In this document: positions 1 to 64,000 of the stretch, piece by piece
Position numbering within the stretch: position 1 is the stretch's first letter
Layout: the number at the start of each line of letters is the position of its first letter
Notes under the pieces: model-generated
Database searches by the model: none
Seen by the model: only the letters and a program-made list of their open reading frames with translations
What the model was told of the DNA's origin: nothing
Translations under genes and position numbers: made by a program
Assembly (NCBI RefSeq): GCF_001436695.1
Contig: NZ_AYZG01000051.1
Location: forward strand, 24,211-88,210
From: Lactobacillus taiwanensis DSM 21401
GTDB taxonomy: Bacteria; Bacillota; Bacilli; Lactobacillales; Lactobacillaceae
Reading direction: 5' to 3'
Length of the DNA: 64,000 nucleotides

Positions 1-21
1 TATAAAGTGGAGGACGTATTA

Positions 22-2994
22 ATGAAGAACAAAGATAAATTGATGTATGTATCCGCAGCTGTGCTGGCTGCTGGAACTGTAGCTGGTGTTAAGACCACAA
101 ATGTTAAGGCTGCTGAGGTCAAACAAGTTAATGCTAATAGCAAGCTAGACTTAAATAACGCAACGCAAGAAAAACAAGCTGTTGCTCAAGATAAGACTGC
201 ACAAGGTCAAATTAAGCAAGATACTGCAACTGTTCAAAAGACGCAAGATCAATTAAAACAAGATCAAGCAGCTAAGACTCAAGCAGAATCAGCTAAAACT
301 GAAGTTCAAAATACTTTGCCAGCTAAAGAAAATGCAGTTTCAAACGCTCAAACTAAGTTAGACAATGCTAAACAAGAATTGACTCAAACTGAAGCTCAAA
401 ATAAGGATTTGTACGCTCAATATGATACTACTACTGAAAATGCGGTACATACTGCTCAAGACGCTGAAAAGAAATTAGATCAAAAAGTTAATGATTTAAC
501 TGGTCAAGTTCAAAATGCGCAAAATAAGCAAACTGATTTGCTTGGTCAAAGAACTAACACAGAAAGCGAAATTAAGACCAATACTGAAACATTAAATAAT
601 GTTAATGAGCAATTAAATAAGGCTCAAGCTGATTCAGCTCAAGCTCAAAATCACTTTGATGCAGTACAAAAGGATTATGCACCTATTCAAAATGAATATA
701 ATGCTAAGAAGTCAGCAGCAGAAAAAGCAGCTCAGGATTTAAAGCAAAATGAAACTGATTTGGCTCAAAGTCAAAAGCAATTAGCTGACTTGCAAACTAA
801 GAATGATGATTTAGCTAAGACTGTTAATAATACTCAAGGTCAATTGGACAACGCTAATAAAGATCTAGCTAATATTAAGACTGACATGAACCAAAGTCAA
901 GCTAAGTTAAATGATGTGACTAAGCAAAATAGCGATGTGAATGGCAAGTTAACTAGTGCTATCGCTAAACGTGATCAAGCAAAGAGTGCATTAGATTCAC
1001 AAAGTGAAAACCAAACTAAGATTATTATCACGCCTGAATTCAATAAAGCATTTCACAAGTGGAATGATAATCATGATCCAAATTATGTACAATGGACCCC
1101 TGAAAATGATGCTGAAATGGTTAAAGAATTAGGTGATTTATCAAAGCAAGAACGAGCAATGAATCACTTCGAACATAATGCAAAAGATAAAGAACACAAA
1201 ATTGACATGATGCATTTAACCTATGAAGATCGACTAGAAGCTAATAAATTTGGTATTAATTTAGTCAACCAAATTCGTACACAAATGGGCAAAAAGCCTG
1301 TGAAACTTACAGTAGGATCATTAAAATATGCTAATGACGTATCTAAGTATTATGAAGCAGATCATCCAGCAGATAATTTTGCTAATGGTAATGTTGATGG
1401 AAGCCACCCAGGTCATGATATGAAAGCAATTGATAAAGCATTAGTTGAAAACGGCGTAGAACCTGGCATGGGGGGAGAAGCTGGTTTCTATGGCACCTAT
1501 TATGACAGTGATCTTGATGGTCGTTTTGGATCATTTAGCATTAAAAACATGGATGATTTAAAGCAAAATATATATAATGCTGTCACCAAATGGATGTTTA
1601 ATTATGAACAAGGTGAATGGGAACATGCATCACTTGTTGTAAGTATGGGATTATTGGATAATACAAATTATAAAAATCATAATGAAGAAGACCCAACATA
1701 TTTTGGCTTTGCTATCATGGCAAATGCACCTCATGAAGAATTAGGTGGAATTAGTGGGGATCTTGGAATTAATTTGGAAAGTATTATCGATAATACAATT
1801 CCTGGAAATCCATTATCACACCCAATTGATTATAACAAGTTCAATGTCAAAGATGTAATTCCTACTGATAATTCCGATAGCTCTCAAGCTGGACAAGTTT
1901 ATGCGGCTGCTCAGAATGAAGTAAATACTTTGCAAGGTCAAAAGACTGATTTAGATAATCAAATTAGGTCATTAAATGATCATATTGTTAAATCACAAAC
2001 TAGAGTAAACGATTTAACAAAGACTATTACTGATCTATCTGCTAAATTAGCTAATGCTAAGACTGAACAAGGTACTGTTCAAGGTCAAATTGGTCAAGTG
2101 TCTAAGCATGTTGACGAATTAAAGGCTGCACAACCAGCATTAATTCAAGCAAAAGATAACACTGTTAAAGCTTTAGCTGATTACGAACAAACACATGCTA
2201 CTGTACTTAACGACTACAACAATGCTAAGTCACAATTAGAGCAAGCTAATAATGAGCTTCAATCAGCTACTAAGGCTAAGGATGAAGCTGAGAAAGTTCT
2301 CAACCAAAATAAAGCTAAATTAGCTAAGATCAATCAAGAATTAGACACTGTTAAAGCACAATTAGCTGACTTAACTGCTCAATTATCAGACGCTAAAGCA
2401 TCCCAAGCTACTGCTAAAGCTAACCTAGAAAAAGCACAAGCTGACTACGATAACTACGTAAACACTCATAAAGACTTGATTGATAGTATTGCTAAGTCTG
2501 ATAAAGAATTGGCTGATAAGGAAGAAGCAGTCCGTGTTGCTCAAGGAGATTACGACAAGGCTAGTCAAGAATACGAAGCTGCTAAGAAGGAAGCTGACAA
2601 GTTAGCAAACAAAGTTAAAGACTTAAACCAATCAATTGCTAAGTCACAAGAGACTATTAAGTCATTTAATAACAGAATTGCTTCAAATACTCAAATTATC
2701 GAACACAACAAGCAAGTTCACGCACAAGCTGCTAAATTAGCTGCACGTAAAGCCTTTGACGCTCAAATCAATAAGGCTTTAGACAATGTTGTTTATGGCA
2801 CTAAGACAATTAGCCAACACACTGCTAAGGCAGCTACTGTAAAACCTGCTGTTTCAACTAAGAATACTAAACATGCATTACCACAAACTGGTGCAAACGA
2901 TAAGCTAAGTTTATTTGCAGCACTTGCAGGTTTATCATTAAGTTCAATTGGTTTAGGTTCATTAGTTTTAGATAAGAAGAGAAGACGTAATTAG
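22..2994 (+). CDS. LPXTG-anchored SEC10/PgrA-like surface protein
   Basis: Secreted, wall-anchored protein of 990 residues. Residues 1 to about 33 form a Sec signal peptide ending near VKAAE. Residues about 35-340 and 630-930 are Lys/Gln/Ala-rich coiled coils. Between them, about 395-580, lies a globular CAP-like domain (LTYEDRLEANKFG, later YFGFAIMA), the layout of the SEC10/PgrA surface-exclusion family. LPQTG at about 953-957, a hydrophobic stretch and a KKRRRN tail form a sortase A signal. ATG 22 is chosen over GTG 7 because GGAGG at 9-13 lies 8 nt upstream of it. The family is named after an enterococcal conjugation-exclusion protein; a role in adhesion or aggregation here is inference. 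Confidence 0.88.
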   Translation: MKNKDKLMYVSAAVLAAGTVAGVKTTNVKAAEVKQVNANSKLDLNNATQEKQAVAQDKTAQGQIKQDTATVQKTQDQLKQDQAAKTQAESAKTEVQNTLPAKENAVSNAQTKLDNAKQELTQTEAQNKDLYAQYDTTTENAVHTAQDAEKKLDQKVNDLTGQVQNAQNKQTDLLGQRTNTESEIKTNTETLNNVNEQLNKAQADSAQAQNHFDAVQKDYAPIQNEYNAKKSAAEKAAQDLKQNETDLAQSQKQLADLQTKNDDLAKTVNNTQGQLDNANKDLANIKTDMNQSQAKLNDVTKQNSDVNGKLTSAIAKRDQAKSALDSQSENQTKIIITPEFNKAFHKWNDNHDPNYVQWTPENDAEMVKELGDLSKQERAMNHFEHNAKDKEHKIDMMHLTYEDRLEANKFGINLVNQIRTQMGKKPVKLTVGSLKYANDVSKYYEADHPADNFANGNVDGSHPGHDMKAIDKALVENGVEPGMGGEAGFYGTYYDSDLDGRFGSFSIKNMDDLKQNIYNAVTKWMFNYEQGEWEHASLVVSMGLLDNTNYKNHNEEDPTYFGFAIMANAPHEELGGISGDLGINLESIIDNTIPGNPLSHPIDYNKFNVKDVIPTDNSDSSQAGQVYAAAQNEVNTLQGQKTDLDNQIRSLNDHIVKSQTRVNDLTKTITDLSAKLANAKTEQGTVQGQIGQVSKHVDELKAAQPALIQAKDNTVKALADYEQTHATVLNDYNNAKSQLEQANNELQSATKAKDEAEKVLNQNKAKLAKINQELDTVKAQLADLTAQLSDAKASQATAKANLEKAQADYDNYVNTHKDLIDSIAKSDKELADKEEAVRVAQGDYDKASQEYEAAKKEADKLANKVKDLNQSIAKSQETIKSFNNRIASNTQIIEHNKQVHAQAAKLAARKAFDAQINKALDNVVYGTKTISQHTAKAATVKPAVSTKNTKHALPQTGANDKLSLFAALAGLSLSSIGLGSLVLDKKRRRN

Positions 2995-2995
2995 T

Positions 2996-3223
2996 ATGTA
3001 TGATTGTTTTAGAAATGCTCGAACAAAGAAAGGTAAGTTCTTCGCATTTGTTTGGTGCACATTTAAGTTGTTGTGCTACATTGCTTTTTGGTTAGTTGCT
3101 GGTTTATTCGTTATGATTTGTGGAATTCTTTTTGATGATTCTGGCTCTGAATTTAAACCAAAAAAGGAAAAGGTAAAAACAGTCATAAGATATGTACCGA
3201 TTAAACGCGATGATCGTTGGTAA
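2996..3223 (+). CDS. small membrane protein
   Basis: 75-residue protein that I do not recognise. It has a basic N-terminus (RNARTKKGK), one or two hydrophobic segments at about residues 16-46, and a lysine-rich cytoplasmic tail (KPKKEKVKTVIRY). It starts 1 nt after the stop of the surface-protein gene with only a weak A/G-rich ribosome site inside the upstream gene, so translation is probably coupled. A role linked to the surface protein is a guess from position. Confidence 0.6.
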   Translation: MYDCFRNARTKKGKFFAFVWCTFKLLCYIAFWLVAGLFVMICGILFDDSGSEFKPKKEKVKTVIRYVPIKRDDRW

Positions 3224-3268
3224 GCAATCAAACTATTTCTTTTCTTATAAGAGAGGTCATTAAATAAT

Positions 3269-3955
3269 ATGAGTAAAAGATTTTATGCAACTGTTGACGT
3301 AAATACAGGTGAAACCAATATATATTCTGGTGATTGGAATACTGAAGTAAAATCTAAAATTCAAGGGAAAACTAGTCTTATTTATAAGGGCTTTAATACA
3401 GAAAATGAAGCCGAAGACTTTATTAATCAAGGCTATGTTGAAAAGAACGACATTGATCCAAACGATAACGAAGCAGTTAATAAGGAAATAGAAAACCGTA
3501 TTTCTTCCTTAACTGATGATGAAGCTATTATTGCAACAGATGGTAGTTACATGGAAGATATCAATAAAAATATCGCTGGCGCTGGCTGGATTGAGATTTC
3601 TAAGGATCATAAAGAACCTAAAAATGATACTTGTGATCCTAAGGGGATGAGAAATGTTGCAGGTGAAATTAAAGCTATTGAAGAGGGGATCAAGTGGGCA
3701 CGCAGTAAAGGCTTTAAACGTTTAGACATCTACTTTGATTATGCAGGTCTAGTTGGCTGGGCTTATGGCTACAACATTGATGATTCCAAAGCTGTTGAGA
3801 AAAAAGACGTTAAGACGAGCTATTATAATCTAATTAAAGAAACAAGTAAGTATATGAAACTTGTCTTTCATAAAGTATCTGCTCATACTAACGTTAAATA
3901 TAACGAAGAGGCAGACCACTTAGCAAAAGATGCTGTAGAAAACTATGGCAAATAG
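3269..3955 (+). CDS. ribonuclease H with N-terminal viroplasmin domain
   Basis: Cleaves RNA in RNA-DNA hybrids in the cytoplasm (family knowledge). Residues about 3-50 match the caulimovirus viroplasmin-like RNA/DNA-hybrid-binding domain (FYATVDVNTG, FNTENEAEDFI). The RNase HI fold follows: D91 (IATDGSY), E133 (AGEIKAIEEG), D157 (IYFDYAG), H206 and D216 (EEADHLAKDA) give a complete acidic catalytic set. GAGAGG at 3251-3256 precedes the ATG by 12 nt. The gene is followed by a strong terminator. The 228-residue length is normal for this two-domain form. Confidence 0.9.
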   Translation: MSKRFYATVDVNTGETNIYSGDWNTEVKSKIQGKTSLIYKGFNTENEAEDFINQGYVEKNDIDPNDNEAVNKEIENRISSLTDDEAIIATDGSYMEDINKNIAGAGWIEISKDHKEPKNDTCDPKGMRNVAGEIKAIEEGIKWARSKGFKRLDIYFDYAGLVGWAYGYNIDDSKAVEKKDVKTSYYNLIKETSKYMKLVFHKVSAHTNVKYNEEADHLAKDAVENYGK

Positions 3956-4017
3956 TATTAAATAACTAATCTATTAAATAACTTTTTATTTTCATTAATA
4001 TTTATATTCTTCACAAA

Positions 4018-4061
4018 AGAGAACATACACTCCAAGACTTGAGTGATATGTTCTCTTTTTA
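4018..4061 (+). terminator. rho-independent terminator after the RNase H gene
   Basis: An AGAGAACATA-C-ACTC arm pairs with GAGTGATATGTTCTCT (one bulge) around an 8-nt loop and is followed by a T run. Confidence 0.85.
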
Positions 4062-4204
4062 CATATAACGAAAAATTCTGTTGATAAAATGATGTAAATA
4101 TATCTTGGTAATAAGACTTATTATAGAGACTAATATTGCCGCAAGGCTTTTTGAGTATAAAGAAGATCTATGGTAGTAGATATAAATTTAATATACTTAC
4201 CTAG

Positions 4205-4590
4205 ATAATTGGATTAGCGCTCGGAGCTTTATTTGGCGTTTTAAGAACTTCTAAGAGTCGACTTGTGAAAATGATATTTAGACTATATTTAGAGTTTTTC
4301 CGAATAATGTAATGAAGAATGGTCGTGCTGCCGCTTTAGCAGACGATAATTCATACTTGTATGCTTGGGCAAAGAACAATCCTAAGTATACTGTTGGAAT
4401 TAAGCATTTAGGTCCCAATTCATACATCGCTCCTGCAGTTAAGAAGGGTAACAAGTCACTTCTCGATTGGACTAATAAGCACATCAATAAACTTAATAAG
4501 GATGGATTCTTTGTAAATGACTACAACCAAGAATTGAAGCCTTACTTTGGTGATGATGTTAAGCCATCTGATATTATTATGAATAAATAA
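4205..4590 (+). pseudogene. remnant of polar amino-acid (glutamine-type) ABC transporter: permease piece fused to binding-protein C-terminus
   Basis: Positions 4208-4312 encode IGLALGALFGVLRTSKSR and then LYLEFFR, the hallmark N-terminal region of GlnP-type permeases, ending in a stop. It runs directly into a second frame (4312-4590, starting MKNGRAAALADDNSYLYAW and ending PYFGDDVKPSDIIMNK) that is the last third of a periplasmic-binding-protein type 2 amino-acid receptor. A deletion therefore removed the rest of the permease and the receptor's N-terminal two thirds. There is a stop just upstream at 4202-4204 and no ribosome site. Positions 4062-4204 hold nothing else that I recognise. It is non-functional by all visible signs. 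Confidence 0.75.
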
Positions 4591-4599
4591 ATTGATTTT

Positions 4600-4639
4600 A
4601 AAGCAACAGAAGTTTAATTGATCTTCTGTTGCTTTTTTT
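4600..4639 (+). terminator. rho-independent terminator
   Basis: AAAGCAACAGAAG pairs perfectly with CTTCTGTTGCTTT around a 10-nt loop and is followed by T residues. It closes the decayed ABC transporter locus. Confidence 0.9.
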
Positions 4640-4704
4640 GTTAAAAATATTTTCAAGTAAGTTTTAAGCTATCTATGCTAAAATTTTTAATAAGAGGTGA
4701 GAGT

Positions 4705-5388
4705 GTGTTAGAAGAAAGACTAGCTCAAATTGGTAAAATGGTAGATCCTGAAAGCCGATTGGCTGATATTGGTACCGATCATGCATATTTGCCAATTGCA
4801 TTAGTAAAAGAAGGAAAAATAGATTTTGCGATTGCAAGCGACGTTGCTGCAGGTCCTTTGAATAATGCAAAACAAGATATTGAACAAGCAGGTTTAGAAG
4901 AGAAAATTGAAACAAGATTAGGATCAGGCTTAGAGACTTTAAAGGCTGAAGATCGAATTGATACCGTAGTAATTGCAGGAATGGGCGGAAAGCTGATGAC
5001 TAATCTTTTAGAAACGGCTTATCAAGAAGGTAAAAAGTATCCAACCTTAATTTTGGAAGCTAATATTGGCGAACCATTAGTAAGAAAGTGGTTGATGGAT
5101 CATCAATATGAAATTGTAGCTGAGCAAATTATTGAGGTGGCTGGCCATATTTATGAAATAATTAAGGCAGAAATTAAGAGAGATAAGCTTGATTTATCTG
5201 AGCAGGAATTAGCCTTTGGTCCATTTTTATTAAAAGAAAAGAATTCTATTTTTATTAAGAAATGGACTAATCAACTTAGATACTATAAAAATTTAAAGGC
5301 TAATTTAAATAAGGCTAAAAATAAAGATCAAGAAAAGATTGATAAGATAAATGCCTTAATTGAAATGATTGAGGAAGTATTAAAATGA
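4705..5388 (+). CDS. trmK: tRNA (adenine(22)-N1)-methyltransferase TrmK
   Basis: SAM-dependent enzyme that methylates N1 of A22 in tRNA (family knowledge). The SAM-binding motif I reads RLADIGTDHAYLPI at about residues 18-31. VVIAGMGGKLM is the conserved second signature of the TrmK/YqfN family, and a basic helical C-terminal domain follows. GTG 4705 is preferred because AGAGGTGAG (4693-4701) sits just upstream and a -10-like TATGCT lies near 4675; the in-frame ATG 4675 would add 10 residues that the family lacks. The stop overlaps the next start by 4 nt (ATGA), the classic trmK-Nif3 pairing. Confidence 0.88.
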   Translation: MLEERLAQIGKMVDPESRLADIGTDHAYLPIALVKEGKIDFAIASDVAAGPLNNAKQDIEQAGLEEKIETRLGSGLETLKAEDRIDTVVIAGMGGKLMTNLLETAYQEGKKYPTLILEANIGEPLVRKWLMDHQYEIVAEQIIEVAGHIYEIIKAEIKRDKLDLSEQELAFGPFLLKEKNSIFIKKWTNQLRYYKNLKANLNKAKNKDQEKIDKINALIEMIEEVLK

Positions 5389-6182
5389 CGAAAGTAGCAG
5401 ATATTGTAAAACGCTTAAGAGAAGATTTTCCAGAAGAGATTGCTTCTGAAGGCGATCCTGTAGGGATGCAAATTGGCTCAATGGATGCAGATGTTACAAA
5501 AGTAATGACAACTTTGGATGTACGTCCACAAGTAGTTGATGAAGCGATTGAGAATGGCGTTGATTTAATCATTAGTCACCACCCCGTAATGTTTAGACCA
5601 GCCAAAAATCTTGATTTTGCGGATCCGCAAAATGCAATGTATGGCAAATTAATTGCTAACGGTGTTACTGTGTATTCAATTCACACTAATTCTGATAAAG
5701 CTCAAAATGGCTCAGCTGATTGGCAAGCAGAAGAATTAGAGTTAAGAGATCTTGAACCCTTTGCTTTAGATGCTGATGGAATCGCAATTGGTCGAAAAGG
5801 AAAATTACCTAAATCAATGACTGCCAAAGAATTTGCTTACTATGTAAAAGATAAAATGCAAATCCCAATGGCAAGATTAATTACTGCTGATAATGACAAA
5901 ATGATTTCTACGGTAGCATTTATTTGTGGTGATGGTGGAAAATTTTGGCGCCAGGCCTTGGTAGATGGTGTCGATGCATTTATTACTGGTGATATATATT
6001 ATCACGTTGGGCATGATATGATCTCTGCAGGTTTAACAGTAGTTGATCCAGGTCACTATACTGAGAAGCTCTTTAAATATAAAGTAGGTGAGCGTCTTGA
6101 AAAGTGGAATAAGGACTATAATTGGAATGTGCCTGTAGTAATATCAGAAGTATCTACTAATCCATTTCAAGATTTATTTTAG
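5385..6182 (+). CDS. Nif3-like dinuclear metal centre protein (YqfO family)
   Basis: 265 residues of the NIF3/DUF34 family, which forms toroidal hexamers with a dinuclear metal site; the substrate is unsettled (some members act like GTP cyclohydrolase I or bind nucleotides). Metal ligands are visible in IISHHPVMF (H65, H66), HTNSD at about 104 and VVDPGHYTEK near the C-terminus. This is the short form, without the PII-like insert found in B. subtilis YqfO. Translation is coupled to trmK by a 4-nt overlap, and pepT follows 11 nt later. Confidence 0.88.
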   Translation: MTKVADIVKRLREDFPEEIASEGDPVGMQIGSMDADVTKVMTTLDVRPQVVDEAIENGVDLIISHHPVMFRPAKNLDFADPQNAMYGKLIANGVTVYSIHTNSDKAQNGSADWQAEELELRDLEPFALDADGIAIGRKGKLPKSMTAKEFAYYVKDKMQIPMARLITADNDKMISTVAFICGDGGKFWRQALVDGVDAFITGDIYYHVGHDMISAGLTVVDPGHYTEKLFKYKVGERLEKWNKDYNWNVPVVISEVSTNPFQDLF

Positions 6183-6193
6183 GGGAGATTAAA

Positions 6194-7441
6194 ATGACAG
6201 AATATCCAACTTTATTACCAAGATTTTTAAAATACGTTAAGGTAAATTCAAGATCTGATGAACATTCAGACCGTTTTCCATCAACTGAAAGAGAAGAGAA
6301 CTTTCAAAAAAATGTAATTATGAAGGATCTAGAAGAATTGGGTCTTAAAGATGTTCACTATAATCAAAAGAGTGGTTGCGTCATTGCGACTATTCCTTCA
6401 AATATTGATTATGAAGTGCCAACGTTTGGACTGCTAGCTCACTGTGATACAGCAGATTTTAATTCGGTTGACGTAAAGCCTCAAATTACAGAAAATTATG
6501 ATGGTAAGTCTAAGATTCAATTGGGTAATAGTGAATTTTACTTAGATCCTGAAGTTTTTCCACATTTAAAGAATTATAAAGGTCAAACTATAATTTCTGC
6601 ATCAGGTGATACATTGCTTGGCGGAGATGACAAGTGTGGTATTTCCGAATTAATGACTTTTGCCGAGTATTTAATGGAGCATCCTGAAGAAAAGCACGGT
6701 GAAATCAAGTTAGCCTTTACTCCAGACGAAGAAATCGGAACAGGAGCAGAGCATTTTGATGTTGAAGAATTTGGAGCAGATTTTGCTTACACAGTAGATG
6801 GAGAAGCACCAGGTAAACTTGACTGGGGAACTTTTTCTGCAGCTCAATTTGGTTTAGACATTCAAGGTGTTAATGTTCACCCAGCGGTCGCTAAAGGACA
6901 AATGATTAACGCAATTCAAGTAGGAATTGATTTTCATAATCAATTGCCTGAACATGATCGTCCAGAACATACTGACGGACGTGAAGGATTCTTTCATTTA
7001 ATGAATTTTGACGGAACTGTAGATTCCGCTCATATGGACTACATTATTCGTGATTTTGAACGTGATGGTCTTGAGAGAAGAAAGAATCTAGTTAAAGATA
7101 TCGTTAAGAAAATGAATGACGAATTTTGCACTGAGAGAATTAAGCTAAAGATGTGGGATCAATACTACAACATGGCTGATGAACTAGAAAAGCACATGGA
7201 GATTGTTGACCTAGCACGGGATGCATATAAAGCTGAAGGGCTTACTGTTAATGAAGATCCAGTTCGTGGTGGTACAGATGGCTCACAATTGACTTATATG
7301 GGCTTACCTTGTCCAAATCTTTTTGCTGGTGAAGAAAATATGCACGGAAGATATGAATATACGGTCCTCGAAAGCATGTGGAAAGCTGTGGATGTTTTAC
7401 GTAAGATTAATCAATTGAATGTTGAAAGAAACAAGAAATAA
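6194..7441 (+). CDS. pepT: peptidase T (tripeptide aminopeptidase)
   Basis: Cytoplasmic zinc aminopeptidase that removes the N-terminal residue of tripeptides (M20B family). Visible ligands are H83 and D85 (LAHCDTADF), D145 (GGDDKCGI), E179/E180 (FTPDEEIGTGA), D202 (YTVDGE) and a C-terminal His in ENMHGRYE. The 415-residue length is standard. GGGGAG at about 6183 gives a good ribosome site. It is probably co-transcribed with trmK and the Nif3 gene. In lactobacilli it completes peptide use after oligopeptide import. Confidence 0.95.
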   Translation: MTEYPTLLPRFLKYVKVNSRSDEHSDRFPSTEREENFQKNVIMKDLEELGLKDVHYNQKSGCVIATIPSNIDYEVPTFGLLAHCDTADFNSVDVKPQITENYDGKSKIQLGNSEFYLDPEVFPHLKNYKGQTIISASGDTLLGGDDKCGISELMTFAEYLMEHPEEKHGEIKLAFTPDEEIGTGAEHFDVEEFGADFAYTVDGEAPGKLDWGTFSAAQFGLDIQGVNVHPAVAKGQMINAIQVGIDFHNQLPEHDRPEHTDGREGFFHLMNFDGTVDSAHMDYIIRDFERDGLERRKNLVKDIVKKMNDEFCTERIKLKMWDQYYNMADELEKHMEIVDLARDAYKAEGLTVNEDPVRGGTDGSQLTYMGLPCPNLFAGEENMHGRYEYTVLESMWKAVDVLRKINQLNVERNKK

Positions 7442-7586
7442 ATAGTTGGTGAAACATTTTTTAACTATTTTTGATTAAATTTAATGATTTCTGGTTTTCT
7501 TTGAGGACAATTGAATGCTTTTATATCAATATTATTAAATTAATTAAAAATTAAAAATTGTTTTGCACTGATATTATTAATTTGCT

Positions 7587-7637
7587 AAATAGTAGATGAA
7601 ATACTTGATGCTTTAGTATTTCATCTACTATTTTTTT
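7587..7637 (+). terminator. strong terminator-like hairpin in the pepT/GntR gap
   Basis: AAATAGTAGATGAAATACT pairs with its exact complement around a 9-nt loop and is followed by T7. It lies about 145 nt after pepT. A weaker hairpin (AATAGTT/AACTATT, 7441-7472) with a T run directly follows the pepT stop. I see nothing else coding in 7442-7754. Confidence 0.8.
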
Positions 7638-7678
7638 ATTAAAAAATCCAATTTAAAAATTGTGAAACATAATAAGCA

Positions 7679-7736
7679 TTTGCATTTGAAAATATATATT
7701 GGTATTATATTAGTGTTATAGATAAATCATACACTA
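7679..7736 (+). promoter_or_regulatory. promoter and inverted-repeat operator of the GntR-ABC operon
   Basis: TTTGCA (7679-7684) and TATTAT (7703-7708), 18 bp apart, make a plausible promoter. Directly downstream, TAGTGT (7711-7716) and ACACTA (7731-7736) form an inverted repeat, read as AGTGTT-N12-TACACT. B. subtilis YtrA, a related GntR repressor, is reported to use AGTGTA-N13-TACACT, so autorepression by the next gene product is likely (inference). Confidence 0.65.
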
Positions 7737-7754
7737 GTAAAGAGGGTGTAAAGA

Positions 7755-8123
7755 GTGCAATTTCAAGATAATATTCCAATCTATGTACAAATTGAAAAGT
7801 ATCTTTATCGACAAATTGCCTTAGGAAAAATAAAACCAGGAGAAAAAGTCCCTTCAGTGCGTCAATTAGCAGTTGACCTAACTGTTAATGTAAACACGGT
7901 TCAACGAGCTTTGAATCAGATGAATACAGAGGGAATTCTTGAGGTTAGACGCGGGCTAGGATCATTTGTTACTACAGATACAGAATTAATTTTACAAAAG
8001 CGTAGGGAGTTAATTAAAGACACAATGAGCGAATTTTTAGAAAGTACCGCGCAATTGGGTCTTACGCCTGAAAAAACGCTTGAAGAGCTTAAAAAGTTCA
8101 TTGAAGAGGAGAAGGGGGATTAA
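7755..8123 (+). CDS. GntR family regulator, YtrA subfamily
   Basis: 122-residue repressor. It has an N-terminal winged helix (IPIYVQIEKYLYRQIALG, then KVPSVRQLAVDLTVNVNTV) and only a short C-terminal helical dimerisation tail of about 45 residues, the hallmark of the YtrA subfamily, which usually controls ABC transporters. It starts at GTG 7755 with AGAGGGTG upstream. It heads an operon with an ATPase (1-nt gap) and two membrane proteins and has a matching palindrome in its promoter. Confidence 0.9.
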   Translation: MQFQDNIPIYVQIEKYLYRQIALGKIKPGEKVPSVRQLAVDLTVNVNTVQRALNQMNTEGILEVRRGLGSFVTTDTELILQKRRELIKDTMSEFLESTAQLGLTPEKTLEELKKFIEEEKGD

Positions 8124-8124
8124 A

Positions 8125-8832
8125 ATGAATAAGCTACTTGAAGTAAAAGGATTGACGTACAAAAAGAATTTAAGAACTATTCTTAAAGATGTAAATTTAG
8201 ATGTTGAATCTGGTAAGATTATTGCTCTTCTTGGTGAAAATGGTGCAGGTAAGACGACATTAATGAGAATAATCGTGGCTATTGCCAAGCATTATCAAGG
8301 AAAAGTGCTTCTTAATGGTGATGGAAGTGAAGTTTACCGTAAGGCCAATATTGCAATGACTGACAATTTAAAAGGATTAAGCGATTCGACAAAAGTTGGA
8401 GAAATAGAAGAATTTTATCAAAAATTGTTTGTTGATTTTGATAGTAGTAAGTTTGAACAATTACGTTCTTTTATGAAGCTAAGTAATGATATGAAATTGG
8501 GACAACTTTCTCGCGGAATGCGTGAAAAGTTAGAAATTGCTTTAACATTGAGCCGAGAAGCTAAGCTATATTTACTTGATGAGCCTTTCTCTGGAATTGA
8601 CCCAATGTCAAGAAAAAGGATTATTAATTCCATTTTGCTTTGGAAAAGTGCTGATAGCACAATTATTATTTCTGATCACTTTGTAAATGAAATTACGACG
8701 ATCTTGGATGAAGTAGTAACTGTTAAAGATAAAAAGATCGCTAGTCATCTATCAGCAGATGATATTAGAGCAAAAGGACATAGCATTGAAGAATACTATG
8801 AAAGTTTATATGCAGATGAAGGAGCTGAATAA
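8125..8832 (+). CDS. ABC transporter ATP-binding protein
   Basis: 235-residue ATPase. Walker A is GENGAGKTT (about residues 36-44), the ABC signature is the variant LSRGMREK, and Walker B is LYLLDEPFSGID with a following ISDH switch histidine. ATG 8125 is used because GGAGAAGGGGG lies 5-10 nt upstream; an in-frame ATG at 8080 would overlap the regulator by 44 nt. It presumably drives the two membrane proteins downstream. YtrA-linked systems of this kind often respond to cell-envelope stress (family knowledge); no substrate can be read from the sequence. Confidence 0.92.
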   Translation: MNKLLEVKGLTYKKNLRTILKDVNLDVESGKIIALLGENGAGKTTLMRIIVAIAKHYQGKVLLNGDGSEVYRKANIAMTDNLKGLSDSTKVGEIEEFYQKLFVDFDSSKFEQLRSFMKLSNDMKLGQLSRGMREKLEIALTLSREAKLYLLDEPFSGIDPMSRKRIINSILLWKSADSTIIISDHFVNEITTILDEVVTVKDKKIASHLSADDIRAKGHSIEEYYESLYADEGAE

Positions 8833-8834
8833 AA

Positions 8835-9644
8835 ATGACTACTTTTAAAGCATTATTTAATCAAATGGGCAAAAAGAAGCGTCGTAGTGTATATTTATTA
8901 GCTCTATTGCAACTAGTAGCTGGATCAGTATTCGCGCTTTGGGCATTCTTTTCAAATGGTGGTGCATTTTCAAATACTGATAAGCCAGTTGCATGGTTTG
9001 TAATGGTGGCTACGTTTACTCCTTTTACAGATATAGCGTATGTTATACTTTCTGCGTGGCAAAATGAGAAAGAATATAGTTCTCAAACTTGGCGTTTAGT
9101 ACCAATTTCTTCAAGCAAATTTTATTTGGCTAATATTTTATCAGCAATTGTTAATGGACTCTACTTAGTTTTAATCCAAATTGGAATGGGAATTGTTACT
9201 TTTTTGCCTGCTTTCTTGAGTAAAGATATTAGAACTAATATCTGGCAAATAAATCAGGCATTTGGGAAAGAAACACACTTCTGGCAAAAAGTTTCAGATT
9301 CATTTCCAATTGGAGAAATATTGAGCGCATTCTTAGCATTTTTACTATTTGCTATTTTAGTTTATAGCATTATTACCACACTAAATCTTTCAAGTAGAAC
9401 AATTACGGACTTTCTTCCCGATAAGCATAGTAAGCTAGTGCATTTTGTAATTATGATTATCTTAATTTTTATCTTTATTGTTCTGACAAACAACTTAGGT
9501 GGCTTATTGAACCAATTACGTTGGGGTGATACAGATAATGGTTTGCTTGCTTTTGCGGAAAGTAATCTAGTGATGGCCTTGATTGATATCATTTTAGGCT
9601 CAATTAATATTTGGCTACTAAAGGACTTTCACGAGGGAAAGTAG
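8835..9644 (+). CDS. ABC-transporter-like membrane protein (paralogue 1)
   Basis: 269 residues with about six hydrophobic segments (for example VYLLALLQLVAGSVFALWAF and the C-terminal MALIDIILGSINIWLL). No named domain is recognised. It starts 2 nt after the ATPase and is probably its membrane partner. It aligns end to end with the next protein (shared SQTWRLVPI, ANILSAIVNGLYLV, ending KDFHEGK versus NKYHEAK), so the two arose by tandem duplication and may form a heterodimeric permease. Confidence 0.8.
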   Translation: MTTFKALFNQMGKKKRRSVYLLALLQLVAGSVFALWAFFSNGGAFSNTDKPVAWFVMVATFTPFTDIAYVILSAWQNEKEYSSQTWRLVPISSSKFYLANILSAIVNGLYLVLIQIGMGIVTFLPAFLSKDIRTNIWQINQAFGKETHFWQKVSDSFPIGEILSAFLAFLLFAILVYSIITTLNLSSRTITDFLPDKHSKLVHFVIMIILIFIFIVLTNNLGGLLNQLRWGDTDNGLLAFAESNLVMALIDIILGSINIWLLKDFHEGK

Positions 9645-9653
9645 GAAACTAGT

Positions 9654-10490
9654 ATGGTAACATTTTCGTCAATTTTTAAAGAGTTAACGCAAAATAAGGC
9701 TAGATTAGTTCGCCGCTTGGCTTTTTTACAGGTAATTACTGGAATTTTATTTGGCTTCTGGGCACTATTTTATTCAGTTTTTGAAGGTGAGAGTAAGGCC
9801 TATATGATGGTTGCTTTTATCAGTATTACACCTTTCTTTGATCTAGCATATCTTGTTCTTTCAAGTAGAAAAAATGAAGAGATATATGCTTCTCAAACTT
9901 GGCGCTTAGTCCCGATAAAAGAAAGTACATTGCTATTTGCCAATTTGTTCTCAGCAATTGTTGATGGATTATATTTAGTTGTTTTACAAATAGGTATGAT
10001 TGCTATAGCAGGATTGCCGGTCATTACTACAAATGAATTTTGGAAGACAACATTTAAGAATTTTGGATCAATTGGTGAAGGAAAACTATGGCAAGAAGCT
10101 CATCTAACTGATCTAGCTTGCAGTGTTATATTGCTAATTTTAATTGCAATTTTTATCTATGTTGCTATTAGTTCAGTTAATTTTACTGGAAAAGTAGTCA
10201 GTGACTTTTTACCAGAAAAAATTAGTAAGATGGTTTACTTTTTAGTAGTTGTCGCATTGACTTGTGTCGGCTTGATAGTTTTAATAAACGTTTATTGGTT
10301 TGTTTTGAACTCACTTACTGGATTTTTACAGAATGGAATGTTTTTAACGACCTTGAGTAGGGATGCACTCGAGGTGAAATCTAATTTAAGTTCTAATTAC
10401 TTAACTATGCTTGCAATTTTTATCGTAGATTTGATCTTAATTGCGATTAATATCGTTTTATTAAATAAGTACCATGAGGCAAAAATATAA
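9654..10490 (+). CDS. ABC-transporter-like membrane protein (paralogue 2)
   Basis: 278 residues, last gene of the GntR operon, 9 nt after its paralogue. It keeps the same six-segment layout and the diagnostic SQTWRLVPI, LVLSSRKNEE and FSAIVDGLYLVVLQIGM blocks, with diverged loops and a longer central cytoplasmic part. Probable second half of the permease; the substrate is unknown. A terminator follows immediately. Confidence 0.8.
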   Translation: MVTFSSIFKELTQNKARLVRRLAFLQVITGILFGFWALFYSVFEGESKAYMMVAFISITPFFDLAYLVLSSRKNEEIYASQTWRLVPIKESTLLFANLFSAIVDGLYLVVLQIGMIAIAGLPVITTNEFWKTTFKNFGSIGEGKLWQEAHLTDLACSVILLILIAIFIYVAISSVNFTGKVVSDFLPEKISKMVYFLVVVALTCVGLIVLINVYWFVLNSLTGFLQNGMFLTTLSRDALEVKSNLSSNYLTMLAIFIVDLILIAINIVLLNKYHEAKI

Positions 10491-10491
10491 T

Positions 10492-10544
10492 AAAAAAGAA
10501 TAAGGCTTTGAATATTTTAAAACTTCAAAGTCTTATTCTTTTTT
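10492..10544. terminator. bidirectional terminator
   Basis: AAAAAAGAATAAGGCTTTGAA pairs with TTCAAAGTCTTATTCTTTTTT (one G:T pair) around an 11-nt loop. A and T runs on both sides let it serve the GntR operon and the leftward lepB operon. Confidence 0.85.
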
Positions 10545-10570
10545 ATTTAATATCATATTTAATTTTATAA

Positions 10571-10756
10571 TTATGAGTTAGCTTGAATATAATCTAAAAC
10601 TTGTTCCGCTTCTTCCATAGTGTATTTAGCTTCACCAGTTTTCATAGCGTGGAGTTTTTCAACAGATAAGTGACTTGAAAAGGCTAGAGCAGTGTCATTA
10701 ACATTATTCTTTACTTCAAATTCAATAATTGCATCAGATAATTCTTCAGGACTCAT
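10571..10756 (-). CDS. small LBP_cg2779-type protein
   Basis: 61-residue acidic helical protein. The pattern of an N-terminal helix, LAFSSHLSVEKLHAMK and a C-terminal EEAEQVLDYI resembles the LBP_cg2779 family of lactobacilli, which looks like a minimal helix-turn-helix. The function is unknown. It lies 26 nt downstream of lepB on the same strand, so they probably form one transcript. Confidence 0.7.
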   Translation of the reverse strand: MSPEELSDAIIEFEVKNNVNDTALAFSSHLSVEKLHAMKTGEAKYTMEEAEQVLDYIQANS

Positions 10757-10782
10757 TTATTTCACACTTTCTAAAATACTAA

Positions 10783-11352
10783 TTAAAACCAGTTTACTTG
10801 ATTAAACGGGAAGTAACGTAATTTAACTTCGCCAATAATATCTTTTTTATTGATAAAACCAATCATTCTAGAATCTTTAGAGACATTCCGGTGATTCCCC
10901 ATTACAAAGTAGCAATCTTTAGGAACTTTTTTCACATGATAAAGTTGTTCAAGGCTAAAATTATTTGTGTAAAGCTGACCTTTAGAGAGCTTTTTCTTAT
11001 ATTGAGTTAGATAAGGTTCCCTGATTGGCTTCCCATTAATATACATTACATCATTTTTTGATTTAATGCTGTCACCAGGCACTCCAATAATTCTTTTAAT
11101 GTAAAGAGCACCTGGTTCATCGGGAGCCTTGAAAATTACAATATCACCACGTGATAACTTTGTATGCCTTACCGCGATGACTCGATCGTTGTTTTCAAAG
11201 GTTGGCTGCATTGACGGACCACTGATTGTTTCATTAGCAAGAAAAAATCGAAATACTATAAGGTATAATCCGAAAATAATAATTGCTAAAATAAATACTT
11301 GCAGGAGCCAATGCCCGAAGGACTCAGGTTTTTCAGTTTTATGTTTTGACAT
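10783..11352 (-). CDS. lepB: signal peptidase I
   Basis: Membrane-bound serine protease that removes Sec signal peptides outside the membrane. A single N-terminal membrane helix lies at about residues 17-38. Box B is SGPSMQP with nucleophile S47; box D is YIKRIIGVPGD with general base K86; box E is GNHRNVSKDSR. The 189-residue length is typical of Gram-positive type I peptidases. AAGGAAGC precedes the ATG. It is divergent from the methyltransferase-like gene at 11443. Confidence 0.95.
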   Translation of the reverse strand: MSKHKTEKPESFGHWLLQVFILAIIIFGLYLIVFRFFLANETISGPSMQPTFENNDRVIAVRHTKLSRGDIVIFKAPDEPGALYIKRIIGVPGDSIKSKNDVMYINGKPIREPYLTQYKKKLSKGQLYTNNFSLEQLYHVKKVPKDCYFVMGNHRNVSKDSRMIGFINKKDIIGEVKLRYFPFNQVNWF

Positions 11353-11384
11353 AATTATTGCTTCCTTAATTCTGCATTACTTTT

Positions 11385-11420
11385 ATTATACCTGTTTTTA
11401 TTAGCTTTGCATGGTAAAAT
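11385..11420. promoter_or_regulatory. divergent promoters for lepB and the 11443 operon
   Basis: On the minus strand TATAAT (11385-11390) is a perfect -10 for lepB. On the plus strand TGG-TAAAAT (11412-11420) is an extended -10 about 22 nt before the start of the next gene. Good -35 boxes are not visible for either. Confidence 0.55.
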
Positions 11421-11442
11421 CATTTCATAAGGAAAATATAAA

Positions 11443-12171
11443 ATGAAAAATTATCAAACTAAACTTAATAAATTAGATAAAGAATTAAATTATTTACCTC
11501 TTCATAGACAAGTTACCACAATTAATCAGATAATTGCTAGTGTAGAAAGGGGAAAAATTTTATCAAAATCTCCAGATGAACTTGGCTTTTTACCTGATAG
11601 CTTAGATATAATGATAGAGAACATTGGTGACAATGTGAAAGCACAGGAAGCCAATAATTTGCTTAATAATTTTCGTAGCTTTCTTTCAAGAGAGTATGGA
11701 ATATGGTCTTTGCCCAATTTAGAAACTGCAAGGCTCATTAAAGAGGAATATAACATTAAGTCAAGCTTAGAAATTATGGCTGGAAATGCGTATTGGTCAA
11801 AGGCCTTAAGTGAAGTTGGAGTAAAAGCAATAGCAAGTGATTCGTTTACTTGGGCTAAAAGTTCAACTACAGGAGAGAATCCAATCTTTAAAACAGAAAA
11901 TTTGGATGCTCTAGAAGCAATTAAGGCGCATCCTGAGGTAGATTTAATTTTATGCTCGTGGGCACCAAATTTTGGTGATGATGATCTAGCTGTTTTGGAT
12001 TTTTATCGCAATTTAAATACAAAGCCTGCATTACTTTTTATTGGTGAAAAAGACGGAGCAACTAACTCTGCATCCTTTTGGCAAGAGGCAGAAATTACTA
12101 TAAATCCAAAAATTAATCGTAGCTTTCGTAGTTTTGATTTCATAAATGAAACGGTGTTTAAGGTAAAATAA
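11443..12171 (+). CDS. SAM-dependent methyltransferase-like protein
   Basis: 242 residues. The N-terminal 80 residues are helical. The C-terminal half has a Rossmann-like pattern: LEIMAGNAYWSKAL resembles methyltransferase motif I, with an acidic residue after the next strand (KAIASDSF), then VDLILCSWAPNF in the position of motif IV. I recognise the fold but not the substrate. AAGGAAAA precedes the ATG. The stop overlaps the next start by one base, and the operon ends with an RNA methyltransferase, so an RNA-related substrate is possible but unproven. Confidence 0.6.
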   Translation: MKNYQTKLNKLDKELNYLPLHRQVTTINQIIASVERGKILSKSPDELGFLPDSLDIMIENIGDNVKAQEANNLLNNFRSFLSREYGIWSLPNLETARLIKEEYNIKSSLEIMAGNAYWSKALSEVGVKAIASDSFTWAKSSTTGENPIFKTENLDALEAIKAHPEVDLILCSWAPNFGDDDLAVLDFYRNLNTKPALLFIGEKDGATNSASFWQEAEITINPKINRSFRSFDFINETVFKVK

Positions 12172-13148
12172 TGAAAATAAAACGGATTATTCTTTTAATA
12201 ATTTCTTTTTTAACTTTTTTGGGATTAGGCTTGATTTTGTCACGTCATCAATCTCAAAGGGCTGATCAAGTTTTAAACAATAACGGTTTATCAAGTACTT
12301 ATTATGTTTTTAACCCTAAAAAGAAACACAATATTAAACAGCTATTGACCCATGTTAATGAAAAGTATTTCCGTGATAAGGTGCAAATCCATTTTGAATC
12401 TGATTATATTCCTGATCGAGTATTAATTTGGGCTAACTATAATTTGAAAAGTCAACCTTTAGCCAAGGGTAGTTCACGCTACTTTACTAAAAGTGATTTT
12501 ACTGGTTCAATTCCGTTTGCTGTTATTTCTGCTGATACGAAAAGTCGAGTAGTAATTCTCCAAAATAATCATTATCTCAAAGAAAATAATGATTACGTCA
12601 CTATCATCGGTGAGTTAAAAAAGAATAATGAGAGTCAAAATGGACAAGCAGTCTATTATTTATCAACGGGAATTAATCAACCTACTGCTAAAGAATCTAT
12701 TCTTAACTATAAAGTAGTAGTTGATGGACTAAATAGAAATGAAGCTAATTCCTTGCACCATTATTTAGGTGGTAAGATGCAGGTTGTTGATTTTAGCAAG
12801 ACTTATAATAAGCAACATGGTATTAGTCCAACTAAAAAGTTAATTGGGGCTATTTTTTGTGCAGTAGTTGCCCTTATAGTTGCTGCACTAGCGGCGATAT
12901 TAGCTGAAAACCCGGTAAATTTAAAGTTTGTGCCAGGTAAGATTTGGACGCATTTATTAGCAGATTCCGGATTACGTTTCTTTTTAGCAGATGGTCTAAT
13001 AGTTTTGGTGACTACGTTAGGCTTACAAACTTGGAAATTTTATTCAAATCACAGCCAGCTTTATATCTTATTTTCAATTATTTTTGTAATGCAGATTTTG
13101 ACTTATGTATTAATGCTATTTTTAATAAAAATTAAGAAGGGAAAATAA
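12171..13148 (+). CDS. uncharacterised membrane protein with extracellular domain
   Basis: 325 residues. One N-terminal membrane helix (about 5-23), an extracytoplasmic domain of about 200 residues (25-220) and three C-terminal helices (about 223-245, 265-285, 295-318) followed by KIKKGK. This one-plus-three topology is that of MacB/FtsX-type permeases, but no cognate ATPase is adjacent and the domain is not recognised. It overlaps both neighbours by one base (TAATG), which implies tight co-expression. Confidence 0.6.
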   Translation: MKIKRIILLIISFLTFLGLGLILSRHQSQRADQVLNNNGLSSTYYVFNPKKKHNIKQLLTHVNEKYFRDKVQIHFESDYIPDRVLIWANYNLKSQPLAKGSSRYFTKSDFTGSIPFAVISADTKSRVVILQNNHYLKENNDYVTIIGELKKNNESQNGQAVYYLSTGINQPTAKESILNYKVVVDGLNRNEANSLHHYLGGKMQVVDFSKTYNKQHGISPTKKLIGAIFCAVVALIVAALAAILAENPVNLKFVPGKIWTHLLADSGLRFFLADGLIVLVTTLGLQTWKFYSNHSQLYILFSIIFVMQILTYVLMLFLIKIKKGK

Positions 13149-14536
13149 TGACACTACCAGCTGAATTTATTGAAAAATATCAAAAGTTATTAGGGGAGGA
13201 AAGTAATAATTTTTTTGAAGCAATTGATAAGCAAAGTAAGAAGGGCTTTCGTCTAAATCCTTTAAAATATAATTATCAAGATGTTCAATATAGCCTTAAA
13301 GAACCAATTGAGTTTACCAGTGATGGTTACTATGGCGGAGTTTCAGGACGGGATAGTGAATGGACGGGTGGTTATGTTTATTCTCAGGATCCGTCTGCAA
13401 TGTATCCTGCAGTTGCCCTTGATGTAAAACCTGGCGATATAGTGCTTGATTTATGTGCGGCTCCAGGTGGAAAATCAACTGCTCTAGCAAGTGCACTTAG
13501 AAATGAAGGAGTTTTAGTAGCTAATGAAATTTCTAGAAGTAGGGCAAAAGATTTAAGAGAAAATCTTGAACGTTGGGGTGCAACTAATGTAGTTGTTACA
13601 AATGAAAGTCCTGATCGTTTAGCTAAAAAATTACCAGCTTTTTTTGATAAGATTTTAATTGATGCGCCATGTTCTGGTGAAGGAATGTTTAGAAAAGATC
13701 CAGACGCAATGCAATATTGGTCTCAAGAGTATGTTATAACTTGTCAAACTCGACAAAAAGAAATTTTAGCTGAAGCAATGAAGATGTTAAAGCCAGGTGG
13801 TGAAATAGTTTATTCTACTTGTACTTATTCGCCTGAAGAAGATGAAGAAATTGTTGCTTGGCTGGTAGAAAATTATAATTTAAAGGTTGAACCACTTAAA
13901 TTATTTAAAGGGATGTCTTCGGGAAGACCAGACTGGACTGGTTCTAATCTACCTGATCTAAAAGAAACTGTACGCCTATGGTTTCAAAATGGAGTTGGTG
14001 AAGGACAATTTGTAGCACGTTTAAGAAACACTGAGAAAAATAGTAATAATGAGTCTAAAACTGAGAAAAGGAAGAAAAAGCGGCAAAAAAAGACTACAGT
14101 TACACGTTTAAATAAAGAAGAAATTGCGACTGTAGAAAAGGTAATAACTAATTTTGTTTTACCAACTGGTTTAGAAAATTGGCAAAAAGAAGTTTTACAG
14201 AGTAATGGCCATGTTTTTGTTCCAGCGCTTGATCCAGAAATTTTAAATGACTTACATATTTTAAATAATGGAGTGGAATTAGGCTTACTTAAAAAGAAAC
14301 GTTTTGAGCCAAGTCATCAATTAGCAGAGGTTTTGGGACAAAAAGAGCAGAGACAACTAATTAATTTTGAGGATAAGGCAAATTATGAACGGTATTTACA
14401 TGGTGAAACCATTAAGGTAGACAGTAAACTACGTGGCTTTGTTTTAGTAGCTTATCGAAATCATATTTTTAGCTTTGGAAAAATTGGAAATGATCAAATT
14501 TTGAAGAATTTTTATCCAAAAGGCTTAAGAAAGTAA
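13148..14536 (+). CDS. RsmF-type rRNA (cytosine-C5) methyltransferase
   Basis: NOL1/NOP2/Sun family RNA m5C methyltransferase of 462 residues. Motif I is LDLCAAPGGKSTALAS (about residues 100-115), motif IV DAPCSGEGMFRKD carries the release cysteine, and motif VI YSTCTYSPEEDEE the catalytic cysteine. A basic linker (KTEKRKKKRQKK, about 303-315) leads to a C-terminal domain typical of RsmF/YebU. Targets of relatives are C1407 or nearby 16S rRNA cytosines (family knowledge). It starts on the last base of the upstream stop. Confidence 0.9.
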   Translation: MTLPAEFIEKYQKLLGEESNNFFEAIDKQSKKGFRLNPLKYNYQDVQYSLKEPIEFTSDGYYGGVSGRDSEWTGGYVYSQDPSAMYPAVALDVKPGDIVLDLCAAPGGKSTALASALRNEGVLVANEISRSRAKDLRENLERWGATNVVVTNESPDRLAKKLPAFFDKILIDAPCSGEGMFRKDPDAMQYWSQEYVITCQTRQKEILAEAMKMLKPGGEIVYSTCTYSPEEDEEIVAWLVENYNLKVEPLKLFKGMSSGRPDWTGSNLPDLKETVRLWFQNGVGEGQFVARLRNTEKNSNNESKTEKRKKKRQKKTTVTRLNKEEIATVEKVITNFVLPTGLENWQKEVLQSNGHVFVPALDPEILNDLHILNNGVELGLLKKKRFEPSHQLAEVLGQKEQRQLINFEDKANYERYLHGETIKVDSKLRGFVLVAYRNHIFSFGKIGNDQILKNFYPKGLRK

Positions 14537-14569
14537 AAGAGGACCGGTCAAGTATGACCAGTCCTTTTA
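14536..14569. terminator. bidirectional terminator
   Basis: AAAAGAGGACCGGTCA pairs with TGACCAGTCCTTTT around AGTA. It sits between convergent genes. Confidence 0.85.
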
Positions 14570-14571
14570 AA

Positions 14572-14898
14572 TTAGTCGATAAATTTTACTGCAGTTCCAT
14601 ATGCTACTACTGACTGCATGTCACCTGCAATTGATCCTGAGTCAAAGCGCATCATGACTACAGCGTCAGCTCCCATTTCTTTTGCGTTTTGACGAAGGCG
14701 GTTAATAGCTTTATCTCTTGATTCAGTTAACATTGAAGTATAAGCTTTGATTTCTCCACCAACAATGCTTTTTAAACCAGCTCCAAAATTACGAATTGCA
14801 TTTTTTGATTGCGTGGTAACACCGAATACCTCACCGATGATTTCATATTTTTGATTAGGGATATTTTCTGTAGTAGTTACTAAAAGTTGATCTGCCAT
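14572..14898 (-). CDS. YbjQ family (heavy-metal-binding-domain) protein
   Basis: 108 residues of the YbjQ/UPF0145 family, a small pentameric cytosolic protein of unknown role. Signatures are [22 protein letters not shown], read as its two halves, then [20 protein letters not shown] and [12 protein letters not shown]. The length is typical. GGAGGAATAAAA precedes the ATG. Monocistronic. Confidence 0.9.
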
Positions 14899-15019
14899 TT
14901 TTATTCCTCCTAGAAAGATTTTCTTAATTATACTTAAGTGGTAGTCCTAGGGCAATAATTTTGTATAATGAAAAAGATAAAGAAAAATTTTGATGATTGA
15001 CATTATTGAGGCTAAAGAC

Positions 15020-15832
15020 ATGTGTAAAATAAAAATGATTGCAATTGATGTTGATGGAACTTTACTGAATTCTAAAAAGGAATCGACTAAAAAAGTAAAG
15101 GATACCATTTTAAGAGCGCAAAGTGCAGGAATAAAAGTTGTAATTGCTACAGGACGTCCTTTAAGTGGTATAAAGCCGCTTTTAAATGAATTAAACTTAG
15201 CCAACCAAAAGGATCAATATGTAATTTGCTTTGGTGGTGGAGTAGTAGAAACCACTTCTGAAAATATTTTACTTGAAAAGACTTTAACTTATGATGACTA
15301 TGTAGATTTAGAAGCAATTTCTCTTAAGTTAGGGCTACATTTTCATGCTTCTACTCCTGATAGAATTTATACTGCTAATCGAGATATTGGCGATTATACT
15401 TTATATGAAGCAAATTTGGTCAACCTGGGTATTTCTTATCGTACACCAGCTGAAATGAAGAAAATAAAAATAGTAAAATGTATGTATGTTGATGAACAAG
15501 AATTGTTAGATCATAAGATTGCTGATCACACGCCGTTTGCACATTTAGATAATCAAATTGCTTTTACGAAAACAGCACCATTTTATTATGAAGCTAATCC
15601 TAAGGGAGTTTCTAAAGGAAGTGCGTTAAGATTTCTTTGTCAGAAATTAAATTTAACTAGTGAAAACTTAATGGCTATAGGTGATGAAGAGAATGATTTA
15701 AGTATGATTAAATATGCTGGAGTTGGCGTAGCAATGGGAAACGCTGTTCCAGCTGTAAAACAAGTTGCTCAAGTCATAACAGAAGATTGTGATCATGATG
15801 GAGTAGCAAAGATAATCGAAAAGTATATTTAG
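15020..15832 (+). CDS. Cof-type HAD-IIB family phosphatase
   Basis: Sugar-phosphatase-like HAD hydrolase of 270 residues. Motif I is AIDVDGTLLNS, motif II VVIATGRP, and motif IV MAIGDEENDLSMI; the IIB cap lies between. Substrates of Cof-type enzymes are various phosphosugars or PLP and cannot be told here. ATG 15020 is chosen because GAGG (15008-15011) precedes it by 8 nt; an upstream ATG at 14990 has no ribosome site. A TATAAT at 14964-14969 is the likely -10. Confidence 0.88.
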   Translation: MCKIKMIAIDVDGTLLNSKKESTKKVKDTILRAQSAGIKVVIATGRPLSGIKPLLNELNLANQKDQYVICFGGGVVETTSENILLEKTLTYDDYVDLEAISLKLGLHFHASTPDRIYTANRDIGDYTLYEANLVNLGISYRTPAEMKKIKIVKCMYVDEQELLDHKIADHTPFAHLDNQIAFTKTAPFYYEANPKGVSKGSALRFLCQKLNLTSENLMAIGDEENDLSMIKYAGVGVAMGNAVPAVKQVAQVITEDCDHDGVAKIIEKYI

Positions 15833-15845
15833 ATAATACAAATAT

Positions 15846-15889
15846 AAAAAAACGGGATTGATCTTAAATCTGATCAATCCTGTTTTTTA
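15846..15889. terminator. bidirectional terminator
   Basis: AAAAAACGGGATTGATC and GATCAATCCTGTTTTTT form a hairpin with an 8-nt loop, flanked by A and T runs between convergent genes. Confidence 0.88.
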
Positions 15890-15894
15890 TATTA

Positions 15895-17490
15895 TTAGCG
15901 ATGCTTCGGTGGCATCTTTAGTTTTCTCTGTTTAAACAGTTCCATTATTAATTGGAAGAGCCCGTAGACAATTAATAAAATACCTAAAATAATAACTGTT
16001 TGTCGACTAAAATAATCTGGGTTTACAATTACAATAATTCCAGCGGCAAAAGCAATTAAACTTTCAATGGTATCAACGATATTTCTGAAAATACCATTTT
16101 TCTTATTTTTAACTATTACACTACGTAATCGTACATAAGCAAAGCCAATTAAAAAGATTCCTAAAACATAGTGAGCTAAGAAAGTAAGCAAACGATTGTT
16201 GGAAATAATCGCAATAGCTAAACCAAATACTATTAGATACGTAATAATGAAAAAGCGCTTAGGCTTAGCTTGCAAATTAGAATTAGCCGCTTCAACAATA
16301 TGGTATCCGCTCCAGCCGACACAGAAGATAGCGACTAGTACACCAAAAGCGCGGTAAGCATAATCGGGAATCATTAGATCCACAATTCCTAGAATAATTA
16401 AAACCCATCCAATAATAGAATTAGGAGTTATAAAGAGTTTTTCTAAATGAGTTGCTTTAATGCTGTGCCAAATTGTTTCCCATAAGCTTCCTAGAACAAA
16501 TTTAGTTCTTCTAGATGAATCGGTGAGTGAAAAAAGAATTGCTCCAAATCCTCCGAATCCATTTTTATTAAGTTCAGTAATTTTGGTTGCACCGCTGGCT
16601 GCAAAAGCATTAAATAAATCGTTAGTAAGAGCTTCTCGCTCTTGTAAATTTGCTTCACCTATCCATTGATTGATGATTTGATTATAGATTTTTGAAGTAG
16701 GATTTTGGTGTGTACGAGTGATAAAGTGAGAACCTGATACTTCCCAACTCATAGGATCGTGCTGTGCGAGCTTAGGCCGATCACTAACTAGTATGGTTGG
16801 AGCAATATTTTCTGGTTCAAAAAGTCTGCCTACAATACTAAATTCTGGAACATAACGTTTTAGTTTGTCGGTTACTCCATCAACCTGCGTACTTAGACCT
16901 GGGCTGTCAAAAGTATAGATGGTTTTAATTTGTTTTTTTAAATTATCAGGTAAATTAACAGCTGCATATTCGGCAAGATTCCCGCCTTTGGAATGGCCAG
17001 CTAAGCTGTAAACTTTCTTAGTTGTTTTTAAAATATTAGTTAGATACTTTAAGGCATATTCTTGTGCGCCTGTAGTCCTGAAACTAATTTCGAAGTCTTC
17101 TTTCCAGCCCACTAATGAGTCATCAGTTCCGCGAAAAGAAATAAAATTAGTGCCGTTATCAAGACTAATTTTAATGGCAGAAAATTGAATTCGATCAGTT
17201 AAAATATCTGTAAAATAAGAAAGTTTAGCATCCCTGAACCGAACTGAATCAGCCATTAGTTTCAGAAGATTCTGATATTTATAATGATCTAAGTTTGGAT
17301 TAGATGAATTAAAATATTTCTTAGCTGCTTCTTTAATTGATATTTCTTTATTAGAATCAGGAACAATACCGTCAAGATGAATATATGAAAATGTGGCCAT
17401 CACTAGTGCATCTACTTCGTCAAATGGTCGTACAGAAAGGGAAATATCGCCACGCCATTTTATATAAGACAAAATATTATTTGTATCCAT
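15895..17490 (-). CDS. lipase-like (Mbeg1/DUF2974-type) hydrolase with multi-helix membrane tail
   Basis: 531 residues. The N-terminal part (about 1-320) is an alpha/beta hydrolase of the DUF2974/Mbeg1-like group: FISFRGTDDSLVGWKEDF forms the oxyanion region and LAGHSKGGNLAEYAA holds the nucleophile S167. The C-terminal part (about 355-520) has six or so hydrophobic helices in an HdeD/DUF308-like pattern (IIVIVNPDYFSRQTVIILG) and a basic end. It is presumably a membrane-tethered lipase or esterase; the substrate is unknown. AGAGAGGATGG precedes the ATG. Confidence 0.75.
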   Translation of the reverse strand: MDTNNILSYIKWRGDISLSVRPFDEVDALVMATFSYIHLDGIVPDSNKEISIKEAAKKYFNSSNPNLDHYKYQNLLKLMADSVRFRDAKLSYFTDILTDRIQFSAIKISLDNGTNFISFRGTDDSLVGWKEDFEISFRTTGAQEYALKYLTNILKTTKKVYSLAGHSKGGNLAEYAAVNLPDNLKKQIKTIYTFDSPGLSTQVDGVTDKLKRYVPEFSIVGRLFEPENIAPTILVSDRPKLAQHDPMSWEVSGSHFITRTHQNPTSKIYNQIINQWIGEANLQEREALTNDLFNAFAASGATKITELNKNGFGGFGAILFSLTDSSRRTKFVLGSLWETIWHSIKATHLEKLFITPNSIIGWVLIILGIVDLMIPDYAYRAFGVLVAIFCVGWSGYHIVEAANSNLQAKPKRFFIITYLIVFGLAIAIISNNRLLTFLAHYVLGIFLIGFAYVRLRSVIVKNKKNGIFRNIVDTIESLIAFAAGIIVIVNPDYFSRQTVIILGILLIVYGLFQLIMELFKQRKLKMPPKHR

Positions 17491-17736
17491 ATTTCATCCA
17501 TCCTCTCTGCTTAATTATTTTTATTATAGAAATAAAAGTTGTATTTTTTGTTAACAAAATGTTAATAAAAAAGAAAACTCTCGTGTTCTTCTTAAGTCTA
17601 ACACATGCTGAATAAAACGATGAATTAACTTTAGTGGCGCAACTTTTTTAAGAATGAATTGAATTTATAAAATCATAGGTAAGTTTGTTGACATTAATTC
17701 GATAAAAGAAACCAACGTCTATAGTAAAATCCCAAT

Positions 17737-18315
17737 TTACTTTTTTAGAATAAATGGTTTACGGAGATCAGCAAGAGGTTGAGGAACTAAAAGAAGTTTA
17801 TTATTCAATAATGTTTCATTAACTGTGGCACGATTATAGATGGTATAGGTTTGAATATTGATATTTTTACAGTGATCTTGAAGATAATGCTCGATTTTAG
17901 GTGTTTTGCTGGAAATATTCTTTTTGATAAGTAAAAGAGTCTGATTATTTAAATCATTAATATTAATGTTTCCCTTTGTAACTAATTTATTTTTTGGTGG
18001 AAAACCAATTAAAAGTGGAGAAGTTGCGACTTTTTTTAAATAAAAATTATTGTTATTGTGTTATTATAATTTCTCATAATTTGATTGGTTTCAGAAAAGA
18101 GATCCTGTATTTTCTTAGCTTGAATAAAAAATTTTACTAGCTTCGGTTAAATCTACGCCGTGCGAGTTTCTCATAAAAAGAATACAGTCTGTTTTTTCTA
18201 ATATGTTTATTTGTTGAGCAATAGCTGATTTTTAAATATATAATTTTCGGGCGGCTGCAGAAAAACTTCCCAATTCAGCTACTGTAATGAATGTATTTAA
18301 TTCTTGAGTATACAT
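17737..18315 (-). pseudogene. LysR family regulator, disrupted
   Basis: Reading leftward from ATG 18315: MYTQELNTFITVAELGSF, SAAARKLYI, then an in-frame stop, then KSAIAQQINILEKT, the standard LysR helix-turn-helix. A further frameshift or stop follows after VDLTEASKIF. The C-terminal third (17737-18030) still reads cleanly as an effector domain (SPLLIGFPPKNKLV, NNKLLLVPQPLADLRKP). The length of about 193 codons shows an internal deletion against the usual 290-300. Positions 17491-17736 hold nothing I can recognise. Confidence 0.85.
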
Positions 18316-18330
18316 GATTTTAAGCCCTTT

Positions 18331-18356
18331 CAGAGTTAAGTCTAGACTTAACTCTG
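18331..18356. promoter_or_regulatory. 26-bp perfect palindrome, probable LysR operator
   Basis: CAGAGTTAAGTCT is followed directly by its exact reverse complement. It lies 15 bp upstream of the decayed LysR start and about 80 bp before the flavoprotein remnant, the normal place for a LysR site. A TATAAT at 18396-18401 may be the old flavoprotein promoter. Confidence 0.65.
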
Positions 18357-18417
18357 TGTTTATACAATATAAAAAGTCAACTTTCAGAACTTTTCTATAA
18401 TAAGGTAATAACCTTAA

Positions 18418-18810
18418 AAAGAACTTGTCGTAAAAATGAAAGTCAATCCTGAGACCTTAAATAGTGAGGTAGCTCGATATAATAAATTAGTTGAAAAAGG
18501 TAAAAATACGGATTTTTATAAGAAACCTAAATTTATGAGTATAAAAGTGCAAAATGGGCCATTTTATGCAATTAGAGCTAATTCAACAACTTTAGGAACT
18601 GTTGGTGGTGGCTTAGTTACCGAGAACTTTGAAGCTTTAACTAATAATAGAGATATTATTCCTAGGATTTATGTAGTAGGGAGCAATGCCTCGGGCTTAT
18701 TTGATTCTTTATATCTGACTATTAAAGGTTTGAGCAACACATTTGCTTGGAATTCAGGAAGAATTGCTGGTGAGAAGGCTAGTGAGTTTGTAAAAAATAT
18801 TAATAATTAA
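18418..18810 (+). pseudogene. C-terminal remnant of FAD-dependent fumarate-reductase-like oxidoreductase
   Basis: About 125 codons (from MKVNPETLNSEVARYNKLVE) match the end of flavocytochrome c/urocanate reductase-like flavoproteins: GPFYAI, TLGTVGGGL, the FAD-binding IPRIYVVGSNASGLF and NSGRIAGEKASEFV. Family members have 450 or more residues, so the N-terminal FAD-binding domain and most of the catalytic part are gone. The remnant now abuts the old promoter region. A stop at 18415-18417 bounds the open frame. It pairs with the decayed LysR gene. Confidence 0.8.
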
Positions 18811-18814
18811 CCAA

Positions 18815-18855
18815 AAACAGACATAATTGTCATATTTAAACAATTATGTCTGTTT
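18815..18855. terminator. bidirectional terminator
   Basis: AAACAGACATAATTGT pairs perfectly with ACAATTATGTCTGTTT. It lies just after the pyrE stop on the minus strand. Confidence 0.85.
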
Positions 18856-18868
18856 ACTTTATTGTTAA

Positions 18869-19507
18869 TTAATTATTGAATTTCTTACTCCAAGCCCATG
18901 GATCTTCATGCCAGGTCTTTAAAATATTGTATTGTTTACTGGAAATATGACCGGATTCATTCTCTTTTTTCAGTAATTCTGGATAAGAAAGGAGTGGGGC
19001 ATATTTTACGTTAGCTTTCTTGAAGTTTTCTTTAGCGTCTGGTAAGTAATATGTGAAAATTGAAGAAACACCAGCAACATGTCCACCGTCTTTTTCTGTG
19101 GCCTTAACTGCATTAAGGACTGATCCACCGGTAGTAATTAAGTCATCGATTAAAACGATTTTGTCATTTTCTGAAAAACGTCCTTCAATTTGACGACCTT
19201 TTCCATGATCTTTGGGTTTTGGTCTAACGTAAATCATTGGTAGATGCAATTTTTCAGCAACTAAAGCAGCATGTGGAATTCCTGCAGTTGCAACACCGCC
19301 AATAATTGTTGCTTCAGGAAATTTTTTAGCAATTAAATTTGCTAAGTCACTAGCGATCATATCACGTAATTCAGGATAGGAAACAGTTAAGCGCAAATCG
19401 GTATAAATTGGTGAAAGCATACCGCTTGCGTATGTAAATGGCTTATCAGGTGAAATAGTAATAATTTTTTTTTGAATTAATTGGCTGATAATTTGATTTT
19501 TATGCAT
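18869..19507 (-). CDS. pyrE: orotate phosphoribosyltransferase
   Basis: Joins orotate and PRPP to give OMP (fifth step of UMP synthesis). The PRPP motif reads KIVLIDDLITTGGSV; KPKDHGKGRQIEG is the mobile catalytic loop. ATG 19507 gives 212 residues, the usual length; an upstream in-frame ATG at 19537 would add ten residues and overlap pyrF. It starts 1 nt after the pyrF stop, with GGAGT about 15 nt upstream. It is controlled by the pyrF leader attenuator. Confidence 0.95.
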   Translation of the reverse strand: MHKNQIISQLIQKKIITISPDKPFTYASGMLSPIYTDLRLTVSYPELRDMIASDLANLIAKKFPEATIIGGVATAGIPHAALVAEKLHLPMIYVRPKPKDHGKGRQIEGRFSENDKIVLIDDLITTGGSVLNAVKATEKDGGHVAGVSSIFTYYLPDAKENFKKANVKYAPLLSYPELLKKENESGHISSKQYNILKTWHEDPWAWSKKFNN

Positions 19508-19508
19508 T

Positions 19509-20216
19509 CTAGTTGAACTCCTTCTTAATTGCTTCATATGCTGCTTCTGGATTAGTTGCGCGGGTAATGGGACGTCCTACAACAATGGCAGTTGAACCCC
19601 ATTCTTTTGCTTGGGCTGGTGTAGCTACTCTAGATTGATCATCTTTGGCATTTCCTGCTGGGCGAATGCCAGGAGTTACATATAAAAAGTTGTCACCAAC
19701 ATTTTGACGCAAGCTCTTAACTTCCAGCGGTGAACAAATCACTCCATCAGCGCCAGCCTTTTTAGCAGTTTCAGTTAGACTTAAAACTTGCTGCTCCATT
19801 GATAGATTACAATTTTGTTCTTCATGCAGAATTTCATCGGAAATTGAGGTTAATTCTGTAACAGCTAGTAACTTAGGGACATTTTTACCAATAGGAGTGC
19901 CAGCAATTAAACCTTCTTTTGCTGCTGTAATCATCTGACTGCCACCAAGAGCATGTATAGTGGTATAAGTGATTCCTAAACTAGCTAAGGCTTTGGCGCC
20001 ATTATAGACGGTGTTAGGAATATCATTCATTTTTAGGTCTAAAAAAATACGATAGCCTTGTTTAGATAGTTCTTTAACAATTGCAGGACCTTCATTGAAA
20101 AAAAGTTCCATTCCAATTTTAATGAAAACATTTTCTGGTTTACCTAACTTAGGTAAGAGTTCATTTAATTTCTTTTCATTGTCTAAATCTAAGGCAACGA
20201 TAACTGGTCTTGTCAT
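19509..20216 (-). CDS. pyrF: orotidine 5'-phosphate decarboxylase
   Basis: Converts OMP to UMP (last step). TIM barrel of 235 residues with the catalytic cluster FLDLKMNDIPNT (Lys-Asp pair), ALDLDN at the N-terminus, YVTPGIRP and TAIVVGRPIT for phosphate binding. GGAGGAAAA precedes the ATG. First gene of the leftward pyrFE operon, divergent from pyrD, with a 130-nt leader carrying an attenuator. Confidence 0.96.
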   Translation of the reverse strand: MTRPVIVALDLDNEKKLNELLPKLGKPENVFIKIGMELFFNEGPAIVKELSKQGYRIFLDLKMNDIPNTVYNGAKALASLGITYTTIHALGGSQMITAAKEGLIAGTPIGKNVPKLLAVTELTSISDEILHEEQNCNLSMEQQVLSLTETAKKAGADGVICSPLEVKSLRQNVGDNFLYVTPGIRPAGNAKDDQSRVATPAQAKEWGSTAIVVGRPITRATNPEAAYEAIKKEFN

Positions 20217-20228
20217 TTTTCCTCCATC

Positions 20229-20274
20229 AAAAAAGTCTATACCAAGCGCAGAGAGACACTAGGTATAGACTTTT
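20229..20274 (-). terminator. attenuator terminator in the pyrF leader
   Basis: On the minus strand AAAAGTCTATACC pairs with GGTATAGACTTTTTT, ending 12 nt before the pyrF start. Its 20-nt loop contains GTCTCTCTG (20249-20257), exactly complementary to CAGAGAGAC in the upstream PyrR loop, so an antiterminator pairing of 9 bp is possible. Confidence 0.85.
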
Positions 20275-20306
20275 CCAGATAATTTAAGCCAATAATTCTA
20301 ACTTGC

Positions 20307-20320
20307 GGTCTCTCTGTACC
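20307..20320 (-). promoter_or_regulatory. PyrR binding loop in the pyrFE leader
   Basis: The minus strand reads GGTACAGAGAGACC, matching 10 of 14 positions of the same-window type AGTCCAGAGAGGCT (PyrR consensus ARUCCNGNGAGGYU). CGGT/ACCG can close it as a small stem. UMP-bound PyrR would stabilise this loop and favour the terminator. Confidence 0.75.
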
Positions 20321-20342
20321 GTTTAAAGTTTAATCAAAATGA

Positions 20343-20371
20343 AGTTTAGCACCTTCAGTAAAGAATTACAA
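20343..20371 (-). promoter_or_regulatory. pyrFE promoter
   Basis: The minus strand has TTGTAA (20366-20371), a 17-bp spacer and TAAACT (20343-20348). Transcription would start near 20336 and run through the PyrR loop. Confidence 0.6.
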
Positions 20372-20386
20372 ATAAAATTTTTAACT

Positions 20387-20414
20387 TTGAAAAAAATAAA
20401 AAAGCGTGTACAAT
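20387..20414 (+). promoter_or_regulatory. pyrD promoter
   Basis: TTGAAA, a 16-bp spacer and TACAAT preceded by TG. It lies outside the pyrFE leader, and no PyrR loop is visible between it and pyrD. Confidence 0.65.
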
Positions 20415-20466
20415 CAATTTTTGAAAAATAATTGAATGTCAGTGAGCATTCGTTTTGGAGGAAAAT

Positions 20467-21390
20467 ATGATTAATACGCATGTAAAATTACCTGGTTTAG
20501 ATTTAAAAAATCCAGTTATGCCAGCAAGTGGCACTTTTGGTTTTGGAGATGTTCCAGCAGCCAAGAAGTTTGATTTAAATGATTTAGGAGCAATGGTTAT
20601 TAAGACCGCGACTCCTCGTGCAACAACTGGTAATCCTCAACCGCAAATAGCTGTTTTAGATACTGGAGTTTTAAACTCAGTTGGATTAACAAATCCTGGA
20701 GTTGATGCGGTAATTGCTGATAAATTGATACCCTTGCGTAAGAAGTATCCTGACTTACCCATCATGGCTAGTGTTGGTGGCGAGGATGAGGTAGGTTATG
20801 TTGAAGTAGCAAAAAAATTATCTGAGTCAGGTTTAGTTAATGCTTTAGAAATTAATGTTTCTTGTCCCAACGTAAACGAAGGCGGAATGAGTTTTGGCGT
20901 TCATCCAGATATCGTTGAATCGTTAACTACGAAAATTAAGACAGTAACTAATGTTCCCATTTATGTGAAACTAACTCCAAATGTTACTGATATTACACAA
21001 ATTGCTAAAGCCGCTGAAAAGGGCGGTGCAGATGGTTTATCCCTAATTAACACTCTTTTAGGAATGGATATTGATATTGAAACTAGAAAACCTGTTTTAG
21101 GTCACAACGTTGGCGGACTTTCTGGAGAAGCTGTTAAACCAATTGCGCTTAGAATGATTCACCAAGTCCGTCAAAGTACAAGTTTACCAATTATTGGGAT
21201 GGGTGGAATTAATTCAGCCCAAGATGTAGTTAAATTTATGCTTGCTGGTGCTAATGCGGTTGCTGTTGGGACAGCTCATTTTAAAGACAGTATTGCATCA
21301 AAACATATTGCTGATGAATTGCCAAACGAGTTAGAAAAACTAGGTATTGAAGATATTAATGACCTTGTTAATCAAGCTGAATTTAATTAA
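20467..21390 (+). CDS. pyrD: dihydroorotate dehydrogenase, class 1B catalytic subunit type
   Basis: Oxidises dihydroorotate to orotate with FMN (fourth step). 307 residues; NVSCPN holds the catalytic cysteine; KLTPNVTD and [10 protein letters not shown] are FMN-site motifs. The opening [21 protein letters not shown] is typical of class 1B (NAD-dependent), which normally partners the iron-sulfur flavoprotein PyrK. No pyrK is present in this window. ATG 20467 is used because GGAGG (20457-20461) is 5 nt upstream. Single gene, separated from pyrR1 by its own promoter and attenuator. Confidence 0.92.
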
Positions 21391-21395
21391 ATTGC

Positions 21396-21424
21396 TTGAC
21401 AAAGAAGATAATTTACAGTAATTT
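21396..21424 (+). promoter_or_regulatory. promoter of the pyrR1BC-carAB-pyrR2 operon
   Basis: Perfect -35 TTGACA (21396-21401), a 17-bp spacer and TAATTT (21419-21424), starting 6 nt after the pyrD stop. Confidence 0.75.
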
Positions 21425-21450
21425 TAAAGCAATGAATGTCCTTTAAAATT

Positions 21451-21464
21451 AGTCCCGTGAGGCT
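21451..21464 (+). promoter_or_regulatory. PyrR binding loop, pyrR1 leader
   Basis: AGTCCCGTGAGGCT fits the PyrR consensus ARUCCNGNGAGGYU at all 14 positions. Confidence 0.9.
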
Positions 21465-21500
21465 AGCAAGGCAGGCTTAAATTAAGTATGACTTTACTAT

Positions 21501-21533
21501 AAGCTCCTAGTCTCTTTGACTAAGAGCTTTTTT
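21501..21533 (+). terminator. attenuator terminator before pyrR1
   Basis: AAGCTC-C-TAGTC pairs with GACTAAGAGCTT around TCTTT and is followed by T6, 25 nt before the pyrR1 start. Confidence 0.9.
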
Positions 21534-21558
21534 CATGGGTGAAATCAGGAGGTTAAAA

Positions 21559-22101
21559 ATGGCAAAGCAAATTTGGGATGCACTAGCAATGAAGCGTGCA
21601 TTAACTCGAATTACTTATGAAATTATTGAGCAAAATAAGGGTACTGATAATCTTGTTTTAATTGGAATTAAGACAAGAGGAGTTTATTTAGCTAAGAGAA
21701 TCCATGACCGAATTCAAAAATTAGAAAATGTTGATGTTCCAATCGATGAGCTAGATATTACTCTTTATCGTGATGATCGTCATGATGCTTCATTGAAACA
21801 AGATCCAGTAGTCAATTCTAACCAAATTGACGTTGATATTACCGATAAGAAAGTAATTTTAATTGACGATGTAATTTATACTGGTCGAACAATTAGAGCA
21901 GCGATGGATGCTTTGATGGATGATGGACGTCCTAGTTCAATTAAAGTTGCAGTTTTGGTAGATCGCGGTCACCGTGAATTACCAATTCGTGCTGATTTCG
22001 TTGGTAAAAATATTCCGACTTCAACTGATGAACAAGTTGCTGTTAACATGGTAGAAAAAGATGGCAAGGATTCGGTTGAACTGAAAACTCTATCAAAATA
22101 A
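21559..22101 (+). CDS. pyrR: PyrR bifunctional regulator / uracil phosphoribosyltransferase (copy 1)
   Basis: UMP-responsive RNA-binding attenuator protein. 180 residues. The PRPP loop is [35 protein letters not shown] and [20 protein letters not shown] are PyrR hallmarks that line the RNA-binding face. ATG 21559 has AGGAGG at 21547-21552; the in-frame ATG at 21535 lies in the terminator tail. First gene of the main pyrimidine operon. A second PyrR ends the same operon at 28781. Confidence 0.95.
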
Positions 22102-22138
22102 TTAAGAAATATTAATTTAATAGTCAACCATTTAATTG

Positions 22139-22152
22139 ACTCCAGAGAGGGC
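22139..22152 (+). promoter_or_regulatory. PyrR binding loop, pyrB leader
   Basis: ACTCCAGAGAGGGC matches 11 of 14 positions of the PyrR consensus. It lies in the 147-nt pyrR1-pyrB gap with no separate promoter visible. Confidence 0.8.
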
Positions 22153-22195
22153 CAGAAGGGTTGCTATATTTTTCGTATACAAGAATATGAAAAAT

Positions 22196-22229
22196 AGGCC
22201 TGGAGCAATTAAATGCTTCAGGCCTTTTT
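22196..22229 (+). terminator. attenuator terminator before pyrB
   Basis: AGGCCTG-G-AGCA pairs with TGCT-T-CAGGCCT around ATTAAA, then T5. It ends 20 nt before pyrB. Confidence 0.88.
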
Positions 22230-22248
22230 GCTTTAGAAAGAATAAAAA

Positions 22249-23205
22249 ATGGAAAATTTAAATCTTGTTAGTTTACCAAATTTTGTTAGTGTAGAAAATC
22301 TGAGTGTTGAAGAAGTTGAAACTTTAATTAATCAAGCAGAATATTTTAAAAATGGTGGGGCTACACCTAATCTAACAGAGCCCGTTTATATTACTAATAT
22401 GTTCTTTGAGGATTCAAGTAGAACACATACTAGTTTTGAAATGGCTGAAAGAAAATTAGGTTTAACTGTAATTCCATTTGATCCTGCTCATTCTTCGGTT
22501 AATAAGGGAGAGACATTATACGATACATCCCTGATTATGGAAGCTGTGGGAGTGGATATTGAAGTGATTCGTCATTCACAAAATGAATACTATCAAAATT
22601 TAATTTATCCGCACTCCCATCAACATTTAGATATTGGAATAATTAATGCTGGGGATGGTAGTGGGCAACATCCAAGTCAGTGCTTGTTAGACATGATGAC
22701 AATTCATGAACATTTTAAACAATTTAAAGGTCTAAAGGTAGCTATTGTTGGTGATATTACTAATTCCCGGGTTGCTAAAAGTAATATGGAATTACTCCAT
22801 CGGTTAGGAGCTGAAGTTTACTTTTCAGGACCTGAATATTGGTACTCAAATGAATTTGATAGGTTTGGTAAGTATGAAGAGCTCGATAAGCTGATTCCTG
22901 AGATGGATGTGATGATGCTGTTAAGAGTTCAACATGAAAGACACAGTGATGATCCTAATGAAAAGAATTTTGATGCAAAAGCATATCATGAAAAATACGG
23001 AATTAATAAGGGGCGCTATCAAGCATTAAAGCCAAATGCAATTATTATGCACCCAGGCCCAATTAACCACGATGTTGAATTAAGTGCAAATTTGGTGGAA
23101 AGTGACAAGTGTATGTTTACTCGTCAAATGCAAAATGGTGTGTTTATGAGAATGGCAATGATTGAAGCAGTCTTACGAGGAAGAAAATTAGGAGGACACA
23201 AGTAA
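22249..23205 (+). CDS. pyrB: aspartate carbamoyltransferase catalytic subunit
   Basis: Joins carbamoyl phosphate and aspartate (second step). The carbamoyl-phosphate site reads [13 protein letters not shown] (about residues 52-64). LRVQHERH and [13 protein letters not shown] (about 270) complete the active site. 318 residues; Gram-positive trimer type, with no PyrI gene nearby. Only a weak ribosome site (AGAAAG). It starts after the second PyrR attenuator, and the stop shares one base with pyrC. Confidence 0.96.
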
Positions 23206-24482
23206 TGACTACTGTAATTAAAAATGGAACTGTGTACCAAAATGGCCACCTAATCAAAGCTGATGTTTTAATCGATGGTCAAAAAATTAAGGCTATTGGA
23301 ACTGGCCTAGAAGGGGAAGAAACAATTGATGCTAGCGGGATGATAGTTAGCCCAGGCTTAGTAGATGTTCATGTTCACTATCGTGATCCTGGTCAAACCT
23401 ATAAAGAAGATATCAAAACTGGTAGCCAAGCGGCAGCACGTGGAGGTTTTACAACAGTTGGTGCCATGCCTAATGTAACTCCTGTTCCTAATACAGCTGA
23501 ATTAATGGAGAAGATGGTTAGAGAAAATCAAAAAAAGGGATTAGTCCATATTCTCCAGTATGGCCCTATTACTAATGATGAAACAACTGATATTATTCCT
23601 GACTATGCGGCACTTAAGAAAGCAGGCGCATTTGCATTAAGTAATGACGGACATGGAGTTCAAAGTGCGCAGACAATGTATCTAGCCATGCAAAAGGCGA
23701 AAGAAAACAACTTAATTATTGCAGCACATGCCCAAGATGACTCACTTTTTAATAAAGGAATTGTTAATGAAGGAGTAGCAGCTGAAAAATTAGACTTACC
23801 ACCAGTTACAGAACTTGCTGAGACTACACAAATTGCTCGTGATCTCCTTTTAGCACAAAAAACAGGGGTTCATTACCATATTTGTCATGTTTCGACAAAA
23901 ACCAGTGTAGAATTAGTTCGTTTAGCAAAAGCACTAGGGATTAAGGTAACGTGTGAGGTTGCACCACACCATATTTTATTGACAGATAGCGATATTCCAG
24001 AAGACGATCCTTACTTTAAGATGAATCCACCACTAAGAAGTAAAGAAGATCAAGCAGCTCTTTTAGTTGGGATGCTAGATGGAACAATTGATTTAATTGC
24101 TACTGATCATGCTCCCCATGCTAAAGCGGAAAAAGAAGGTAGTATGCGAGAAGCCGCTTTTGGAATTACGGGAAGTGAGACAGCATTTAGTACTCTTTAT
24201 ACTAGATTTGTAAAAGAAGAAAAAGTTTTCACGCTTGAACAATTACTATCCCTTCTTACTGAGAAGCCAGCTGCAGTATTTGGCATAAAAAGCGCAGGTC
24301 TTCTTGCACCTGGTGAGAATGCAGATATTGCGATTTTTGATATTGAGCATCAAAAAGAGATTAAAGAAGAAGAGTTTAAGTCTAAAGGAGTAAATACACC
24401 ATTTACTGGTCATAAGGTATATGGAGAGACAGTGATGACGTTTGTTGATGGTAAAGTTGTATATCAAAGGGGAACAAAATGA
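23205..24482 (+). CDS. pyrC: dihydroorotase
   Basis: Cyclises carbamoyl aspartate to dihydroorotate (third step). 425-residue class I amidohydrolase. Metal ligands lie in [11 protein letters not shown] (H56, H58), [15 protein letters not shown] and [14 protein letters not shown]. Overlaps pyrB by 1 nt and carA by 4 nt, so translation is coupled. Confidence 0.95.
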
Positions 24483-25567
24483 AACGCTATTTAATTTTAG
24501 AAGATGGTAGTATTTATGAAGGCGAGGATTTTGGCGCTGATTGTGAAAGTAGTGGTGAGGTTGTTTTTACAACAGGGATGACGGGCTATCAAGAAGCAAT
24601 TACGGATCAAAGTTATGCCGATCAGATTTTGGTTTTTACTAATCCTTTAATTGGAAATTATGGAATTACTTTAGCAGATTATGAATCACTTGAGCCACAA
24701 ATTAAGGGCGTTATTTGTCACCAAGTAGCACGTCACCCAGACAATTGGCGTATGCAAACAACCTTGCCAAAATTTTTAAAACAATTGAAGATCCCTGGCT
24801 TGCAGGGAATCGATACTCGTGAATTGGTTAAGAAATTAAGAATTCACGGTACCCTAAAAGGAAGAATTACTGATTCAAAGGAAAATGCAGTAAGTATTTC
24901 TCAAGAATTAAAGCAAAGAAACATTACCCAAGGTGTAATCAACCGTGTTTCAACGAAGAACTCTTATCCAGTACCTGGCTCAAAAAGAAATATAGTTGTT
25001 GTTGACTTTGGTATTAAGCACAGTATTTTACGAGAATTAGCAGAGAGAGACTGTAACTGTATTGTCTTACCTTACACTGCAACAGCCGAAGAAATTTTAA
25101 ATCTTAATCCAGATGGTGTGCTTTTATCAAATGGACCTGGAAATCCAGAAGAAATGCTTATGGCTGCAAAAATGGTCCAAGAAGTTGAAAAACATGTTCC
25201 GCTATTTGGAATTTGTATGGGCCATCAAGTCTTTGCACTCGCAAATGGGGCTAGTACCTACAAAATGAAGTTTGGACACCGCGGCTTTAATCATCCTGTA
25301 AGAGAAATTGCTACTGGCAATATTGGTTTTACTTCACAAAATCACGGTTATGCGGTAGATCCTAAATCTATTAATAAAGGAAATTTGATGATTACTCATG
25401 TTGAAGTAAATGATAGTACAGTTGAAGGATTACGTCATAAAAAATATCCTGCCTTTTCAGTCCAATTTCACCCTGATGCAACCCCAGGACCTCATGATGA
25501 AGACTCATTGTTTGATGATTTTATGTCAATGATTGACCAAAGAAAGGAAGAAGAGCGTCATGCCTAA
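24479..25567 (+). CDS. carA: carbamoyl-phosphate synthase, glutaminase (small) subunit
   Basis: Releases ammonia from glutamine and channels it to CarB (first step). 362 residues. The class I amidotransferase nucleophile is in [13 protein letters not shown]; the His is in [17 protein letters not shown]. The third triad position is Asp (HPD), where E. coli CarA has Glu (HPE). It overlaps pyrC by 4 nt and carB by 8 nt. The pyrimidine operon context marks it as the UMP-regulated (PyrAA) enzyme. Confidence 0.95.
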
Positions 25568-28500
25568 GAGAACAGATATTCATAAGATTATGGTAATTGG
25601 TTCTGGTCCAATTATTATTGGCCAAGCTGCAGAATTTGATTATTCAGGAACTCAGGCTTGCTTAGCTCTTCGCGAAGAAGGCTATGAAGTAGTATTAGTT
25701 AATTCAAACCCAGCTACGATCATGACTGACACTACTATTGCAGATAAGATTTATATTGAACCCCTAACAGTAGAATCAATCTCAAGAATCATTAGACAAG
25801 AATATCCGGATGCAATTTTACCAACGCTTGGTGGGCAAGTTGGATTAAATATGGCTCTTTCATTAGCTAAAACAGGAATTTTAGATGAGTTAAATATTGA
25901 GTTATTAGGAACAAGACTTTCTTCGATTGAACAAGCAGAAGATAGAGAGAAGTTTAAAGAGCTATGTAAAAAATTGGGTGAGCCCGTTCCACCATCAACA
26001 ACTGTTAATACTGTTGAAGAAGCCTTAGAGTTCGGTGATAAAATTGGCTATCCAATTATTGTTCGTCCGGCCTTTACGATGGGCGGAACTGGTGGTGGTA
26101 TTTGTAATAATCATGAAGAGTTAGCACAGATTGCCAAGAATGGATTAGAACTGTCACCTGTTACTGAATGTTTAATCGAAAAATCAATTGCGGGCTATAA
26201 AGAAATTGAATTCGAAGTAATGCGTGATCATGATGATAATGCAATGATTGTGTGTTGTATGGAAAATTTTGATCCAGTTGGAATTCACACTGGTGACTCA
26301 ATTGTTTTTTCACCTAGTCAAACCTTAAGTGATAAAGAATACCAAATGCTTCGTGATTGCTCTTTACGTTTAATTAGAGCTCTTAAGATTGAAGGAGGCT
26401 GTAATGTTCAACTAGCCTTAGATCCTAATAGTTTTGACTATGATGTCATTGAGGTGAATCCACGAGTTTCGCGATCAAGTGCGTTGGCTTCAAAAGCAAC
26501 AGGTTATCCAATTGCAAAAATGGCCGCAAAAATTGCAATTGGTATGACCTTAGATGAGATTAAAAATCCGGTAACTGGAACAACGTATGCTGAATTTGAA
26601 CCAGCTTTAGATTATGTTGTCTGCAAAATTCCTCGCTGGCCATTTGATAAGTTTTCTAAGGCCGACCGCACTTTAAGTACCCAAATGAAGGCTACTGGTG
26701 AAGTAATGGCAATTGGTCGAACAGCTGAAGAGGCAATGCAAAAGGCGGTAAGGTCCCTTGAAATTGACGAAAAAGATCTCTATTCTGAAGCTGCTCATCA
26801 TGCAAGTGATGAAGAGATAGAGCAAAAACTAGTTAAAGCGCAAGATGATCGACTCTTTTATTTAGCAGAAGCCTTTCGCAGAGGTTATAGTCTTGAAGAT
26901 GTCCATGAATTAACCAAGATTAACTTTTATTTCTTAGATATTGTTAGTTACATGGTAGAGATGGAGCAAAATATCCAAGAAAATAAGGATAATCTTGAAA
27001 CTTTACGTTTAGCTAAGAAATATGGTTTTAGTGATACAGCCATTGCTACTTTATGGAATGAAAGTATTGATCAGATTAGAGACATGCGCAAAAATAATGG
27101 GATCATTCCAGTCTACAAGATGGTTGATACTTGCGCAGCAGAGTTTGAATCAAAGACGCCATACTTTTACTCAACTTATGATGGTGAAAATGAATCACAT
27201 AAGTCTGGTAAAAAATCAGTAATTGTTATTGGTTCTGGTCCAATTAGAATTGGACAGGGTGTCGAGTTTGATTATGCAACTGTTCACTGCGTAAAAGCAC
27301 TTCAAAAGATGGGCTATGAAGCAATTGTTATTAATTCAAACCCAGAAACTGTTTCAACGGACTTTTCAATTTCTGATAAATTATATTTTGAACCATTAAC
27401 CTTAGAAGATGTATTGAATGTTTGTGATTTGGAAAAGCCCGAAGGTGTAATTGTTCAGTTTGGAGGACAAACTTCAATTAATTTAGCTGCTGGATTACAA
27501 GATCATGGAATTAAAATCTTGGGAACTAGTGTTAAAGATCTTAACCGTGCAGAAGATCGTGAACTATTCGATCAAATCATTAAGAAACTTAAATTAAATC
27601 AACCCAAGGGCTTAACAGCAACAACACATGAGGGAGTTATTAAAGCAGCTGAAGAGTTAGGATATCCGGTCTTGGTTCGTCCAAGTTATGTGCTTGGCGG
27701 AAAGGCAATGGAAATTGTTTATAGCAAGAGGGAACTTGAGGAATATTTGCATGATCATGTAGATATTGCGGCTGATCACCCAATTTTAGTTGATGATTAT
27801 TTAGATGGTCGTGAATGCGATGTTGATGCAATTTGCGATGGCAAAGATGTCCTTTTGCCAGGAATTATGGAGCATATTGAGCATGCTGGTGTTCACTCAG
27901 GTGACTCAATGGCTGTATATCCTCCACAAACATTTACTGATGACGTCAAAGAGAAAATTATGGATGTTACTCGAAAATTGGCACTTACTCTTAACTGTGT
28001 TGGAATTATGAATATTCAGTTTATTATAAGAAATGGCGAAGTTTATGTAATTGAAGTAAACCCTCGTGCAAGTAGAACAGTACCATTTTTGAGTAAAATA
28101 ACTGGAATTGAAATGGCGCAAGTTGCAACTAAAGTAATTATGGGAGAAAGTCTAGCTCAGCAGGGCTATAGTGATGGACTTGCACCTGAACCAGAAATGA
28201 TTAGTGTTAAGGCACCAGTCTTTAGTTTTAGCAAGTTGGCTGATGTAGACTCATATCTTGGGCCAGAGATGAAGTCAACTGGTGAAGTAATGGGAAGCGA
28301 CCATACTTTTGCTAAGGCTCTGTATAAGGCTTTTGCCGGAGCTAAAATGCAGCTACCTGAAAATGGAAATGTTTTATTGACAATTGAAGATAGAGATAAA
28401 GAGAAGATTTTACCAATCGCTAAGCGTTTTGCTAGAATTGGCTATCGAATTTTTGCAACAAAAGGGACAGCGGACTTCTTAAAGAATAATGGGTTACATG

Positions 28501-28748
28501 TTGATCTTGTAACTAAAGTTCATGAAAACGAAAATGCAGATGACAATATCTTAAATGAATTAAGAGAGGGAAGAATTGACTTAGTGATTAATACCATGGG
28601 TCATGATATTGAAAAGAATTCTGATGGTTTTATTATCAGACAAATGGCTATTCAACAGAATGTTCCATTACTAACAGCTCTTGATACAGCTGACGCACTC
28701 TTAACATCTCTTGAAAACAGATCATTTGCAACAGACGCTTTAAAATAG
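25560..28748 (+). CDS. carB: carbamoyl-phosphate synthase, large subunit
   Basis: Makes carbamoyl phosphate from bicarbonate, ammonia and two ATP. 1062 residues with two homologous ATP-grasp halves: each begins with a phosphate-binding [17 protein letters not shown] or [16 protein letters not shown] stretch and has an IEVNPR metal-binding motif. The C-terminal MGS-like allosteric domain starts at about residue 930 ([13 protein letters not shown]). ATG 25560 has GGAAGAAG upstream; an in-frame ATG at 25533 lies deeper inside carA. Confidence 0.96.
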
Positions 28749-28768
28749 TAGAAATAATCCCTGATTGA

Positions 28769-29317
<549 letters not shown>

Positions 29318-29362
29318 AAAAAAACTGTATCATTCTGAAAAATCAGATGATACAGTTTTTTT
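29318..29362. terminator. bidirectional terminator
   Basis: AAAAAACTGTATCAT and ATGATACAGTTTTTTT form a long stem with an inner TCTGA/TCAGA extension. It closes the pyr operon and faces the nicotinamidase gene. Confidence 0.88.
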
Positions 29363-29368
29363 GCCCTA

Positions 29369-29917
29369 TTATTCTATTACTTTTGCGCCTAAGGAATTTT
29401 TAAAATGATCCAAGGCCCATTCCTGACCATGTTCAGTAAAGGTAGTAACACCTTTACTTGGAATAGTTAAATCATAGTTTAAATTATAGGCAGCCATAGC
29501 CGTATGAAGAACACAAATGTCTGTACATACCCCAGTTAGCCATAAATCGTTAATTTTACGTTCACGTAAGTAATTATCGAGATTAGTATTTTGGAAAGAA
29601 GAATAGCGATTTTTGTTAAATTTATATACTCGGTCACTAGACTTGTGAGCTTCATACCAATCTTTTAACTTACCGTATAACTCTTGTCCTGGTGTACCAA
29701 CAATATTATGTGGTGGGAAGAGCTTATATTCCGGACTAAATGTATCACCGGTATGTCCATCAGTTGGAAAAATTACATAGTCTCCATTATCATAAAATTT
29801 ATTTGCTAATTCGATTAAATAATCTTCCAAAGCTTGAGCCGGTTTTCCACAGGTAAGAGAACCATTATCTGCAATAAAGTCATTGGTGTAGTCAATAATT
29901 AATAGTGCTTTTTTCAT
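29369..29917 (-). CDS. pncA: nicotinamidase / isochorismatase family amidohydrolase
   Basis: Deamidates nicotinamide to nicotinate for NAD salvage. 182 residues. The triad is D9 (LIIDYTNDF), K102 (FNKNRYSSF) and C135 (TDICVLHTA). Metal ligands D53 and H55 are in PTDGHTGD, with H70 downstream. All match the Gram-positive PncA pattern. It lies 22 nt downstream of ppc on the same strand, so they are possibly co-transcribed. Confidence 0.92.
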   Translation of the reverse strand: MKKALLIIDYTNDFIADNGSLTCGKPAQALEDYLIELANKFYDNGDYVIFPTDGHTGDTFSPEYKLFPPHNIVGTPGQELYGKLKDWYEAHKSSDRVYKFNKNRYSSFQNTNLDNYLRERKINDLWLTGVCTDICVLHTAMAAYNLNYDLTIPSKGVTTFTEHGQEWALDHFKNSLGAKVIE

Positions 29918-29939
29918 ATTTTGTCCTTAAAAATTAAAA

Positions 29940-32678
29940 TTATCCCGAATTACGTAAACCAGAAGTTACACCATTAATGGTAATTGGTAAAATGCTTTCG
30001 TAAACGCCAGCAATATCGTCGACCCGATCACGTTTGATCATTTCAACTTGAATGTAGTTAAGAATGTTAAAGTATGGCATCCGGTAATTCAAGCTCATTT
30101 GAAGGCTTGGATTATCAGCCAACAGCTCCTGATTACCCTCAATTTGAAGGATAACTTCTTTAGTAAGTTTCCATTCTTGGTAGATAGTGTCAAAGACTTT
30201 TTTAGTGTCTTCATCTTCACATAAGTCCGCATATTGCTTAGCAATATTCATGTTAGACTTTGATAAAACCATATCTACGTTAGAAAGTAGAGAATGGAAG
30301 AATGGCCAGCCCTGATACATCTTTTGTAAAGTATCTAAGTTGTGAGAATCAGCATCGATAAAGTGCTTAAAGGCAGATCCAACTCCATACCAACCTGGGA
30401 ACATAATTCTACTTTGTGACCAGGAGAATACCCAAGGAATAGCTCTTAAGCCAGAGAAGTCAGTGATTTTCTTTCTTGCAGCTGGGCGAGAGCCAATATT
30501 CAAGTTGGAAATTTGCTTAATTGGGGTAGCTTGCAAGAAGTAGTCAAGAAAAGCAGGCGTTTCAAAAACTAATTTGCGGTAAACTTTATTGCTATCAAGT
30601 ACAATCTTGTCCATTGAAGCACGGAATTCGCCAATGTCGTCTTCGCTTACGATTTGTTTAGAAACAATTCGATCGATTGTTGCTGAAGCGAGCATTTCTA
30701 AGTTGTAGTAAGCAGTATCCCGATTACCATATTTATTTTGAATAATTTCACCTTGTTCAGTCATTCTAATTCGGTCATTGATTGAGCCGAAAGGTTGAGC
30801 AGTAATAGCTTCATATGAAGGACCGCCCCCTCGACCAACGGTTCCGCCGCGTCCGTGCATAAAAGTAATGTTAAAACCTAATTTTTTACCCATAGCAGTT
30901 AAGTCTTTTTGAGCTTTATAAAGGTTCCAGCAAGAAGCTAAGTAGCCACCATCTTTGTTAGAGTCAGAATAACCAAGCATGATTTCTTGATAATCATTTT
31001 GAGAAGCGAGCCATTTTTTAACAATATCTAAGTTCAAAAACTCTTTCATGATTTCACGAGAGTTTTCCAAGTCTTCAACTGTTTCAAATAATGGAACTAC
31101 TTGAATACGGGCTCCTTGGTTATCTAAAAGATCATATTCTTTAAGCATAATTGCTTGCTCTAAGAGATCAGATACACTTTCAGTATGAGAAATAATATGC
31201 TGCTTAATAACATCTTCACCAATACGATCTTTAAGTTGACGTGCAGTCTTGTAGATCTTCAATTCTTTTTGAAGTAATTCAGATTTAGGCTTATTATTAG
31301 CGTGCAAATTACGTGGATCATTATTTAGTTCGTTAAGTAAGACCTTAATCTTGTCTTTTTCTGGCAATTCACTATAATTGTCACAAATTCCAGCACTCTT
31401 GAGTAATTCGGCAACACATGCTTCATTTACACTAGAGTCTTGACGCATGTCAATTGTTGCCAAATGGAAACCAAAAATATCAATTGCTTCTAAAAGCTCA
31501 GTGAAGAAGCTTCTAATAACTGCTTGGTCATGGTCTTGTTCAAGTGATTCTTTAATCGTAACTAAATCTGCTTTAAAATCTTGAGGATCATTATAAACAG
31601 GGATCTTATCTAAATTCTCTAAGTCGCGCTTTTTAACGAAGCTATTCTTATCAGCTGTACCCAAAAGTTGATATTCAGTGTGAAGTAATCTACTTTCGAT
31701 ATAGTAGAAGGCACGACGATAAGGTTCATTTGTTCTAAATGGTGAGTCATCATTTGAAAGCTCTGAAAGTCTTTCAACAGCCGGGGAAGTCTTCATGTAA
31801 GATGTGGACATTGAAATAGTACGGTAAAGTTTATTGAGCTTTTTAATATAATATTCAAAAATTACCTGGCTTTGTAAACTTGCACTTAATTTTAAGGTAT
31901 CAGCTGTTACATAAGGATTACCGTCACGGTCACCGCCGATCCACATCCCCATCGTGATTGGAGTTGCACCTTTGAGATCTAAGTTATGTTTCTCAGCTAA
32001 TTCTTGGTAGCGGGCAGTAAACTTAGTAATTGCAGGAATCAAAGCTTTAGGATAGTAGACTAAAACATTGGTAATTTCGTTAGATACTTGTAGTTTGTGA
32101 CTACGAATAATATCTGTCTGCATTAAAATTTCAATGTAAGCACGGAGTTTTTCAGTCCATTCAGCTTGATTAATTGTTCCATTCTTAACTTCACGGTAGC
32201 TACGCAATAAGTTGTGGATTTGATCAGTTAGTTCAAGAACAGTCTTTCTTTGCACTTGAGTAGGGTGCGCGGTTAAAACTGGAACAACATTAACATGTTT
32301 CAGTATTTCACTAGCATTTTCTTTTTGAGCAACTAAGTCGATAGTATCTTCAAGCTTACCAAGATAATCCTGATCAGTATTATTGAGTAAGTTAACCTGG
32401 CTAGCTAATTCTACATCTTCAGAAATATTTACTAATAAAGGTAAAGTTGCGAAATAACGAGCAACAACAATCATTTCTTGATTTGTTAAGTTAGCAATTC
32501 GCTTTTCAAGGGTATCGTAATCTTTTTGAGCAGAAATTTTGATTAAGTCTTGAATTTTATTAAAAATTACATCCCCACTTAATTGACGCGTACTTTCGTT
32601 AAGTAGGTTGGTCAAAATTTTAACTTCTTCAGCAACCATTGCATGATCACTGCTATTTTCTAACTTCTTGATAGACAT
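29940..32678 (-). CDS. ppc: phosphoenolpyruvate carboxylase
   Basis: Makes oxaloacetate from PEP and bicarbonate, feeding aspartate and hence pyrimidine synthesis. 912 residues. Catalytic blocks are [31 protein letters not shown], the mobile loop [13 protein letters not shown] and [13 protein letters not shown], with the conserved C-terminal GLRNSG. AAAGGAGG lies upstream of the ATG. It is preceded on the same strand by the glycosyltransferase gene (67-nt gap). Confidence 0.97.
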
Positions 32679-32745
32679 TAAAATGATTCCTCCTTTTTTG
32701 TGAAAGATTTAACATAAGGATATCACAGATTTTTATGTTTGAATA

Positions 32746-33870
32746 TTAGTTTGAAACATAATTTTTTTGAGCTTTTTCAAACATTGTTAAAACCTTTCTA
32801 GCTGAGTTTTCAATCGAAAGAGATTGGGCATAGTTTTGATAGTTCGCACTCATTGTCTTTAATTCTTGAGGATGAGTAATCCAGTAATCAATTCTCTTTG
32901 CTAAAATTTGGCTATTGCCAGCTGGAAAACGATTTTTTGGACTTAAAGCATAAACGCTAGTTGAAGAAAGCGGACTTTCCGCAATTACTGGTACACAACC
33001 AGTAGCGAAAGCTTCCATGCAAGCCATCCCTTCAACTTCGACATTTGCACAATGAACAACAATACTTGATTGATTCATTATATGTTTTAGTTCATCTCTA
33101 TTATAAAAAGCAAGATGAGCGTTGACGTTTAGTTTATGACAGAGGTCGATATATTCAGACTTGAGTGGACCTTTACCGGCTAAAATAAGATGAATTTTAT
33201 CTTTATATTTACTAAGTGAAATAGCTTTAATTAGAGTCTTTTGATCTTTTTCATTAGAAAAACGCCCAACTGAAAGAAGCGTAAAGGAATTCGACTTAAG
33301 ATTTCTTTGATTATCCTCTAAGTAATAATTGCTAATTCCGTTTGAAATAACAACTAACTTAGACCTAAAACTATATTTTTGTAGCCTTTGTTTAACCTTG
33401 GTGGTTGGACATTGTAAATAATTGCAGTAGTTAAAAGTTGTATCACGAAAAATCTTCATGAAAGTAGAATTGATACTATGATGATCTAAGATAGGTACAG
33501 AGGCAGTTAAGTTCTCGGGATAAAGATGAAAAGTTCCAGTAATTGGCTTTTTCAGCTCTTTAGCAATTTTGCCTGCGTATGAGCAGACAGGAAAGGGATC
33601 TTCCAAGTGAACTAAATCTGCCCATTTAACAGCTTTTTTAATTATTGCTTTTTCCGGTTTTGCAAAATGAAATCCTTCTTTAGCAATTATGTCTTTAAAG
33701 ATCGGAATAGTCATTACTGAAAGGGGGTAGTCTGGTTCTCCACCAGCAATAGAGGCAAGCACACGTACGTCTTGTCCCATTTTTGAAAATTGTTTAACAA
33801 AGCGTTGAGTAGAAATTGACATACCGTTACTTTTATTGAAATAATCATCGATGACAATTAAAATTTTCAT
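32746..33870 (-). CDS. family 4 glycosyltransferase
   Basis: GT-B glycosyltransferase of 374 residues. The N-terminal Rossmann domain is MKILIVIDDYFNKSNGMSI; the donor-binding domain has LLSVGRFSNEKDQKTLI and the EX7E-type motif VEVEGMACMEAFATGCVPVIAE, given here as its two ends. The overall pattern resembles the diglucosyl-diacylglycerol or 1,2-diacylglycerol glucosyltransferase group, but the acceptor is not certain. ATG 33870 is preferred over GTG 33879 because GAGAG sits too close to the latter. Confidence 0.8.
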   Translation of the reverse strand: MKILIVIDDYFNKSNGMSISTQRFVKQFSKMGQDVRVLASIAGGEPDYPLSVMTIPIFKDIIAKEGFHFAKPEKAIIKKAVKWADLVHLEDPFPVCSYAGKIAKELKKPITGTFHLYPENLTASVPILDHHSINSTFMKIFRDTTFNYCNYLQCPTTKVKQRLQKYSFRSKLVVISNGISNYYLEDNQRNLKSNSFTLLSVGRFSNEKDQKTLIKAISLSKYKDKIHLILAGKGPLKSEYIDLCHKLNVNAHLAFYNRDELKHIMNQSSIVVHCANVEVEGMACMEAFATGCVPVIAESPLSSTSVYALSPKNRFPAGNSQILAKRIDYWITHPQELKTMSANYQNYAQSLSIENSARKVLTMFEKAQKNYVSN

Positions 33871-33958
33871 GGTTATCACACTCTCTAGTTACTAGAATTA
33901 TTTTAACAAGTAAGGGAACTGAAGTGAAAGAAATACATAAATATTAAGAGTTAAAATA

Positions 33959-34606
33959 GGAATTAATAAGACAAAGTGATCCAGAGATAGCTAAGCAAAT
34001 GGAAAGCTATATAAGAAATAAGTTTAAGTTTTATGGCTTAAAAACACCAGAACGCAGGCAAAGTTATCATGATTTCATTAAACGAGAAAAGAATAATAAA
34101 AAGATTGATTGGGACTTGCTTAATCAAGCATGGAAAGATGAACATCGTGAAGCTCAATATTTTGTTTGTGATTATTTAATTGCACTTGAAAAATATCTTA
34201 CTTTTGAATACATTGACCATATTTTTTATTATGTAAAATCTAAGTAATGGTGGGATACAATTGATAGTTTAATTAAACGGATTGGAAAACTTGGTTTAAG
34301 AGATGATCGGATAGACAATTTAATACGGTTAGAAGGATAGCGATCGAGCATCAACTTTTGCGTAAAGATAAAATGAATGTTGAATTATTAGATAAGATTT
34401 TAAAAAATAATTTAGGCAGTTCAGAATTTTTTATCAATAAGGTAATTAGTTGGGCATTACGTGATTATTCCAAAATAAATCCAAACTGGGTTCGAGACTT
34501 TATTGAAGCTCATCATACTGAAATGGCAACTCTTTCGATTAAAGAGGGAAGTAAATATTTACAGAAAAACTACTTTGCGTGTTCAAAGTGGTTTTTTAGT
34601 ATATAA
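33959..34606 (+). pseudogene. AlkD-like DNA alkylation repair protein, disrupted
   Basis: HEAT-like-repeat DNA glycosylase remnant. Readable blocks: LIRQSDPEIAKQMESYIRNK, FYGLKTPERR, then WDLLNQAWKDEHREAQYF, an in-frame stop after YYVKSK at 34245, WWDTIDSLIKRIGKLGLRDD, a stop/frameshift near 34335, and LLRKDKMNVELLDKIL through INPNWVRDFIEAHHTEM in another frame. No start codon is present upstream (stop at 33956). It has multiple lesions, so it is not functional. Confidence 0.82.
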
Positions 34607-34675
34607 GTACTTTTTGTACATATAATTAGTCAATTTTTCATACAATATAGTTATAGGAAATACTAGAAATAGGGG

Positions 34676-35123
34676 ATGAATAAATTGGCTTTTATTGAAT
34701 TGAGAAATTGCTAAAAAATATGGAACAGGTGCAACTAAGGTCTGGGCAAATAAAAACCTTAGCTTCGATATTGAGCAGGGTGAATTAGTAATTATCTTAG
34801 GTTCATCTGGAGCAGATAAGCCTACTTTATTGAATATTTTAGGAGGGATGGAAAGTACAACAGATGGGAAAGTCGTTGTTAATGGCAATAATATTGCTAC
34901 ATCTTCTGCCAAGAAATTAACCAAATATCGGAGAAACGAAATTGGTTTTGTTTTTCAATTCTATAACTTGGTACCCAACCTAACAGCTAAAGAAAATGTG
35001 GAGCTGGCAAATGAGCTTGTAGCTAATCCGCTTGATGCGGAAGTTGTCTTAAAAGAAGTTGGGCTTGAAAACCGGATCAATAACTTCCCACTAAAATTGA
35101 AAATGACTTTTGGAATTATTTAA
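34676..35123 (+). pseudogene. LolD/MacB-type ABC ATPase, frameshifted and truncated
   Basis: Starts MNKLAFIELRNC and stops; shifting frame near 34713 gives YGTGATKVWANKNLSFDIEQG and onwards. Walker A has decayed to GSSGADKPT (expected GxSGxGKST), so the catalytic lysine region is altered. The Q-loop region GFVFQFYNLVPNLTAKENV remains. The frame ends at 35123 before the LSGG signature and Walker B, and no permease follows. Dead gene; positions 34607-34675 show nothing else. Confidence 0.85.
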
Positions 35124-35169
35124 AGCAGTTTGAGATGCCAAATCGGAATAATTGATTTAAAAGATTGAA

Positions 35170-35199
35170 TTGATAATTTCTTTATTTAGCTCGTATGAT
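35170..35199 (+). promoter_or_regulatory. promoter of the lpdCBD operon
   Basis: TTGATA, an 18-bp spacer and TATGAT; the start codon lies 35 nt further on, with AGGAG in between. Confidence 0.65.
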
Positions 35200-35233
35200 G
35201 TAAGAAAAGACTATATAAATAGGAGAATTTAAT

Positions 35234-36718
35234 ATGACTGATTTACCTAAAGATCCTTGGGATTTAAGAAAAGTATTGCGTGAGATTAAAGATAATCCAG
35301 CAGATTATCATGAAACAGATATTGAAATTGATCCAGATGCAGAAATCTCTGGAGTTTATCGCTACATTGGAGCAGGTGGTACTGTCGAAAGACCGACTAA
35401 AGAAGGTCCAGCGATGATGTTTAATAATTTAAAGGGCTTCCCTAATACTCGAGTATTAATTGGATTGATGGCAAGCCGAAAGCGTGATGGTCGAATTTTA
35501 CATCATGACTATAAGACACTGGGGCGTTTTTTAAAAGATGCAGTTGAAAACCCAGTTCATCCGATTAAAGTTGATAAAAAAGATGCTCCTGCTCAAGAAG
35601 TTGTTCATTTAGCTAGTGATCCTGATTTTGATATTAGAAAATTAGTTCCAGCTCCAACTAATACCGAATACGATGCTGGTCCATACATTACTTGTGGTTT
35701 AGTTAAGGGATCTAATCCTGATAAGACGATGACTGATGTGACTATTCACCGGATGGTATTAGAAGATAAAGATACACTTGGAATGTATATAATGCCAGGC
35801 GGTCGTCATATCGGACATTTTCAAAAAGAATTTGAAAAATTGAATAAGCCTATGCCAATTACAATTAGCATTGGTCTTGATCCAGCAGTTACAATTGGAG
35901 CAACTTTTGAACCACCTACAACTCCATTAGGTTATGATGAGTTAGACGTTGCTGGAGCTTTAAGACAAGAACCAGTTCAATTAGTTGATGGTGTTTCAGT
36001 TGATGAATCAGCTTTAGCTAGAAGTGAATATGTTCTTGAAGGCTACATTATGCCTAATGAAACAATCAAGGAAGATATTAATACTGATTCTGGTTTTGCG
36101 ATGCCAGAATTTCCTGGCTATAATGGTCCAGCTAATCCTGCTGTAAATGTAGTAAAAATTACTGCAGTTACTCATCGAAAAGATAATCCAATCATGCAAT
36201 CTGTTATTGGACCTAGTGAAGAACATGTTTCAATGGCTGGTATTCCGACAGAAGCTTCAATTTTAGAATTAGTTGATAAGGCTATTCCCGGTAAAGTCGT
36301 TAATGTTTATAATCCTCCAGCAGGTGGTGGTAAGTTAATGACTATTATGCAAATTCATAAGGGTAATCCAGCAGATGAAGGAATTCAAAGACAAGCTGCA
36401 ATTTTGGCCTTTGGTGCATTTAAGGAATTGAAGACAGTTTGGTTAGTTGATGAAGACGTTGATATCTTTGATATGAATGATGTGGTTTGGACTATGAATA
36501 CACGCTTTCAAGCAGATCAAGATTTTGTCTGCATTCCAGGGATGCGTAATCATCCGCTTGATCCAAGTGAGCGTCCACAATATGATCCAAAATCAATTCG
36601 TGTTAAGGGAATGAGTTCAAAGACTATTGTTGATGGAACAGTACCGTTTGATATGAAGGATCAATTTATCCGTGCCAAGTTTAAAGAAATCCCTGATTGG
36701 GAAAAGTATTTGAAATAG
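35234..36718 (+). CDS. lpdC: UbiD family decarboxylase, gallate/protocatechuate decarboxylase type (LpdC)
   Basis: Prenylated-FMN-dependent aromatic acid decarboxylase of 494 residues. UbiD hallmarks include DVTIHRMVLEDKDTLGMYIM (seen in part), PGGRHIG, LDPAVTIGATFEPP, a VDG-ARSEYVLEGYIMP block holding the catalytic Glu/Arg, and DGTVPFDMKDQF at the C-terminus. The order and text closely recall LpdC, the gallate decarboxylase of L. plantarum. Relatives turn gallate into pyrogallol and protocatechuate into catechol. It is followed directly by its cofactor synthase and LpdD. Substrate assignment is inferred from recalled similarity. Confidence 0.85.
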   Translation: MTDLPKDPWDLRKVLREIKDNPADYHETDIEIDPDAEISGVYRYIGAGGTVERPTKEGPAMMFNNLKGFPNTRVLIGLMASRKRDGRILHHDYKTLGRFLKDAVENPVHPIKVDKKDAPAQEVVHLASDPDFDIRKLVPAPTNTEYDAGPYITCGLVKGSNPDKTMTDVTIHRMVLEDKDTLGMYIMPGGRHIGHFQKEFEKLNKPMPITISIGLDPAVTIGATFEPPTTPLGYDELDVAGALRQEPVQLVDGVSVDESALARSEYVLEGYIMPNETIKEDINTDSGFAMPEFPGYNGPANPAVNVVKITAVTHRKDNPIMQSVIGPSEEHVSMAGIPTEASILELVDKAIPGKVVNVYNPPAGGGKLMTIMQIHKGNPADEGIQRQAAILAFGAFKELKTVWLVDEDVDIFDMNDVVWTMNTRFQADQDFVCIPGMRNHPLDPSERPQYDPKSIRVKGMSSKTIVDGTVPFDMKDQFIRAKFKEIPDWEKYLK

Positions 36719-36730
36719 GGTTGATTAGTT

Positions 36731-37294
36731 TTGAAAAAGATAATAGTTGGAATTTCAGGTGCTTCAGGTAGTATTTACGGGATTGATTTACTAGAAAAAT
36801 TAAGTAAGGTAACTAACATTGAAACGCATTTAGTAATGAGTAATTGGGCCAAAGAAAATATTAAACTTGAAACTGATTATTCTGTAGCTGAAGTAGAAAA
36901 TTTAGCAGATTTTGTATATGACAATCAAAATTTAGGTGCTGCAATTGCTAGTGGATCTTTTAGAGTTGACGGAATGGTTATCGCACCAGCTAGTATGAAG
37001 ACTGTAGCTGGAATTAGCATTGGTTTTGATGAAGATTTAATTATGCGTGCTGCAAGTGTCATGCTTAAGGAGCAGCGTAAATTAATTTTAGTTCCAAGAG
37101 AAACGCCGCTATCCCCAATTCATCTGGAAAATCTTACTAAGCTAGCTAAATTGGGTGTTCACATTATTCCACCAATTCCTTCTTTTTATGATCATCCAAA
37201 AACTATTCAAGACATCATTGATCATCAGACGATGAAAGTTTTGGATAGTTTAGATATTGAAGCTGATTTTGCCAAACGTTGGGATGGTGAATAG
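36731..37294 (+). CDS. lpdB: UbiX family flavin prenyltransferase (LpdB)
   Basis: Makes the prenylated FMN cofactor that UbiD enzymes need. 187 residues. Signatures are IVGISGASGSIYGIDLLEKL, IAPASMKTVAGISIGFDEDL (phosphate and prenyl site) and LILVPRETPLS. It starts at TTG 36731 (protein begins KKIIVGISGASG), 12 nt after lpdC, with AGGG at the upstream stop. In L. plantarum lpdB lies far from lpdC; here the three genes are together. Confidence 0.88.
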   Translation: MKKIIVGISGASGSIYGIDLLEKLSKVTNIETHLVMSNWAKENIKLETDYSVAEVENLADFVYDNQNLGAAIASGSFRVDGMVIAPASMKTVAGISIGFDEDLIMRAASVMLKEQRKLILVPRETPLSPIHLENLTKLAKLGVHIIPPIPSFYDHPKTIQDIIDHQTMKVLDSLDIEADFAKRWDGE

Positions 37295-37296
37295 AC

Positions 37297-37725
37297 TTGA
37301 AAAAGACGCTTACAGTCGCTAAGAGTTTTCAGCTAAAGGCAGATTGCTTATTGAACAATCAAGATTTATTAGTAAATTTGACTGGTGGCAATATTCCTCA
37401 TATTGGTGGAGTCGTTACCTTTGATCAAAAAACGAAAGAAGAGACCGTGGTTAAATTTGCTTCTCATGATGGTAGATTACATAAAGATATCTTTTTAGCT
37501 CAACGTTTAGCTGAAAAGATTGAGAAGAAATTGCCAGGTAACTTAGTAATTAACGCAGGAGTTCATATTGATGGAATTTCTAAAGAACAAATTGATGACT
37601 CTTTTGTAATGACTGATGAGATTGCCAAAAAAATTTTAGTTTGGGTACAAGAAGAAACTGCTAATTTTAAAGATCCTACATATACTACCCACCTTAAACG
37701 AGATGTTAGTGGTAAGTTAATTTAA
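37297..37725 (+). CDS. lpdD: LpdD family protein
   Basis: 142-residue protein of the small UbiD-associated LpdD group. The core NLTGGNIPHIGGVVTFD and NAGVHIDGISKEQI, read here as short blocks, are the recognisable parts. Its exact role is unclear; it may help handle the prenyl-flavin or the substrate. It starts at TTG 37297, 2 nt after lpdB, and is followed by a terminator. Complete operon. Confidence 0.8.
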   Translation: MKKTLTVAKSFQLKADCLLNNQDLLVNLTGGNIPHIGGVVTFDQKTKEETVVKFASHDGRLHKDIFLAQRLAEKIEKKLPGNLVINAGVHIDGISKEQIDDSFVMTDEIAKKILVWVQEETANFKDPTYTTHLKRDVSGKLI

Positions 37726-37750
37726 TAAATGAGTTATAAACAAATAAACG

Positions 37751-37779
37751 GTAGCAAGATTCTTTCTTGTTACTTTTTT
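37751..37779 (+). terminator. terminator of the lpd operon
   Basis: GTAGCAAGA pairs with TCTTGTTAC (one G:T) and is followed by T6. Confidence 0.8.
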
Positions 37780-37873
37780 GATTTAAAACTCTTAGAAGCA
37801 AGAAAATAAAAATTAGCTTAATATCTTTAATAATGATATCATTTACCTAATTAAAGAAATGGGGTAAATAATT

Positions 37874-39817
37874 ATGAGAAGATACTTCAGCGTTCGCGGT
37901 GGTGCAGGTGATTTAACTAAGCCAGATGTTAATACAAGACCGCAAGATAATTTATATTTAGCAGTTAATTCAGAATGGCTTTCAAAAGCAAAAATTCCAG
38001 CCGACAGAACTTCAACTGGAATTAATTTAATTTTAGACATGCGAATTGAAGACAAGCTTATGAAGGACTTTGAAGATTTTGCTAGTGGCAAAAAGTCTCT
38101 TCCTGATGTAACAAACTTCGATAAAGCGATCAATTATTACAAGTTAGCAGCTGATTTTGATAAGAGAAATAAGGATCAAGCTGAGCCTATTAAGAAAGAT
38201 CTAAACAGACTAACTTCTTTGAAAGATTTTGAAGAATTTAATCAAAAAGCAGCTCAATTAATATCAAGTGGTTACGAATTACCATTTGATATCTATGTAT
38301 CTGAGGATATGAAAGATACAGATCATAATGCCTTATATGCAACTGGTCCACAGCTTTTCTTGCCAGATACTACCGCTTATCAAATCTCTGATGCTGAAAA
38401 GTTACTTTCTGTCTTAGAAAAACAAACTATAAACTTGCTTACTATGGCTGGAATAAGTGAAGAACAAGCTAAAACTTGGGCTAAGAATGGTATTGAATTT
38501 GATAAAAAACTTTCTAGGATTTTGAAGTCAACAGAAGAATGGGCTGATGAAGTGGCAATGTATAATCCAGCTAGTTTGTCTGACTTTGGAGCAAAATTTG
38601 ATCAGTTTGATATCAATTCATTTTTAAAGCAGCTTTTGCCTGAAATGCCTGAAAAGGTAATTGTTGCAGAACCACGTTACTTTAATCATATTAATGATTT
38701 CTTGAGTGAGAGCGAATTTGATGAATTTAAGAGCTGGATGATTATTAAATTTATCAATAAAAGTGCAACCTACTTATCTCAAGATTTTAGAGAAGCTGCC
38801 TTTCCGTTTAGACAAGCAGTTTATGGTGTCCCAGAATTACCATTTCAAGCTAAGCATGCATATCGGCTAGCTAATGCGGCTTTTGATGAAGTAATTGGTA
38901 TTTACTATGGTAAGACCTATCTCGGAGATGAAGCCAAGGCTGACGTAATTAGTATGATTAAAAAGATGCTTAAAGTTTATGAACAAAGAATTCAAAATAA
39001 TTCTTGGCTTTCAGAAGATACTAAGAAACAAGCTATTATCAAATTAAAAGCTTTAAAGTTAAAGGTTGGTTATCCTGAAAAGAACAGAGCTCTATTTGAT
39101 AATCTAGTTGTCGATCCAAATAAGAGTTTATATGAAAACCATGTTTTGATTAATCAAGAAAGAATTAAAGATATTCTTCAAAGATTAAACAAAAAGCCTG
39201 ATAAAAGTATTTGGGAAATGCCAGGCAACTTGAACAACGCTTGCTACGATCCTTATAAGAATGACTTAACCTTCCCAGCAGGAATCTTGCAAGCTCCATT
39301 TTATGATGCAAAACAATCTCGGGCAGCTAACTATGGTGGAATTGGTGCAACAATTGGTCATGAAGTTTCTCATGCTTTTGACAATAACGGTGCTCAATTC
39401 GATGAAAAAGGTAACATGAAAAATTGGTGGACGAAGAAAGACTTTGCGGAATTTAACAAGCGTACTAAGGCAGTTGCTAATATCTTCGATGGCTTACAAT
39501 ATGGTCCAGTTAAGTTGAATGGTAAGCAGGTTGTTTCTGAAAATATTGCTGACTTAAGTGGACTTTCTTGTGCAATTGCTGCTAATAAGGCAGAAGGCGG
39601 AGAGATGAAAGATCTCTTTGAAACTTATGCTAAGAGCTGGATGCAGAAGCAACGTCCGGAATCAATTAAGGCTGAGGTACAATCCGATGTACATGCACCG
39701 CAACCAACTAGAGTTAATATTCCAGCACAGAATCAAGATGAATTTTATGCAGCTTATAATGTAACTCCAGAAGATGGTATGTGGCTTGATCCAGAAGACA
39801 GAATTACTATTTGGTAA
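37874..39817 (+). CDS. pepO: M13 family endopeptidase PepO (neprilysin-like)
   Basis: Cytoplasmic zinc endopeptidase acting on peptides (the lactobacillus PepO role). 647 residues, no signal peptide. The zinc site is GHEVSHAFD (about 495-503) with the downstream Glu in SENIADLSG (about 555-562). A substrate-binding N-A-Y-like block appears as NNACYDPYKNDLTFPAGILQ, seen in parts. GGGGT precedes the ATG. Monocistronic. Confidence 0.95.
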   Translation: MRRYFSVRGGAGDLTKPDVNTRPQDNLYLAVNSEWLSKAKIPADRTSTGINLILDMRIEDKLMKDFEDFASGKKSLPDVTNFDKAINYYKLAADFDKRNKDQAEPIKKDLNRLTSLKDFEEFNQKAAQLISSGYELPFDIYVSEDMKDTDHNALYATGPQLFLPDTTAYQISDAEKLLSVLEKQTINLLTMAGISEEQAKTWAKNGIEFDKKLSRILKSTEEWADEVAMYNPASLSDFGAKFDQFDINSFLKQLLPEMPEKVIVAEPRYFNHINDFLSESEFDEFKSWMIIKFINKSATYLSQDFREAAFPFRQAVYGVPELPFQAKHAYRLANAAFDEVIGIYYGKTYLGDEAKADVISMIKKMLKVYEQRIQNNSWLSEDTKKQAIIKLKALKLKVGYPEKNRALFDNLVVDPNKSLYENHVLINQERIKDILQRLNKKPDKSIWEMPGNLNNACYDPYKNDLTFPAGILQAPFYDAKQSRAANYGGIGATIGHEVSHAFDNNGAQFDEKGNMKNWWTKKDFAEFNKRTKAVANIFDGLQYGPVKLNGKQVVSENIADLSGLSCAIAANKAEGGEMKDLFETYAKSWMQKQRPESIKAEVQSDVHAPQPTRVNIPAQNQDEFYAAYNVTPEDGMWLDPEDRITIW

Positions 39818-39831
39818 TAAGAGACCTAATG

Positions 39832-39865
39832 AAAAGAGCGATGAAGTGAATCATCGCTCTTTTTT
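39832..39865. terminator. bidirectional terminator after pepO
   Basis: AAAAGAGCGATGA pairs with TCATCGCTCTTTT around AGTGAA, with T6. Confidence 0.9.
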
Positions 39866-39876
39866 GATACTATAGT

Positions 39877-40565
39877 TTAATTAAAAAATGTTTGATAAAT
39901 AGTTCGAATTACTTCTTCAGCATCTTGTCTTTTAGTTCCGATCATGATCGAAATCTGGAATGCACCTTGGTTAATCATTTGAATTGAAATGTTCTTTTGA
40001 CCTAGTGGGTAAAGAATGCTTGCACAAAGAGTTAGCTTATCCTGCATTCCTTCACCAACTACCATTGTAATGGCATAATCAGCAATCCACTGCATTTGAT
40101 CTGGATTAGAAACTATTGCTGGATTAGCTGAAAAGATAGCATCTACATCGATAAAATTTTCGTACAATTCGGCATTGAAGTCTCGTGCTAAAATCACCCC
40201 TGTAATATCTGATCTACCACGCGAAAAAGTAGCCACGTTTCCAGATGGAGCAATTTCATAAAAGCTAGGAAAGATAATTTTTTCATCCGGATCAAGTTGA
40301 AGATTGTGCAGGTTAATGTAGGTTTCAGGATTAACAATGGCATCGTTTGGACTACCAGTAACAATTAATCCAGATTAAGAAAATTATGACTTGGAAGTTT
40401 CTTAATTAAAGCTCTGATTTCATTAAGCCCTTGCATACTTAAGCTGAAATATTCTCCAATTTGAGCAGAACGGCTGTAGATTTGTTCTTGAATTTCTTCA
40501 CAGTTTTGTTTGCGAAGGGCAAAGTTTGCATATTTTATGAGGAGATCAGTAACTTTAGTACGCAT
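39877..40565 (-). pseudogene. aspartokinase (LysC-type), decayed
   Basis: The minus strand reads RTKVTDLLIKYANFALRKQN, then IGEYFSLSMQGLNEIRALI, breaks frame near 40367 (FLNLD stop), resumes as GLIVTGSPNDAIVNPETYIN, and continues through FSRGRSDITGVILARDFNAE and VDAIFSANPAIVSNPDQ. It then jumps straight to the C-terminal ACT domains (DYAITMVVGEGMQDKL, SIQMINQGAFQISIMIGTK). The N-terminal KFGGSS block is missing, there is one frameshift, and about 150 residues are lost between the kinase core and the ACT domains. Intact enzymes have about 450 residues. Confidence 0.88.
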
Positions 40566-40579
40566 AGTGCTAGTTAAAT

Positions 40580-41048
40580 CGTTTTAGTTATAAAAAGTTC
40601 AATTGGGTATAAAGCTACTAAGAAGATTTACTATTATGGCTTCAAAGTACACGCAATTGTCAGTGGCGATGATTACATTCTTGATTATGTAGTTACTAAA
40701 GCTTCCGTGCATGATGCTAAAGAAACAGTTGAGTTAATGAGGACGCCCATCCAGGCAATCGTTATCTCCTTGCAGATGAAGGCTACTTAGATAAAAAGAT
40801 TACATAATCAGCTAAAAGAAATGGGCTACATACTTTGGACGCCTTATCGTAAGAATATGGCAGAGACCAAGAAGCATAGTAATCGTCTATTAATGGCTAT
40901 TCGTAGAACAGTTGAAAGTGATTTTTCACTTTTAACATATTATAATGCTGAAAATAATCGAGCTTGTAGTCTAACAGGATTTTAAGTTCGCCTAGAAATT
41001 GCCATACTTGCATATAATTTAGCTCATTGTCTAGAGAGATTTAACTAG
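40580..41048 (+). pseudogene. IS982 family transposase remnant
   Basis: Across several frames: YYYGFKVHAIVSGDDYILDY, VVTKASVHDAKETVELM, NRYLLADEGYLDKK, MGYILWTPYRKNM, LLMAIRRTVESDFSLLTYYN and LEIAILAYNLAHCLERFN. This is the DDE core and C-terminus of IS982-type transposases. The N-terminal third is missing, with at least three frameshifts or stops (near 40740, 40800, 40983). No terminal inverted repeats were identified. It directly abuts the 5' end of the broken aspartokinase gene. Confidence 0.78.
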
Positions 41049-41080
41049 CACCACGCGTAGTTTTAGTCTATGATAATATA

Positions 41081-41094
41081 TGTAAGCGCTAATA
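41081..41094 (+). promoter_or_regulatory. possible cre (CcpA) site before the nitroreductase gene
   Basis: TGTAAGCGCTAATA matches TGWNANCGNTNWCA at 13 of 14 positions. It lies 17 nt upstream of the start, just after a TATGATAAT-type -10 region, a repressing position. Confidence 0.45.
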
Positions 41095-41111
41095 TATAGG
41101 AGGTAAATTTG

Positions 41112-41756
41112 ATGACTCAATTTGAAAATAATAATTTTGGGGATGTATTGCTTAATCGCCACTCAGTTCGACACTTTCATAAGGATATAAAAATTCCTCG
41201 CGAAGAACTTAGAGAAATGATTAAAGAAACAATTACTGCGCCATCTGCATGTAATTTGCAAGCTTGGCAATTTGTAGTGGTTGATACTGATGAGGGAAAG
41301 AAGAAATTGCATGAATTTTACATGCCATTCAATAATCCTAAAATTGATACTTCAAGTGCAATTATTCAAATTTTTGGCAATACTTTAGCATTTAAAAAGT
41401 ATCGTGCATTATGGGACCATATGTATGAAGAAAAAAGAATTTCTAAGGAAGAATTAGATGAAGTTTACAATACTTTCTTACCATTGTATGAACATGCTGA
41501 TAAGACAATGCTTACTGCTGATGCCATGGTTGATTCTTCACTTGCTGCAATGCAATTGATGCTAGTTGCTAGAGCACATGGCTATGAAACCAATGCCATG
41601 GCAGGTTACGATGCTAAAAAAGCTGCTAGTGTGATGGGACTTGATCCAGAACAATATGTTCCGGTGATGGGAATTGCAATTGGCAAGCCAGACACTAGTG
41701 TAGAAGAATTGAAATCAGTTCGATATCCCGTTGATGATGTTTTAAATTTTGAATAG
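41112..41756 (+). CDS. nitroreductase family protein
   Basis: FMN-dependent oxidoreductase of 214 residues. RHSVRHFHKDIKIPREEL and ITAPSACNLQAWQFVVVD are the FMN-binding start of the NfsA/NfsB-like superfamily; the C-terminal VPVMGIAIGKPD is also typical. The physiological substrate is unknown. ATG 41112 has AGGAGG upstream by 7 nt; TTG 41109 is adjacent and less likely. A cre-like sequence precedes it. Confidence 0.88.
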   Translation: MTQFENNNFGDVLLNRHSVRHFHKDIKIPREELREMIKETITAPSACNLQAWQFVVVDTDEGKKKLHEFYMPFNNPKIDTSSAIIQIFGNTLAFKKYRALWDHMYEEKRISKEELDEVYNTFLPLYEHADKTMLTADAMVDSSLAAMQLMLVARAHGYETNAMAGYDAKKAASVMGLDPEQYVPVMGIAIGKPDTSVEELKSVRYPVDDVLNFE

Positions 41757-41761
41757 GTAAA

Positions 41762-41809
41762 AAGCATTCTGAAATTATTGATTGAATTTTAGAATGCTTG
41801 TGTTATGAT
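41762..41809 (+). promoter_or_regulatory. promoter of the glycerate kinase gene with overlapping inverted repeat
   Basis: TTGAAT (41782-41787), a 16-bp spacer and extended -10 TGT-TATGAT (41804-41809). AAGCATTCT (41762-41770) and AGAATGCTT (41791-41799) are perfect inverted repeats 20 bp apart, the second inside the spacer. There is no T run, so an operator is more likely than a terminator. Confidence 0.5.
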
Positions 41810-41902
41810 ATTTACTTTTTAACTTTCTCCTTGTAGGATTAACAATGACAATTGTCGCAACTATCTTATGTGGATTTATTTTGAAATAGGTAAGAAATAG
41901 AA

Positions 41903-43033
41903 ATGACTAAGTATGTATTAGCTCCGGATTCTTTTAAAGAAAGTATGACTGCTAAAGAAGTATGTGATGCCATGGAAATTGGAATTAGAAAAGTAGAAGA
42001 AGATGCAGAAATAATTAAGGTACCAATGGCTGATGGCGGTGAAGGAACAGTCGATTCCTTAGTAGATGCAACTAGTGGAAAAAAGATTGTCGTAGAAGTT
42101 ACTGGACCATTAGGAAACAAGGTAAAGGCTTATTATGGTTTATTAGGAGATGGAAAAACTGCGGTCATCGAAATGGCTAAAGCTAGTGGTTTAGAAATCG
42201 TGCCTAAAGACAAGCGTAATCCATTAATTACTACTACTTATGGGACTGGTGAATTAATTAAAGATGCACTTGATAATCAAGTTAAAGAAATTATCATTGG
42301 TTTAGGCGGCAGTAGTACTAATGATGGTGGAAGTGGCATGGCGCAGGCTCTTGGTGCACATTTATTAAATCAAAATAATCAAGAAATTCCTTGGGGCGGA
42401 GGAAATCTAGATAAGTTAGTAAAAATTGATGTTTCTAACTTAGATCCGCGTTTAAAGAATGTAAAAATTATTATAGCGAGTGATGTAACTAACCCATTGA
42501 TCGGTCCAGAAGGAGCCTCAAATGTCTTTGGACCGCAAAAGGGCGCTAGTCCAGAAATGGTTAAACAACTTGAAAGTAATTTAAATAAGTATGCACAAAT
42601 AATTAAAAGAGATTTAAACAAAGATATTGCGCAAAAGTCAGGAGCAGGTGCTGCCGGTGGTTTGGGTGCAGGATTAATGGCTTTTACTACTTGTGAAATG
42701 CATCAAGGCGTTGAGATTGCAATTCAAGTAACGCAATTAGATGAGAAGATTAAAACTGCAGATTATGTTTTTACCGGAGAAGGTGGGACTGATTTTCAAA
42801 CAAAATTTGGAAAAACTCCATATGGTGTAGCAAAATTAGGTAAAAAATATCATAAACCAGTAATTTCTTTAGCTGGCTATCTTGGTAAAGGAATTGATAG
42901 TTTATATAGTGAAGGTTTTACTGCAATATTCGGTATTCTTCCCGGTGCTTGCAGCCTTGAAGAGGCCTTGGAAGATGGTCCTGTTAATGTAAGTCGCACA
43001 ATGGAAAACATAGTTCGCTTACTTAAGTTTTAA
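41903..43033 (+). CDS. glycerate kinase (GlxK/GarK family)
   Basis: Phosphorylates D-glycerate to 2- or 3-phosphoglycerate. 376 residues of the GckA/GarK type I family: APDSFKESMTAKEV at the N-terminus, VPMADGGEGTVDSL, IIGLGGSSTNDGGSGMAQAL, SDVTNPLIGPEGAS and VFTGEGGTDFQT. Single gene with its own promoter. The original partner sugar-acid genes are not present. Confidence 0.93.
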   Translation: MTKYVLAPDSFKESMTAKEVCDAMEIGIRKVEEDAEIIKVPMADGGEGTVDSLVDATSGKKIVVEVTGPLGNKVKAYYGLLGDGKTAVIEMAKASGLEIVPKDKRNPLITTTYGTGELIKDALDNQVKEIIIGLGGSSTNDGGSGMAQALGAHLLNQNNQEIPWGGGNLDKLVKIDVSNLDPRLKNVKIIIASDVTNPLIGPEGASNVFGPQKGASPEMVKQLESNLNKYAQIIKRDLNKDIAQKSGAGAAGGLGAGLMAFTTCEMHQGVEIAIQVTQLDEKIKTADYVFTGEGGTDFQTKFGKTPYGVAKLGKKYHKPVISLAGYLGKGIDSLYSEGFTAIFGILPGACSLEEALEDGPVNVSRTMENIVRLLKF

Positions 43034-43047
43034 TTAATTTTTCTTAC

Positions 43048-43076
43048 TTTACGTTAGTGAAAAGATGAACTATAAT
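43048..43076 (+). promoter_or_regulatory. promoter upstream of the OYE remnant
   Basis: TTTACG, a 17-bp spacer and TATAAT (43071-43076). It lies between two arms of a perfect 13-bp inverted repeat (TTTTTCTTACTTT at 43038-43050, complement at 43096-43108); the right arm covers the old ribosome site and start. Confidence 0.6.
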
Positions 43077-43107
43077 TAAAATTTCAAACTAATAAAAAGT
43101 AAGAAAA

Positions 43108-43784
43108 ATGGACAAGAAAATGAAGAAATTATCAGATAAAGTGACTTTTAAACATGGTGCTGTAATTAGTAACCGTATGGTTCAACATAAAGATAAGTGG
43201 GGAGAGGCAGATGCCTTTCCAATGGCAGTTGCTAACGCAGTATTTGGGGTAGTTAAAAAGTATGTATTTGATAATTTCATTATTGGCTATCGAATTAGTC
43301 CAGAAGAAATTAATCCAGATAACGTTGGTTATACTTGGCATGAGGCTACTAAGTTAATTGATGAGTTAACAAATAAATTTGATTTTGATTATATTCATTT
43401 ATCATTGCCAGATTATAAGTCTAAACCAAAAGATTCGAATAAAACATTTGCCCAATTAGTTAGACCAGTAATGGGACAAGATACCAAATTAATTATTGTA
43501 GGGAATGTAATGAATCAAGCCGATGCAGAAGATGCATTGAACTATACTGATTTAGTTACTGCTGGAAAAGCTCAGATAATTGATGCTAGCTTCTCAGCAA
43601 AAGTAGTGGCTGGCGAAGACGATAAGATTATAAAAAGATGTCGGCTCAGGAAGAAGAAAGTCAAGTATTAACACCGGGATTACGCGAAGTAATGGATATG
43701 AATACGAATCGACCTAATTGGGGGAAGAAGTTAAAAGAAGTGGATTATAGTAAAGCTATTAAAGTGGGAGAATATTTTTACTGA
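43108..43784 (+). pseudogene. old yellow enzyme (NADH:flavin oxidoreductase), internal deletion and frameshift
   Basis: Starts MKKLSDKVTFKHGAVISNRM, the N-terminus of OYE-type flavoproteins, then jumps at about residue 27 into the barrel's later part (EADAFPMAVANAVF, NFIIGYRISPEEINPDNVGY, VTAGKAQIIDASF). Near 43640 the frame breaks. The original C-terminus continues in another frame to 43784 (QVLTPGLREVMDMNTNRPNW, then KKLKEVDYSKAI). The product would lack about 130 residues, including much of the FMN site. Confidence 0.85.
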
Positions 43785-43850
43785 AACCACTTTACAAAAG
43801 AAAAAATTATTTTATTATAAAAATGCAAATTGTATATCAAATTGTAACGT

Positions 43851-43885
43851 GGATTGTAACTCTTTGAGGCATTACTGCAAACGAT
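43851..43885 (+). promoter_or_regulatory. possible degenerate RAT antiterminator before PTS EIIA
   Basis: GGATTGTAACT at the start and ACTGCAAACGATAA at the end recall the ribonucleic antiterminator of BglG/LicT-controlled PTS genes (GGATTGTTACTGC...GCAAAACCTAA). The middle is longer than the norm, so it is probably decayed. Confidence 0.3.
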
Positions 43886-43968
43886 AAATAGAAATAGAGA
43901 TATTTCTAGGTTTGTTTGTGATGCTTCAAGGAGTTTTTTTGTGGCTGAGCAAACTAGAAAGGTTAAAA

Positions 43969-44411
43969 ATGTTTAGTTTGTTTAAGAAAAAAGAGAAGAT
44001 AAATGTTGTTGCTCCGATTTCTGGAAAGTTAATTGAATTAGAGAAAGTAAAAGACCCAGTTTTTGCTAAAAAAATGATGGGTGATGGGTTGGTATTTGTA
44101 CCAAATGTGCAAAGCTCAACTTTTGATGTTTATGCACCAGCTGATGCAAAAGTCATGTCATTGCTTACTACCAAACATGCCATAGGATTGAGAAATAGGG
44201 AAGGACAGGAAATTTTAATTCATATTGGGATTGATACTGTTGACTTAAAAGGAAAAGGTTTACTTCTTGTATAAATCAAGGTGATTATGTTCATCAAGGA
44301 GAAAAATTGATTTCAGTTGACGATAATGTGCTTAAGCAGAATAAACTTGATGATACGGTAATGGTGATTCTGGTTAAGGGTTATGATAAGGATTTGCTCA
44401 TCAATTATTGA
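43969..44411 (+). pseudogene. PTS glucose-type EIIA component, frameshifted
   Basis: MFSLFKKKEKINVVAPISGK opens a crr/EIIA-Glc-type domain. The phosphorylatable His lies in EILIHIGIDTVDLKGKG and the helper His in TKHAIGL. The frame then stops at 44274. Shifting by one restores FTSCINQGDYVHQGEKLISV through VKGYDKDLLINY, ending at 44411; one T is missing from a T run near 44262. ATG 43969 has AAAGG upstream. Single-domain EIIA of about 150 residues before the lesion. Confidence 0.85.
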
Positions 44412-44550
44412 TTTCGGGATGCATACTGATATTACTAATGGCAAATCAGATTTTACTAACTTAGATGAAGTAGTAGCTGAAATTGACGCTCAATATCATC
44501 GATTTTTAGAATTGATTGGCAAGAAACTAGATTATTTTGAAGGCCATGCA
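44412..44550 (+). pseudogene. ChbG/YdjC-like carbohydrate deacetylase fragment
   Basis: About 45 codons, FGMHTDITNGKSDFTNLDEV, VAEIDAQYHRFLELIGKKL and DYFEGHAV, match the middle of YdjC/ChbG-type sugar deacetylases (the E-x2-AQ-x2-F-x-G-x2-P-x-H-x-DGHH region in normal members). It has no start and no end: the sequence switches near 44552 into the antisense end of an isomerase fragment. A junction of two deleted genes. Confidence 0.55.
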
Positions 44551-44551
44551 G

Positions 44552-44890
44552 TAGGGAAAAGAAGTGACATTGCCATTGTTAATATGGCTAAACAGAAAAG
44601 CATCTTGCGGGGTAGGAAGATAGCCACATTGGATATTAGGGAAAGGATTGCAGTCTAGCATCATTCCTTGACATGATATACAGCCAGTAACGACGCAGTC
44701 TAAAGAACGACTGTTAATTAATAAAGCAATTGCTAGTGAAACTTGAAACATAGGATAACTCAATCTTGCTATTTGGATAAATACCGAAATTAATTAATTC
44801 ATCGTTTGAATTAATTGCTTCATTTAAATAATGTTCTAAAGTTTTGTTCTTTTCTTTTTGAGAACTAGCTTGAATAAGACCGAGTTTCAT
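44552..44890 (-). pseudogene. RpiB/LacA/LacB-type sugar-phosphate isomerase, frameshifted and 3'-truncated
   Basis: From ATG 44890 leftward: MKLGLIQASSQKEKNKTLEH, then NDELINFGIYPNSKIELSY, then a frame change near 44760 into QVSLAIALLINSRSLDCVVT, GCISCQGMMLDCN and QCGYLPTPQDAFLF, and an end near NGNVTSF. The GC-S/C-GQGM motif of this family carries the substrate-binding cysteine region. It is cut off where it meets the deacetylase fragment. Positions 44891-44960 hold only its upstream region. Confidence 0.75.
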
Positions 44891-44960
44891 ATTTAATTCT
44901 TTCCAAAAATTTTTAAGTTACATTATTTTTATTATAAGTTCAAAACTCTGGCATAGTGAG

Positions 44961-45677
44961 TTATTCATAAATATAAGTATTAAAACTAATTTCTTTATCA
45001 ACGTTAAAACAATTAAGTACTCTACTTGCTACCCAATCTGTATCGTCTGCTTCAAAGAAAATGGAGGAATACTTATTGAACAATTTGCTTAAACTAGCTT
45101 GAATGAATGGATCACAGAATTTTTCATTAAACGAACAGATATAAGCTATTTCGTTTTTCTCAGTAAAAACGAAATTTTCAATTGTACCTTCTTCATTTCT
45201 ACTATAGTAGCCAGTTTTGGTAGGAATTTCTTTAACAAAAGTATCCTCAGAAACAGTTAACGGAGAGACGGCTTGATGCGTTGCTTGATAATATTTATAT
45301 AGTAAATGACAAAGTTTTCCATAGTTTTTATTGTTAATATCAAAGGGATAAAGAGAATAGGTAGAGTTTAGTTTTATCCTCAAATCGTTTTTAGTTACTT
45401 TTGGAGTATAACAATGACGTTTACATTTAAAGTCATTTCTAAGCAATAAATTGACTAAATCTGCATTAGTCGAATCAGTCATTACTTGAAGGGATTGACC
45501 TTCGGCTTGTTTAATTTCATTAAACGGGAAGTAAGGAGGATATTTAGTCAGGTTAAATTTTAGGTAAAGATACTTATTATGAAATTCGTTATGGTAGGTA
45601 GTAATAGTGCCTATATCTTGTTCATCGCAACGAACAATGTATTGATTATTTTTAATCTTTTTAATTTTTACAGACAT
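44961..45677 (-). CDS. uncharacterised protein, GNAT-like
   Basis: 238 residues. An N-terminal strand-rich half (YIVRCDEQDIGTITTY, LVNLLLRNDFKCKRHCYTPK) resembles a degenerate GNAT acetyltransferase fold, with LLRNDF in place of the usual end-of-domain motif. The C-terminal half (AYICSFNEKFCDPFIQASLS) may be a second such unit. The acetyl-CoA pyrophosphate loop is not obvious, so activity is doubtful. The start is set at 45677, behind GAGTGG; an ATG at 45689 sits directly on AAGGG. It overlaps the upstream GNAT gene by 17 nt. Confidence 0.5.
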   Translation of the reverse strand: MSVKIKKIKNNQYIVRCDEQDIGTITTYHNEFHNKYLYLKFNLTKYPPYFPFNEIKQAEGQSLQVMTDSTNADLVNLLLRNDFKCKRHCYTPKVTKNDLRIKLNSTYSLYPFDINNKNYGKLCHLLYKYYQATHQAVSPLTVSEDTFVKEIPTKTGYYSRNEEGTIENFVFTEKNEIAYICSFNEKFCDPFIQASLSKLFNKYSSIFFEADDTDWVASRVLNCFNVDKEISFNTYIYE

Positions 45678-46206
45678 TTTTCCACTCATCCCTTAATATT
45701 CCATATTTCATGGAATCATAATATTTTCCATTGTAATATCGTACTTTTCTAATTTGAGCTTCCTTTTGAAAGCCAAGCTTTTCTGCAACGTGCATCATCG
45801 AAGGATTACCAGACCAGGTTGTTAATCCGATATGTTCCAATTTATTAGTATTTTGAAAAATGTGATTAATCCAAATTTGTAGTGCAGTTGTGCCATATCC
45901 GCCACTCCATTTGCTTGAGTCATAGATCACAATTCCGATTTCAAGCCAGCGTGTTTGTTTATCAATCCAATCTTTTGAAACCATACCAATTGGTTGATTG
46001 TTTACTGTAATACAGCGACATTCTTCGCTTAATAAAAATTTAGCGATAGGACTTTCTTTGAATGATTTAAAATCTGTAAATTTTTGATAATCATTAAAGT
46101 ACGGTTCATTAAATTTGGTCCATGCAGGTTGATTGACTGAAAAACCTTGTTGCCAAACTTCTTTTAACGAGTTTTCTGTAAATTGGGTTAAACTAACTTT
46201 TTCCAT
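45661..46206 (-). CDS. GNAT family N-acetyltransferase (RimJ/RimL-like)
   Basis: 181 residues with GNAT motif A as SKWSGGYGTTALQIWINHIF (Q/R-x2-G-x-G/A variant) and motif B as LTTWSGNPSMMHVAEKLGFQKEA, given as its ends. This is the RimJ/RimL type that acetylates protein N-termini or small amines; the substrate is unknown. AAGGAGTCC precedes the ATG. It heads a two-gene leftward operon. Confidence 0.85.
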   Translation of the reverse strand: MEKVSLTQFTENSLKEVWQQGFSVNQPAWTKFNEPYFNDYQKFTDFKSFKESPIAKFLLSEECRCITVNNQPIGMVSKDWIDKQTRWLEIGIVIYDSSKWSGGYGTTALQIWINHIFQNTNKLEHIGLTTWSGNPSMMHVAEKLGFQKEAQIRKVRYYNGKYYDSMKYGILRDEWKNVCKN

Positions 46207-46243
46207 AATGGACTCCTTGATTATTTATTATAGTAGTATTTTT

Positions 46244-46260
46244 TGAAAGCGCTCTATAAT
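46244..46260 (+). promoter_or_regulatory. -10 element with overlapping cre-like site
   Basis: TGAAAGCGCTCTAT (46244-46257) matches the cre consensus at 12 of 14 positions and overlaps a perfect TATAAT at 46255-46260, 30 nt before the next gene. No good -35 box is visible. On the other strand TATAAT at 46227-46232 may serve the leftward GNAT operon. Confidence 0.4.
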
Positions 46261-46289
46261 ATAGATGATGACAGAAGAAGGCGATTGAG

Positions 46290-46865
46290 ATGAAAAATGC
46301 AAATGAAATAATTATTGGTAAACCGGTAAAAATTAGCCATGTTTTAATCGGAGCAACTACAATTGTTATACTTTCATTATTTGTTACTGGCTTTGGTTAT
46401 TTGCCTTGGTGGGTATTTCTAATTGTTTTGATACTAGGAATTTTTATTACTTTGCCGACATGCTTTAATTCCTATTGGAGAATTAATAAGGAAGAAGTAA
46501 AGATTACTTCTTATAGCAATAATGATGCTATTAAATTGATGCAACTGTTGGGTTTGCATAAAAAAGACGAGCAAATGATAAAGTTGCCTAATATTGAAAA
46601 TGCAGAAATTATCTATAAAAAGAATATCAGAATAAGTCCTGTTGACTTTAATCCAGATTACCTTAACTTATATCTTGATACAAAAGATGGACAGAAATAC
46701 ACATTGTCTTTAGGGAATATCGACTATCAAAAGCTTGCTACAATTATACAGTTTTTAAAGGATAGTCAAATAGAATTAATAGATAAGCAGGGGATTGTGC
46801 AACTTTTAAGAGAAAATAAGAATTTATTTACTCATTTTCACAATAAGAAATGGACAGCTGTTTAA
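46290..46865 (+). CDS. membrane protein with PH-like domain, function unknown
   Basis: 191 residues. Two membrane helices (about 18-58: VLIGATTIVILSLFVTGFGY, then WWVFLIVLILGIFITL) are followed by a mixed strand/helix region (YWRINKEEVKITSY, PDYLNLYLDTKDGQKYTLSL) like the bacterial PH (bPH) domains. I do not recognise a named family. AAGGCG is the ribosome site. Its stop overlaps the next start by 1 nt. Confidence 0.55.
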   Translation: MKNANEIIIGKPVKISHVLIGATTIVILSLFVTGFGYLPWWVFLIVLILGIFITLPTCFNSYWRINKEEVKITSYSNNDAIKLMQLLGLHKKDEQMIKLPNIENAEIIYKKNIRISPVDFNPDYLNLYLDTKDGQKYTLSLGNIDYQKLATIIQFLKDSQIELIDKQGIVQLLRENKNLFTHFHNKKWTAV

Positions 46866-47233
46866 TGACAAAAGAAGATGTAATTGGGCAATATTTCTGT
46901 AGTGGGCTTAAAAAAGATATAAATTTATGTAAGAACTTATTTGCTGAGAATGCAACGTATAGTGAGTGCTATGGCCCAATTTATAGAAATAAAAGAGAAA
47001 TTTTAACTTGGTTTCGTGATTGGAATAAAGAGGAAAAAGTTCTTAAATGGCCAATCAAAAAAATATTAATTATAAGAAATGCAGCAATTGTAGAATGGTA
47101 TTTTAAATGCAATTATCATGATAAAATAAGTGAATTCGATGGAGTATCACTTGTTGAGTTTGATAATCAAAATAAAATTAAGAGTGTAAAAGAATTTCAA
47201 TCAAAATCAGAGCATTATTATCCGTATTCCTAA
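46865..47233 (+). CDS. SnoaL/NTF2-like fold protein
   Basis: 122 residues. The cone-shaped NTF2-like pattern is an N-terminal helix (MTKEDVIGQYFCSGLKKD), FAENATYSECYGPIYRNKRE, then beta strands (AIVEWYFKCNY, VSLVEFDNQNKIKSVKEFQS). Such small folds serve as isomerases, dehydratases or binding proteins; no catalytic set stands out. The start at 46865 is coupled (TAATG) to the upstream gene; an in-frame ATG at 46850 is possible. Confidence 0.7.
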   Translation: MTKEDVIGQYFCSGLKKDINLCKNLFAENATYSECYGPIYRNKREILTWFRDWNKEEKVLKWPIKKILIIRNAAIVEWYFKCNYHDKISEFDGVSLVEFDNQNKIKSVKEFQSKSEHYYPYS

Positions 47234-47272
47234 AAATACGATCTAGGGCAGTGAGTCTTAGATCGTATTTTT
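47232..47272. terminator. bidirectional terminator
   Basis: AAAAATACGATCTA pairs perfectly with TAGATCGTATTTTT around a 13-nt loop. Confidence 0.88.
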
Positions 47273-47284
47273 CTGATATCTTAT

Positions 47285-48097
47285 TTAGTTTTCCTCTTTC
47301 TTAAGATATTTATCGCCTACTAAGGTGCGATAAAAGTTAGCAACAGTTTGACGATAGTATGGTTGAAGGTAAAGAGAGAGTAAAAAGTTGATGATAGCGA
47401 TTAGAATGATTGCAATTAAAAATGCAAACAATGCTTGAAAAGCAATATCAGCTAACATAGGTTTACTAAATGGTTTTAGAGAAAGAAAAGCGATAATTAT
47501 TCCCGCTAAACCAGTAATAAAATACCAAATATTAAAAGTTAACCAAATGATGAATAAGGTAGTTTTATTGCCTTTCATAACCTTGCGTGATTCACTTATC
47601 GCTTCTGTTGCAGTCATTTCGTATTTTGAATCAATCATATCCTTCATAATGTAAGGTGCCATTGCGTAAGAAAATCTTTTAATGATACCAGGAATTATTA
47701 ATAAAAGACCCCAGAAAAAAGTAAATAGGGTAGTTAGCAAGCTGGTAAGAAATGTTTTAGAAAAATAGCCATTAGTAAAACTAGAAAACATTGCTTTAAA
47801 AATATTGGGCTTTTCACCTGTATCTCTAAAAGCTAATGTTGCATACTGAACTCCCCAAGCAATCATCGTAGCAATTAAACCGGTAATGATAGTAAATATG
47901 CTCCATCCTAAGCCTCGCCACCATGAGACAAGAAAAAGATTATCAGTATTAAAACTACCAGTCCAAATATAGTTAGTTACGTATTCGAGAAGTAAGTTAA
48001 TAATACCAGGAATAATTAATAATCCAATTACCCACAGCCAGTTGCCTTTTAGCTGTTTGCGAGCAGTTTTTCTTAATTCTTTGCGGTTGATTTCCAT
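47285..48097 (-). CDS. DUF975 family membrane protein
   Basis: 270 residues with about six membrane segments. The opening NRKELRKTARKQLKGNWLWV and the ISESRKVMKGNKTTLFIIWL block are diagnostic of DUF975 proteins. Function unknown; they are common in Firmicutes and sometimes sit with envelope-stress genes. 33 nt downstream of the band-7 protein gene on the same strand, so probably co-transcribed. Confidence 0.85.
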   Translation of the reverse strand: MEINRKELRKTARKQLKGNWLWVIGLLIIPGIINLLLEYVTNYIWTGSFNTDNLFLVSWWRGLGWSIFTIITGLIATMIAWGVQYATLAFRDTGEKPNIFKAMFSSFTNGYFSKTFLTSLLTTLFTFFWGLLLIIPGIIKRFSYAMAPYIMKDMIDSKYEMTATEAISESRKVMKGNKTTLFIIWLTFNIWYFITGLAGIIIAFLSLKPFSKPMLADIAFQALFAFLIAIILIAIINFLLSLYLQPYYRQTVANFYRTLVGDKYLKKEEN

Positions 48098-48130
48098 TAG
48101 TTGATCCTTTCTTAGAAAAGCAAAAGGCTC

Positions 48131-49036
48131 CTAGCTTAAAAAGTTAGAAGTCTTTGATTTTTCAATCTTTATTTTTGCTTTGATCCCAGATTTTTTAGCG
48201 GTCGGAATTTTTCCTAGATCACTAATTTCATCTTTGTCAACAACAATCAAATTGTTGGGACCTTGAGCAAGTTGGTTGAAGCTATCAAGACTTTGATTTC
48301 TAAAGTAGCCTTCGCCAGCGTTATCAAGTGATTCTTGTAATTTCTTAATTCGGTAGGCATCCGCATCAGCTTGAGTTTTAATTGCTTCCGCATTTGCCTT
48401 GGCTGTAGCAACTAAGGCATCATTTTTTGCCTTAGTCGTTAATTCGATATTTCTAGCTTCACCTTCAGCACGTGCAATAGCAGCAGTCTTTTCACGGTCG
48501 GCCGTTAATTGCTTATCCATTGCCTTTTGAATTTCTGGACTAGGAAGCAATTCATCAACATTGACACGAACAACGCGAATGCCGTAAATATCAGTCAAAT
48601 CGCCAATTGCTTCCGCAAGTTGCGCGTTAATCTGACTAGTTGAACCTAAAGTTTCATTTAATTCCATTCGACCAATAATGTCACGAAGGTGACCGCGAAT
48701 TAATTGCACCATTGATTCAACAGAATCCGTGTTGTTGTAGGAGTATTTGTAAGAATCTGTAACAAGATAGTTTAAAGTTAAGCTGGTAGTAATTTCCGCG
48801 TTATCTTTAGTAATAATTCGGTATTTAGAAATTTCTAAAGGCTGCAGAGCTAACGACACTTTTCTAATTCTCTGAACTCCAGGGAAAATCATCACAAAGC
48901 CTGCCTTTACAGTGCGTGAGTACTTACCTAGAGTTTTAACTAAGCCCTCGTAATTTTGCGGAACAATATGAAAACTTAAAGCCAATAGAACAAAAAGTAA
49001 AATCACTAAAACAATTAGTAAAATTCGCATTAACAT
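48131..49036 (-). CDS. SPFH/band 7 (stomatin-like) membrane protein
   Basis: 301 residues. One N-terminal membrane helix (about 4-22) is followed by the SPFH domain (VPQNYEGLVKTLGKYSRTV, LRDIIGRMELNETLGSTSQI). Then comes an Ala/Glu/Lys-rich coiled coil (AIARAEGEARNIELTTKAKN, about 190-240) that drives oligomerisation, and a basic tail. Such proteins scaffold membrane microdomains or proteases. AAAGGAG lies upstream of ATG 49036. Confidence 0.92.
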   Translation of the reverse strand: MLMRILLIVLVILLFVLLALSFHIVPQNYEGLVKTLGKYSRTVKAGFVMIFPGVQRIRKVSLALQPLEISKYRIITKDNAEITTSLTLNYLVTDSYKYSYNNTDSVESMVQLIRGHLRDIIGRMELNETLGSTSQINAQLAEAIGDLTDIYGIRVVRVNVDELLPSPEIQKAMDKQLTADREKTAAIARAEGEARNIELTTKAKNDALVATAKANAEAIKTQADADAYRIKKLQESLDNAGEGYFRNQSLDSFNQLAQGPNNLIVVDKDEISDLGKIPTAKKSGIKAKIKIEKSKTSNFLS

Positions 49037-49132
49037 GATACTTTAACTCCTTTCATTAATTTTGACTTATATTATCCCAATATTTTTAGTAAAATGAAAT
49101 AGTTTTTTTAAATATTTTTCAGATAGAAATTA

Positions 49133-49159
49133 TTGAAGTGGATAAAAATCGATTATAAT
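49133..49159 (+). promoter_or_regulatory. promoter of the Rgg remnant
   Basis: TTGAAG (49133-49138), a 15-bp spacer and a perfect TATAAT (49154-49159), about 33 nt before the ATG. Confidence 0.5.
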
Positions 49160-49191
49160 TGTAGAAAAATAGAAGACAAGGTGGGTATGGA

Positions 49192-49663
49192 ATGACTATT
49201 GGCGAGTTGTTAAAACAAACAAGACAATCACTTGGTTTAACGCAAACAGAGATGGCAGCTGGCATTGTTTCAACTTCTTATTATTCAAAGTTTGAACGAA
49301 ACATTCATCAAAATAAGTGCAGATGAATTGATTGCTATTCGGAATAAACATCATATTGATAGCTCAACTTTCTTTGCTCATTTTTCTAGTTCTCAGGAAA
49401 AGAGAGATTTTATGAAAGAAATAGGGGATGCGTATGAAAAGAAAGATAAGCAAAAACTTTTGACAATCAAAAGGGATATCGATCAATTACCGAATTCGAG
49501 ACAAAAGAAGTATTATCAGCTGCAAATTGACCTAGTTTTGAATGTCTATTTAACAAAAGCAGCTGATATTCCAGATGAATTAAAAGATGCTACGGTTATT
49601 TTCGTAAGTCATCAATTGCATCAAGAAAATAAAGGTCTGTTTAATCAAATAATCAAAATTTAG
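49192..49663 (+). pseudogene. Rgg/GadR/MutR family regulator, frameshifted and truncated
   Basis: MTIGELLKQTRQSLGLTQTE and MAAGIVSTSYYSKFERNIHQ form the N-terminal XRE-type helix-turn-helix of Rgg regulators. The frame breaks near 49300 and resumes as ISADELIAIRNKHHIDSSTF, FAHFSSSQEKRDF and so on to 49663. Family members have about 280-300 residues with a peptide-binding C-terminal repeat domain; most of that is missing. AGGTGG precedes ATG 49192. It probably once controlled the ABC exporter downstream on the other strand. Confidence 0.82.
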
Positions 49664-49693
49664 CTGAGCTGTTATTAGGTAACATCTAATAAG

Positions 49694-49734
49694 ACAAAAA
49701 GGGCATTGACTTGAATTTAGTCAACGTCCTTTTG
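49694..49734. terminator. bidirectional terminator
   Basis: ACAAAAAGGGCATTGACT pairs with AGTCAACGTCCTTTTGT, with two mismatches, between convergent genes. Confidence 0.75.
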
Positions 49735-49740
49735 TATATA

Positions 49741-51321
49741 TTAGTTATTAAATTTAATAATTCGATCAAACATTGCTTTTTCTTGATCAGAGATTTTGTG
49801 AGCAACTTCAATTACTGCAAAATCAGGATTTTTCAGTAGAGTTTGATGAATCTGTAATGATAAGTCAATGTCCAAAGCGCTCGTTGCTTCATCCGCTAAT
49901 AAAATTTGACGTCTAGCTAAAATAGCGCGAGCAATTTCGACTCTTTGAATTTGACCACCAGAAAGATTATTACCATTTTGACCAATTTGGTAATTGAGAC
50001 CTTTTTCATTAACAAGTTCGTACAAGCCAGCTAATTTAATTGCATTTTGTAATTCAGCTTCTGAATATTTTTTACCTAGGGTTAAATTAAATAAAAGACT
50101 GCGATCAAACATGAACGGCTTTTGATTAATATAGCCAAAGTAATCATGAGACTTTAGCCAATTGCCTGTTAAATTATTTTGATCGATAACAATGGAACCA
50201 GCACTCGGCGTCAGCTGGCCTGCTAAAAGTTTTAAGAGAGTAGTTTTACCAAAGCCGCTGGGAGCCATTAATAGGACTTTTTCTCCAGCCTTAACTTTGA
50301 AGTTAACATTATTTAGAACTTTTTTATTGTTTATTGAGTAGGTTAAATCTTTAACTTCTAATTCATTGAACGTGAGAGATGGTTTAGAAGTGGCATTAGA
50401 TTCTTTGAAATTCATTGCCTGTTTAACTTTATCCCAAATCGGTTTAGTCGAACAAATTTGATTAAGCTGGTCAAAAATCATTGTAATTGGATTAATGAAA
50501 TCATTCGATAGTTGAACAATCATAACTAAAGTACCAGCTCCAATTTGACCGTTAAACATTAGCATTGCTCCAACTAAGAATGGAATAATAAAGCTAAAGA
50601 TATCAGCAATAGTAATAATTAGCGTAGAAATTGCTCCTTGAGTGTAGTTTAAGGCTCTTAATGCATTTTCCATTTGTTTCGCCTGCTTAATGACATAAGA
50701 AATAACAGGAATCTGTGCGTCATACAGCATGGCTGTTTTTGATCCATTAATTGCATCAACTGTGGCTTGAGTATATTCGGCGTTTTGCTTTTCCCAGATA
50801 GCAGATTTATTTTGAATATCCTTAATGAAAAATTTTTGAATAAAACTAGGAATAATTGTAGCAATAACGAAAATGATAGTTAGAAGCCAAGAATTGATTA
50901 GACCAACAAAAATCGAAATTACAAAGGCAGCAATCTCAGAAATAATCATTAATTCATTCGTAATTTTCAGTGATTCGATTTGCTTAAGGTCATTAGTCAT
51001 TAAATTTAGACCGTCTTTTTGTGAATCATTTTGCTGAGCAATTAAATAAGTGATAGTTTTCTCTTTTAACTTCAAGTTGATATCTCGCGTAATATCAGAG
51101 CGTAAATATCTATAAGCAAAATTGAGAAACATAATAATGATTAGTGAAATTGCTCCTAACGCAGCAATAAGAATTAATTGACTTAAGGAGCCACGATGAT
51201 ATTGAGCACTGTTAAGCATTATCTTCGTGACATAAGCGATGACGACATTACCACAAGCACTTATGCAGGCCAAAAGGGCATAAAGTGCTAGCTTCTTTTT
51301 GTTAGCAAACTTTAATGACAT
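49741..51321 (-). CDS. ABC transporter, fused permease and ATPase
   Basis: 526-residue half-transporter. Six membrane helices fill residues 1-300 (exporter type I fold: LIAALGAISLIIIMFLNFAY and others). The ATPase has Walker A APSGFGKTTLL (about 352-362), signature LSGGQIQRVEIARA (about 450) and Walker B ILLADEATSALD (about 473). It would act as a homodimer exporting peptides, lipids or drugs; the substrate is unknown. Single gene, opposite a broken Rgg gene. Confidence 0.92.
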   Translation of the reverse strand: MSLKFANKKKLALYALLACISACGNVVIAYVTKIMLNSAQYHRGSLSQLILIAALGAISLIIIMFLNFAYRYLRSDITRDINLKLKEKTITYLIAQQNDSQKDGLNLMTNDLKQIESLKITNELMIISEIAAFVISIFVGLINSWLLTIIFVIATIIPSFIQKFFIKDIQNKSAIWEKQNAEYTQATVDAINGSKTAMLYDAQIPVISYVIKQAKQMENALRALNYTQGAISTLIITIADIFSFIIPFLVGAMLMFNGQIGAGTLVMIVQLSNDFINPITMIFDQLNQICSTKPIWDKVKQAMNFKESNATSKPSLTFNELEVKDLTYSINNKKVLNNVNFKVKAGEKVLLMAPSGFGKTTLLKLLAGQLTPSAGSIVIDQNNLTGNWLKSHDYFGYINQKPFMFDRSLLFNLTLGKKYSEAELQNAIKLAGLYELVNEKGLNYQIGQNGNNLSGGQIQRVEIARAILARRQILLADEATSALDIDLSLQIHQTLLKNPDFAVIEVAHKISDQEKAMFDRIIKFNN

Positions 51322-51457
51322 AAATATACCTTTCTAGACCCCATCAAAGTGACTCATTTAGTCGTTTCTTCTTTGATGAAAATAATATAGCATATTTTGT
51401 TGAAAATTAAAATAGTATTAGATATTATTTTAATAAAAGAATTTGGAGGAAGTGTAA

Positions 51458-51793
51458 ATGCAAGAAAATGTAATATCGTTTATTAATACCTCACCTTTAT
51501 TTATTGCAATTATTATTGGCTTTGTAGTTTCACTTAATGAAAATACTTCTATAAGAGTACCGATCATTATAGTTATTATTTCAACAATTATTAGTTTCCT
51601 TTTGCCAATTTTTAATTTAAAATCTTGGGTTACTTATCCAGTAATTATCTCTGAAAGTGCAGTGTTTGTTTTGGCCACAATGTTATTTAGTCAAAAGATG
51701 AAAAAGTGGCTGGCTTGGATTTTGGGTTTGATTGTAGGATTCGTGTGGGCAATTGTACTGCTTATTTTGCTAGGAGTGACTTTTAATATCTAA
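51458..51793 (+). CDS. small hydrophobic membrane protein
   Basis: 111 residues, three to four membrane segments (FIAIIIGFVVSL, VPIIIVIISTIISFLLPIF, VIISESAVFVLATMLF, LAWILGLIVGFVWAIVLLIL). No family recognised. TTGGAGGAAGTG is a strong ribosome site. The stop overlaps the next gene's start (TAATG). Confidence 0.65.
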   Translation: MQENVISFINTSPLFIAIIIGFVVSLNENTSIRVPIIIVIISTIISFLLPIFNLKSWVTYPVIISESAVFVLATMLFSQKMKKWLAWILGLIVGFVWAIVLLILLGVTFNI

Positions 51794-52239
51794 TGTGTAT
51801 TAGAAAGTATGAAAATTCTGATTTCGATCAATTGTGTCATGTGATGGATAGGGCACGACTGCAGGAATTAAAGACAGCTAATATGGAGCAAGTGTTTATC
51901 CAATTGGGGAATGCCCCATATTTAGGATATTTGTTAAAATGCAAAATTTATGTGGCCACTAAAGAAGAAAAAATAGTCGGATTCGTTGGGTTGCGACCAC
52001 ATGAACTATCGTTTTTATATGTAGATCCAACTTTTCAAAAGCATGGAGTCGGAAAGAAGCTAATGGAGTTTGCTTTAAAGCAATTAGAAAGACCAATAAA
52101 ATTAGACGTGTTTACTGATAACTTGGCAGCCAAAATATTGTATGAAAAATATGGTTTTAAAGTAGTAAAAACTGTGGTTGAAAAGTGGTCTAATGAGTAT
52201 CCAATAGAATTTTCACAGGATACGATGGAGATGAAGTAA
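51793..52239 (+). CDS. GNAT family N-acetyltransferase
   Basis: 148 residues. Core motif A is LSFLYVDPTFQKHGVGKKLM (Q-x2-GVG acetyl-CoA loop); motif B is NLAAKILYEKYGFKVVKT. Substrate not known. It starts on the last base of the preceding stop, so the two are translated together. Confidence 0.88.
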   Translation: MCIRKYENSDFDQLCHVMDRARLQELKTANMEQVFIQLGNAPYLGYLLKCKIYVATKEEKIVGFVGLRPHELSFLYVDPTFQKHGVGKKLMEFALKQLERPIKLDVFTDNLAAKILYEKYGFKVVKTVVEKWSNEYPIEFSQDTMEMK

Positions 52240-52245
52240 ATTAAA

Positions 52246-52548
52246 ATGATTATTGATACTAAACAATTACAAAAAGCCGTTATTGAAAATAAGAAAAAAC
52301 ATAATTTTAATACTAATGATGTTAAATTTGAACTTCTTTTGTTGTACGGCGAAGTAAATGAACTGTTTCAAGCTTGGCTTAAAGAGGACCAAGAAAATAT
52401 CAATGAAGAGCTTGCTGATGTGGCCATTTTTCTATTAGGAATTTCTGAAATGCTTGGGAATGATCTTGGTGAAGACATTGTTAAGAAAATGGCGATTAAT
52501 GCAAAACGAAAATATGTGCATGGAAAGAAGATAAGTACTGATGACTAA
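52246..52548 (+). CDS. MazG-like nucleotide pyrophosphohydrolase
   Basis: 100 residues of the all-alpha NTP pyrophosphatase superfamily. The metal-binding pattern is YGEVNELFQAW (E-x-x-E) and NEELADVAIFLLGISEMLG (E-x2-D). Such single-domain proteins hydrolyse house-cleaning or damaged NTPs. Only a weak ribosome site; it overlaps the next gene by 8 nt. Confidence 0.82.
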   Translation: MIIDTKQLQKAVIENKKKHNFNTNDVKFELLLLYGEVNELFQAWLKEDQENINEELADVAIFLLGISEMLGNDLGEDIVKKMAINAKRKYVHGKKISTDD

Positions 52549-52900
52549 GATAGAACTTACTCGTTTTAGAATTAAAAAAGGGAAAGAAGCTAAAGCTCAA
52601 GAGTGGATGGACTTTTTGAATGAACATCATGCTGATACTGTAGCCACAATGGCTGGGGAAAAGATGTATATTGAGAGTGTGTTCAAAGAAAAAAATCCAG
52701 ATGGATATACATATTTTTACTGGTATTCAGTTCAAGGCGAAGGCGGAAATGCTGTTGAAGAATCAGAAAGCTATATTGATAAGAAACATATTGAATATTG
52801 GGACGAATGTATCGATATGGAGTATAAGCCAGTTGATATGGAATTGGAAGAAGATTTGATTGCACCGGCTGTTGAGAAGGTAATTGAAAGTGATGCGTAA
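52541..52900 (+). CDS. DUF6176 family protein
   Basis: 119 residues. IELTRFRIKKGKEAKAQEWM, KMYIESVFKE and YTYFYWYSVQG are the features of DUF6176, a small dimeric alpha-beta-barrel-like protein of unknown function. It overlaps the MazG-like gene by 8 nt. Confidence 0.75.
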   Translation: MTKIELTRFRIKKGKEAKAQEWMDFLNEHHADTVATMAGEKMYIESVFKEKNPDGYTYFYWYSVQGEGGNAVEESESYIDKKHIEYWDECIDMEYKPVDMELEEDLIAPAVEKVIESDA

Positions 52901-52906
52901 TGCTAA

Positions 52907-53626
52907 ATGAAAAAGATTTTATTATCAACAGTTCACCATCCTGATGTGTCTTTAAAAAATTTAGAATATGTTTGTGATAAAGTGCAAACAATTTTTGATG
53001 AGGTTTACTTAACAATAAGTAATGTAACATCATCCAAAATCCAAGGTAGCCTTAGTAAGAAGTCTTTTCATTATCTTACAATTTTCCCAAATGGAGCAGC
53101 AGATGCTAGAAGAAAAGTTTTGAAATTTGCATTAAAAAACGTTAGTGAAAAAGATAATTATTTTTATTGTGATTTTGATAAAGTAATTGTTGCACTATTA
53201 AATCGAAATTCTGAATTTAAAAATTTTATTTCAACATTAAATTTAAAGAATGAATATCGAATTATAGGAAGAAATAGTCAAGATATTGAATCATATCCTG
53301 ATACTTGGATTGAAACAGAAAGAATTACTAATAAAGTTGCTGCAACAATTTTCAAAATTGATAATGTTGATTTATTAGCAGGTTGCTGCGCGTTTGATAG
53401 TAACGTTGGAAAAGTAATCGCCGAAAATTCTACAGAAATATTAACGGATACAGAATGGCCATTAATTTGTAAAGACAGCCAAATAATAGTTAATTATAAT
53501 GAAGTTTCATTTCTGCCATTTAATTTTCAATATAACAAAGGTAGAAATGATTATGACTGGCTGGGGTATATTCCACGATTAAAGTTGGCTTTGCAGGCTT
53601 TTGAGTCTTTTAAGAGACATATATAG
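52907..53626 (+). CDS. uncharacterised protein, possible nucleotide-sugar-type fold
   Basis: 239 residues, not recognised. It opens KKILLSTVHHPDVSLKNLEY, later VYLTISN, and has NYFYCDFDKVIVALLNRN, a DxD-like acidic strand end reminiscent of GT-A glycosyltransferases. LLAGCCAFDSNVGKVIAEN and WPLICKDSQIIVNY follow. No membrane segment or signal. It starts 6 nt after the DUF6176 stop without a clear ribosome site. Confidence 0.5.
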   Translation: MKKILLSTVHHPDVSLKNLEYVCDKVQTIFDEVYLTISNVTSSKIQGSLSKKSFHYLTIFPNGAADARRKVLKFALKNVSEKDNYFYCDFDKVIVALLNRNSEFKNFISTLNLKNEYRIIGRNSQDIESYPDTWIETERITNKVAATIFKIDNVDLLAGCCAFDSNVGKVIAENSTEILTDTEWPLICKDSQIIVNYNEVSFLPFNFQYNKGRNDYDWLGYIPRLKLALQAFESFKRHI

Positions 53627-53659
53627 ATTATAAAGTTTATTTTTAAGGAGAAGATTTTT

Positions 53660-53953
53660 ATGGAAGTAGATGTAAATGCATTTTTCCCTTATTTAGCAGC
53701 TGTCGTATATTTTTTATTCCAAGATTGGTTTAAGAAAATTCCAAAAGAATGGTATTTATCCGCAGCAGTTATTATTCCAATTGTAGTTATAGTTTTTCCT
53801 TTAAAAATACATGCTAGTATCATTCGACTTATTTTAGAATCATTATTATTAATATTGGCTTATCACGCTTTTTCGAAGAAATTAAGTGTGCCTGTTACTT
53901 TGGGTATATTTTTATTATCGGGATTATTAATGGCAATTTTGATATTTTGTTAG
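53660..53953 (+). CDS. small membrane protein
   Basis: 97 residues, three or four hydrophobic segments (FFPYLAAVVYFLFQDWF, WYLSAAVIIPIVVIVFPL, IIRLILESLLLILAYHAF, GIFLLSGLLMAILIF). The pattern of short helices is holin-like, but this is not proof. AAGGAG precedes the ATG. No recognised family. Confidence 0.6.
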   Translation: MEVDVNAFFPYLAAVVYFLFQDWFKKIPKEWYLSAAVIIPIVVIVFPLKIHASIIRLILESLLLILAYHAFSKKLSVPVTLGIFLLSGLLMAILIFC

Positions 53954-53975
53954 AATTTCTGAGAGGTAATGCTAA

Positions 53976-54182
53976 ATGAAAGCATGGAAAATTAGTGGCA
54001 GTATTGTATTGATCTTATTTATAGTGATTAGTATATTTCTTTGTGTTAGAAAAATTGACGGTGCAGGTGTAGTACAAACACCTGAAATGAGAAATATTAC
54101 TTTAATTATCTGGGGAGTATTTGGTTTAATCATTTTAATAGGCTATTTAATTTGGCTAGCAGTTTTAAAGCATAACAAATAG
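53976..54182 (+). CDS. two-helix membrane protein
   Basis: 68 residues with two membrane helices (GSIVLILFIVISIFLCVRK and LIIWGVFGLIILIGYLIWLA) joined by a short polar loop. GAGAGG lies upstream. No recognised family; 12 nt before the phosphatase gene. Confidence 0.6.
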   Translation: MKAWKISGSIVLILFIVISIFLCVRKIDGAGVVQTPEMRNITLIIWGVFGLIILIGYLIWLAVLKHNK

Positions 54183-54194
54183 CAGAGGAACAAT

Positions 54195-54983
54195 ATGTAC
54201 TCAAATCTATTACCAATCACAACAGCCATTAATCCGCGTGAACTAGGGAGATTAACTGGTTTTAGTAATCGTAAAATCCAGATGCATCGTTTACTTAGAA
54301 CTGGCGATCTTAGTAAAATGTCGCCAGAAGACAGGCAATTTCTAAAAGATTACGGTGTGGTTAAAATTATTGACCTACGTTCAAAAGCAGAAAGCATTTC
54401 TCATCCTGATCCTCAAATTGACGGCGTTCAAAATATTTCTCTACCACTTTCTAGTGAAGAAGGGACATTAGGAGGAGAAAACAACTTAAAACAAGAAGCA
54501 AAATTATATAATGAGAATCCGTATGCTGCATTTAAAATGATGTGTGATCATTATAGAGATCATGTTATTGAAATACATGATCAAGAAACTGTTCGTCAAG
54601 TATTGAAAATATTGTCTGAAACTGACGAAGGAGCAGTTATTTTTCATTGCACCGAGGGAAAAGATCGGACCGGATTTGTTGCCTTATTTGTTTTATATAT
54701 TTTAGGCGTTGACTTAGAATTAATACGACAGGATTATCTGGCGTCAAATGAGATTTTGACTGAATATCGCGCAGTCAGAGATAAGAAATTTCAAGAAGCT
54801 GGTAAAAGTTTAACTTTTAGAGCTAACATGAGAATTTTAAGTTCAGCATCTGATTCACTTTTTGATACAATTCTTTTAACTATTGAAAAAGAATATGGAG
54901 ATCTCGAAACTTATTTAAGGGATGTTCTAAATGTGACTCCTGAATTAGAAAATAAATTACGCGAACTTTATTTGGAAAGATGA
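54195..54983 (+). CDS. tyrosine-protein phosphatase (Y_phosphatase3 type)
   Basis: 262 residues. The P-loop is FHCTEGKDRTGF, with catalytic C152 and R158 (HCx5R). The N-terminal NPRELGRLTGF and IIDLRSKAE are shared with the IphP/LipA-type group, which dephosphorylates protein tyrosine or phosphoinositides. No signal peptide. AGAGGAA precedes the ATG. A weak hairpin with a T run (55018-55062) follows. Confidence 0.9.
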   Translation: MYSNLLPITTAINPRELGRLTGFSNRKIQMHRLLRTGDLSKMSPEDRQFLKDYGVVKIIDLRSKAESISHPDPQIDGVQNISLPLSSEEGTLGGENNLKQEAKLYNENPYAAFKMMCDHYRDHVIEIHDQETVRQVLKILSETDEGAVIFHCTEGKDRTGFVALFVLYILGVDLELIRQDYLASNEILTEYRAVRDKKFQEAGKSLTFRANMRILSSASDSLFDTILLTIEKEYGDLETYLRDVLNVTPELENKLRELYLER

Positions 54984-55128
54984 TGCTATAGAATCAAAAG
55001 TTTTAGGCAAGAATAATTGATGATTTTATTTACTGAAAAAGGATAATGTATCATCATTTTTTCTAGGTTTTGTTTTATTATTAATTATGTTAGATATTAT
55101 CAATTAATTTAGAGTTAAGGTGATAGAA

Positions 55129-55850
55129 TGCAAATTTATACTAAATTAACTGATCTTCGTGATAAAAGGAAGTTCTTTATCCAAGTATGAAACTGCTGCT
55201 TTATTAGAAACTGGTTTAACAGCACATGGAAAACCGCTTGCAGATCATTTGGCAGCACTTGATTTGAGTAGAGCTTACGATTATGTTCAAGAATTAGCGA
55301 TTGGAAAATTGCCTCTTGACGAAATTACTATTCGTGATATTAATCGCCTTGTAACTTATTCTGATAATCCTACTAAACGAGCAGAGGCTGGTCAGTATCG
55401 TCAAATTAAGGTATGGCCTAATGGCGCACCAGAAGTACATTATGCGGATCCAAGTGATATTCCTAATGACATGCAAAAGCTAATTCAGTGGTATCAAGAA
55501 GTAGAAGGAAAAGAGCACCCAGTGAAAGTAGCTGCTATGCTTCATTTAAAGTTTGTTACTATTCATCCCTTTAGAGATGGAAATGGTCGAACTGCACGAC
55601 TTTTAATGAATTTTGAATTAGTAAAGCATGGTTATTTGATAATTAATATTCAACCAGATAAGATTAGTCGAATGCTTATATGGAAGCTTTAAAACAAGCA
55701 CAAATTGAGGATAATTATGAGTCATTTATTGAATTAGTGGCTGATTATGAGCAAGATGAATTAGATCAGCGAATAGATTTATTAACTAGGATTGAAAAAG
55801 AAAGAAAATTCGCACAAAGTCAAACTAGATTGGATAAGTTTGATAAGTAA
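55129..55850 (+). pseudogene. Fic family protein, two frame breaks
   Basis: MQIYTKLTDLRDKRKFF is followed by a stop; GSSLSKYETAALLETGLTAH continues in another frame with part of the helical N-terminal region missing. The AMPylation motif HPFRDGNGRTARLLMN is intact. A second break at about 55677 (one A short in ISRNAYMEAL) shifts the C-terminus (ALKQAQIEDNYESFIELVAD to LDKFDK). Intact relatives have 300 or more residues and transfer AMP to proteins. Two breaks plus a deletion argue for a true pseudogene rather than one sequencing error. Confidence 0.85.
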
Positions 55851-55861
55851 TTAGTAAGACT

Positions 55862-55893
55862 AAAGCAGATTCTTGTATGAACCTGCTTTTTTT
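55862..55893 (+). terminator. rho-independent terminator
   Basis: AAAGCAG-A-TTC pairs with GAA-C-CTGCTTT, followed by T7. Confidence 0.8.
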
Positions 55894-55903
55894 ATTTGCC
55901 GTA

Positions 55904-55993
55904 AAGTATAAAACTAGTATAAAAAAAGCATAAAATCATTTGCTTAAGTATAAAATAAGTATAAAATAAGTATAAAATCTGTATTTTATACTT
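55904..55993 (+). repeat. phased AAGTATAAAA repeat array upstream of an AAA ATPase gene
   Basis: Copies of AAGTATAAAA lie at 55904, 55946, 55957 and 55968, with variants TAGTATAAAA at 55915 and AAGCATAAAA at 55926. The spacings are 11, 11, 20, 11 and 11 bp, one helical turn in each run. An inverted copy, TTTTATACTT (55984-55993), forms with the last direct copy a perfect 11-bp inverted repeat around CTGT. It ends 24 nt before the ATPase start and includes -10-like TATAAA elements, so it is probably an operator array for that gene. Confidence 0.8.
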
Positions 55994-56016
55994 ATTAATT
56001 GACTGAGGTGAGATTG

Positions 56017-57135
56017 ATGGTTCAAGAAAATGAAGTTTTAAAAAATCCATTTATGCCAAGTTTTGGAAGAATTCCGCCAATGGTCCTAGATCAACAGACG
56101 ATTATGAATAATTATATTTTTCATTTAAATCTAGGTGATGCAAAGTATCAGACATCATTAGTTTATGGAGTTAGAGGTAGTGGAAAGACAGTTTTTCTTT
56201 TAAATGTCCAAAGAAATTATGAAAAAGAGAAAAATCATTATTTTGTTCGGTTAAACTTGGGTCAAGGAAATCTGCTTTTTCAATTATTGAGCAGTTTGCA
56301 ACAAATTTCAGGTATTGATTGGAAAGAAGTTTTAAAATCAATTCAAGGGATAAATTTATTTGGTAATGGAATGAGTTTTAAATCCGTTGAAGACATTGGA
56401 ATAATAAATTATAGCGACGTTCTAAAACATATTTTAGTAAAGCTGAAAAAAAGAGGAATTTCTATTTTAGTTGGTATTGACGAAATTGAAGTAAGCGATG
56501 ATGTTAGAGCTTTTGCCTCAGTTTATCAAACTTTAATTGGGGATGATTTAGATATTTCATTAATTATGACTGGTCTTCCCAGTAGAATTTCCGATTTACA
56601 GCATGAAAAGACATTAACTTTTTTACTGAGAAGTAATCGTATATATTTAAAGCCACTTGATAAAATGTCAGTTGAAGATAATTTTACAATGGCATTTAAG
56701 AGAGGAAACAAGACAATTTCTCCGTTAGTTATGAAAAGACTAATTGAGGGTGTAAAAGGATATGCTTATGCATTTCAGACAATAGGTTATTATGCTTGGG
56801 AGGAAAGTAAAGATGATATTAATAATCAAGTTGCTAACGAAGTAATTGATTTATCTAAATCCGATTTGTATCAAAATGCATATGAAAAATTATATACTGA
56901 GATTTCAAGTACTGATCGAAAGTTTCTAGATATAATGGCGCAATATCCGAGTTCAATAGTGCCAATTTCTTATATTGTTGATGAGCTAAAGAAAAGTAAA
57001 AATTATATTTCTGTATATCGAGCACGTTTATTAGATGATCAATTAATCTATGCTCCAGAGCGTGGATATGTAAGTTTTACGCTACCTTTCTTTTCAGATT
57101 TTATTCGATGGTATAAAGAAAATCATTTAATTTAA
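56017..57135 (+). CDS. Orc1/Cdc6- or archaeal-ATPase-like AAA protein
   Basis: 372 residues. Walker A is YGVRGSGKTVFLL (about 50-62), Walker B ILVGIDEIE (D155, E156) and sensor-like SLIMTGLPS (181-189). The C-terminal 90 residues (DRKFLDIMAQYPSSIVPISY, YISVYRARLLDDQLIY, then VSFTLPFF) look like a winged helix, as in Orc1/Cdc6 and archaeal STAND-like ATPases. The target is unknown. ATG 56017 has GAGGTG (56005-56010) upstream; an earlier in-frame start at 55999 lacks one. It sits behind the phased repeats, which it may bind. Confidence 0.75.
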   Translation: MVQENEVLKNPFMPSFGRIPPMVLDQQTIMNNYIFHLNLGDAKYQTSLVYGVRGSGKTVFLLNVQRNYEKEKNHYFVRLNLGQGNLLFQLLSSLQQISGIDWKEVLKSIQGINLFGNGMSFKSVEDIGIINYSDVLKHILVKLKKRGISILVGIDEIEVSDDVRAFASVYQTLIGDDLDISLIMTGLPSRISDLQHEKTLTFLLRSNRIYLKPLDKMSVEDNFTMAFKRGNKTISPLVMKRLIEGVKGYAYAFQTIGYYAWEESKDDINNQVANEVIDLSKSDLYQNAYEKLYTEISSTDRKFLDIMAQYPSSIVPISYIVDELKKSKNYISVYRARLLDDQLIYAPERGYVSFTLPFFSDFIRWYKENHLI

Positions 57136-57143
57136 ATAGCATT

Positions 57144-57184
57144 AATAAGCTAAGAAAAATTTTTCTGTAGCTTATTTTTTTAAT
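57144..57184 (+). terminator. rho-independent terminator
   Basis: AATAAGCTA pairs with TAGCTTATT, with an inner AGAAA/TTTCT stem, then a T run. It separates the ATPase from the next gene. Confidence 0.85.
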
Positions 57185-57191
57185 TTGTTTA

Positions 57192-57200
57192 TGATATAAT
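57192..57200 (+). promoter_or_regulatory. extended -10 promoter of the PLD-AAA gene
   Basis: TGA-TATAAT is a perfect extended -10. No -35 better than TTATTT (57172-57177) is seen. Confidence 0.65.
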
Positions 57201-57215
57201 TTTATCAAAATATTA

Positions 57216-57229
57216 CGAACATATGTACG
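57216..57229 (+). promoter_or_regulatory. LexA (SOS) box-like operator
   Basis: CGAACATATGTACG differs by one base from the Gram-positive LexA box CGAAC-N4-GTTCG. It lies 15 bp after the -10 element and 22 nt before the start codon, where a bound repressor would block transcription. Confidence 0.6.
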
Positions 57230-57250
57230 ATAGTGCGATTGGAGGGACAA

Positions 57251-59446
57251 ATGTTAACTATTTATGATTTAAAGAACAAGGTAATGCTAAATCAACCTGA
57301 TTTTTTTAATCTGGTTGAAGGCTTTGACTCTTTTAAGGGTGTTAGTTTTGTTGGTAGTTTTAAGATAATTGAAAAAGAGTTAATGCCACGCTTTAAGCAA
57401 ATTGATCTAATTTTAGGAATGGAAGACCAAAAAACTGGTAAAAATTTAGATCAGCTTTTTAATGTATCAAATAAAGTTAAAGAACTTCTTTCTGTAAGTG
57501 CTGACTTTTTGGATCGAATTGAGAATCAAACTTTGCAATTAAAATTTACTAAAGATGAATTATTTCATAGTAAATACTTTATTGTTGAAAACAAAACTGA
57601 TTTTATTATCTTTAATGGATCAATGAACCTTACTCAAAAAGCTTTAAAGCATAATCATGAAATGCTTTGGATGTATCATGGTAAAAAGAATGATTTACAA
57701 GATTTAAAAATTTATGAAGAGCATCAAAAGCTTTTTAAGCATAATTTCGAAAAAGATAGTGTTGATTATCTAGATAGAAAGATTATTAATAATCTTTACG
57801 GCAAGACGAGAAAACAAATCACGGCAATTATCGCTGATGAAGTTGTAGATAAGATTCAGCAGAATATCGTTGAAGTAAATCCAGCAGACGTTGTTAAGAT
57901 AACCAACGATGCTCAGCAAAAGGAACAAACTTATGAACTTCATCCTGAAACTGTCCAAAAAGTAGCTAAGGAGCTTTTTACTGAAAAAGGAAATAAGCGT
58001 CGAAACGAAGAAAAGGCAAGAGAAGAAGTTAAGAAAATTGTTTTTCAAGACTTTAGTGATTCTTCAGAAAATAGAGTAATAAAAGCAAGTGAACTATATC
58101 CCAAGCCTATTTGGGCACATCAAGAAGATAAGATTATTGTTGAAGATGAAAATAAATTATTCCATCCGCTTAAAGTAGATGAAAATCTTGTAACTGAAGA
58201 TGATGTGCGGACTTTTGTAAGAATAATCGAAAGTTTTCGCTTTAACAAAGTAAAAAATGAAAGTCACCAAGCACTCTCGGCGTTTATCTATTTAATGACT
58301 GCTCCAATGATTTGGAAAATTAGAGAAATATATCGTAAGTCTAATTTTTCAAAAAGTGCTGATCAAATTCCGCTTTCTATGGTATTAATCGGACGTGGGA
58401 CAACTGGAAAAACTTTATTAGTTCGTGATTATTTTAAGAAATTTACCGGGGACAATTCGCATAGTTTACAATATACCGAAATTAATGACGGAAATGCTTC
58501 TAGAACTGATAAGGCAGTGAAATTCTTAGATAATTATTTGCACTCTGCTCGTTTTATTTCTCCAATGATTGTTGATGAGTTAAACAGTAATTTCTTACAC
58601 AGTAAGGTTGCACTTAATGCAATTAAACAATGGTCCAACACTATTCAAGGAATTCATAATATTAACATTTTTGCGATGAATCATAATGCTGGTAGTAGGG
58701 AAATCAATAATCTGGAAGAAATTACGAAACGTGTTTATTATCTATCGTTTGAAGCTCCATGGCTTCCATCGAATCAGCAAGAGATTAACTATAATATGTT
58801 AATTAACGATAACAATGACCATATTTATCGATACGTTGTTTATGAATTGAATAAACGTCTTGTCAATCTTACTGGTGAAGAAGAGGCTAATTTAATCGAT
58901 GATTATTTAAGTTTAACTAAAAAAATTTTATCTAACTTGTTAAGGAAATATGGTTATTACGATAGATTAAAAGATATTTTAGGCAGTAATTATGATTATA
59001 AGATTGATCGTAATCGAATTACTTGGAAGATGTTAATTTTAGATGATCACTATGAACACATTGCCTTTACAGATGGTGATGATAAATATTTCCACGTTTC
59101 AAAAGCAATTTTTAATGATTTTAAAGCCAATGGGTATGAAAATATTAATCAGACTTTAGATAATTATTTTAATATGTTTCCTCGTGAAGCCGGAATTGCA
59201 ATCGAACAGTACGGCAATGGGATGCGTCTTGACATCGATAAGTTTGATAAATTTGTTGGTGAACCTTTAATTAGAAATCACTATAAGAAATTACACAAAG
59301 ATGAAACACAGCAAGATGATATGAAAGAATTTCTTAAAATACAGACTAAACAAACACAGGTAATGCAAGAAACTATGGAAAAGCTAACTAAGCAACAGGA
59401 AGAGAAAAATAGGAAAGGATTTTTTTCTCGTTTATTTAAACATTAG
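57251..59446 (+). CDS. phospholipase-D-type nuclease fused to AAA ATPase
   Basis: 731-residue two-domain protein. The N-terminal part (about 1-170) carries one HKD motif: H106-x-K108 in LFHSKYFIVENK and N122-GSMN-126 in FNGSMNLTQKA, as in single-HKD PLD nucleases that dimerise. A charged helical linker (about 180-300) follows. The AAA domain has Walker A LIGRGTTGKTLL (about 379-390), Walker B PMIVDELN (D442, E443) and sensor-like FAMNHNA (475-480). The tail is coiled coil (KQTQVMQETMEKLTKQQEEK) ending GFFSRLFKH. ATG 57251 has GGAGGG 5 nt upstream. Probably acts on DNA; a defence role is inferred. Confidence 0.8.
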   Translation: MLTIYDLKNKVMLNQPDFFNLVEGFDSFKGVSFVGSFKIIEKELMPRFKQIDLILGMEDQKTGKNLDQLFNVSNKVKELLSVSADFLDRIENQTLQLKFTKDELFHSKYFIVENKTDFIIFNGSMNLTQKALKHNHEMLWMYHGKKNDLQDLKIYEEHQKLFKHNFEKDSVDYLDRKIINNLYGKTRKQITAIIADEVVDKIQQNIVEVNPADVVKITNDAQQKEQTYELHPETVQKVAKELFTEKGNKRRNEEKAREEVKKIVFQDFSDSSENRVIKASELYPKPIWAHQEDKIIVEDENKLFHPLKVDENLVTEDDVRTFVRIIESFRFNKVKNESHQALSAFIYLMTAPMIWKIREIYRKSNFSKSADQIPLSMVLIGRGTTGKTLLVRDYFKKFTGDNSHSLQYTEINDGNASRTDKAVKFLDNYLHSARFISPMIVDELNSNFLHSKVALNAIKQWSNTIQGIHNINIFAMNHNAGSREINNLEEITKRVYYLSFEAPWLPSNQQEINYNMLINDNNDHIYRYVVYELNKRLVNLTGEEEANLIDDYLSLTKKILSNLLRKYGYYDRLKDILGSNYDYKIDRNRITWKMLILDDHYEHIAFTDGDDKYFHVSKAIFNDFKANGYENINQTLDNYFNMFPREAGIAIEQYGNGMRLDIDKFDKFVGEPLIRNHYKKLHKDETQQDDMKEFLKIQTKQTQVMQETMEKLTKQQEEKNRKGFFSRLFKH

Positions 59447-59459
59447 CTAAATAAGTTAT

Positions 59460-59490
59460 AAGCAGAGATTGTAAAAAATCTCTGCTTTTT
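59460..59490 (+). terminator. rho-independent terminator
   Basis: AAGCAGAGATT pairs with AATCTCTGCTT around a short loop, followed by T5. Confidence 0.88.
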
Positions 59491-59587
59491 AATACCTGAA
59501 AAAAATATAAGTAATCTATTGAAAAAATTATTATACTTAAGTAATATTTAATTTAAATCAAAAATATAAACAAATGAGGTGAACAAA

Positions 59588-60133
59588 TTGGGAAAATATC
59601 CGTTTATTTTACATAATTTTAAAACTAGAAAATATGATGTTGAATTAGTTTTACCTGAAACTTGGCAGGCAAAAGACTTATTTGATCAGCTGCAGAAAAA
59701 TTTAATTGAATTTTCTAAATGGTTAGTTTGGGCTGACAAAATTGATTCTGTTCAAAAGGAAGTAGATTCAATTAAGCAATTTCAACAGAAAATGGTTGAT
59801 GGTACAGCATTTAATTTGGTAATTTTAGTTGATGAAATTCCAGCTGGCATGATTGACTTACATGACTTAAATTCAGAGTCAGGTGAAGTTGGATATTGGC
59901 TGTCGAATGATTTTCAGCACTTAGGAATTATGACTGAATCTGTCGAATTTCTTAAAAAGTATGCATTTGAACAATTAGGGCTCAAATATTTAATTTTAAG
60001 AACTCATCCTCAAAATTTTGCAAGTCAGAATGTGGCTAAGCGAAGTGGATTTGAATATCAAAAAAATGATAATAATGGTCATAAAAAGTTTATCTTAAAA
60101 AATAATGTTAGGAGAACAGAAACATGGAACTAA
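59588..60133 (+). CDS. GNAT family N-acetyltransferase (RimJ/RimL-like)
   Basis: 181 residues. EVGYWLSNDFQHLGIMTESV is RimJ/RimL motif A and HPQNFASQNVAKRSGFEYQ motif B. TTG 59588 is preferred because GAGGTGA (59576-59582) is 5 nt upstream; the alternative GTG 59579 is inside that ribosome site. It probably acetylates a protein N-terminus or an amine. It overlaps the next acetyltransferase gene by 10 nt. Confidence 0.85.
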   Translation: MGKYPFILHNFKTRKYDVELVLPETWQAKDLFDQLQKNLIEFSKWLVWADKIDSVQKEVDSIKQFQQKMVDGTAFNLVILVDEIPAGMIDLHDLNSESGEVGYWLSNDFQHLGIMTESVEFLKKYAFEQLGLKYLILRTHPQNFASQNVAKRSGFEYQKNDNNGHKKFILKNNVRRTETWN

Positions 60134-60606
60134 AAAAGGTAACTAATCAAAATCTTTGGGATGTTGTAAATCTTAAAGTTAAGTCAGATCAAAAAGAATA
60201 TGTTGCAGATAATGCGACTAGTTTGTTAGAAGCATACGCAACTCAAAATGAAGGTGAAAAAGTTGAAACCTTTGCTGTTTATGAAAAAGATAATTTGGTT
60301 GGCTTTGCAATGATTAACTTTAATGTATGCAACTGGGAAGGTGCACCAAAAGTTGCTCGTAATAATTATTGCTTGTGGCGTTTTATGATTGATCAAAAAT
60401 ATCAAGATCAGGGATTAGGAGTAGATGCGCTAGCTACACTTATTAAATATATGAAAACGATGCCTTTAGGAAATGGAAATAAAGTGTATCTTTCTTACGT
60501 TCCTTCAAATGTTGCCGCTCAACAGTTATATAAGGCTGCTGGTTTTGTACCTAATGGTGAGAGAATTGAAGAAGAAGTTGTTTTAGTTTTAGATTTGGAG
60601 AAATAA
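60124..60606 (+). CDS. GNAT family N-acetyltransferase (polyamine acetyltransferase-like)
   Basis: 160 residues. The W-RFMID-YQ-GLG pattern (LWRFMIDQKYQDQGLGVDAL) is typical of the BltD/PaiA-like spermine/spermidine acetyltransferases; motif B is LSYVPSNVAAQQLYKAAGFV. The substrate is inferred from similarity only. AGGAGA lies upstream inside the previous gene. Confidence 0.85.
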   Translation: MELKKVTNQNLWDVVNLKVKSDQKEYVADNATSLLEAYATQNEGEKVETFAVYEKDNLVGFAMINFNVCNWEGAPKVARNNYCLWRFMIDQKYQDQGLGVDALATLIKYMKTMPLGNGNKVYLSYVPSNVAAQQLYKAAGFVPNGERIEEEVVLVLDLEK

Positions 60607-60610
60607 GTTT

Positions 60611-60877
60611 ATGAAAGTTTTATCTAAATTAATGATTAAAGGAATAGGAATATGTTTTGTCCTATTAATGTTCTATTTTGTGATAAATTTATTCATTAAT
60701 TTTAATGTTTTTCAGATCTCGAATATTTTCGGCGTACAATTAATAATTGACGTATCAAAAGGAAGAACTGTAACAATGAACAGCATTACACCTAATTTTT
60801 ATATTAGTTTATTACTTTTTACTCTTTTTTATGGAGGAATAACATTTTGGATAAACAAGAGAAGAAGCAAATTATGA
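60611..60877 (+). CDS. small membrane protein
   Basis: 88 residues with two membrane helices (GIGICFVLLMFYFVINLFI and FYISLLLFTLFYGGITFWI) and a basic C-terminus NKRRSKL. The loop between them is extracytoplasmic. No family recognised. It starts 4 nt after the acetyltransferase stop; the next gene begins inside its end. Confidence 0.6.
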   Translation: MKVLSKLMIKGIGICFVLLMFYFVINLFINFNVFQISNIFGVQLIIDVSKGRTVTMNSITPNFYISLLLFTLFYGGITFWINKRRSKL

Positions 60878-61491
60878 AGCAGGATCAACTTATTGACTGG
60901 GCAAAGAGACTTCAAAGTTTGGCGCAAGCTGGCTTAACGTATGGGAAAGATAATTTTGACTTAGAGAGATATCAAGAAATTCGCGATATTTCAGCTGAAA
61001 TGATGGCAGAAAAATCTGGTTTGCCAGTTGAAAAGGTAAAAGAACTTTTCTGCAACGAAGTGGGATATCAAACACCTAAGCTTGGAACTCGGGCAGCTAT
61101 TTTTAAAGATAATAAAATTCTGCTTGTTCAAGAAAATGATGGTACTTGGTCAATTCCTGGTGGTTGGTGTGAAGTGAATCTTTCTGTTAAGGAAAATGTA
61201 ATCAAAGAAATCAAGGAAGAAGCTGGAATTGATATTGCTGTTGAAAGATTAATTGCGATCCATGACAGTAATAAGCATTATAAGGGAATGTATCCTTATG
61301 GGATTACAACAGTATTTTTCTCATGTAAACCAACAGGCGGTAGTTTCACAGAAAATGATGAAACAATTGCTAGTGGATATTTTGCATTAGATAATTTGCC
61401 TGAATTAAGTGAAGACAAGGGATCAAAAGAACAAGTAGAGATGTGCTTTAAGGCATATCATAATCCTACCTGGCAAGCGGAATTCGAATAG
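60847..61491 (+). CDS. Nudix hydrolase with NUDIX_N_2 domain (ADP-ribose pyrophosphatase type)
   Basis: 214 residues. The N-terminal domain (LIDWAKRLQSLAQAGLTYGK, about 14-75) is the NUDIX_N_2 module. The Nudix box reads GGWCEVNLSVKENVIKEIKE, then EAGI; it keeps the KE-x2-EE metal core, but has Leu where the canonical first Glu stands, as seen in this subfamily. TTG 60847 has GGAGG (60833-60837) upstream; ATG 60874 is an alternative. Overlaps the upstream gene by 31 nt. Confidence 0.88.
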   Translation: MDKQEKKQIMKQDQLIDWAKRLQSLAQAGLTYGKDNFDLERYQEIRDISAEMMAEKSGLPVEKVKELFCNEVGYQTPKLGTRAAIFKDNKILLVQENDGTWSIPGGWCEVNLSVKENVIKEIKEEAGIDIAVERLIAIHDSNKHYKGMYPYGITTVFFSCKPTGGSFTENDETIASGYFALDNLPELSEDKGSKEQVEMCFKAYHNPTWQAEFE

Positions 61492-61503
61492 GAAAGGAGC
61501 ATT

Positions 61504-62286
61504 ATGCAGAGAAGAGAGATTGAAACTGAATTAGGTAAAATTAATTTTGCATATCGAAAAGGAGACCCATTAGTTGTTTTCTTGAATGGCTTTGGTAGCT
61601 TTGGTACAGGTCAATCCTTTTTAAAAGTAATTGAATCTTTGCCAAATGAGTATGGTTATTTTGCACCGGATTATTTGAATAGTGGCTTCAGTGGTACGTC
61701 TTTAAAGGACTATACGGTAGCAGATGAAGCTACTGAATTAGCAAAAATTATTAATGATTTTAAAGCAGAAAAAGTTATTATTTTGTCTCATAGCATTGGT
61801 GGTGTATATGCTATGCAAATGAAAGATAAGATCAATAATTTAAAGGCTTTTGTAGGAATTGAACCAACTACTAGAGAAATTATGTTAAATCCTCCAAAGG
61901 AACCGGCTTATATTGAGAAAAATAAAAACATGGCAAAACTTCAAGAAAAAATTGAAGCTGATCTTAGAGAACTTTTCACTCCAGAAGAAAATAAAAAGTT
62001 TTGGGCAATTACAGAACAAAATGCAAAAAAATTTGATGAAAAAGATAATTTGAATGCACAAGCAGCTTACGAAAATGATTCATTTTGGAAAGCTGATACT
62101 AGGATAAGCGATAAAACACCAGCTATTGTTATTACAGAGAAGTACCGTGAAAATGAATATAAGCGGTCAGAGTATGCTTCAAATAATTCGAAATCTAAAG
62201 TCATAACATTGGGTAATTCGCATTATATTCATTTTGAATATCCAAAGAAAATTGCAGAAATAGTTGAAGAGGTTATAGATTTTTAA
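61504..62286 (+). CDS. alpha/beta hydrolase
   Basis: 260 residues. VVFLNGFGSFGTGQSFLKV forms the oxyanion strand (NGFG in place of HG-G), VIILSHSIGGVYAMQ contains nucleophile S97, and a C-terminal GNSHYIHFEYP has the catalytic His. Cytoplasmic, no signal peptide. Substrate unknown; possibly an ester, lactone or peptide. AGGAAAGGAG is the ribosome site, 12 nt after the Nudix gene. Confidence 0.87.
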   Translation: MQRREIETELGKINFAYRKGDPLVVFLNGFGSFGTGQSFLKVIESLPNEYGYFAPDYLNSGFSGTSLKDYTVADEATELAKIINDFKAEKVIILSHSIGGVYAMQMKDKINNLKAFVGIEPTTREIMLNPPKEPAYIEKNKNMAKLQEKIEADLRELFTPEENKKFWAITEQNAKKFDEKDNLNAQAAYENDSFWKADTRISDKTPAIVITEKYRENEYKRSEYASNNSKSKVITLGNSHYIHFEYPKKIAEIVEEVIDF

Positions 62287-62311
62287 GAAAAAATAATAGG
62301 AGTTGATGATT

Positions 62312-63505
62312 ATGAGGTTAAAGAGTGTAAGCTTTAAAATTGTAGTTTTATTTTTAGTTTTTACAGCAGTTTTTACACTTTTCCGATCATCAATGTCAGG
62401 AATTTTTTCATTATTTTATGCTAAAAATGGAATCCCAAATGCAAATATTAGTTCAATAAAATCTTTTCAAAACATCGGTATTATGTTTGGGCTTCTTCCA
62501 GCCGGATATTTGGCGGATAAAGTTGGAAGATTGAAAGTTCTAGCTTTATCATCTTTAGTTATTGCCACGAGTTTTTTCATTCTAATTCTATTTAGAAACT
62601 TCTTTTTCTTTTCAATGGCAGAGCTTTTATATGGTATTGGCTTGGCACTTAATTCAGGTACTTTGCTTGCTTACATAACTGATTTACAGGAACAAAATGA
62701 AATTGCTCCTAGTAGCAAACTAATGGGGATGCAAGTAATCGTTTTGAATTTAACTACTTTAATTGGTGGAAATATTGGTACTTGGCTATTTGGAATTAAA
62801 GACACTGCACCGATATGGTTTGCAATGCTTGGACTTGTGTTATACCCAACCCTTATTTGGTTCATGATAAGTTTCTTATCCTTTTCAGATAATAGAGCTT
62901 CTAGTAAAAAGAAAGATAAATATAATATTAAAAATATTGTTGGCTTTTTTAGAAAAAGAAACTTTTGGATATTATTGTTGCTGAATGTGGGCTATGATTG
63001 TGGAACGCAATTTATCCTTATCTATTGGTCAATTATTTATGTTGAGAAATTAGGCTTTAATCTTTCACTGGTTTATACGTTATTTATGTGTGCACTAATT
63101 CTAGGTTCGGTTTTATTTAGTAGAATTTCTACTTTCCTTAATTCAAAAGGAATTACTTTGTTAAATACTGGAAGTATGATTGGAGCATTTATATTAAGTG
63201 GGACTCTAAAAAATAAATATTTACTGCTTTGCCTTTTTCTATTAATTGAATTATTAATGGGAATGATGTCAGGACAAATTTCAGCTACTAGTAATGAAGC
63301 TATTTATGGAGAAAGCAATAAGTCGACTATGCTTTCAACTGTTTCATTTATTGCAGAGATCTTAGTTAGTATTTCATTATTTATAAGCAATAGTATTATG
63401 AAAGTATTTGGAGATTTAAAAGTAATGTTTTTTGTCTCCGCAGTGTATTTTGGTGTTGTTTTGCTAACAATACCTTTAATAAAGGAAAAACAAAATGTTA
63501 GATAA
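62312..63505 (+). CDS. MFS transporter
   Basis: 397 residues with about 12 membrane helices. The motif A-like loop is GYLADKVGRLKVLA between helices 2 and 3, and LLYGIGLALNSGTLLAYI is helix 4. This is the drug-efflux-type MFS shape; the substrate is not predictable. ATG 62312 is 9 nt from AGGAG; TTG 62303 and ATG 62306 are too close to it. Overlaps the next gene by 11 nt. Confidence 0.88.
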   Translation: MRLKSVSFKIVVLFLVFTAVFTLFRSSMSGIFSLFYAKNGIPNANISSIKSFQNIGIMFGLLPAGYLADKVGRLKVLALSSLVIATSFFILILFRNFFFFSMAELLYGIGLALNSGTLLAYITDLQEQNEIAPSSKLMGMQVIVLNLTTLIGGNIGTWLFGIKDTAPIWFAMLGLVLYPTLIWFMISFLSFSDNRASSKKKDKYNIKNIVGFFRKRNFWILLLLNVGYDCGTQFILIYWSIIYVEKLGFNLSLVYTLFMCALILGSVLFSRISTFLNSKGITLLNTGSMIGAFILSGTLKNKYLLLCLFLLIELLMGMMSGQISATSNEAIYGESNKSTMLSTVSFIAEILVSISLFISNSIMKVFGDLKVMFFVSAVYFGVVLLTIPLIKEKQNVR

Positions 63506-63890
63506 AACTTGGCAAAAGATGTATGAAGAAGCTAAAAGTGTACAGGGATTTAGACAAATATCTGATCATCTAGAAGCAGGCGGAGTAGCAGCTGCTGTTT
63601 TGAGTAATACAGGAAAAATTTATACAGGGGTTTGTATTGATACCGCTTGTACTTTAGGAGTGTGTGCAGAACGCAATGCTTTATTCAGCATGATCACTTG
63701 TGGTGAAAATCATTTCAAGAGAGTCTTAGCCATCATGTCTAATGGAAAGAATGGCGCACCGTGTGGAGCTTGTCGTGAATTTATGGTACAGCTTATGGAA
63801 AAAGACTATAAAAATATTGAAGTATTGATGGATTACGACAGGGAAGAAATTACTACTCTGGGCAGGTTAACACCTGATTGGTGGTTATAG
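63495..63890 (+). CDS. cytidine deaminase-like zinc hydrolase
   Basis: 131 residues. The zinc site is CAERNALF (C57, E59) and PCGACREF (C90, C93), the cytidine/blasticidin-S deaminase set. The N-terminal QGFRQISDHLEAGGVAAAVL is close to the Cdd/BSD group. It may deaminate cytidine or a related base. The start lies inside the MFS gene's end. Confidence 0.85.
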   Translation: MLDKTWQKMYEEAKSVQGFRQISDHLEAGGVAAAVLSNTGKIYTGVCIDTACTLGVCAERNALFSMITCGENHFKRVLAIMSNGKNGAPCGACREFMVQLMEKDYKNIEVLMDYDREEITTLGRLTPDWWL

Positions 63891-63893
63891 TCA

Positions 63894-64000
63894 TGATTAC
63901 AATTGAAGCATTGCATAATTTCCCTAAGATAGAGAAAAATTGCAATTTAGGTACAGAAATAATTAAAACAATCAAAAATGAAAATTTTATTCTTCATAAT
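63894..64000 (+). CDS. start of a gene cut by the window end, possibly F420-0:L-glutamate ligase-like
   Basis: Only 35 codons are present: MITIEALHNFPKIEKNCNLG, TEIIKTIKNENFILHN. The pattern (xI-x2-IP-x-I-x2-G-x-DL-x2-II) recalls the N-terminus of CofE-type ligases, which are annotated in some lactobacilli. It starts 3 nt after the deaminase stop. Too short for certainty. Confidence 0.35.

Follow-up and report, generated by a model that had tools for sequence, protein, structure and literature searches.

A probable LexA operator in the promoter of a predicted PLD nuclease–AAA+ ATPase gene of Lactobacillus taiwanensis

Our analysis of a 64,000-nucleotide stretch of the Lactobacillus taiwanensis DSM 21401 genome (the window, which lies in contig 27 of a 1.87 Mb assembly of 52 contigs) concerns a 14-bp site in the promoter of a gene predicted to encode a nuclease joined to an ATPase, here called the PLD-AAA gene. 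The locus comprises the following features, of which the -10 element and the ribosome-binding site were read from the sequence.

57144-57176, forward strand: imperfect inverted repeat with a T-rich second half (arms 57144-57159 and 57161-57176, 81% complementary)
57192-57200, forward strand: extended -10, TG-A-TATAAT, ending 15 bp 5' of the 14-mer
57216-57229, forward strand: probable LexA operator CGAACATATGTACG, 9 of 10 letters of CGAAC-N4-GTTCG, with T to A at position 12
57241-57246, forward strand: ribosome-binding site GGAGGG
57251-59446, forward strand: PLD nuclease–AAA+ ATPase gene, 731 aa, by its PF13091 PLDc_2 match and aligned homologues
57476-57739, forward strand: PLD-like nuclease domain (residues 76-163) with one HxK...GSMN motif
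58253-58825, forward strand: AAA+/SF3-helicase-like ATPase domain, with approximate boundaries, from invariant columns and fold matches

LexA is the bacterial DNA-damage repressor, and an earlier note on this DNA had described the 14-mer as one base off the Gram-positive LexA box, right after an extended -10 promoter. The nine matching letters bear out the first statement; the extended -10 is indeed upstream, and the 15 bp gap makes "right after" slightly generous. No good -35 was found upstream of the extended -10, and a sigma-70 scan requiring both hexamers returned 0 promoters. Of the gene's five further distinct promoters, four have an identical extended -10, and that of a deletion remnant in genome G148 has an eroded one (8/10 columns). 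Translation likely starts at ATG 57251, 21 bp 3' of the site, and not at the mechanically assigned GTG 57233, because close orthologues also have an ATG there. The inverted repeat, placed 3' of the upstream ATPase gene (stop at 57135), may be a terminator, in which case the PLD-AAA gene would form its own transcription unit; a stricter terminator scan returned none at 57144-57176. That ATPase gene (55999-57135), directly upstream, has weak AAA_14/AAA_16 matches, and in L. intestinalis the PLD-AAA gene is present without it at that place. A gene of the Fic family occupies 55159-55692, not far from the PLD-AAA gene, and one is found directly 3' of the PLD-AAA gene on two L. salivarius megaplasmids (L060, L061). 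An RNA-hairpin reading of the 14-mer was ruled out by reasoning alone, since A12 or G12 would mispair with A3.

What kind of enzyme does the gene encode? The PLDc_2 model (PF13091) matches the product with E 5.8e-9 and 36.3 bits against a cut-off of 27, which places it in the PLD superfamily, and a PLD domain was matched in 17/17 homologues, an NgoFVII-type PLD in 4/17. In 18 aligned sequences, with homologues ranging from 87% to 26% identity, H106, K108, GSMN(123-126) and E137 are invariant, and the candidate ATPase motifs, whose names are our own assignment, are all invariant too: Walker A IGRGTTGKT (G381-K387), Walker B D442, sensor-1 N477 and the arginine R494. Pfam AAA models reach the protein only at E 0.08-0.17. 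An AlphaFold2 model (mean pLDDT 80.9, pTM 0.57) gave fold matches to SauUSI (first and third) and the NgoAVII R protein (fourth) for the nuclease part, and a mixture of the poxvirus E5 and AAV Rep40 SF3 helicases with ORC/proteasome AAA+ proteins for the ATPase part, the low TM-scores making only domain-level statements safe. A family-profile search of solved structures returned none at E <= 0.1. The curated NCBIfam score for DpdK is 20.3 bits against a cut-off of 100, below membership of that family, and the PADLOC models for DrmC, DpdK and ZacB align in part only, at E 1.8e-7 to 1.4e-4, with no convincing family.

A PLD-like nuclease domain is common to the PLD-AAA protein, the PLD-type restriction nucleases SauUSI and NgoAVII R, and DrmC/DpdK, small defence proteins of the PLD type, the last of these being weak matches below cut-offs. 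The ATPase of SauUSI is an SF2 helicase, whereas that of the PLD-AAA protein is AAA+/SF3-like, and, unlike in PLD restriction and defence systems, no recognition domain was identified in the PLD-AAA protein, nor any partner gene when the window's list of open reading frames was read through. Most likely, the protein would use ATP to cut DNA that is foreign or unusual. A defence function is possible, with Pfam, NCBIfam and PADLOC giving the PLD domain and weak matches only. We considered whether the gene came from a phage or prophage and rejected this: there was no match in phage records, and none of 34 pattern-matching stretches in viral contigs encodes a relative.

Interpretation of the 14-mer depends on what LexA boxes look like in this genus. 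The recA, lexA and uvrB genes were each sought in 61 Lactobacillus genomes, and 30 loci listed per gene were examined, a box being called at no more than 2 mismatches to CGAAC-N4-GTTCG. Among these listed loci, boxes precede recA in 27/29 (the 30th, L066, has no parseable start and was left out), lexA in 29/30 (the exception, L103, has 3 mismatches) and uvrB in 26/30; when two mis-started uvrB loci were re-read, G286 gained a box and G404, which has lexA, did not. Four of the 61 genomes lack lexA, namely G384, G392 and G427, all three at 99% completeness, and G400 at 85%. The lexA search gave no match in G384 and G400, and in G392 and G427 only weak matches to frames 362-385 aa long, similar to those that elsewhere (L024 in the window's own genome) correspond to what we take to be HrcA-like genes. 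The three recA loci without a promoter box are L068 (G384), L067 (G392) and L066 (G427), and the uvrB loci of G392 (L161) and G427 (L155) have none either, uvrB of G384 falling outside the listed loci. Because near-complete genomes without lexA are also without the recA box, a natural control, the comparison indicates that these boxes belong to LexA; part of the genus (G384, G392, G427) has apparently lost SOS control. G400 keeps its recA box without a lexA match, an exception that possibly stems from the incomplete assembly. The uvrB box of the genus (L136-L163) carries a fixed core defect, CGAA[A/T]N4GTTCG.

The genome of the window encodes LexA, with LexA_DNA_bind and Peptidase_S24 both above their cut-offs, and has the following further boxes.

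recA box TGAACGTTAGTTCG (gene orientation): 67 bp before the mechanical start
uvrB box CGAAAATACGTTCG: 71 bp before uvrB
lexA box AGAACGCCTGTTTG: in the lexA promoter
L010:1501-1514, box CAAACCTACGTTCG: 15 bp before the gene for a XerC-like tyrosine recombinase (356 aa)
Box CAAACACAAGTTCG: 31 bp upstream of an ORF of 97 aa that matches no Pfam family

The recA, lexA and uvrB boxes share the consensus; dinB, which the earlier note had named alongside them as a source for the genome's own LexA box, has none within 300 bp upstream, the best site there having 3 mismatches. At the 97-aa ORF, two LexA-type boxes, AAAACGTTTGTTCG and CAAACACAAGTTCG (L003:1473-1486 and 1501-1514), flank a TATAAT, and we regard its product as a candidate small SOS protein. 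The gap from TATAAT to the operator that follows is 2 bp at recA, 5 bp at the XerC-like recombinase gene, 8 bp at the 97-aa ORF and 15 bp at the PLD-AAA gene.

Taken as a bare pattern, the 14-mer does not rise above chance. Within the window it is the sole exact match to CGAACN4GTWCG, and matches with no more than 2 mismatches to the LexA consensus number 25 against 24.6 expected, as in shuffled sequence. A matrix built from the recA, lexA and uvrB sites of the genus, each gene weighted equally and the whole symmetrised, gives it 12.97 bits, rank 1 of 63,987 window positions (recA 15.3, lexA 15.2, uvrB 17.4, 97-aa ORF 16.8 and XerC-like recombinase 13.8 bits), and equal or better scores are expected 0.84 times per 64 kb. 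Scoring with LexA boxes, as had been suggested, therefore makes the site the best in the window without lifting it beyond chance. Across the genome, ten palindromic places have no more than 1 mismatch to CGAACN4GTTCG against about 20 expected from base composition, so that their number is no evidence, and their location is: five are promoter-proximal (57216-57229 included), one lies between convergent genes and four lie inside open frames. The perfect CGAACN4GTTCG is absent from this genome. Genome-wide box counts were dropped as evidence, as they show no enrichment (19/17 matches against 73/108 for a reversed control pattern). We also rejected a second regulon with GTACG halves, sought in the same genome as CGAACN4GTWCG with no more than 1 mismatch: the first 22 of 26 distinct places held one further intergenic GTAC-type site (L008, 235 bp from a gene), two places examined later lay inside open frames, and C33:33188 and C40:32456 fell outside the examined set.

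The significance of the site comes instead from its position and its conservation. Under a simple base-composition model, a match with no more than 1 mismatch to the LexA consensus arises by chance in a 40 bp leader with P ~4e-4. A search of 75 Lactobacillus genomes found CGAACATATGTNCG at 10 places, spread over 9 genomes; eight of these sit 21-26 bp before a copy of the PLD-AAA gene and one precedes the deletion remnant in G148, the tenth (G398, L129; T at position 12) lying in a fragmented stretch where no gene clearly follows. Conversely, each of the 8 gene copies detected at E <= 1e-100, which come from 7 of the 75 genomes, has the box, one copy in G416 being split. In the six distinct leaders, that of G148 included, 13/14 box columns are identical against 7/36 in the remaining leader (Fisher P 2.5e-6, a test that takes the columns as independent despite the relatedness of the species). 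When the window is compared with one relative at a time, 13 to 20 of 34-36 leader columns are identical, and the box is unchanged at its 13 positions other than 12. By this comparison, the 14-mer is a conserved footprint of the PLD-AAA promoter, and because its distance to the -10 differs by 1-2 bp among promoters, it is not a core promoter element.

The PLD-AAA gene has homologues 86-87% identical in L. intestinalis and several uncultured Lactobacillus MAGs, which puts the genome of the window near L. intestinalis; the copy on MAG contig L056 is 100% identical in its best segment and split over two frames. A 29% identical homologue within the genus (G359, L038) has no proper box, and G376 holds a C-terminal fragment of the gene only. 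Several copies (L124/L125, L127, L061, G130:C17 and L. salivarius plasmid matches H18-H20) are disrupted by split frames, internal deletion, stops or insertion of an IS3-family transposase, which would fit a costly or strongly selected gene.

Beyond the close relatives, the picture is patchy. We compared 21 upstream regions of 160 bp, from 5 Lactobacillus orthologues, 6 orthologues of 57-60% identity (three from named Limosilactobacillus records and three placed there by similarity) and 10 distant homologues. A box was found in 0/6 of the 57-60% promoters scanned, nor is there one at L046 and L047, broken or partly masked orthologues of the same class; promoter location and conservation with the gene thus hold within the genus and do not extend to this group. 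The ten distant homologues are 26-31% identical over their full length and up to 37% over single pieces, some being nearly identical to one another. Two of them, both at about 30% identity, have a LexA box in their own promoter and 8/10 do not: in G362, CGAACAAATGTTTG lies between TTGTCG and TATAAT, 133 bp upstream of the ATG and with a divergent gene start 84 bp away, and in G059, CGAACGTATTTTTG lies between TTGTAC and GATAAAAT, 81 bp upstream of the ATG (per-region P of 0.001 and 0.002, respectively, in 1000 shuffles with a floor of 0.001). Five homologues in other Bacilli families show no convincing box, the start of L167 being uncertain; a one-mismatch site in L168, CGAACGGGTGATCG at -142, was taken as chance, with no promoter seen there.

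How does the site compare with characterised LexA boxes? It resembles Gram-positive LexA/DinR boxes in 9/10 letters, in its promoter-proximal place, in the presence of LexA in the genome and in the consensus seen at recA, lexA and uvrB of the genus, and its single mismatch falls within the one or two deviations that define a LexA palindrome. It differs at position 12, which is A or G in 6/6 distinct promoters of the PLD-AAA gene and T in 82/82 recA, lexA and uvrB boxes, a regularity that emerged from the genus boxes here and lies outside that definition. With the Lactobacillus uvrB box it shares an architecture of one intact half-site and one half with a single defect, which is fixed at position 5 in uvrB and lies at position 12 here. 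The S. aureus recA box CGAACAAATATTCG has one fixed defect in one half, and the box of SAOUHSC_02157, CGAACATATGTTCT, has the ATAT centre of the 14-mer (PMC11442139); B. thuringiensis LexA is reported also to bind where only one half of the site is recognisable (PMC4551915). By these examples, a single fixed defect is nothing unusual in such a box. A counter-example comes from C. difficile, in which six sites showed no stable LexA binding, two of them having one damaged half, GAAC....ATTT at vanR and GAAC...TTTT at an efflux pump (PMC4234289).

It is conceivable that the 14-mer, read as CG-N-ACATATGT-N-CG, is instead bound by another repressor dedicated to this gene, or by the PLD-AAA protein acting on its own promoter, and that its likeness to a LexA box is coincidental. 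None of the six promoters has T at position 12, and across the 75 genomes a motif with the same centre is nearly confined to this gene, as a single target predicts; yet no recognisable regulator gene is adjacent among the window's open reading frames or in the L. intestinalis annotation, a chance consensus match in the 40 bp leader has the low probability given above, and the boxes of the two distant homologues are of LexA type with other centres. We consider such a regulator unlikely. Still less probable is a match kept by descent only, or a relic LexA site that has lost its function through decay at position 12: that the six promoters come from close relatives (~87% protein identity), that position 12 already varies between A and G and that the box is kept before the deleted gene in G148 would all suit it, but the surrounding leader has diverged strongly around 13 unchanged positions. 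Chance similarity with no regulation at all would accommodate the expectation of 0.84 matrix matches per 64 kb and a window match count equal to that of shuffles; the conservation of the site and its nearly exclusive position at the PLD-AAA gene leave this account with very little credit.

We therefore favour a non-canonical LexA operator before the PLD-AAA gene, at a probability of roughly three in four. The case draws on the genus consensus at recA, lexA and uvrB, the footprint and the LexA boxes of the two distant homologues; position 12 and the promoters of the 57-60% orthologues, which are without a box, speak against it. We infer that a LexA dimer just 3' of the -10, at the transcript start region, would block the promoter, and that upon DNA damage RecA filaments would trigger LexA self-cleavage, allowing the nuclease/ATPase to be made. 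An intact CGAAC half paired with a single-defect GTRCG half would be expected to yield a fairly weak operator that is released early. With the box in the promoter and kept with the gene in close relatives, the enzyme is probably made mainly upon DNA damage, and the gene is a probable new member of the SOS regulon; our search of the open-licence PMC literature found no account of an SOS-controlled PLD-AAA gene or of a Lactobacillus LexA regulon.

What might be the relevance of such control? As a tentative extension, which we hold to be rather less likely true than false, the PLD-AAA+ family could be an SOS-gated nuclease-helicase whose LexA operators were gained independently in at least three Lactobacillaceae lineages, 3' of the -10 in Lactobacillus and, with other sequences, in the promoter spacer in G362 and G059. 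If so, a dangerous DNA-degrading machine, perhaps directed against phages or plasmids, would be released only in response to single-stranded DNA, as a sign of damage or invasion. The genus data provide a table of LexA boxes with a natural control, in that near-complete genomes without lexA are also without the recA box. The SOS regulon of gut lactobacilli would gain a predicted nuclease/ATPase, and the uncharacterised PLD-AAA family would be linked to DNA damage or DNA invasion, making its function directly testable.
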